DNA of 34,538 bases. It comes from Bodo saltans (Eukaryota; Euglenozoa; Kinetoplastea; Eubodonida; Bodonidae). Position 1 is the first letter of the stretch. Every line of letters begins with the position of its first letter. The position numbers were made by a program, and so were the translations under genes. Positions 1 to 34,538 of this stretch are shown one piece after another. The DNA lies in the NCBI GenBank assembly GCA_001460835.1, contig CYKH01001786.1, positions 1,325 through 35,862 on the forward strand, read 5' to 3'. The notes below the pieces were generated by a model. It saw only the letters and a list, made by a program, of their open reading frames with translations, ran no database searches and was not told where the DNA came from.

Positions 1-945
1 TTGCTTGGTGTTGCGAAGGTTCCAATAGTGTGTCCGCATGTGTGCTTGACGGCCATAGCTGTTGGGACGGACATTGCCCGTGACTCGTTGAGTGTGTTGC
101 GCAGCTGCAGCTGGGATGGACGAAGCTACGTACTGAAACTGTACCACTCCAACGTTATTCATCACATTGCACCTGAAGTTGCCGCTGCGCCGTATCTGCA
201 GCATCCCAACATCGTGCGCGTGGTGGCCATTGTTGACTCCGCCGATGGTGACGGTCGAACTGTGGGACTGCTGATGGAGCTGGCGGAGGATTCACTTTCT
301 GTAGTGTTGGCATCACCTTTACGCCCCTCAATAGCCACGTTATTGCGATGGCTGCACGAGGTTGCTCAGGCCATGGAGTTTGCACATGATTGTGGGGTGG
401 TGCACAGCGGTATCAATCCGGACAAAATCATGACTGTTGCCAGTGGGCAGGACGCAGTGGCAAAGGTGACTGACTTCGGCTCAGCGAGCATTGTATCGAC
501 TGTTGGTGCTTCAACGACAAACGCGATGTTCTGTGCGCCTGAATGCACCGTCGGTAGCACCGGCCCAACGAAGGCATCTGACGTGTTCAGCTTCGGGATG
601 ACGATGTGGTGCGTGTTGGTGCCGCAAGGGACGGACCACGGCCTAGGTAGGAATGATGTTCAAGTGGCTCTGGCCCTGCTAAAGGGTTGCCGACCATCAG
701 TGACAGCGATCGATCCGTATGCCACCCTCATTGAGCGGTGCTGGGCAGCCGAGCCACTGGCCCGACCAAGCATGGCCGAGGTTGCTGAGGCTTTGCGCAA
801 ATTGGTTGCGTGCTTGGTGCACCCACCTCCAACCCCCTCATCGCAGTTGTGGGCAACGCTGCTGCAATCGTACAACATAGAAGCTGAGTGGAAAGCACTG
901 CACTTTCATTCACAAGGAAAAATGCACTCCGCCGATTTCCGATGA
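1..945 (+). pseudogene. Kinase-fold part of a broken WD40-pseudokinase-ART gene copy (5' end outside window)
   Basis: This stretch is closely similar in DNA and protein to 5731-6620 of the intact gene at 5007-7439, so it is a paralogous copy whose WD40 part lies upstream of the window. The kinase fold is readable: the beta-3 lysine (K46 in VLK), HPNIV, a catalytic loop reading HSG at 135-137 instead of HRD, DFG, APE (as CAPE) and the DVFSFGMTMW helix. The HRD aspartate is replaced by Gly, so no phosphotransfer is expected. At about 907-937 the copy has a net gain of 7 nt over the other copy. This shifts the frame by +1 and ends the reading frame at 945, while homology continues in the next frame. 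Calling it a pseudogene is an inference; an assembly error is the alternative. Confidence 0.75.
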
Positions 946-1742
946 TATTGTTGATACATCCAACCGCTGTTATCAGCTGGTTGCCGGGATGGCGGGCTCC
1001 CTTTCGAGAAACGTCCGACGAGTCGTCATGGTAGGCGCTGATCCACTGACTGTCAGCTCCTTTGTTAAGCTTCACGCGAAGCGCAGCGAATAGTCGTGCT
1101 GTTAACCCTGCGCTACGATTGAAGAACCCTCAGGATGCTGCCTCAGTCGCTGGCCTGGACCGTTTGAAGCAATCCTTCATTCCCGTCATCACTGCACCGG
1201 GCAAGCCACTGCCTTGTGCTCGTTTGCTTTTTGGGTGGCATGGAACGTCATCAGCCACCGTTGCAGCCGTGTGCCGAGACGGCCCCAGGGCGCTGCGAAC
1301 ACTAGACTCTGGATATTTTGGTGCTTGGTCGTACTTTGCCCTTGAGGCCGAGTATGCTCTGCGCTATAGTACCCCGGAGCCTGCCACTGGTGAACGCGCA
1401 ATGATCCTTTTCGCAATTTCGGTGTCCCAAGTGAAGGTGATCACTCTGGAAGAGGATTATCGCCTAGTTGAGGGCCAGGACCCCAGGGCGCTTACACTGC
1501 AAGGGTTCAGCAAGTACTATGGCGGTGCGGACACTGCTATAGCCCTTGCCCGTGGCTACGATGCGCATTTTATTCCGGTGAAGGACTACGGGTGCACGCA
1601 CCCGCGTGCAGGCTATTGCACTCCTTGCACCATTGGGTATCAGGCCGTTGATGAGTCATCTGGCGCAGCAGAGGCGCATGAGATTGTGATTCAAAGCCAT
1701 CATCAGTGCATTCCGATAGCCATTGTGTACTTCAAAGCTTAG
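946..1742 (+). pseudogene. ADP-ribosyltransferase part of the same broken gene copy
   Basis: Homology to the intact gene continues in frame 2 (SDDIVDTSNRCYQLVAGMAG) until a stop at 1091-1093. It then resumes in frame 3 from about 1134 to the stop at 1740-1742. Between 1028 and 1134 the copy is 10 nt longer than the matching interval 6738-6834, which explains the second frame change. The last 200 residues show a PARP-like fold with WHGTS, a degraded Tyr motif (FGAWSYFA where the intact copy has FGSGLYFA) and AEAHEIVI near the end, so the His, Tyr and Glu positions are still recognisable. The piece could be translated alone from an internal Met, but no ATG sits at its beginning. I read it as the 3' half of the broken copy. 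Confidence 0.72.
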
Positions 1743-2058
1743 GAGCTCGATTCTAAGTTGGGAACACGTTGAGAAGAACTAGATGCACTACATTGACTGA
1801 AAAAAGAAGAAAAGAAAAAAAAAGAATGATCGAAAACGTTAGATGCTAAACGCGTCGGAGTCAACGAATACGTTGGAATGCATGAAGAAGGAATACTCAA
1901 GGGAATACTCAAGGGAACTGTAGTTAAGTTGGGAAGAAATAGACGCGACAGATGTGTAGGGAATGTCGTAAATCTGCACATTTGAAATTGCCACGGTTAG
2001 CAACCCACTGCCGCTCCATTCTCTAAATGTTTTCTCTTTTGTCATGTGAAGAATAACA
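1743..2058 (+). other. Spacer after the broken copy, with a duplicated 3'-UTR-like block
   Basis: No gene is visible. The word AAGTTGGGAA occurs at 1757-1766 and again at 1925-1934. The second copy and the 45 nt after it resemble the sequence after the stop of the intact gene (7471-7515), sharing GTTGGGAA, GCGACAG and TGTGTAGGG in the same order. A 12-bp tandem duplication lies at 1890-1901 and 1902-1913. The simplest reading is remnants of the family's 3'-UTR, duplicated along with the coding parts. Confidence 0.55.
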
Positions 2059-2141
2059 CAGTCCCAACGCACGCTACTTGCGTCAGTAGGAGCAGATGGC
2101 CTGTGGTTAGTTTGGGATACGAAATCGGACGTGTCATTCGT
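2059..2141 (+). pseudogene. WD40 scrap of a further family copy
   Basis: This stretch aligns with 5462-5545 in the third WD40 repeat of the intact gene: CGCACGCTACTTGCGTCAGT, then GGTTAGTTTGGGATACGAAA and CGGACGTGTCATT, each with a few substitutions. One base is missing near 2067, so the reading frame is broken. The similarity stops at about 2140, exactly where an inverted family segment begins. It is too short to be functional. Confidence 0.7.
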
Positions 2142-2206
2142 TAGCCGAACAGATTCCTTCGGCGCAACTGCCTTTGCAACACCATCGTTACTTGGCGCAT
2201 TCCACT
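2142..2206 (-). pseudogene. Inverted linker scrap of the same family
   Basis: The reverse complement of this segment aligns without gaps to 5665-5729 of the intact gene, the linker between the WD40 part and the kinase fold. By hand count 57 of 65 bases match, and it still spells WNAPSNDGVA on the minus strand. Weaker similarity continues to about 2240. It abuts the forward-oriented WD40 scrap, so two pieces of one gene have been joined head to head. No functional product is expected. Confidence 0.72.
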
Positions 2207-2683
2207 AATGACACTCCACAGAAAGCTTCTTGCCTTGCGGGTTCTTCCGCATGGCGTTCCGGGGGCCGCAGACAGTCGTCGGCTCCTTCTTTCCTTGCGG
2301 AAGCACTCCGTCTTGCCGAGTCTGATGACGATACCTGTTGTGTGGAAGCGGACCTTCAGGAGTTGAGCGCTTACTCCCCGATGGATGCGCTCCTGCCGCC
2401 GCTGCTGCCTCGCTTTCCGCTCCCTCACGGGCGGGAAGCACCAATCCTCCTTGGACCCTTCTCTCCCCCGCGGCCTTTCCTGCAGCCGAAGACGCCCCCC
2501 GGCCCGCATCCGCATAGCCAGTATGAGCGCGCGGCCAGGTGTAGGGTTATCTGTACAGAGTTGTTTTTCTACTGTTGTGTTTGTTTTGACTGATGATAGT
2601 TTTTTTTTTTTTGTTATGATTGTTGCTTTCTTTTTTCTTCCTAAACCACTTGACGATAACGAGCGAGACGTTGTTGATACACG
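2207..2683 (+). other. Spacer and probable 5' region of the fucosyltransferase-like gene
   Basis: A 139-residue + frame over 2174-2593 has no ATG at its start and no recognisable motif. I treat it and the minus-strand frames here as chance. The 3' end carries a T12 run (2601-2612) and a T/C-rich tract at 2622-2641 followed by AG at 2662-2663. That is a plausible trans-splice acceptor about 20 nt before the ATG at 2684. Confidence 0.45.
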
Positions 2684-4282
2684 ATGCTTCCGCAGACGGG
2701 ATTTGCACACAGTGATAAACGTCGTTGTTGTCCTTCGATCGAGCGAAGATGCGTCGTGCAACTCTTCTTGCTTGTGCTGGCTGTACTTCCAATCATTCTG
2801 ATTGCTCTGCGCACCGACTCCTTTGCCTCCAACAACGTCACTACTTCCTCTCTGTTAGGCACACGCGACGACTCTCATCCACATCAACTGCAGCAACCGC
2901 AGATATCATCGTCGTCCATGAACGTCTGCGACCAACTGAGGACGGCGCTGCGAGGAAACTCTGCTACTGAGTGGTCACGCCGTTTGCTTCCTCACGTTTA
3001 TCAGAAAGAGGGCCTCTTGCCTTCGAACGCACGTCTGGTTTTTGAAGTTCCTTCACCTAAGAGTGGCTTTGGATTGTGCAACGTCCGGTCATTTGTCTTG
3101 GACAGCCTTATTCTAGCTGCCCTTGTTGGAGCCGATATCATACTTCAACGTGCAGACACGCTGGACAGGCCTCACTCCGAACCCATCGCCCACCAGCTAG
3201 AAGGGTACTTCGATGTGCAACACCTTCGCGCCGAGTGGAAACGATTTTGTCCTTCAATGACTCTGTATCACAATCGGCGTAGTGAAGGGAGCCGCGGTCC
3301 TTTTCTTGAAGAGCTCGAAGGAGAAGAACTTGGTGGTGGTGCGTTGGTGACTCGGCATCCCACTCATATAGATGTCGGATCTACTCGATCTGATGAAGAT
3401 GCCATCAACAACAATGTTGAGTATCGCCTGAGTAAGATGGACATGGACATTCGCAGTTGGTTGGCGGCGATTAAAAGGCGGTTATGGTTAGGGTCATGGT
3501 TAGGGTTAGGACGTGCCAAGAGAAAAATGAACGCAAGCAAGGCAGCTTATTACGTGATTATGATTCACAAGCCGGTGCTTTGGGATTGGGCGCTTCCTGT
3601 GGATGCAGATGCTTCACTTGGAGAACTTCGACGTGCGGTAGGGGCTTCTCTTAGATCACCGGAGTACATCACTCGCGTCGCGGCGCGAGTAGTCGATCAC
3701 CTCAAGGCCCTCGGGGAAGAGTCTGGAAATGGACAACGCTTTTGTGGTGCCCACCTGCGGAGCGAACCGGACATGGTGAAACGTGCCGGTAAATTTGCAA
3801 ACGGCACGCTGCTGACCGACTTATTTCTCGATGCTGTGTTGTGGCAGCAGCGGGGCCCGAAACAGTGTGGATTGGTGTACGTTGCAGCTGGAACGAAAGT
3901 TGATCTTGATCGTTTCTCTGCGCTGGCATTTGCTCACAACATCACGCTGGTGACGCTGAGCTCCCTGAACAAGACGACAACTTTCCTGACGGAGACTGCT
4001 CGGTGGTCGCACTCTCAAATGGCTGTCTTGGAGTATGAAATCCTGGCGGCCTCTCACAAGTTCTTTGGCGCATCATCAAGTAGCTTCAGCTGGAACTTAG
4101 CCATTCGCCGCTACTTTGCACAATCGACTGATACCTTGCCTCTCCGCGACATCATCCAACCTTTTAAGCCAATTCCGTATCACGACAACCTTTCGACGAT
4201 CTACCTCGGGACGAATCGAAGTTCCCCGGACAAAGGCCTAAGTTCACAGGAGGTACTATCACAACAAGGTATGTGGCCATGA
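2684..4282 (+). CDS. Type II membrane protein, GDP-fucose O-fucosyltransferase-like
   Basis: The 532-residue product has a short basic N-terminus followed by one hydrophobic segment at about 24-42, the signature of a Golgi type II glycosyltransferase. A Ser/Thr/Asn stem follows. The C-terminal half resembles the O-FucT family (PF10250): HLRSEPD at 357-363 matches the family's HLR.E.D donor-site motif, followed by a VYVAAGT strand and a closing GASSSSFSWN segment about 40 residues before the end. An O-FucT would transfer fucose from GDP-fucose to Ser/Thr in the secretory pathway; the acceptor here is unknown. The start is the first ATG after the T/C tract, and it places the membrane segment correctly. 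Codons 269-276 contain TTAGGG-type repeats. The membrane topology is fairly safe; the family call rests on these motifs only. Confidence 0.6.
   Translation: MLPQTGFAHSDKRRCCPSIERRCVVQLFLLVLAVLPIILIALRTDSFASNNVTTSSLLGTRDDSHPHQLQQPQISSSSMNVCDQLRTALRGNSATEWSRRLLPHVYQKEGLLPSNARLVFEVPSPKSGFGLCNVRSFVLDSLILAALVGADIILQRADTLDRPHSEPIAHQLEGYFDVQHLRAEWKRFCPSMTLYHNRRSEGSRGPFLEELEGEELGGGALVTRHPTHIDVGSTRSDEDAINNNVEYRLSKMDMDIRSWLAAIKRRLWLGSWLGLGRAKRKMNASKAAYYVIMIHKPVLWDWALPVDADASLGELRRAVGASLRSPEYITRVAARVVDHLKALGEESGNGQRFCGAHLRSEPDMVKRAGKFANGTLLTDLFLDAVLWQQRGPKQCGLVYVAAGTKVDLDRFSALAFAHNITLVTLSSLNKTTTFLTETARWSHSQMAVLEYEILAASHKFFGASSSSFSWNLAIRRYFAQSTDTLPLRDIIQPFKPIPYHDNLSTIYLGTNRSSPDKGLSSQEVLSQQGMWP
3488..3510 (+). 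repeat. Telomere-type TTAGGG units inside a coding region
   Basis: TTAGGG occurs at 3488-3493 and 3500-3505, followed directly by TTAGG at 3506-3510. They are read in frame as WLGSWLGLG within the fucosyltransferase-like gene. TTAGGG is the kinetoplastid (and animal) telomere repeat. Confidence 0.7.
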
Positions 4283-4456
4283 AATATATGTTCGGGCCGC
4301 GAGATTTGAACCCAAAAAGGGCTGGAGAAGTCAGCCTTCACAACGAATAGCAACCTGTGTGTGATGACTCCAACGTGTGCACCATCTCAAACAATCTATC
4401 GCACACAGCAGAGGCCTACAACTGCATCACAAATAACATCACCCCCCTCCACCACA
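4283..4456. other. Spacer with a tRNA-like fragment on the minus strand
   Basis: On the minus strand, 4300-4312 reads as a tRNA T-arm/B-box-like word (GGTTCAAATCTCG). About 10 nt upstream on that strand lies a perfect 5-bp stem with a 7-nt loop (GGCTG/CAGCC) in the anticodon-arm position. The loop lacks U33, the T-stem is weak and no acceptor stem closes, so this is at most a decayed tRNA or a chance match. Nothing else is visible here. Confidence 0.25.
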
Positions 4457-4672
4457 TTAACTGTTGTTGAGATTTTTTTTTAAACGTGCTCCGCGATTGT
4501 GGTGCCTACGCAGATTTTGCACGATTATTGTGCTACAAAAAAACAACCAAAAACCAAAACCAAAACCAAACATTTTTTCCTTAACTCTTGTTGAGATTTG
4601 TTTTTCAACCTGTGCTCCGCGCGATTGCGGTGTTCGTAGATTTCGCACGACTTTTGTGCTTCAACAAAACAA
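4457..4672 (+). repeat. Two-copy tandem repeat, about 92 nt per unit with a 32-nt A/C-rich spacer
   Basis: Unit 1 (4457-4548) and unit 2 (4581-4672) share the order TTAACT.TTGTTGAGATTT, a T run, GTGCTCCGCG, a GATTG.GGTG word, AGATTT.GCACGA.T.TTGTGCT and a closing A/C-rich tail. Each unit contains a short hairpin with GCAC/GTGC arms around a 7-nt loop. Both are non-coding and lie upstream of the intact fusion gene. A duplicated small structured RNA or a degenerate mobile repeat would both fit; nothing here decides. Confidence 0.7.
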
Positions 4673-5006
4673 AACAAACCTTCGACTTGGGAGGTTTTAT
4701 CTTAATTTTCTACTTCCTTGAGGCTCTCCTCGTGCGATGTGTTCTGTACACTTCTTTTGATCCTTTGCACTTTGCCAAGTCAAAAACACGATAGATATCA
4801 TGTTGTCGCATCTCGGCGCAACCGCGACTCGACCAGTGACTGCAATTGCGTTGTACTTTGTGTCTTACGCGTGACGACTGGACCGACTCGTTTGCTGAGG
4901 GCATGGCCATGCAAGAGTAGGGGGGTGCTCGACACTGCTCACACACTCTTTTCACACTTCGATCTTTTCACGAAATAAAAATAATAGTAAGGAGCCTCTC
5001 CCACAC
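4673..5006 (+). promoter_or_regulatory. Spacer with probable trans-splice acceptor region for the fusion gene
   Basis: The stretch is T/C-rich at 4690-4770 and again at 4935-4970, with the first AG afterwards at 4986-4987, about 20 nt before the ATG at 5007. This fits a polypyrimidine tract plus 3' splice site for spliced-leader addition, if the organism is a kinetoplastid. No gene is seen. Confidence 0.35.
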
Positions 5007-7439
5007 ATGACGCACACAAACACCATTACCACCACTGCTCCCCTCAACGCACAGTCGTTAGGGCACATCACGTTTCTTGTTGACACCACTAAACAACGTA
5101 CACCACCTGTACGTTGTTTAGAGGTGTCAATACATAAACCACCCCAATTCCCAATGTGCTCTATCTTATCGGCCCAATTACAACTAAGCTCTGCTATCCA
5201 CTTTGTTACGTACAGTTCCGACGGCACGTTGCTTGCGGACATCAATGAAAACATGACAAAGTTGTGGCGCGTTGCTGACGGTGTCACGGAACGTTGGGAA
5301 CGACCGGTGTCGCCGAACCACTATTCCGTTTCGTTCAGTCCCGACGGGACGCTGCTTGCGACGGGGAGCGCTAACGGAACCACAAAACTTTGGCGTGTTG
5401 CTGACGGTGCGTGCACTGCGACCCTTGCTTTCCACAGCGCCGCGGTGAGTTCGGTTGTGTTCAGTCCCGACAGCACGCTGCTTGCATCAGTAGGATCGGA
5501 TGGCATGTGGTTGGTTTGGGATATGAAATCAGACGTGCCATTGTGTTCTGGGATTGTTCCTGCAATGGAAGTTGAGGACGTGGGATTCATCAAGTGCGAT
5601 AGTCAGTGTTGTGTCCTGGAGTATCGTTGCGTTGGGAGCCCGCTGAAGCGTTCTGTGAAGTTTGAGTGGAATGCGCCAAGTAACGATGGTGTCGCGCAGG
5701 CAGTTGCGCCGAATGGGTCTGTTCCGTTATGTCCGCATGTGTGCTTGACGGCCATAGCTGTTGGGACGGACATTGCCCGTGACTCGTTGAGTGTGTTGCG
5801 CAACTGCAGCTGGCGTGGACGAAGCTACGTACTTAAACTGTACTACTCCAACGTTATTCGTCACATTGCACCTGAAGTTGCCATTGCGCCGTATCTGCAG
5901 CATCCCAACATCGTACGCGTGGTGGCCATTGTTGATGCTTCCTATACTGACGCTCGAACTGTGGGACTGCTGATGGAGCTCGTGGAGGATTCGCTTGCTG
6001 CTGCGTTGGCATCACCTTCACGCCCCTCAATAGCCACGTTATTGCGATGGCTGCACGAGGCTGCTCAGGGTATTGCGTTTGCACATGAATGCGGCGTGGT
6101 GCACAGCAATATCAAGTTGGACACAATCATGACTGTTGTGAGCGAGGAGCAGCACGTGGTGGCAAAGGTGACTGACTTCGGCCCAGTGGGCATTGTATCC
6201 ACTTTTGGACCTTCAATGAGCATAGCGCATAGAACGCCGATGTTCGTGGCGCCTGAATACGCCGTCGGTGGCACCGGCCGAACGAAGGCATCTGACGTGT
6301 TTAGCTTCGGCATGACGATGTGGTACGCGTTGGTGCCACAAGGGACGGACCTTGGCCTTGGTACGAATGGTGTTGAAGTGGTTCTGGCGCTGCAAAAGGG
6401 TTGCCGACCATCGGTGACAGCGATCGATCCGTCGTATGCCACGCTCATTGAGCGGTGCTGGGCAGCCGAGCCATTGGCCCGACCAAGCATGGGCGAGGTT
6501 GCAGAGACTTTGCGCAAATTGGTTGCGTGCTTGGTGCAACCACCGCCAACTCCCTCATCGCAGTTGTGGGCAACGCTGCTGAAATCGTACAACATAGAAG
6601 CTGAGTGGAAAGCACTGCAATATCGTACGGAAGGACGACTGTTCTTGTCCGATGATATTGTCGACAGGACTAACCGTTGTTATCAGCTGGTTGCCGGGAT
6701 GGCGGGCTCCCTTTCGAGAAACGTCCGACGAGTGGTCATGGTCGGCACAAATGCGCGAACCACCAACACATTTGTTGTGTGTCACGAAGCTGAAGTCAGT
6801 AGTTGCCTCGTCAATGGTGTGACGAAGCCCATCGATGCTGCCTCAGTCGCTGGCCTGGACCGTTTGAAGCAATCCTTCATTTCCGTCGTCACTGCACCCG
6901 GCAAGCCACTGTCGGCTGCTCGTTTGCTTTTTGGGTGGCATGGAACTTCGCCAGACAAGGTTACTGCCGGGTGTCGAGACGGCCCCAGCTCGCTGCGAAT
7001 AACGGACTCTGGATTCTTTGGTAGTGGGTTGTACTTTGCCCTTGAGGCCGAGTATGCTCTGCGCTACAGTCCCCAGGACCCTGCTACTGGCGAGCGTGCA
7101 ATGATCCTTTTCGCAATTTCCGTGGTCGAACCGAAGGTGATCACCCCAGAAAGTGACTATCGCCGAGTTGAGGACCCTAGCACGCCTCACCTGCACGGAT
7201 TCAGCCAGTACTACTCTTGCAACCCGACGACCAGGGTGCCCCTTGCCCATGGGTACGATTCGCATTTTATTCCTGTGAAGAACTACGAGTGCACGCACCC
7301 CCTCACTGGCCTTGCCACATCTCGGGATGTTGGGTATCAGGCCGTTGATGAGTCATCTGGCGCAGCAGAGGCGCATGAGATTGTGATTGGAAGCTGCTTT
7401 CGGTGTTTTCCAATAGCAGTTGTGTACGTCAAAGCATAG
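5007..7439 (+). CDS. WD40 - pseudokinase - PARP-like ADP-ribosyltransferase fusion
   Basis: The 810-residue product has three parts. Three WD40-type repeats span about 65-180 (SSDGTLLA/KLWRVADG, SPDGTLLATGS/KLWRVADG, SPDSTLLASVGSDG/LVWD). A kinase fold spans about 245-525, with K277 in VLK, HPNIV, HSN at 366-368 instead of HRD, DFG at 390-392 and APE at 415-417. No glycine-rich loop is obvious, so this is probably a pseudokinase that may still bind nucleotide. A C-terminal PARP-type domain spans about 560-810, with H645 in WHGTS, Y676 in GLYFA and E791 in HEIVI, the H-Y-E triad expected of an active ADP-ribosyltransferase using NAD. The WD40 part probably binds a partner. ATG 5154 is an alternative start, which would put the 5078-5132 hairpin in the 5' UTR. 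Broken relatives lie at 1-2206. Domain calls are by motif; target and role are unknown. Confidence 0.8.
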   Translation: MTHTNTITTTAPLNAQSLGHITFLVDTTKQRTPPVRCLEVSIHKPPQFPMCSILSAQLQLSSAIHFVTYSSDGTLLADINENMTKLWRVADGVTERWERPVSPNHYSVSFSPDGTLLATGSANGTTKLWRVADGACTATLAFHSAAVSSVVFSPDSTLLASVGSDGMWLVWDMKSDVPLCSGIVPAMEVEDVGFIKCDSQCCVLEYRCVGSPLKRSVKFEWNAPSNDGVAQAVAPNGSVPLCPHVCLTAIAVGTDIARDSLSVLRNCSWRGRSYVLKLYYSNVIRHIAPEVAIAPYLQHPNIVRVVAIVDASYTDARTVGLLMELVEDSLAAALASPSRPSIATLLRWLHEAAQGIAFAHECGVVHSNIKLDTIMTVVSEEQHVVAKVTDFGPVGIVSTFGPSMSIAHRTPMFVAPEYAVGGTGRTKASDVFSFGMTMWYALVPQGTDLGLGTNGVEVVLALQKGCRPSVTAIDPSYATLIERCWAAEPLARPSMGEVAETLRKLVACLVQPPPTPSSQLWATLLKSYNIEAEWKALQYRTEGRLFLSDDIVDRTNRCYQLVAGMAGSLSRNVRRVVMVGTNARTTNTFVVCHEAEVSSCLVNGVTKPIDAASVAGLDRLKQSFISVVTAPGKPLSAARLLFGWHGTSPDKVTAGCRDGPSSLRITDSGFFGSGLYFALEAEYALRYSPQDPATGERAMILFAISVVEPKVITPESDYRRVEDPSTPHLHGFSQYYSCNPTTRVPLAHGYDSHFIPVKNYECTHPLTGLATSRDVGYQAVDESSGAAEAHEIVIGSCFRCFPIAVVYVKA
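5078..5132 (+). repeat. Long near-perfect inverted repeat (hairpin)
   Basis: The arms 5080-5102 and 5108-5130 pair at 22 of 23 positions, with a single A-A mismatch (5088 with 5122) and a 5-nt loop CCACC at 5103-5107. One G-T and one T-A pair extend the stem to 5078-5132. It falls within the first 45 codons of the fusion gene or, if translation starts at 5154, in its leader. In RNA it would be a very stable stem. It could influence translation or feed an RNAi pathway, or it could be the trace of a small palindromic insertion. Confidence 0.85.
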
Positions 7440-7607
7440 GATGTTTTTTAGGATTTGTTCAGCTACGTTGGGAACCCATAAATGGATGCGACAGTTGTGT
7501 AGGGTAACGCTTTCAGAAAACCGCATATTGAAGGAAGCGTTTTCTTTTGTTTTTTGAGACTGCGTTAGAGTTGAGGAAATCATACGAAACTAAGTGCATC
7601 CGAAAAG
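7440..7607 (+). promoter_or_regulatory. 3'-UTR of fusion gene and probable trans-splice acceptor for the next gene
   Basis: The first 80 nt carry the family's 3'-UTR block (GTTGGGAA at 7470-7477, GCGACAG, TGTGTAGGG). A T/C tract at 7539-7555 is followed by AG at 7557-7558, fifty bases before the ATG of the next gene. That spacing is normal for a kinetoplastid spliced-leader acceptor. Confidence 0.45.
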
Positions 7608-10600
7608 ATGAGCACCCTGGAGACCGGCAGCTCTCCTCGGGTAGTACCCTCGTCACCAAAGCAGCCAGCAACAGCAGCAGCGTCGGCTGCTTCAACGCCG
7701 TCCCAACTAGTCCCGAAGCGCCCACCGAGCGGAGGTCACACAAAGCGCCCTAACGTCTCCGTGGCAGGGCTGGCAGCTGTGACGCAACAAAGGTCAACAA
7801 CAGTGGCATCATCAGCGTCTTCGCCATCCGTACCAGCATCATCGCGCCCTACTAGTGCGTCGGCTGCAACGGCGTTGAACGCACGTCGGTTCATCGCTGT
7901 ACCTTCGCTCCCTTCACCTTCCACGACACCAAAACCGAATCTCACGGGCAGCAGGCCCGTTAGCGCAGCATCACCCAGACCAACAGGCGGTGAGGCATCA
8001 TCGGCCACAAAAGAAGATCATGGCATGATGAGCGAGCCGTTTCTTCGTCTTTTCCAAGATGAGGCCCTAGAGATGGCGGAGGTCGTGCTGGCTGCTCCTC
8101 CACCAGGAAGTTCCCCCACAACGCAGTCGATCGCTGCGACTCCACAATTCAAGACGCACAAAGAAGAAAATGGAGGTATCGGCGGACGACGTTCGGTATC
8201 ATCGGAAAACAACAACAACACGATCGACGAGCTTCGTGCAAGCGGAAGTATCACCAGACGGGGGTCATCAGGCGACTATTCACAGCAGCAGCCTCCTCCT
8301 GCGTTGCTGCGCTCGTCGTCCAGCTCTAATGCACTCGGTGCGTCTCCTACAAGTCCTGTGGCAGCTGCTGCAGTGGACCTGAAAGAGCGCACATCACCGC
8401 CCCTCATTCTCTCCGGTGCGTCCACTAACATTTCGCTCGTATTTCAGAGCATCATGAACAAGTTATCCGAGGAGGCCGATACGTTCAGCAGCTTCGCAAA
8501 TGCCTGCGAGACGGCGATGACTCGTGCTGAGGTTGCATGTGAGGGCATCGAGTACCCTCGTCAACTGGAGGCAAGCGTGGCATCCGCGCTCCTACTAAAA
8601 TTGACTCCGCTGTTAGGAAACGTCTATGGGCCGCTGGTACACCGCATTGTTCTCCGGCTGATGCTTGGCACGTTCTCCCACATCCCAGATACGGTGCTGC
8701 ACTCCTCGCCAACGACGCAGCCCACCAACAGCGCGTTGGTGCAACTTGTGCAAGTTCCGTCTTTTGGTACTCGCTCCAAGTCTCTGCGAGTGGAGTTGGA
8801 GAAAACAAAAGAAGCGCTGAAAAGTTCTCGCCACACATTACTCACCAACACGTCGCACTTGTTTGTGATGGCGGAGCGGAATGCGTCCGGTCGTCTTCGC
8901 GTTGTGTTCGACACGTGGCGGTCCCTCGCAAGCCGCCGGAAGAGGTTCGACACCAGCTTTACCGCGCTGAGGTCTCGACAGCAATCTGCAGTAATCAAGC
9001 GGGAATCGTTCCTTCGCTGGTTACATTTTGTTCAAATTCTCAAAAACTCTCGCGGTACAAACGTCGCATCGTCAAACCACGAACGACTGAACTCTCGCGT
9101 GGTGGAACTCCAAGTTCGTTGCTCTCAACGCGACGAACAACTCAACGCTCAACGCGTCGCGAAAGAAAAGTTTGCGGCGCGCTGCGAGCGTCTTGAGGAG
9201 CTGTACAATTACGAGAAGGAAGAGCTGTCCAAGTGCAGGTCGAAGCTTGTGTCGATGGATCAGGAAGTGCAGCGCTTCCGCTCCTTCTCTGTTCAAACAT
9301 TTCAAGTGCTGGATCGTGTGATGAGTTCCATACCGTTGTTCCTTGGTGGAAAAGCGGTGTCGGAGTTGGCGCACAACTCCACAATGATGCGGGACTTGAA
9401 TATTCGCAAGAACGCCGAGCCGATTCGAAATCCGAGCAGCACATCCGCCAGTGTGCCGACACGCCTACGACTCACATCGGAATACACAACGCCGTATCAT
9501 GTACACACAGGAGGAAGCGCGGAGTTGGAGGGGTATGTGGACGACGCCACGACTCTGGTGACACGCTGGGTGACCGTTTCGCGTGATGACGCTCGCCAGT
9601 TTATTGAAACGTGCCGAGCGCAAAAATTCAGCTTGTCGAAGGATGCGTTTGCCGCTTCTCTCGATGAAGATGATCTCTTCCGAGCGCAGCTGGATTCCGA
9701 GCAGGTCACCCTAAAGCCTGTCCGAGATTTTGGACGCGATCTCGCCGACGGTCGAATGTATCAACTCATCTTGTGGCGTATTATGTGCCATCGCTACGGC
9801 AACACAGCATATCTTGACGTACACCAACCCATCGCTCCCTACCCACTCGCAGATAGCGCCGCAGAGCGTATGGAGATTGTGGTGCGCATGTCGAGAGTAT
9901 TGGGCGTCGATGGCGGGCGAAGTGCCGCGGATTGGGCAGCCGTGAAGGGAGGGTCTGTTGAGGCACGCAAACAACATTTCTTGTTCTGCGTTCGTATCAT
10001 GACGATGCAAGCGACTTGCACTCCCCACTTCACGCGACTGTTTTCCACTCGCCAAGGTCACACGGCTAGTGCAATGACCGCGACGCATGTTCAGCAACTT
10101 TTACAATCCATCAATGACAAGTTAGATTTGACAGAGAAGTGGAACGTTGCGGTGCGATGCGTCAATAACTACGCGGCGTTGGTTGCCTCGAACAGCGCTT
10201 CCATTGATATTGGTAGTCACAAGACTCCCACCGTCAACAAAGAATACTGTATCGACAAGCAGGTGATTTTAGAACAAGCCTTGCCTCAGTCGCTTCGATT
10301 TGCAAAAGAAGCTGCGAGTTCAGTGGCGAGTTCCGCAAGCGCTGCCACCGCAGTGCGGCGAAACTTAGGCACGTTCTACGGAAGCAGCGACGCAAACAGA
10401 TTCCAGCGCCAGCTGCAACAGCTAGACGATCCCAACAACAACAACGGGGCCACGAGTGGAGGTGATGAGGACGATGGCAGTGCGGGATCACCGACGAACG
10501 CATCAGCAGTGCCTCAGTACCAGACACAAACGATGCAAGCCGCGACGTTCCTCTGGTCCGAAATGAATCACATCCTCTCTCAGAATGCAACGGAACTTCA

Positions 10601-11642
10601 ACGAGTTGCGTGGCACTACGCTGCGTACTCTGCACCTGATGTGGCAGGCTGCAACTGGGACACTCCTGCGTGGATGCGTTTCACAGAAGATGCTCGGCTC
10701 CACATCGATAGACACGTCTCCAAATATGTCAGCGATGCAGTGTTTCGATCACTCGCTGCGCCTAACCCTCAAACGGTTGCTGCAGCGATTGTCGCGTTAC
10801 AACCGGCGCAGCTTCAGCCTCGATTGTCGAACGCCTCGTTAAGCAGCAACAACTCTGCTGGTGCTGGTAGTCCAAACGCCAGGTCACGACCAGGAAGCGC
10901 CAAAGGACGAGGGTCAGACGCTGGGATGGCCAATAACGTCGGTGTTGGAGGCGGTGGTGACGATGGTGACGTTGCCGGTGGCCACTACTACCTGATGCCC
11001 ATTACCTCGCTCCCCACTGCAATTGCGCGCTTGTTCCTTGCTCGCAGCCTCAGCCCACCCATCCCTTCACAAGGATGGACAGACGTGGACCGCGCCGTGG
11101 AACTATTCCGCTTGTTCGTGCAGCAGGTCATTTTAGCCCCACAGTACGTCCCAAGAAGTTTGATCGACGACTTTGTCGCAACGTTCCAATTATCAGGCGT
11201 TCAAGACCTGATGAAACTTCACCGAGAGCCACTGAGGAAATTGTTCAACGACTTGTCATCGCGGGATACCACCACGCAGCTTTCACGCATTCGTCTTGAT
11301 GCTTTCATTCAGTTCGCGACAAGGGAGGTGAAACTCATGCCTGTGGTAGAGGTTGCGGAAGTGCTCCGTTTATACCAAACGTGCCGCATTGGCGCATCGC
11401 TTGTAGGTCCGTTGAGCCGAGGATCCGCTATGGTCGTCCCCGGGCTAGACCTCAACGGCTTCGTCATGGCGTTGATGCTGCTGAGCCGCATCCGTTTTGG
11501 TTTCCCGATGCTCCATATTGGAAATGCGTTGCAGCAGCTGTTGACCACTGTGGTGTTCCCAGCGGTTCAATTTAGAATGAAGCTGAAGTGGGGAACGCAG
11601 GTGACGCCCGCTGATGCCAGCCTCGCGAGCTCTCCAAAATAA
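7608..11642 (+). CDS. Large probable cytoskeletal protein (Sfi1-like helix, coiled coil, CH-like and EF-hand-like segments)
   Basis: The product has 1344 residues. Residues 1-280 are Ser/Pro/Ala-rich and probably disordered. At about 425-480, FDTWRSLASRRKR and FLRWLHFVQ resemble the tryptophan-spaced helices of Sfi1-type centrin-binding repeats. A charged heptad-like coiled coil follows at about 484-570. Around 700-810, VRDFGRDLADGRMYQLIL followed by a late helical pair is reminiscent of a calponin-homology domain. The last 180 residues contain two helix-loop-helix units (LDAFIQFA, LDLNGFVMAL) resembling degenerate EF-hands without full calcium ligands. Low-complexity inserts separate these parts (about 945-970 and 1070-1130). 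The combination suggests a structural protein of the flagellar or basal-body cytoskeleton, but that is inference. The start ATG is 50 nt past a splice-like AG. Confidence 0.75.
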   Translation: MSTLETGSSPRVVPSSPKQPATAAASAASTPSQLVPKRPPSGGHTKRPNVSVAGLAAVTQQRSTTVASSASSPSVPASSRPTSASAATALNARRFIAVPSLPSPSTTPKPNLTGSRPVSAASPRPTGGEASSATKEDHGMMSEPFLRLFQDEALEMAEVVLAAPPPGSSPTTQSIAATPQFKTHKEENGGIGGRRSVSSENNNNTIDELRASGSITRRGSSGDYSQQQPPPALLRSSSSSNALGASPTSPVAAAAVDLKERTSPPLILSGASTNISLVFQSIMNKLSEEADTFSSFANACETAMTRAEVACEGIEYPRQLEASVASALLLKLTPLLGNVYGPLVHRIVLRLMLGTFSHIPDTVLHSSPTTQPTNSALVQLVQVPSFGTRSKSLRVELEKTKEALKSSRHTLLTNTSHLFVMAERNASGRLRVVFDTWRSLASRRKRFDTSFTALRSRQQSAVIKRESFLRWLHFVQILKNSRGTNVASSNHERLNSRVVELQVRCSQRDEQLNAQRVAKEKFAARCERLEELYNYEKEELSKCRSKLVSMDQEVQRFRSFSVQTFQVLDRVMSSIPLFLGGKAVSELAHNSTMMRDLNIRKNAEPIRNPSSTSASVPTRLRLTSEYTTPYHVHTGGSAELEGYVDDATTLVTRWVTVSRDDARQFIETCRAQKFSLSKDAFAASLDEDDLFRAQLDSEQVTLKPVRDFGRDLADGRMYQLILWRIMCHRYGNTAYLDVHQPIAPYPLADSAAERMEIVVRMSRVLGVDGGRSAADWAAVKGGSVEARKQHFLFCVRIMTMQATCTPHFTRLFSTRQGHTASAMTATHVQQLLQSINDKLDLTEKWNVAVRCVNNYAALVASNSASIDIGSHKTPTVNKEYCIDKQVILEQALPQSLRFAKEAASSVASSASAATAVRRNLGTFYGSSDANRFQRQLQQLDDPNNNNGATSGGDEDDGSAGSPTNASAVPQYQTQTMQAATFLWSEMNHILSQNATELQRVAWHYAAYSAPDVAGCNWDTPAWMRFTEDARLHIDRHVSKYVSDAVFRSLAAPNPQTVAAAIVALQPAQLQPRLSNASLSSNNSAGAGSPNARSRPGSAKGRGSDAGMANNVGVGGGGDDGDVAGGHYYLMPITSLPTAIARLFLARSLSPPIPSQGWTDVDRAVELFRLFVQQVILAPQYVPRSLIDDFVATFQLSGVQDLMKLHREPLRKLFNDLSSRDTTTQLSRIRLDAFIQFATREVKLMPVVEVAEVLRLYQTCRIGASLVGPLSRGSAMVVPGLDLNGFVMALMLLSRIRFGFPMLHIGNALQQLLTTVVFPAVQFRMKLKWGTQVTPADASLASSPK

Positions 11643-11960
11643 GAAAAGCCACACACTGCTGTGGCAACAACAAAAAGTGTTCAGAATCACAAACCAAAGT
11701 TAGATGGGAGTGGAAATCGTCGTTACTGGCGACAGCAATTCGGTGTACAGAACTTCTTTTTTTGTATTCTCAACACACGCACAAAATGTGAAACTGTGCT
11801 GCCACAGTGAAGTAACATCTCGATATCCAATTTCTTGTTTCGTTTTTCGGCGGTCCAAGTGCAGTGCGGACGCGAGGGACGAATAATAACCGCATAGAAA
11901 GAAGTTGTTAGAAAACAAAAAAAAAACAAAAAACAACAGACTACAAACAAAACGAAAGCA
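11643..11960 (+). promoter_or_regulatory. Spacer and 5' region of PIG-A
   Basis: T/C tracts lie at 11752-11770 and 11828-11846, and an A-rich leader (11908-11960) runs directly into the ATG. A 60-codon ATG frame at 11704-11886 has no recognisable content; it is either an upstream ORF or chance. No other gene is seen. Confidence 0.35.
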
Positions 11961-13319
11961 ATGGGAGTCCACAGGGTCGCTCTGGTCTCCGATTTTTTCT
12001 ACCCTGGATTCGGTGGGGTGGAAATTCATATGTACAATATTGCACAGTGCCTCATGCGACGAGGCCACAAAGTGATCATTATCACTCGTGCATACGGCGA
12101 TCGAAACGGCGTTCGTTACGTCACCGGTGGGCTTAAAGTGTACTACCTTCCATTTGTCGGTGTCCGCCTTCCTCCTGGCACGGTGACGCTGCCCACCATC
12201 TTCGGATGTTTTCCCATTTTGCGAAGTATTTTTATTCGTGAAGGGATCACTATTGTACACGGACATCAAACCACCTCGAACTTATGCCACGAAGCGATGT
12301 TCCATGGCGGCGTGATGGGGTTGAAGTGCATTTTCACCGACCACAGTCTTTTCGGATTTGCAGACGGCGCATCGATTCACATCAACAAAGTGCTTCTCTG
12401 GTCCCTTCGTTGCGTGGATCAAGTGATTTGCGTGAGCAACACCTCCCGGGAGAACACCGTGTTACGCGCTCAAATCCCTCCGAGCCGCGTGAGCGTCATT
12501 CCGAACGCCACCGACACGTTGGCCTTCACCCCTCCGGATGACATGAAATATCGATCATGGAGCGCGAGGACTGACCGTGAGGGGATCACCATTGTTGCTA
12601 TCACTCGGCTGGTGTATCGGAAAGGCTCGGATTTGTTTGTCGATGTCATTCCTGAGATCTGCAAGCGTCATCCTAACGTAAGGTGGGTAATTGGTGGAGA
12701 CGGGCCGCGGAAAACACAGCTCGACCAGATGGTGGAAAAGCACGGTCTGTTTGACCGTGTCAAGATGCTCGGTGCGCTGAAGCATAGTGAGGTGAAGGGC
12801 GTTCTGAATCAAGGACAAATTTTCTTGAATTGTAGTTTGACAGAGGCGTTTTGCATCGCGCTGATTGAAGCGTCGTCGTGCGGATTGCTGGGCGTTTCTA
12901 CCAGAGTTGGTGGCGTCCCAGAGGTCTTGCCATCAAGCATGCTAGTGTTGGCAGAGCCGGAGCCGACGTCGATTATCGTTGCACTGGAGGAGGCGATTGC
13001 AAAAGCTCCGTACATGTCCCCGTGGGAGATTCACGACAATGTGCGACGGTTTTATAGCTGGGATTGGGTGGCAGAGCGAACGGAGCGGGTGTACGATCGC
13101 GTACTCCACAGTGAGCCGCCTGCGCTGTGCGAGAAGCTGGTGGAGTTCACGTCTGTTGGCCGTGTGTACGGGTGTATCTGCATGATGTTGTATGCACTGG
13201 ACTGGCTGTTCCTCCAGTTCTTAGAGTGGTGGATGCCTGCTTCGAGTGTAGACGTCGCCCCGGACTTCCCTGTAGCGGCGTTTCATCGTCACAGAGACAA
13301 GCTTGACAAAGATCTCTGA
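11961..13319 (+). CDS. PIGA: GPI N-acetylglucosaminyltransferase catalytic subunit (PIG-A / GPI3)
   Basis: The 452-residue product is close to the usual length of PIG-A. This is the catalytic subunit of the complex that moves GlcNAc from UDP-GlcNAc to phosphatidylinositol on the cytosolic face of the ER, the first step of GPI-anchor synthesis. The N-terminal Rossmann domain shows VALVSDFFYPGFGGVEIH, the hallmark of this branch of GT4, followed by RGHKVIIITRAYG, VHGHQTTS and IFTDHSLFGFAD. The C-terminal GT-B domain has VIGGDGPRKTQLDQM and an EX7E motif with E295 and E303 in TEAFCIALIEAS, then GVSTRVGGVPEVLP. A hydrophobic segment at about 400-425 fits the single C-terminal membrane anchor of the family. 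All catalytic motifs are present and the frame is uninterrupted. This is one of the safest calls in the window. Confidence 0.95.
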   Translation: MGVHRVALVSDFFYPGFGGVEIHMYNIAQCLMRRGHKVIIITRAYGDRNGVRYVTGGLKVYYLPFVGVRLPPGTVTLPTIFGCFPILRSIFIREGITIVHGHQTTSNLCHEAMFHGGVMGLKCIFTDHSLFGFADGASIHINKVLLWSLRCVDQVICVSNTSRENTVLRAQIPPSRVSVIPNATDTLAFTPPDDMKYRSWSARTDREGITIVAITRLVYRKGSDLFVDVIPEICKRHPNVRWVIGGDGPRKTQLDQMVEKHGLFDRVKMLGALKHSEVKGVLNQGQIFLNCSLTEAFCIALIEASSCGLLGVSTRVGGVPEVLPSSMLVLAEPEPTSIIVALEEAIAKAPYMSPWEIHDNVRRFYSWDWVAERTERVYDRVLHSEPPALCEKLVEFTSVGRVYGCICMMLYALDWLFLQFLEWWMPASSVDVAPDFPVAAFHRHRDKLDKDL

Positions 13320-13485
13320 GAGAAGGGGTGGTGCTTTTTATGCTATGCATATGCAAAAAAGTTTTGTTCTCCCAACGAAAATGAGAGTTCTTGAAACCAC
13401 ATTATCAATTCACTTATTCCGCCTCCCTTTCACTCTCGTATCAAACATACACAGCTCTTTTTCACATAAATTCCAAAAAAAAAAG
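13320..13485 (+). promoter_or_regulatory. Probable trans-splice acceptor region for the M20 peptidase gene
   Basis: T/C-rich sequence at 13420-13440 is followed by CACAG ending near 13453 and a second T tract. The ATG at 13486 follows an A10 run after about 30 nt. An in-frame ATG at 13303 would overlap the PIG-A gene and add residues that do not belong to the peptidase family, so I reject it. Confidence 0.4.
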
Positions 13486-14907
13486 ATGTCCATTGACTGG
13501 AACTCTGTTCGTACTCACATTGATGGGGAATGGGATGAAACCATCATCCCCACTCTCAGTGACTACATCAAGATTCCCAACCAGAGTCCCCACTACGATT
13601 CTGAGTGGGCAACGAACGGCCTGATCGAGGACGCGTTCAAGGTGCTCATTGACTGGCTCAAGAAGCAGCCGGTGAAGGGCATGACGTTCGAGCTGCTCGA
13701 GGAGCCCGGTCGCACCCCCTTCCTCTTCATCGAGATTGAAGGCTCCACCGCGACCGCCAACACGCTGTTTATGTATGGCCATATGGACAAGCAGCCCCCG
13801 CTGTACCCCTGGTCCGAGGGTCTCGACCCCTACACCCCCGTGTACCGTGACGGTAAGCTGTACGGCCGCGGTGGTGCTGATGACGGCTATGCGATCTGCG
13901 CCGCCATCACCTCCATCGTCGCTCTGCAGAAGCACAACATCCCCCACGCCCGCACGGTGGTCACCATCGAGGCCTGCGAGGAGTCCGGCAGCTTCGACCT
14001 CCCTCACTACATCAACAAGTGCAAGGGACGTATCGGTGATGTCGACCTCGTCGTCTGCCTTGACAGCGGGTCCATGAATTACGATCAGCTCTGGCTGACG
14101 GGCTCCCTTCGTGGTGTTGCGGGTGGTGTCCTCACCGTTCAGGTGCTCGACGAGAGCATGCACAGCGGTATCGCCGGTGGTGTTGTGCCCGATGCGTTCC
14201 GTATCATTCGCCACCTTCTTGACCGTATTGAGGACTCCGCCACTGGCGAGTTCAAGGTTGCGGAGGCGTTCATTCCGATCCCCGATGAAATCCCCAAGAC
14301 CATGGCTGCCTTCCACGAGCTCGACTTCGTTGGCACCTTTGCCCTCTCCAAGGGCGTCAAGCCCGCCCCTGGCGATAACGTCACCCTGGCCCTGAACAAC
14401 TTCTGGCGTCCCTGCCTCACCGTCGTGGGTGCTGACCTCCCCCACCCCACTAAGGCTGGAAATGTGATTGCTGCTAAGAAGTCCGTGAAGCTCTCCATCC
14501 GCACGCCCCCTGGTATCGACGCCAAGGAAGTTAGCATCGTCGTTGGCCGCATCCTCGAGGCGGATCCCCCACAGGGTGCCAAGGTCACGTACGAGGCCGA
14601 GGCTGCCGCAAGCGGCTGGTCTGCCCCCATCCTCCAGGACTGGCTGCGCACCGCTGTCAACGAGGGCAGCGAGTTCTACTTCAACAAGCCCTTCGCCCTC
14701 ACAGGCCTGGGTGGCAGCATTCCTTTCATGGGCATGCTCGGTGAGATGTACCCCAAGGCTCAGTTTGTCGTTACTGGTGTCCTCGGTCCCCAGAGTAATG
14801 CTCACGGACCGAACGAGTTCCTGCACGTGCCTTTCGGTAAGGGCGTCACGAACTGCGTTGCTCGCATCGTCGCTGCCCACTACGTGAACCAGCTGTCCCA
14901 GCAGTAA
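13486..14907 (+). CDS. M20-family metallopeptidase (CNDP-like dipeptidase)
   Basis: The 473-residue product contains the complete di-zinc site of the M20 family: H99 in GHMDKQ, bridging D132 in GRGGADDG, catalytic E165 and ligand E166 in EACEESG, D193 in VCLDSG, and H440 in NAHGPNEF. A dimerisation-type insert lies between the two halves. It is most like cytosolic carnosine/non-specific dipeptidases, which remove single residues from di- and tripeptides. No signal peptide is seen, so a cytosolic location is likely. The gene has an unusually strong preference for C- or G-ending codons compared with its neighbours, suggesting high expression. That bias also creates a 585-codon stop-free frame on the opposite strand, which I consider an artefact. 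The start at 13486 is chosen because the family fold begins there, right after an A-rich leader. Confidence 0.93.
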   Translation: MSIDWNSVRTHIDGEWDETIIPTLSDYIKIPNQSPHYDSEWATNGLIEDAFKVLIDWLKKQPVKGMTFELLEEPGRTPFLFIEIEGSTATANTLFMYGHMDKQPPLYPWSEGLDPYTPVYRDGKLYGRGGADDGYAICAAITSIVALQKHNIPHARTVVTIEACEESGSFDLPHYINKCKGRIGDVDLVVCLDSGSMNYDQLWLTGSLRGVAGGVLTVQVLDESMHSGIAGGVVPDAFRIIRHLLDRIEDSATGEFKVAEAFIPIPDEIPKTMAAFHELDFVGTFALSKGVKPAPGDNVTLALNNFWRPCLTVVGADLPHPTKAGNVIAAKKSVKLSIRTPPGIDAKEVSIVVGRILEADPPQGAKVTYEAEAAASGWSAPILQDWLRTAVNEGSEFYFNKPFALTGLGGSIPFMGMLGEMYPKAQFVVTGVLGPQSNAHGPNEFLHVPFGKGVTNCVARIVAAHYVNQLSQQ

Positions 14908-15660
14908 GGGCGGTGGAGGGTTATCACGGATGGGTGAAAGAACGGTGTCAAGAACGGGGAATAAAAAACCTTCATGCATCGTTTTGTTCACCTCCTCTTT
15001 TTTCTTTTGCACTTTTGCTCCCACTTTGAGGGGGTAAAAACATCGACGCGCGTTTGGAGCAATTCGTTTTGCTGAGGTGAACGGAAAATATTGAACGTAA
15101 CGGCTTTTACTTGACTCTTGCTCGGTCAGTCCTTCCACGTTGCGGGGAAAGTGTGGATGACAAGCAAGAGGTGCGATGAGTAACTCCAAAAAAACACAAA
15201 CTCGCAACGTACTTACCAAATAATCAGCTGATCACAATTCAGTGAACTATCATTTTAGCCACTTTTTCCCCCCTTTTTTGACAAACATTCAGAGCCACGC
15301 GTAGCAAAAAGGGAGAAATAGGTTAAAAGAAAAAGCGACTCATTACTTTGATGCCACACACGGACATCGAACACCATAGCCCACCACCATACCCGAAGAA
15401 TTCTCGCGCCACACCACTGGACGCAGGAGAATCGACGAAGATATAACGACGAGAAGTACTTATAAAAAAGAAACAAAACAAGGAGTAAGTAGACCTCCTT
15501 CCGAAAGAAATAGCAAGCACACGTCCTTTTCCTTGCGGCATTGCTTGCACCGGTTGTGTTGAGATACACAACATCACTCGTACAAAAGTGACCCCCAAGA
15601 AACTACTACAACGTCCAACACTATTGCTTGACGCAACGCTCATTAGTTGCTTTCTTTAAA
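14908..15660 (+). other. 750-nt spacer with T/C tracts
   Basis: No gene is visible on either strand. T/C tracts occur at 14990-15010 and 15258-15280. The last AG before the next gene's ATG (15661) is at 15645-15646, in GCTCATTAG. Splicing there would exclude the in-frame ATG at 15628. An AATAAAA word at 14959-14965 may lie near the polyadenylation region of the peptidase gene. Confidence 0.4.
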
Positions 15661-18600
15661 ATGGGAAATTCTTGTACGTCAGAATGCAATCGTCAAAATG
15701 AAGATGATGCTCAGTATTCGCCTCCATCCCGTCGACAGCAAAAACAGCAACTGCAACACGGTGCTATGGAGGAGATGAATGCGACAACATCAGTGCTGCC
15801 GTCTGCAGCCGTGGCCTCCCGAGGAGGCGGCGGCGCGCCCGCAACTGGTAGTGGCGCATCGCTGTCGTTGTCTTCTCCGCTTGCGGACGTGGATCAGTTA
15901 GTGGCTAGACGAAGTGCCAGCACAGCAACCAGCGCTAGTTCCACAAGTGAAACTCGACAACCAACACATCAGCAGCATGCAGACGCCGAAGGCAGCCAAA
16001 GTGCATCGGGAGGACCTGCTGGAAGTGCAGATCCGTCGTCTTCATCTCTTCAAGAAGGACGACGCAGCAGCAGCAGCGGCAAGAAATCCCACCACCGCCA
16101 TCGTCAGCATCGCCGCTTGTCAGGACCTCCAAACGTTCCGATCAGCGGAGTTGTAGGGGCGACGCCACCCGCCGAGCGCGTTTTGAGCGTGAGAGCAGCA
16201 CCACCAGGTGCTTCATTTGACATTTCCTCACCGTCAAATGAGTTATCATTAGGAGCCTCTGGGCGAGGCAGGAGAGGCAGTTGTAGTGACAACGCTGTTC
16301 AAAATCCTCTCAGCCACCGCCCCTCCTCGAGCAGCCAGGAAGACGATGACGCAACAACCACCGCCACAACGGTGACCACCGCAACCACAGCGAGCCCACC
16401 CCCATTGGCGCATTCCCCGCAGTCCACCGTCCCAAGTCCCACTCCTCCTCTTACGATTGAACAGTGGAAAACGCAACAACAACAGCACCAAGTGCAAGAT
16501 AGTCAGAAACAATACGCACCACCGGCGGCATCCCCCTCAACGCCGCTAGCGCCTGCCTATGTGCAGCCTGTTGCACAACTCACACAACAGCAAGCACAGC
16601 AGCAGCAGCAGTCACAACCGCCGAAGAAAAATGATTCTTCGAAGAAAATTCGCCTCACAAATGAGATGGCCGATGCTCCCCATTATCACCGCCGGGTGTT
16701 ACCTCCAACAAATCATCATACCGCAACAACAACAACAACAACAACACCAGCCGTCACTAATAAGGGAGAAGTTAACACGACTGACGAGGCACAACCACCA
16801 GGTGGTGCATCAACGATAACAAATACCGATGAGAGTGTTGCTCAAAAGTCAGTTTCGCCACCACCACTACCGCTACCAGCGAAGGCAACAACGGTGTCTG
16901 CTGTTGAACCACTCGCTCTCCAACAAGTCTCGTCTGCGGTGATGTGGAGCATCGACGACATTCCACCAACACCATCACTACCTTTCGGTTCCTCCGCTGC
17001 ATCCAACAAGATCGGCGGTGTTGCTGGAAGTACTAGTGGAGAGGAAGCGCCGCCACTTGACTTGATTGCAAACTTAGCGTCGTTCCAGAAGCAAAGTATT
17101 GATACACATCCAAGTCTAGAGGAGTTGGTTCATCTGCATGTCACCACCACCACCACCAACATTGTGCGGAAAAGCTCCACCACGTCATCAGGAGGAGACA
17201 ACAGAGGAGGAGGAGGGAAGTTAGGCGGCCAGCCTCCGTCGCACAGTTCCATGAACTCCACTGTGGGCACTCACCAATCGATTCCACTGACACACACAAC
17301 ACAAAATTCCACATCGAATTACCTCGGAAGTTCAACAGGTGGTGGTGGTGGTGGACTGCCGCCCAGGTCTCCATCAGGTTCCATCACAGCTGCGTCGCGT
17401 CAAAACAGCAACGGTATTGTTGTTCCCATGCTGGTTCACCAACTGAACACGAGCGAAAGCAGCACGAGTAGCCCACAACAAAGCTTGCGCGCTGAAATTT
17501 CGAACTCGCCGCAGTTATTTTCACCAACTATCTCGCAGCAGCAGCAGCAACAACAACCTCATCAACATGACTTACTGCCGCATGGAACGCCAGCGACGAC
17601 AGCGTCGACAACAATGGCGTTGGCGCTAGCTACCTCCATCACCGCCAACTCAACTCCCGGCGGCGGAGTCGTCAACGGCTCGATGAGCCTCGCCTCATCC
17701 GTGTCGGGCGTGCTACCAATGGGAGGTATTGCTGGTGCAGCGTCCTCATCAAACAACTTCTCTCCCCTTCACCACCATCATCACACCGCCAACGGTGGTG
17801 ACATGGCGCGGATCCTTTCGACTTCGCAAGGAAGTGAAATCAGCGTTGATGCTTCACATAGTGGTGGCACGGCCAACGGACCTCCACTTTTATCGTCGTC
17901 TCTCCAAGCCCCGAATATTCAAGCAGGCGGCGGCGCTTCCTCCCTCATGGACTCTGCGTCTGTGACGAGACGACGCGCTAGCAGCAACAATAACTCTCAA
18001 TCGCGTGCATCGCCGTCTGTGCAGATGTTGCCTGAGGTCGTTGATCACGCCATGCCCTCAAGGCGCAACTCCACCACCACGACACTGAACAGCAGCAGAA
18101 ACAACAACGCCGGCCACCACCACAGAACATCATCTCCGCCAATCGCTCGAGCTGGAGGAGGAGGAGGAAATAGCACCAGTAGCACTTCTGGCACTGGATC
18201 ATCATCTGCGTCGTCATCCGGCCGAGTGTCGTCACCATCGTACACACAGGCAGAGAATCACGCTGCGATGCTTATCAACAGGAAATACCAACGCGAAGGA
18301 GAGCAGCAGCAACGGCGGGCACAGCAACGGAGTCAAAGTCAACAACAACAACAACAACAACAACAACAGCAGCAACTGCCACGGCACGAATCCTCCTCAC
18401 ATGGAAGTGGCAGCGGCAGCGGTGGCAACATGTCGCGACTCCCAGCAGGTCTGGCTGGTGCAACGCAGCCCAACATGTCAGGCCTCTTCATCCGCAATGG
18501 TGGTGTCGGAGGAGGAGGAAGCACTTCGACGGGAGGTAGTCACAGCAGCCGAACTGTTGGTGGCGGTCTTCTTCTGGGGAGCACCATTGGGGGAAGCACC

Positions 18601-18822
18601 ACTTCGGGGGTTGGAAGTGGGTACTCAGCACAGCGTCGTGAGGGCGGGATGCTGATGATGAGCAGCGGCATGGTTCATGCTGAGTTGGGATGGTCGGAGA
18701 TGGCAGAAACGCGCGCACCTTCTCTTCCACGTGGCGAGAGTCATGCTGCTAAGACGGCAGACCCACTTCCACAAATCTTGTTTGCAGAGCCAGTACCCGA
18801 GCCAGTTCCACAATCAAAATGA
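15661..18822 (+). CDS. Low-complexity protein with an N-myristoylation/palmitoylation-like start
   Basis: The 1053-residue product is almost entirely Ser, Thr, Gln, Gly, Pro and His-rich, with homopolymer runs of Gln (the longest at 18340-18377, encoded by CAA/CAG), Thr, Gly and His. No folded domain is recognisable. The N-terminus reads MGNSCTSEC: Gly2 with Thr6 fits the N-myristoyltransferase consensus, and Cys5 and Cys9 could be palmitoylated. That would tether a long disordered protein to the plasma or flagellar membrane. An in-frame ATG at 15628 would bury this motif behind 11 residues; the splice-like AG at 15645-15646 and the motif itself favour 15661. The composition suits a scaffold or a heavily phosphorylated protein, but no function can be assigned. 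Confidence 0.75.
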   Translation: MGNSCTSECNRQNEDDAQYSPPSRRQQKQQLQHGAMEEMNATTSVLPSAAVASRGGGGAPATGSGASLSLSSPLADVDQLVARRSASTATSASSTSETRQPTHQQHADAEGSQSASGGPAGSADPSSSSLQEGRRSSSSGKKSHHRHRQHRRLSGPPNVPISGVVGATPPAERVLSVRAAPPGASFDISSPSNELSLGASGRGRRGSCSDNAVQNPLSHRPSSSSQEDDDATTTATTVTTATTASPPPLAHSPQSTVPSPTPPLTIEQWKTQQQQHQVQDSQKQYAPPAASPSTPLAPAYVQPVAQLTQQQAQQQQQSQPPKKNDSSKKIRLTNEMADAPHYHRRVLPPTNHHTATTTTTTTPAVTNKGEVNTTDEAQPPGGASTITNTDESVAQKSVSPPPLPLPAKATTVSAVEPLALQQVSSAVMWSIDDIPPTPSLPFGSSAASNKIGGVAGSTSGEEAPPLDLIANLASFQKQSIDTHPSLEELVHLHVTTTTTNIVRKSSTTSSGGDNRGGGGKLGGQPPSHSSMNSTVGTHQSIPLTHTTQNSTSNYLGSSTGGGGGGLPPRSPSGSITAASRQNSNGIVVPMLVHQLNTSESSTSSPQQSLRAEISNSPQLFSPTISQQQQQQQPHQHDLLPHGTPATTASTTMALALATSITANSTPGGGVVNGSMSLASSVSGVLPMGGIAGAASSSNNFSPLHHHHHTANGGDMARILSTSQGSEISVDASHSGGTANGPPLLSSSLQAPNIQAGGGASSLMDSASVTRRRASSNNNSQSRASPSVQMLPEVVDHAMPSRRNSTTTTLNSSRNNNAGHHHRTSSPPIARAGGGGGNSTSSTSGTGSSSASSSGRVSSPSYTQAENHAAMLINRKYQREGEQQQRRAQQRSQSQQQQQQQQQQQQLPRHESSSHGSGSGSGGNMSRLPAGLAGATQPNMSGLFIRNGGVGGGGSTSTGGSHSSRTVGGGLLLGSTIGGSTTSGVGSGYSAQRREGGMLMMSSGMVHAELGWSEMAETRAPSLPRGESHAAKTADPLPQILFAEPVPEPVPQSK
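16723..16748 (+). repeat. (CAA)n microsatellite, read as a Thr run
   Basis: About nine consecutive ACA/CAA triplets lie within the low-complexity gene, in the frame that gives Thr. Pure triplet runs of this kind are slippage-prone. Confidence 0.7.
18340..18377 (+). repeat. (CAA/CAG)n microsatellite, polyglutamine
   Basis: An uninterrupted CAA run switches to CAG near its end and encodes about a dozen Gln. It is the longest Gln run in the gene at 15661-18822. Confidence 0.8.
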
Positions 18823-19721
18823 CATGTTCATTATGGTTGTCAAAATTCAAAGAAAATCTTATTTTTATGTCCCTTTCCTGATTTTTTGTTACCTTGTGGT
18901 CTGGGAAAAAAAAAAACACATACTTGTCGTCTTTATTGTTGTGCAAGTCAACAATTAGATGGGCACCCGTTTTTTTTTTTCCCCCGCCCCACACGCGCGT
19001 GTTTCACGAGAGTACTTCCCACCTGCCTTATTCCCCCCCCACTTGTTGATATGTTGATATGTTTGTCTCGACCACCGCTCCCAATTCACACATGTCCTAT
19101 TTTTTTTTTCCAACCTCTCCTGTTCCTCCTCCTCCCTCACTACGAAAGTGTTCGCATTAAGTCAAGACGGAAGAAGTGGTAACCTAAAAAGGACGAAAGC
19201 CATTTTTAGTTTGGAAGAAAGACTGCTATTTAAAAAAAAAAAGAAAGAAGAGTATAAGCACAGGAAAGTTAATGAAACGGCTTTATCTCTTTTCCGTTGT
19301 TGGCTTCGCAGTTTTCCCCAATTTAGCAGTTTTCACCCTCGTTGGCAACCAATCATCAGCACCATCATCGCGAAATGGCGAACTAGTACTCTTTTTCACT
19401 TTTTCTTTTCTTTTTAAATTGTCGTCGCGTAAGACACCAGTCTCCGTCACTATTTTCATTTTTACCGTATTTATTTCGTTTTTGAGAAGGAGAGGCGTGA
19501 GGATCGAAGCAGCTTGAAGCAAACCGAAATAATTAGTTTCCAAAAAAGTTCTTTTTTTTTTTTCCGGGTTTTGCTTCCGCTCCTTCAGTTTCGATCGCAC
19601 ACCATTCCCCTCTTTGTGGATTTTCTCGTTTTTGCTTCCTCTATACAAAAAAATAATTCTTTTTGCTCACACCACCACCACAAACACAATTCAACAATTC
19701 AAACGAGAGCTGAGATAAGAG

Positions 19722-19758
19722 AAACAAACAAACAAACAAACAAACAAACAAACAAACA
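19722..19758 (+). repeat. (AAAC)9 microsatellite
   Basis: Nine tandem AAAC units end three bases before an ATG at 19762, in the long spacer. Confidence 0.9.
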
Positions 19759-19761
19759 ACA

Positions 19762-19869
19762 ATGAACACCAAACATGAAGCGAAAGCAAAAAAAGAAATC
19801 AACTGGTTAGTAAGCCACAAACGTTACTGCCACTCTCTCCTTCACACAAAGATAAAGAAAAACACGTAA
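19762..19869 (+). CDS. Possible small ORF, 35 residues
   Basis: An ATG in A-rich context (AACAACAATG) directly after the AAAC repeat opens a 35-codon frame of mostly Lys, His and Asn, ending TAA at 19867-19869. The product is basic (MNTKHEAKAKKEINWLV at its start) and matches no family I know. The stop sits in CGTAAGT, which also resembles a 5' splice donor. It may be chance; I list it because A-rich leaders precede real ATGs elsewhere in the window. Confidence 0.15.
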   Translation: MNTKHEAKAKKEINWLVSHKRYCHSLLHTKIKKNT

Positions 19870-20563
19870 GTCACTGCAATCAAATTTTTTGTTGGTGGCG
19901 CTGGAGATCTTGCGAGATGTTGAACAAAATAATTCACTTCGCCACTCTCCCACCTTCGAAGAATCCTAGTACTGTTTTTTTTCTTTGTTGTAGAAAATGA
20001 ATGAAACGTCAATTTATGAGAACAATTTTTAACGTAGCAGTGAGAATCTCCCTAGTCCTTGTGTAGTGAAAGGCGTAGTCACACACAAAAAAGGAGCACA
20101 CACGTGAAAGAGTGCATTGCAACTGATTTATGTGTGGGACGGACTTTTTTTTTCTCACACTCGGATTTCTATCTGTTTCTTTACACCCTTTTTTATGCGT
20201 GAACTCTCCTTCAAATCACAAAAACACGCTGCTTTTCCTTTCCCCTTAGCGTTTTCCATTCGTCCAACCCGAAAAGCACCTGGCATCCGAAAACGACGAA
20301 TTTTCCCCCTTTCCACTTCCTTCCTTCCTTCCCTCCATAATATGTTTCTCTTTGCTGTTCCACAGCGCTTCCACTTTTTTTTTGTGTGTGTAAGAATCGT
20401 TTTTTCTGTTCCTCAATTTCGCCTCTTTTGTTCATCGTTAGAAAATGTGTCGCTTGGCCCCTTTTTTGTACTAAGGTATCTCCAAATCAGAACTTTCATA
20501 AATACACGAGATGTGAAGAAAACTCTTTGCTGAAACAACATATAATTAATACGGAACTCATCA

Positions 20564-21217
20564 ATGGAGCAATTGCCGCCACCATCACCACCACCACCAG
20601 TGGCGCGACGATCAAAGTCAACAAAACTGACAAGTATGATCAAAGATGGCACCATCATCATCCCCACATCCCTTCTTCACAGCCAAACACAACGCCACCA
20701 CCAGCAGCAGCTCAAGCCGTCGACAAGAAGAAAACGACTGAGAGGAGATGCTGATGACGACGATAGAGAGGCGGCAGCTTCGGCGCTGTCAGATTGCATT
20801 GCTGCCGTCGCAGTGCTGCCCTCGATTAAAGCATTGATCGCTACGGTTGCTGGACTGGCGAAGCCTGGAGTTGCGGTCAGCCTCCAGTTTATCTCTGAAC
20901 ATTGGGGAGTTGATCGACAGGTTTGCTTGGTAAGCACAGGACTTCGTCGCAAGGAGAAGAACGAGAGGAGTGGTGGTAGTGGTGGTGGTGCACAACATCA
21001 CGAAACTGTTGTTGATGTTGATGCCGAAGTGAGTGACGACTGGACAGCAGCAACGCAGCAAGTGCCCGCCGCGGGAGTGACAACGAATCATAATCATGCA
21101 CAAGAAATCGGTCCGTACACCAAAGTTCGCTCTTCACGAGTCTTACTTTCCGCGGCTGCTGCGGTATCTCACAACGTACCGCACTCAGCGGAGTTCACGT
21201 GCGCGGCAGTCTACAGA

Positions 21218-21254
<37 letters not shown>

Positions 21255-22957
21255 GCGGGGATAGTGATGACGCAGATGATGATCATCATCACGTTGATGA
21301 GGGGTGCGATGGATCGGCATTCACACTAATTGATGACATCATCAACACCATGCATTGGATTGAGAAAACTTCTAACGGGATGTTGGCTGACGGACGATTC
21401 ATTCAGTCCGCTGCAACGATTGCAAAACCATGCACGTGTGGTATTCTTCAGTTTAGTAGTGGATCATGCATTCCCCGGCGTGTTGTCCTTTGTCAACGAC
21501 ACTGGCGCCAGAACTGGGAGCAATGCTTCAGCGTCGCATCACTATACCGCCAACCTGCTGTTGCTGATTTTGCTGCTGCTTCAGTTGCAACACGAGGAGA
21601 ACGATCCTTGTGGCCACGAGGACGTGGCAGTGCCCGACAAGCGGCAGTTCACAGAGGAGGAGGAGGAGGTGGTCCATTCCGTCGCCACCCTTGTCTCGCG
21701 CAGACTCTCATCTCTTCTGGTGCAGCACCACCACCAGCGACGACGTCAGGGGGCATCATTTCACACCAACATCATTGTACGCATCAATACGGGCTATGTG
21801 CTGTTCACGAAGAAGTTCCTGAAATGATGTTCTCAGGGTCGCTAAGAGATGAAAAAATCGATGACCGATGGTGTCGAATAGATCATCGCAACGACGTTTC
21901 GCCTGTGAAGGGCAGAAGAAGAGTGGTTGAGGCGTTCGTCTCTGCGACACTCCTGCTTGACGTGTTGACCCGACTTGATGCAGTGGATCGTGGGGGAGGA
22001 GGCGCAACCACCGGCGGCGGCGGCGGCCATTCATCCCTCCCCGTGAGGTTGTACGTCACAGAACGCTCGTTGGTTTTAGATATTGCGCCGCAATCGCGTC
22101 CAACCGGTGGCAATGGTGGAGAAGATGGCGAGAGAGACTTTGGATTCTTGCGCCAATCCGAGTACCAACTTCCCAGGCTGTCGTTGCCCACTCAACACGC
22201 GTACCGGCAGATGGAGGGAGGCACGGTCAGTTGCGCTTCCGACAATACTCAGTTCGGTGAAGTGGAGGCGGACTGCAGTACTCACATCGCACTACTCAGG
22301 GATGAGCTGGTTCACGGTAGTGGTGGTCCTGTTCAGCGTGGTTGCAGCACTTGGCTACCGCTGTTCAGTGATGGCACGAAGCCGGAGGATTTTTATCTGG
22401 CCTCTCATGCGTCTCTTGACAGCAACTTTGAGCTCAAACCGACATTTACCTTCCGCGTGGACCTTAGCGACGCCATCAACCTCTTGCACGCGGTAGACAC
22501 AGCCTTTAACCTCCAAACCACTATTCATGACTTCGCTGGCTCGGGTGAAGTTACAATGTGCATCGACGTTAACCCACATAGTGGGTTGTTATCTTTGGTT
22601 TGCGTGGTGAACCGAAAAATGACGCAGCGCATCCAGTTGCTCGATTGGGGACCAATGGTTCTGGATCGTCACCACGGTGACATCGAATTATTCAAAGCGT
22701 TTGAAGAAGATGCCTTGAGGTACCCCAGCAAGTACTCAGCCCGAGTTCCATCTGAATGGATCTGCGATGAGAACAACATCCTGAAGGTCATCGATTTCCT
22801 TGCACCGTTTCGCGCTTTGTTAAATGCAAGTGGCAATGGCGGCGGTGGCGTTGAACTGTTTATGACAGTTGCTCCGTTTAGCAGCGAGCTGCTCTGGACG
22901 GTGCGCATCCCTTCAGTCAGTCTTAACTCTACAATGCTGATTCCTGTTTTCAATTGA
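20564..22957 (+). CDS. Unknown protein with acidic run; reading frame suspect at about 21424-21830
   Basis: The continuous frame gives 797 residues. It starts with Pro/Arg/Lys-rich sequence, then a hydrophobic helical segment at 80-125 (AVAVLPSIKALIATVAGLAK), a 12-Asp run from (GAT)12, and a folded-looking C-terminal 300 residues rich in beta-type strands (FTFRVDLSDAINLL, LLSLVCVVNRKMTQRIQLLDW). The middle, about residues 288-422, looks unnatural: Trp/Cys/Arg-rich with Gly and Pro runs. In the same interval the +1 frame reads smoothly (VVFFSLVVDHAFPGVLSFVN, then FHTNIIVRINTGYVLFTKKF). Two compensating indels would join three natural-looking segments. The strand pattern and length weakly recall a Rad1/Hus1/Rad9-type checkpoint clamp, but that is a guess. 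No confident function. Confidence 0.65.
21218..21253 (+). repeat. (GAT)12 microsatellite, poly-Asp
   Basis: Twelve perfect GAT triplets encode the acidic run of the 20564-22957 gene. A second acidic, His-containing patch follows at 21262-21300. Confidence 0.9.
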
Positions 22958-23279
22958 TTGATTGTGGGACAGACTCAGCAGAATGAGCGCGAACGTTGTT
23001 CTTTGTTGGATTTTTTGACAAACGTCCAAAACACACGCATTTAATGCAAGCAACGTTATTCAAAATTCTTCACAAATCACAAATCATAAAAGTACATCAT
23101 CATCACACATTTCATGATACGCCTGCGCACAACACCGCATTTAACTGCAACTTTTTCTCTTCGCGCAGTGTTACCGTTGTTGCGCTCAAAACACACAAAG
23201 CGAAAATAGAATACCTTAACGGGATAGAGGACCGCCAGCAGTATAGAGCTGGAAAGAAAAAACAATAGAGTGAGGTCAC
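22958..23279 (+). promoter_or_regulatory. Spacer with a good trans-splice acceptor candidate
   Basis: The tract AACTTTTTCTCTTCGCGCAG at 23149-23168 has the shape of a polypyrimidine tract ending in a 3' splice site, 112 nt before the ATG at 23280. A-rich sequence at 23255-23266 lies in the presumed leader. No gene is seen. Confidence 0.45.
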
Positions 23280-23971
23280 ATGGTGCCGCAGTTGTCCCTA
23301 CGGGCAAGCCGCGTCGTCATCTTTATGACGTTGTTGGTGATGTTTCTTGTCGCTTCACTCTGGATGGGTGTTTCTCCGCTTTCTCTCTCGCTGCTGGAGC
23401 CCTCTTCCGCTTCCAGTGCTGTTATCCTCACAACAAGTAGTAGTCGAAATGCGGGTGGGGCGAATGAAGAACTGCCGTCTGCAGCGTGTAACGATATCCA
23501 CATGGGCGCTACTGCTCCGCATCGACAACAGAGCAGCAGCACACCCACCAATCAGTCTTCTTCACCTTTAGAGTTGCCAGCAGTGTCAGCGTCACAACGA
23601 CTCACACTTGAAAATATCATTGAAGCATCCCGCTTCTTCGACAACAGCAGACAACAACAACAACAAAAGCAGCAGATGATCCGCTCGTTGCATTTGCACG
23701 TGATAACATTAGGAGATAGTACAGCGTTCGGCGTATCTGCCAAAAATTTACGGGACCCCCAACCATTTGGTCCAGTATTAGCTGAGGCGTTGGCAAAAAA
23801 GTTTCAAGCGGAGATGCGCCACAGTTATAAAGCGTCATCGTCGTCACCTTCGTCGGCGAGCTCACCACCTCCACCACCACCACCATCGATTGCTACTGAT
23901 GGAGAAGTAGTGGTTGGAGAAAAGGGGAAGGAAGGGGAAGAACCGCATGTCCAACAACAAGGTCGTGGCGG

Positions 23972-24007
<36 letters not shown>

Positions 24008-25859
24008 TGAAAAGGCATCATTTTGGAGCCGTGATGTGAGTATTTCGTGGTCCAGTGAGGTGCACGCATTTCCTGGATTCAGCTCCAAGAAGGCGGTCTT
24101 TGCGCTGAAGAAGCTCGAGACGAGTGACCTAGAAGCGTATCTTGCTCGACAAAAGGAAGGCGGCAACGGCATCGAGGAGAATTGGTTTGCGGCAGCTGAT
24201 GAAGGCGAAGGTGAAGGCGGGAATGCCACATCAACCGATGGTCAGCATCATCTCAACGAGGGTGACAGTGGATTGCATCATCATCACTCACAAGGAGGAG
24301 GTGGTGGCGGCAGTGGAAGTAGGAACAATGATGCAAGGGAATCAGATGACCTCGAGAGTCTCCACAAAGATCTCGCCGTGGAGGAGGCGACGGAGGAACG
24401 GATGGGAGGCAATAAGTTTGAAGGTGGAATCGGCGTGAGGGTTGCCGGCAGCCCTACAGCAGGTGGTGGCGGTGTGAAGAAGGGAGGTGCGCAGGGGTAC
24501 AGCCGTTTCATGATGCAAAGTGAAAGTGACGAAGATAAGGACCTCGTCGAACTCACTTATGAATCGTTTTACCGTCGATTTGCGAAGCGCACCGTCGACG
24601 CTCGAAAGCTGCACCTTGGGCTGGGAAATTTCACCAAGAAAGACTCTTCGAGGTTTGTTTCTAGCAGTCGCCGATCAACTCCGAGCGCCGCCGCATCCTC
24701 CGGCAACGCTGAGGATGGTAGTGAGGGCAGCAGCGACCTTCTTGTGGTTGTCTGCAATGTCTTGGCAGGCGTCAACGACGCGATGATGGGTATTCCTTGG
24801 TGGTGGACCCGCCTCAACTTACACCGTCTCCACGATATGTGCCGCGTGAAGGTGGAGAAGTTTATCCGACTGAGCGCCGCTGGTTCTAGTGGCACGTGCC
24901 CATCCTCGTCATCACCGTCGTCATCAACTTCACGGAACACTGCGCCTCGTCCCCCGAAGTTAACGATTGTCCTGTCCGTCCCCCTGCGTATTATCCCACC
25001 GTACTATTTCCTGCAAGAAGGCATGACCGCTCAAACATTTCGTCGAGCAAAGCGTGTCCTCGACCCAATGGGGCAGTGTGAGTTTTACTTCCGCTCTCCT
25101 CGTCGAAAGTTAAATTTGTACCACATGATGGACATTATGCCGTGGGTGGGCGTTTCATCGCACCGCACCTACCGCCATAGCAGATTGTTGGAGTCGTACG
25201 ATGCCTATGTCTCGTCGTCCCACCACCACCACGGTAAGCAGAGGGGATTGATGTTGTGGAACCCAACAGCGCAGTCTAATCGGTGGTGCCGCCGTCCTGT
25301 GGCATGTCGCGGAATACCGATTGCAAAGGACTTCAGTAGCACGAAAGAAGCAAAATTGTACGTCTCTTCAAGCACAAAACCATGCTTTACGATTCCAGTG
25401 GTTCATTCAGACAGAGCCACCACCACCACCACCACAATTTGTTACGTCGCCAGACGCATGATCCCAACCGACAAGCACTTTACATTCCCGGATAAGTTAT
25501 CCAATACAGCACAATGGCGCTACGCATTGTCGCGTTGGGACGACTGCCTCCATCCTAGCCCGCTTGGGTACCACACTCTAGGCGACGAGATTGCTGGGAA
25601 GGTGAGCCGAGATTTGATGAACGTGTTACGGGTCATGGCATCGCCTGCGCCATTTGTGAACTCGACAGAGTCGATGATGCCGACGACTGAACACAATAAC
25701 ACAGTTGGCGGCGGTGGCATCACCAGCAGCATAGGGGATGAGGGAGGCAACGCTACAATGAACGGCGATGATCCCTCCGCTGCCACAATGATGGGCGGCG
25801 TTGTTGGAAGTGCCGAGGGCGACGCTGCTGGCGGAGGTGCGGCTGCTGGTGTGTCGTGA
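23280..25859 (+). CDS. Membrane-anchored SGNH/GDSL hydrolase with low-complexity inserts
   Basis: The 859-residue product begins with an uncleaved-looking signal anchor (hydrophobic about 12-30), predicting a type II protein with its catalytic part in the secretory lumen or outside the cell. SGNH blocks are spread along it: block I VITLGDSTAFG with nucleophile S147, a possible block II Gly in AFPGFSSKK, block III AGVND with N499, and block V DDCLHPSPLGY with D755 and H758 in the DxxH arrangement. The four blocks would make an esterase or lipase-like Ser-His-Asp site; the substrate cannot be read from the sequence. Large inserts (Gln run at 23973-24006, Gly/His/Glu-rich 180-400, Gly/Ser-rich tail) inflate the protein to roughly three times a usual SGNH domain. 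The start is the first ATG after the splice-like AG at 23168. Confidence 0.78.
23973..24006 (+). repeat. (CAA)11 microsatellite, polyglutamine
   Basis: A pure CAA run lies inside the SGNH hydrolase gene, between catalytic blocks I and II, in a region predicted to be a disordered insert. Confidence 0.85.
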
Positions 25860-26303
25860 TTATCCTCCTCATGAAAGAGCTGGGGGTAAAATTTGACACC
25901 AACACTTCTGTGTCCTTTTCCTCCCTCTCCTTTTTGCTTGCGCTTTGTCCTACTTGTCCTACTTTCCGATGAGAGACCTCGAGCGAAGTACGTTGGCCCT
26001 TTTCACCACCGATCATCTACTCTTTCTAGCCTAGTTTTGTTGTCGCGCACAAACCCCATAAAAGATGCGTCGCCACTGTGTGCCAGCGTTGTGGATAACT
26101 CTATCACTGTTCTCTTCCGCTTGTAACGCAGAAGTATTTCTTAAGGATTTTCAAGATTTTCTTGCCTAGGAGTTGCGAGAAAATAGCTTGATACCACTCA
26201 TACAGCAAAAAAAAGAAAAAAGAATCCGATACAAAAGCTCGCGCACAAGCACGCGCAGACAAGTCATACCATTTTTAGAAATCCCGAAAAACAAACACAC
26301 GTC
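25860..26303 (+). promoter_or_regulatory. Spacer with strong T/C tract and acceptor candidates
   Basis: A long pyrimidine tract runs from about 25908 to 25968, mixing CTCC and TTTT. A second one (TTCTCTTCCGCTTGTAACGC) at 26109-26128 is followed by AG, 173 nt before the ATG at 26304. No gene is visible. Confidence 0.4.
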
Positions 26304-28742
26304 ATGCCTCGTTATGACGACACAGATTTGGAGAGCGTTAGCACCGCATCATGCTCCGACGATGACGACATCGATGACCACGCAATTCGAACCATGAGCT
26401 GCAACTTCCTCCAGAAAAAGAAATCTGGCGCATTCAGCGACATCATTGCACAAAAGAAAGCGTCTCTTAGCAACATAGCGCTACTCCGGCAATATTCGAT
26501 CATGATGGAGCAGCAGCAACGCCAGCAGCAGCAAGGGCAACAAGGGCAGAGCGGAAACGGAACGAATTCCCCCTCCTCCCAACAACAATATTTATATCAA
26601 CAGCAACAGCATCAACTCAACCAACAGCAACAGCAACAGCAGCAACATCAACAATCCAGCAACGGAGGAGGTGCAGCACACCCACAGCTTCCTATTCCTT
26701 CAGCTCCACCAGCCGTAGGGGGAGGAGGGTTGTTGGGTGCAAAACGACCGTCGAAAGACGTCGACATCGGGAGCTATCACTACAGTATGGACGGTGAGGG
26801 AGGAGGAGGAGGCAGCGTTCCCAGCAGCCCTCACGACAGCAAATCGTCCTCGGTGACCACCACCACGAACACGACGTTGAGCACGAAGCCTAGTCGTCGT
26901 CAACGCACTGTCACAATTGGAGACGACGTGGGAAGCAATAGTGCGCAATCGAGTAATGCAAGCCCTTTCTTGACTGCAGCAGCGACGAATTCTCCACCAC
27001 CGCAAGTTCCAGAGCAACAACAGAGCACCAATTACAACAACAGCAACGTCACGCCAAGCACCACAACCTCCGGTGGTGGTCGGCACGCTCACAACACGGT
27101 ACGCGTTCTCTCCCCCAACTCTACAACGACGGTTGAGACCGTAGCTGGAGGTGTCCCAACCATTGACGACGATAGCTCCCCTCAACGGCACACAGTGACG
27201 ACCGTCACGACGAATCACAACGACAACGTTGGCGACGAGGACAACGACAGCAGCAACACGACCACTACGACAACCACAACGCGGCGCACGGCTCGCCGTC
27301 AGCAGCAGCAGCAGCAACATGGTCAGGAAGAGGCGTTGCCTCACTCCACAGCAGCCACAACAACGACCAGTCACACAGAAGATGACGACAACACCGCTGG
27401 AGGTAGCGCAACAACGACGACGACAGCGAGGACAACGACGTCACGTGTTGTCCGAAGTGTGGTGACTGAGGAGTCTGATCACAACGCCGAAGCCAACCCC
27501 GACGCTTCCGCACTCCGCCAACCGACGCCACCCCGTGATCCGATGCCTTCTGCAACCTCAGACGACGCTGGCGGCTCGACCACCACGACTACTACCACGC
27601 GAAGGCGTACCAACCAACGTACCCTCACGTCTACTACGTCGTCAACAAGTGAGGAGCCGCCAGCCCGCCGCACGTCCATGGATAATAGCAGCAACAGTAT
27701 CCCCATGAATACGCAGACATTTGAGGGAAGCGATGTTGGTCATCACAACAACACGAGCGGCGAGATGCACAACGGCGCGTCATCGCGAGACGGGGAGTCG
27801 AGCAAGAAGACGCCGCCTGTAGATGCATCTCCATCCTCCACTGCCACGGTGGTGACCCTCAGCCCTCGACCTCCTGCATCGATATCTCCCCGCCGCACCA
27901 GTGACGACACGTCTGCTGGTGAAATGCCGCATCCCCCACCTTTAGATGAGGGCTCGCCGGAGACGACCACCACTTCACGGCGACGCAATCGTGGTGGTGG
28001 TGGTGCAGGTGCAGGCGCAGGAGGCGCGCCGATGCTTCTCTCCCTTCAAGGCCTCGTGGCGGCCAAACCAATTCAAAACGATAATGTGCAACGACACATC
28101 AGTACGTCGCCCTCCTCGCGTGTGACCCCAACGCTTAACCGCAAGATGTCCATGACGCCAGCGTCGTCTCCCCATGATAACCAACTTGAAGTGGAGGCCT
28201 CATCGAATATTCAAAAAGTTGCCATCTCTCCACTACCAAAGCTGGATGCCGAGCACGTGGTTGGGATGTGGTCCAAATCCGCTCTTGGACTCGGCGGTCT
28301 TGCAAACCTCATGAAGAACAGCAAACTTCAGAAGAACAATGGGAACAGTACAGAAGATGGTGAGACGGCGGATCACGACGAGTCCACGGACTCTACCACA
28401 CCCTCTAAAAAGAGCTCCAACTGGTCAAAGAACGCGTTTCTCTCCAACGCCGCGCGCCGCGGTGAGGAGCCAAACGCGTCAGACATCCTCGACGACCCGT
28501 ACGGGACGGAGGGAGGCGGTGCAGACGACGAGCACACGAGAGAAGCTCTACTGAAGAAGGAAAAGGCGTTGCAGGCGCGAATGAAGGCGTTGAAAAACCT
28601 TGTCGCCCCATCGTCTATTTCGCTGGGTGGTGCCGTGAAGCCTAGCCTTGCAGGAGGAGGTCCCAATACAGCTCGAAGCAACAGTAGGAGCCCGCGGCAG
28701 TTGGCTGCATTACCGTCGGCACCACTGAGCGCTCGAAAGTAA
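26304..28742 (+). CDS. Ser/Thr/Gln-rich protein of unknown function with Thr-run/Arg repeats
   Basis: The product has 812 residues. The first 60 look ordered and charged (MPRYDDTDLESVSTASCSDD, then FLQKKKSGAFSDIIAQKKAS). The centre is low complexity: Gln runs, Pro-rich patches and three similar units in which a Thr run is followed by Arg-Arg/Thr-Arg (near residues 322, 371 and 427, about 50 residues apart). The last 170 residues contain WSKSALGLGGLANLMKN, WSKNAFLSNAARRGEEP and a short charged helix (REALLKKEKALQARMKALKN). The two WSK-starting segments could be a repeated motif. There are no membrane segments or catalytic motifs, and I do not recognise the family. The ATG follows an A-rich leader. 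Confidence 0.7.
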   Translation: MPRYDDTDLESVSTASCSDDDDIDDHAIRTMSCNFLQKKKSGAFSDIIAQKKASLSNIALLRQYSIMMEQQQRQQQQGQQGQSGNGTNSPSSQQQYLYQQQQHQLNQQQQQQQQHQQSSNGGGAAHPQLPIPSAPPAVGGGGLLGAKRPSKDVDIGSYHYSMDGEGGGGGSVPSSPHDSKSSSVTTTTNTTLSTKPSRRQRTVTIGDDVGSNSAQSSNASPFLTAAATNSPPPQVPEQQQSTNYNNSNVTPSTTTSGGGRHAHNTVRVLSPNSTTTVETVAGGVPTIDDDSSPQRHTVTTVTTNHNDNVGDEDNDSSNTTTTTTTTRRTARRQQQQQQHGQEEALPHSTAATTTTSHTEDDDNTAGGSATTTTTARTTTSRVVRSVVTEESDHNAEANPDASALRQPTPPRDPMPSATSDDAGGSTTTTTTTRRRTNQRTLTSTTSSTSEEPPARRTSMDNSSNSIPMNTQTFEGSDVGHHNNTSGEMHNGASSRDGESSKKTPPVDASPSSTATVVTLSPRPPASISPRRTSDDTSAGEMPHPPPLDEGSPETTTTSRRRNRGGGGAGAGAGGAPMLLSLQGLVAAKPIQNDNVQRHISTSPSSRVTPTLNRKMSMTPASSPHDNQLEVEASSNIQKVAISPLPKLDAEHVVGMWSKSALGLGGLANLMKNSKLQKNNGNSTEDGETADHDESTDSTTPSKKSSNWSKNAFLSNAARRGEEPNASDILDDPYGTEGGGADDEHTREALLKKEKALQARMKALKNLVAPSSISLGGAVKPSLAGGGPNTARSNSRSPRQLAALPSAPLSARK

Positions 28743-30060
28743 AGTATTTGGAGAAACATTTTTGGAGTAACACTGTGACAACGGCAAAAAAATTGAGTGA
28801 GCCTTGAATTGCGTCCACCTCATGTTTTTTCCCGTTTCTCTCATACTTTTGTTCCCTACTGCTTCTCTTTTTGTTGAGCCCTCCCATCACTTTCCCTATA
28901 TTTTTTGCATGACAAAGATTGCACTACTTGGAGTGACCGCTCTTTGCTCTTGTTTTGTGTGTCGCACCTCTTCTCGAGGAAAGAAAAATAAATAGAGCGT
29001 GCGCAGCAGCAACACGCAAGACGATGGGTTCACCTTTGTTATGTACGCGTCTGTGTGCGACATGAACTCGTTGCTTCATTATTATTATTATTTTGTCCAT
29101 CTGCACGCTCTTCCGAAACCAATGAAACCGCGAAACAAGGTGACAGTGTTTGTGGTTTTTCTTTTTTTTGAAGTTCCCCCCTTTCCTTTCTTTTGATTTT
29201 GTTGTTCATTCATCGGTGTATTCTTGAGTACACTCCAGAGAAGTTGATCGCAGTCGCCACGGAGAGGGGAAAATATGGTTAGAGATCGAAGCCACATTGT
29301 TAATTTGAAGAGGGCAGAGGGGAGAAGCAATTTTCCCATCTCCCCCCACATGCCTTTTTTTTTTATGCGCTTTCATCTCGCGTGTGGTGGTTTGAGCCCA
29401 GCCAAAGACTCTACACACGTCGTTGTACCCTTCCCTTCCCTACACTGCTTTTTGCTGTTCGTTATCAACTATTTTTTTTTTTTTTTCAACAACAGACGAC
29501 TTTTTTTTTTGGTCCACCTTGTTTGCCCTTCACTTTTCCCCGTTTGCAAGAATCGCTGAGCCGGACTCGCACGTTCTTTGGTGAGCTTTGCGTGCTTGTC
29601 TTCGCGGTGAAGGCGGTTTTAGCAGTTTCCCCCCTTTTCGTCCGGTTCCCGCACTACGAGAGGCAACAAACCCGACTGTGTGATCGTGTGCGCAAACGCA
29701 GTGCTCTGGTTTTCAGAGAGGAGGAGAGCGACACTCGTGCCCGCCACGCATCATCGTATCGTCAATGAACGATTTTGAGGAGCGCAACAAGTTTCTCCCC
29801 CTTCCTTTCTTTTCGCTCCTCCCATCGCATGTTTCAGTGAGCTACAAATGGTGGAAACGCGGTTTGGTCTTTGATTGTGAATATTTGAATGCATCACGCC
29901 AGATGTTTTCTTACCATTCCTTGTTGAAGTTGTCATTAAAAAGCACGGCATCGTAACAGTACACAAACACACGTTTAAAAACAAGAGAAATCATTGAAGC
30001 AGTTTCTCTTGCCCTAAGAATAATACTTTTGCACTCAAGTGAAATAAAAAAATAAACCCG
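28743..30060 (+). other. 1.3 kb spacer rich in T/C tracts
   Basis: No gene is visible. T-rich tracts lie at 29157-29170, 29356-29365, 29471-29486 and 29501-29511. Open frames here (e.g. 29382-29768) are driven by them and lack family features. An A/T-rich leader (30020-30060) ends directly at the ATG of the next gene. ATT repeats occur at 29078-29091. Confidence 0.45.
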
Positions 30061-32883
30061 ATGACGTACAAGAAGAAGCCAACTGCAGCAGCAGCAGGAG
30101 CAGCGCCTGCAACTGATGGCACGGCGACCGCTTCTCGAGGCCACCCGAAATTCATTCTTCGTAACAAGCGAGGCCACTACGCCTTCCTCGACGAGGAGCC
30201 AAAGGACGTCACTGTGAACTACATCTGGATTATGCGTGCCCCGAGGTTGGTCACGATCGCTGGACTCAAGCGCGAGATGAAGCAGGCCGGTCGCAGTTGG
30301 TTCGCCACGGACAAATTCCTTCACGAACTCCTGCTGAAAATGGGCGCAGTCATTGGGCGGAATAACACTCAAATGAAGGCGAAGAAGAACGGTGCCATCG
30401 CCGCCGCTGCTGGGGCCACGCAAGAGGACATGGACGACACTGAGACTGACGTTGATGGTCTGGAATCGTACGTTTGCCTCCGTGCAAACGAAGGGTACGA
30501 TATGAGCGGTGTCGACACCACATATGTGGACGATAATACCGATGCCGCCAGCGACGAGAGCGCCAATCTCTTGTTGGCCACATTGCCAAGCAGCGCGTTG
30601 TTCTGGGTTGGTCAACGCATGACAAAGAAATCTCCCCCGCCACAAACGCTGATCCTTACTGTAGCGGAAATGTTCCTAAAGAGCTCACTCCACCAGAAGC
30701 GTATGATGCATCAACTTCTTTTCGGCGTTCGCCGCGTGCTGAACAACGACGACGTGGGAAACTGTGGCCACTCGATCATCGAAGTGCGCGGTAAAGTTCC
30801 CACGCAAGAAGAGATTTCGAAGCTGAAGTTGCTGCCGGGTGTAGGGAAGCTGTACCACGTCATCGAGCAGGACAAACTCCCCAAGGGTGTGAATCCTGAA
30901 CACCAAGGCGGGTACGATCCTAGAGGAACGCCGATCTGTGAAGGTGCAGGCGGTATGCCTGTCCAAGCAGAGAACCGCCTGCTGTGCTTGATGTCTGGCG
31001 GCATCGACAGCCCCGTTGCAGCATACAAGATGATGGTGCGTGGGTGCCACGTGGACCTGGTGCACTACCTGAACTCCACGAGCGAAATCGCTGCGGTGAT
31101 GGATAAGAATCGCAAGATTGCTCGTCGTCTATCGGAGATTCAAGGCTCCTTGACCCTCAAGTTTGTTGACATCCAAAAGATTCAAGCTCAAATCGTGGCC
31201 AAGATCCCCAACAATAACCGAACGTTGGTCTACAAGTGGTTCATGCTGGCGCTCTCGTCCTCCCTTGCCTCCCCAGCCATGAGCGACGGCTGCGCAGCGC
31301 ACAAACTTCTGGTAGTGGGAGATTCAATCGGTCAGGTGGCGTCCCAGACGGTTGACAACGTCTCGTCGTTGTACCGCGCAGTGGACACACCTGTGATTGC
31401 GCCACTTGGCGGCGCCAACAAAGTCGATATCATCGAGTGTGCAAAGCACATCGGCACATTCGACTTCAGCTCGATCCAAGCCTCTGACTGCTGCCAGTAC
31501 ATGATGTGCAAGACTGGCGCGAATTTGTTTATTGGCCCGAAGACACTCCGCGCTTGCGCACAGGCGATCATGAGCGACATCGCCGGCGTGAAGCTGCCCG
31601 TGAAGGTGGAACACTATTACAACGGTGAGCTTCGCAGCACTGCGGACGAAGAACTTCAGCCCCTCTCACAAGCGTTCCTGCACAATGGCAGACTCCGTGC
31701 CGCCGTTGCTGCACGTCGAGGCATTAGTGCTGCTGCACCAGCGTCGCCCACAAACGGTGGCGCGACTGCAACGCATTCCGATCCCCAACCTACGAATGAG
31801 GCAGCCGCTGAATCTGACGAGGAAGAAGATATTCAAGAGGTTGACCCTGCAAAGCGAATCGTCAATCTCGACTGCGCAGCCGGCACGGAAGTGCATCGCG
31901 CGGTACACACAGCAATGCTGCGTGCACCTCACGGAAACCCTTCCACTCTCCACGCAAGTGGACGTGCGGCACGCATGGCAATTGAGCAAGTCCGCGCAGA
32001 CGTCGCAAACGCCCTAGGCGTCTCAGTCACTGACTTAATCTTCACCAGCGGTGGCACCGAGAGCAACCGTATCGCGATTCATGGATACCGCGTGGTGAAC
32101 CGTGCAGCTTGGATGCACGCTTCGACTCAAGATGACAAAGGTGACGATGATAGCAGCAGCACTGATGATGGTAGGCCTACGATCGCGGTGATTGATGCTG
32201 TCAACCATGAAACCGGCTCGATCAACGTGATCACGGAGCGGCCCGCAGGTGCCCAGCGTCTGCACGTCGATGCTTGCCAAGCGTTCTTGAAAATTGATCT
32301 GAAGAAGTGCATTCAGGTGGTCGACTCCATGTCCATCACTGCGCATAAGATCAACGGCCCAATTGGATGCGGCGTGTTGTACGTGCGCAACTTGAAGCAG
32401 AGCCTTGAGAACGGCAGCATTAAGCCGCTTTTCTTTGGAGGTGTGCAGGAGTCCAAACTTCGGCCTGGCACGGAGAACACCCCAGCGATTATTGGCTTGG
32501 GTGCGGCGCTTCGGTTGAATCGTGCGGGGTCTGTACACGATCAGATTGACGCATTGGTCACGTCCACCCTCCCAGAAATGGGCTGTGTGATTAACCGACG
32601 AGGCAAGACGAGCGGCTTTATTTGCCACGCCACCATCCCTGCTGGAGTGAGCAACGTGGACTTGGTGACTCTTCTCTCCGCTGTGCACAATGTCGAGATT
32701 GGAACCGGGTCCGCGTGCAAGACAGGAGAGGTGAATCAGACTGGTGTGTATGAGACGTTAGGCATTCATCCGATCCCGGAGAAACGATCGATCCGACTGA
32801 GCTGGGACCACTTCACGACCCTCACCGAGGCAGAGAGAGGACTTCTGGCGCTGGGAACTGCGCTTAAGAAGCTTCAGAAGTAA
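30061..32883 (+). CDS. ThiI-like tRNA sulfurtransferase fused to a NifS/IscS-like cysteine desulfurase
   Basis: The product has 940 residues. Its first half is ThiI-like. About 220-280 resembles the ferredoxin-like part (LLFGVRRVL to LLPGVGKLYHVIE), then a PP-loop ATPase with SGGIDSP at 312-318, GDSIGQVASQT, and C477 where ThiI has its catalytic PP-loop cysteine. ThiI adenylates U8 of tRNA and inserts sulfur to make 4-thiouridine. No clear THUMP domain lies between the ferredoxin-like part and the PP-loop, and no rhodanese domain follows. Instead, after an acidic linker (about 565-598), a fold-type I cysteine desulfurase runs from 600: GNPSTLHASG, SGGTES, D737 in HVDACQ, PLP lysine K763 in TAHKINGP, and C886 in GSAC, the persulfide cysteine. 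The segment that should carry the PLP-stacking His is replaced by an acidic stretch (about 688-705). The fusion suggests direct sulfur hand-over. Confidence 0.85.
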   Translation: MTYKKKPTAAAAGAAPATDGTATASRGHPKFILRNKRGHYAFLDEEPKDVTVNYIWIMRAPRLVTIAGLKREMKQAGRSWFATDKFLHELLLKMGAVIGRNNTQMKAKKNGAIAAAAGATQEDMDDTETDVDGLESYVCLRANEGYDMSGVDTTYVDDNTDAASDESANLLLATLPSSALFWVGQRMTKKSPPPQTLILTVAEMFLKSSLHQKRMMHQLLFGVRRVLNNDDVGNCGHSIIEVRGKVPTQEEISKLKLLPGVGKLYHVIEQDKLPKGVNPEHQGGYDPRGTPICEGAGGMPVQAENRLLCLMSGGIDSPVAAYKMMVRGCHVDLVHYLNSTSEIAAVMDKNRKIARRLSEIQGSLTLKFVDIQKIQAQIVAKIPNNNRTLVYKWFMLALSSSLASPAMSDGCAAHKLLVVGDSIGQVASQTVDNVSSLYRAVDTPVIAPLGGANKVDIIECAKHIGTFDFSSIQASDCCQYMMCKTGANLFIGPKTLRACAQAIMSDIAGVKLPVKVEHYYNGELRSTADEELQPLSQAFLHNGRLRAAVAARRGISAAAPASPTNGGATATHSDPQPTNEAAAESDEEEDIQEVDPAKRIVNLDCAAGTEVHRAVHTAMLRAPHGNPSTLHASGRAARMAIEQVRADVANALGVSVTDLIFTSGGTESNRIAIHGYRVVNRAAWMHASTQDDKGDDDSSSTDDGRPTIAVIDAVNHETGSINVITERPAGAQRLHVDACQAFLKIDLKKCIQVVDSMSITAHKINGPIGCGVLYVRNLKQSLENGSIKPLFFGGVQESKLRPGTENTPAIIGLGAALRLNRAGSVHDQIDALVTSTLPEMGCVINRRGKTSGFICHATIPAGVSNVDLVTLLSAVHNVEIGTGSACKTGEVNQTGVYETLGIHPIPEKRSIRLSWDHFTTLTEAERGLLALGTALKKLQK

Positions 32884-33285
32884 AAAAAAAACAACAACAA
32901 CAACAACAGCATGACAAACTTGGTTCGTGACGGGGAGAAATCTTCGTTTTGCACTTATCACATACATGATGAGACGTAGTGTTTACCTTGGCGGCTTCAA
33001 AAAAATATTTTGCTCACCGCATGCCAGGTTTGGGCAGCAAAGCAACATAACGACGCAACATAACGACTATCTGTCTTCATTATCAATGTGCCGATCACGA
33101 ACAGTTGTGAGAAAGCTTGCACTTGTTACACACATTTGACAAACTAAACACGTGCTGCATGTCCCTCCCCCACACCGCTATAATAATTCAGTCTGGCAAT
33201 TTAATTTGATGAGAAGAACTCAATCCCTGTGTGTGTCCAAGGCGCCGCCATATGCACTACCTTCCCTGTTCGTTTTGTCTATTGA
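32884..33285 (+). other. 400-nt spacer
   Basis: An A run and (AAC)n follow the stop (32884-32908). A 13-bp direct repeat GCAACATAACGAC occurs in tandem at 33042-33054 and 33055-33067. T/C-rich sequence before the next ATG is weak. No gene is seen. Confidence 0.45.
33042..33067 (+). repeat. 13-bp perfect tandem duplication
   Basis: GCAACATAACGAC is repeated twice head to tail without a spacer. Confidence 0.85.
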
Positions 33286-33843
33286 ATGCATAAGAGTACG
33301 ATGCTTTTCAATGAGTCTCAGATGTCTGAGCTGGTACAGGCAATACTAAAGAATTCCACAACATTGGCGGCGCAGACCTCCACTACCGCACGGACTTCGT
33401 CTGCTACTTCGTCTGCTGCATCATCGCATCAATTGAATCGTGTTCTCAGTGCCGCCATCCACAGGCGTGCGCTGACACGAGCAAGCCTTCCACTCATTGC
33501 CCAGCGTATCTGCCGACAAGGATCATCGTCGGCGGGTTGGATGACGGCGCTGATGCTGATTCAACACCCAATATTGAGGCCGCGCCGTGATGAGCGGTAC
33601 TCCTCAGCGCCTTCGCCATCATCATCACCACCTGCATCGCAGCAAAAACCATCATCATCAGCGGCAGTGAAGCGAAACGATAGTACAACATCAACAGTTG
33701 CGTTCGGCTTTGGAGGGAAATCAATCGCAACAGAGTTGTGCGACGATGCAAGACTATGGCGCTTGCTAGAAACGGAAGCTCCTTCTGCAGAGGCGAAGGA
33801 AGCGATCTCTGCTGCAATGCGAATCCTTGTGCGCCAAAGGTGA
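33286..33843 (+). CDS. Small protein of unknown function, 185 residues
   Basis: The frame opens with ATG at 33286, with a second in-frame ATG at 33301 that could equally be the start. The N-terminal 90 residues are helical and basic (FNESQMSELVQAILKN, then LNRVLSAAIHRRALTRASLP). A Ser/Pro-rich stretch follows, then a short ordered C-terminus (LCDDARLWRLLETEAPSAEA). There is no signal peptide, membrane segment or known motif. Its length, good codon use and same orientation as the neighbours favour a real gene, but nothing points to a function. Confidence 0.5.
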   Translation: MHKSTMLFNESQMSELVQAILKNSTTLAAQTSTTARTSSATSSAASSHQLNRVLSAAIHRRALTRASLPLIAQRICRQGSSSAGWMTALMLIQHPILRPRRDERYSSAPSPSSSPPASQQKPSSSAAVKRNDSTTSTVAFGFGGKSIATELCDDARLWRLLETEAPSAEAKEAISAAMRILVRQR

Positions 33844-34289
33844 AGATATGGTTTCCCCCATCAATGATAATCACTCACCCCCGACCGGGTACTTAAACAC
33901 TTTTAGACAGACTGGAGGAGAGAGAACACACGTCATTAACGAACAGGGGTGTGAGTGCGCTGTGGACCCACCACAAAACTGGCAACACCTCGTCGAGAGA
34001 CCCTGAAGGGCCCACATGGGCATGGCAAACTGAGAGCGGAGCAGTTCAAGCCACAAGGTCAGACTACTCCAAAATTACTCTACCATACCTCTGTCAGTGC
34101 TAATTTGTGAACGTTATGTGGACGTGTGTGAAGGCAACAAACTCCTTGAGCCTGTGAAGCGTGCAACAATGAAGTGTATTCCGTCGTTGGGTCTTTGCAG
34201 CGAGAAAGGGATATTTTTTTGATATCCCTTTGTTTGTTTGAAGAAGAATACAAACAAAAAGAAAATCACCACCGAGCACATTTGACGAA
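33844..34289 (+). other. Spacer with two consecutive hairpins before the LRR gene
   Basis: No gene is visible. A perfect 10-bp inverted repeat with a 7-nt loop occupies 34205-34231. A second, TTTGTTTG with CAAACAAA around a 10-nt A-rich loop, follows at about 34233-34258. The ATG of the next gene is 30 nt downstream. Confidence 0.5.
34205..34231 (+). repeat. 10-bp perfect inverted repeat
   Basis: Arms AAAGGGATAT (34205-34214) and ATATCCCTTT (34222-34231) enclose the loop TTTTTTG. The site is A/T-rich and upstream of the leucine-rich-repeat gene. It could be a leader stem-loop or chance. Confidence 0.7.
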
Positions 34290-34538
34290 ATGCCAACTCG
34301 AAAAGCACCCTCCCGCGGAAAAAGGACAAGAGATGGACACCCGATCTGCTTACCCCGCAATCCAACAGGAAGGTTTGTTGTACTTCAGAAGTTGAAGAGC
34401 CTCAACAACAGCAGCTGCGAAGACATCTCCGATTCCGGCCTTAAGAGCATTGTCGTCCTGAAGCACCTCCAGACCCTCAACCTCTCCGACTGCAATGACA
34501 TCACGAACGCGGGCCTCAGGAGCATTGCTGCACTTTTG
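34290..34538 (+). CDS. Leucine-rich-repeat protein, N-terminal 83 codons (runs off the window)
   Basis: The frame opens at ATG 34290 and is still open at the window end, giving exactly 83 codons. After a basic, Pro-containing start (MPTRKAPSRGKRTRDGHP), two LRR units of the cysteine-containing type are visible: LKSLNNSSCEDISDSGLKSI, then LQTLNLSDCNDITNAGLRSI, spaced 25 residues apart. The pattern L..L.LS.C..IT..GL..I is typical of F-box/AMN1-like and of the very abundant kinetoplastid LRR proteins. These usually mediate protein binding; a catalytic domain, if any, would lie beyond the window. The switch to C-rich third positions at about 34390 marks the repeat region. Confidence 0.75.
   Translation, partial: MPTRKAPSRGKRTRDGHPICLPRNPTGRFVVLQKLKSLNNSSCEDISDSGLKSIVVLKHLQTLNLSDCNDITNAGLRSIAALL

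Follow-up and report, generated by a model that had tools for sequence, protein, structure and literature searches.

The DNA analysed in this study, referred to as the window, is a stretch of 34,538 nucleotides from Bodo saltans (contig CYKH01001786.1). It contains a gene at 5007-7439 on the forward strand, an uninterrupted frame of 810 codons beginning with an ATG at 5007, which encodes an 810-residue protein carrying WD40 repeats, a kinase domain and a PARP-type ADP-ribosyltransferase (ART) domain in one chain. The coordinates given below for its domains and residues are on the same (+) strand. The WD40 region (residues 64-220; 5196-5666) was detected by Pfam with an E-value of 1.7e-15. A preliminary description of the sequence had counted three WD40-like repeats; the WD40 part was confirmed, with two stretches passing the Pfam threshold, the best at residues 135-172, and the third unit (about residues 64-91) was degenerate and recognised only by eye. 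The kinase domain (residues 244-510; 5736-6536), with a TKL/TK-like fold, matched Pkinase at residues 285-499 (E 4.5e-20). It carries VLK (K277), DFG (390-392) and APE (415-417) together with HSN in the catalytic loop (H366-S367-N368; 6102-6110), all at the places described previously, and E290 is consistent with the alpha-C Glu. The glycine loop of this kinase, which the preliminary description had passed over, is degraded.

The ART domain (residues 541-810; 6627-7436) contains the H-Y-E set named in the preliminary description, namely H645 (6939-6941), Y676 (7032-7034) and E791 (7377-7379). In an alignment of 17 copies, the His was present in 13 and the Tyr and Glu were invariant (17 of 17), with E791 also aligning with a Glu of bacterial relatives. 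In the remaining four aligned ARTs (L009, two copies in L021, and L022), the first His of the set is replaced by Tyr (WYG). The match of the window protein to PF00644 in the protein scan had an E-value of 5.8e-6 and scored 26.4 bits against a curated cut-off of 26.7; in a whole-genome scan the same locus scored 29.3 bits, above the cut-off.

The AF2 model of the full-length protein had a mean pLDDT of 60, with the WD40 and kinase parts usable and the ART part not, so the ART was modelled separately (20 rows). Structure prediction had been proposed as a check on the preliminary description, and it returned a PARP-type fold for the ART part alone and a bilobal kinase fold, with a Foldseek E-value of 4.2e-15 to the BRAF kinase domain, for the kinase part. 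Residues 66-220 were modelled as 15 strands, nearly four blades, which do not form the closed ring of six to eight blades of a complete propeller. Because the same domain order was found at other loci and the ART part was modelled as a PARP fold, the WD40-kinase-ART architecture is more than a chance arrangement. The assignment of E791 as the putative Glu of the H-Y-E set rests on the alignment register: against PARP12, HMMER placed this Glu on the third position through a weak stretch of 3.4 bits, and hhalign set it one column off that position.

No NACHT or NB-ARC NTPase was found among the Pfam matches listed for the window protein and nine paralogue ORFs, and the window protein has no space for such a domain since residues 64-220, 244-510 and 541-810 are occupied by other folds. 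The best 25 of its 36 Pfam families included no WWE, macro or zinc-finger domain. NCBIfam matches of eight proteins all lay far below their cut-offs, and in the window protein PADLOC matches, mad6 and PD-T4-6 among them, fell on the kinase part, with one on the WD40 part; both sets were uninformative on function. The neighbouring genes comprise an O-fucosyltransferase match just below its cut-off (2684-4282), a PIG-A gene (11961-13319) and an M20 peptidase (13303-14907), and nothing indicates a functional tie between them and the window gene. Further along the window, a single ORF of 940 residues (30061-32883) carries ThiI and class-V aminotransferase domains, an apparent fusion.

Upstream of the gene lies a second, broken copy of it. 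Its kinase and linker part (1-945, +) starts directly after a run of 1324 N in the contig, and its ART part follows in a different frame (1050-1742, +). This copy reads HSG at the catalytic loop, as had been reported. We surveyed the remainder of the genome (29.3 Mb, 934 contigs) and found at least 74 matches to the whole window protein (56 of 228 candidates were scored). The ART query alone gave 22 matches, three of which are additional fragments of C403 and C871 copies, leaving 19 distinct places. Scanning the whole genome with PF00644 gave 27 matches, 25 of them above the cut-off; 13 lie outside the family of the window gene, and 12 of the 14 places belonging to its subfamily, the window among them, passed. 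When PF00644 was scored on the nine paralogue ORFs, five passed and three failed, and for L014 (C871) the PARP match fell outside the best 25 listed.

WD40, kinase and ART occur together in a single frame in six copies: the window gene, C685, C871, C57, C403a and C403b. The Pfam scores were weak for the C403b kinase (22.6 bits against a cut-off of 23.1) and the C403a PARP domain (14.9 against 26.7), and both C403 copies match the window ART clearly. In C29 and C644a, the kinase and ART are preceded by an N-terminal part without any Pfam match. We compared eight N-terminal pieces, two of which consist partly or wholly of N, and only the two C644 pieces were alike. Other copies are damaged or incomplete. 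In the upstream C686 copy, C731, C556, C554 and C644b the coding sequence is spread over more than one frame, C764 has two stops, and C730, C825 and C894 reach the ends of their contigs. Runs of N inside ORFs (C686 1-1324 and the start of C731) mean that there is no real ORF length at those points. The earlier suggestion that members of this family multiply and decay locally was borne out.

The preliminary description had taken the missing catalytic Asp to be a trait of the whole family. We entered 17 genes in a check of the catalytic motifs (C554, C730 and C764 were left out), of which 15 had a readable catalytic loop and two, C800 and C403c, did not; an ordinary kinase ORF with HRD that lies upstream of C800 (L022:2-925) entered the alignment but not the loop count. 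The Asp is kept in 11 of the 15 (C685, C29, C871, C825, C644a, C644b, C57, C731, C556, C894 and C692, the last with three loops), so that proposal did not hold. Eight of these 11 genes read HSDIK, and C57 reads HSDIS. The four lacking the Asp are the window gene (N), the upstream copy (G), C403a (N) and C403b (N). A pseudokinase as the general state of the family is rejected on this count, although kinase damage is common in the single-frame WD40 copies. The Asp is kept by only three of those six (C685, C871 and C57), two of which have further damage to the kinase; kinase loss is thus frequent and has more than one origin.

The losses differ between loci. The window gene, C685 and the upstream copy share the loss of the glycine loop; the window gene then acquired D368N, C685 acquired K277R and K370N, and the upstream copy acquired D368G and K370N. 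The window glycine loop reads ARDSL, against AGGSS in C29 and C731 and GWGSS in C871. The C403 copies (L021, 878-3802 and 3862-7008) are neighbours with HNN loops, no DFG where it would be expected, and ARTs present. Judged from these motifs, the C403 pair is a second case of kinase decay, separate from the local one. Given the count of 11 in 15 and the difference between the local and C403 losses, the commonest loop is one with an Asp, as HSD rather than HRD, and the pseudokinase state is a repeatedly derived one and not the plain state of the family. Both the glycine loop and the Asp are present in C871, C29, C644a, C644b, C731, C556 and C894; three of these seven copies (C644b, C731 and C556) are split, and C894 extends to the end of its contig. 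The window copy has neither. The ART of C871 contains partial internal duplications around the HGT motif and may be impaired by them. Thus none of the copies in this assembly combines WD40 repeats with a complete kinase set and an intact ART, and the copies with a kinase set and an H-Y-E set, C29 and C644a, are without WD40 repeats. The window gene is a derived member of the family, with a kinase that is probably dead, and it is possibly decaying.

We analysed selection on the kinase and ART parts. For C871, C29, C825 and C644a, dN/dS was 0.15-0.23 in the kinase and 0.15-0.21 in the ART, the C644a pairs being near saturation (pS 0.70). C57 contributed one ART pair (dN/dS 0.17), its remaining pairs being saturated. 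These values point to purifying selection on kinase and ART in several copies. After the window gene and C685 diverged, the window lineage changed at 37 nonsynonymous and 10 synonymous codons in the kinase, at 10 and 3 in the linker and at 10 and 5 in the ART; 22 unpolarisable codons (7 synonymous and 15 not) were dropped before this count. Neither the kinase (p 0.33) nor the ART (p 0.58) differed from neutrality, and the two did not differ from each other (Fisher p 0.49). The recent changes in the window kinase look neutral, and those in the ART are too few to decide on constraint.

It is a real possibility that the window copy is a decaying gene without a function of its own, and that only its sister copies matter. 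Its closest relatives are damaged, with H645Y and a TAG near the end of C685 in addition to the kinase changes and with the upstream copy split; its own kinase changes look neutral, and its WD40 part is short. Against this, the frame is open for all its codons with the H-Y-E set intact, and no stop was seen from the kinase to the ART where about 2.6 would be expected by drift (P(0) about 0.07). The gene may be weakly held open, or it may be early in decay. A further reading, which follows the preliminary description, is that a pseudokinase domain regulates the ART allosterically. N368 and the degraded glycine loop beside a preserved ART set would suit such a role in the window copy, as would the two C403 copies that combine HNN with an ART, but the window kinase bears no sign of constraint and most readable genes keep the Asp, and we consider this reading quite unlikely.

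The longest WD40 array was examined in C871, which has 15 WD40 stretches in Pfam and 16 pattern matches, 12 of them at an exact spacing of 42 residues. The repeats have a mean identity of 69% (57-86%), and most of the variation lies at eight positions (14, 16, 18, 35, 38, 39, 40 and 42). The ratio pN/pS was 0.92 at these positions against 0.27 elsewhere, a contrast that is inflated because the eight positions were selected by entropy. PMC12222747 describes fungal HNWD repeats of 42 residues with identities over 80 to 100% and a few sites under diversifying selection. Like the arrays of the fungal HNWD-type NLRs het-e and het-d (PMC12222747 and PMC4986451), those here consist of 42-residue WD40 units that change in number and have few variable positions per unit. 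Unlike them, the B. saltans family was found without NACHT or HET, has a kinase and an ART instead, and has lower repeat identity. The likeness of the C871 repeats to the fungal ones is suggestive.

We searched for relatives in genome_contigs, viral_contigs and plasmids in addition to the B. saltans genome, which formed the eukaryote side of the comparison. The scan of genome_contigs gave 18 pattern matches, four of which were confirmed, all in MAG loci: L049 (Proteobacteria), L050 (Legionellales), L051 (Francisellaceae) and L052 (Rickettsiales). Two scans of viral_contigs gave 3 and 18 pattern matches with none confirmed, and a tblastn search of plasmids with the ART part found none. In L049:164-2722 and L052:2-3142, one ORF encodes a kinase that looks intact, with HRD and DFG, followed by a PARP-type ART; for L052 the PARP score was 26.0 against the cut-off of 26.7. 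The ART subfamily of the window gene is joined to ankyrin repeats in L050:4575-6980, and to TPR and a NACHT-like stretch below its cut-off in L051:3951-7349. L050, L051 and L052 fit bacterial contigs because they also carry a RecJ-like gene, an AAA-ATPase/PDDEXK gene and a reverse-transcriptase gene, respectively. The L049 contig is 3.5 kb long with one long ORF. Bacteria of such lineages are often intracellular in protists.

The bacterial and protist ARTs have the motif D[AS]HFIPV in common, and L049 and L052 share with the family a kinase ahead of the ART. The proteins of L049, L050 and L052 differ from it in having no WD40 among their listed Pfam matches, and the kinases of L049 and L052 read HRD. 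In a tree of 30 ART rows, the bacterial ARTs joined the protist family and C81 with a support of 82/77. This raises the question of whether a kinase-ART core was transferred horizontally from bacteria to protists or the other way. The fused kinase and ART in two of the four bacterial relatives and the shared motif would agree with such a transfer, but a support of 82/77 is too weak to warrant the claim. The ART of L052 is only 19-23% identical to the protist rows, and among 174 genomes of its order, drawn from a larger group, the one match was the genome of L052 itself. We therefore regard transfer as unlikely. B. saltans carries a Holosporales endosymbiont (PMC8163844), and the term ADP-ribos is absent from the main text of that paper. 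A link between the endosymbiont and the WD40-kinase-ART family is speculation.

Based on the architecture, homology, fold, motif state and selection computed here, we tentatively propose, at somewhat less than even confidence, a lineage-specific family with a WD40 array or other N-terminal region, a TKL-like HSD kinase and a C-terminal H-Y-E ART that acts as sensor, switch and effector. The WD40 array would bind a ligand, the kinase would act as a switch through auto- or trans-phosphorylation, and the ART would provide the output by using NAD+ to ADP-ribosylate proteins or other targets; ligand binding, the two activities, their sequence and the role are inferred. In the window gene itself, which has lost the glycine loop and the catalytic Asp, the kinase is probably inactive, the propeller is short, the ART catalytic set is kept, and the gene is maybe decaying. 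The genome also encodes a PARP1-like enzyme with WGR and a regulatory domain, other PARPs with WWE, UBA or ankyrin, and erasers, so the ART output could be read and removed. These enzymes, and the purifying selection on kinase and ART in several copies, would also be expected of kinases that serve ordinary signalling inside the cell through an ART, for example in stress or the cell cycle, and take no part in conflict. The 19 places, many broken copies, variable repeat number and differing N-terminal parts argue against this, and we think it somewhat unlikely.

For the proposed sensor, switch and effector family, non-self recognition is possibly the most likely role, since the numbers of repeats and of copies seem to shift quickly. 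The role in conflict or recognition raised by the preliminary description has indirect support from the variable WD40 arrays, the turnover of copies and the bacterial relatives. In a more specific form, the family would be one of innate-immunity-like receptors in a free-living kinetoplastid, in which turnover-prone WD40 arrays sense a symbiont, virus, prey or kin. The signal would be relayed by a non-RD kinase and the response executed by the ART, with a kinase-ART core common to bacteria from lineages in which intracellular symbionts abound, such that both sides of a conflict use one module; this we find rather improbable. To our knowledge, little is known of immune-like receptors in unicellular eukaryotes, and chains that combine a kinase with an ADP-ribosyltransferase are rare. 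A multicopy family with a variable repeat sensor, a kinase, an ART and bacterial relatives would be a testable system for how protists recognise entrants.

The nearest known ART kind is that of the PARP10/12/14/15-type ADP-ribosyltransferases (ARTD, PF00644). In the human enzymes of this type the third residue is mostly Ile, and the window family differs in having Glu there, in the D[AS]HFIPV stretch and in its fusion to a kinase and WD40 repeats. Plant non-RD immune receptor kinases (PMC8463890) likewise have HxD without the Arg in the catalytic loop; no receptor ectodomain was seen here and the fusion is different, making this a loose analogy only. The preliminary description knew of no described protein with this architecture, and in the literature searched, including portions of PMC4245714, PMC2621209, PMC4728078 and PMC7159879, we likewise found no protein described that unites WD40, a kinase and a PARP-type ART. 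Each of the three domains is known; what is new to us is their combination, and the family as a whole. Within kinetoplastids, the 27 PARP-domain matches found here, 25 of them above the cut-off, contrast with the single PARP reported for T. brucei (PMC5473844).
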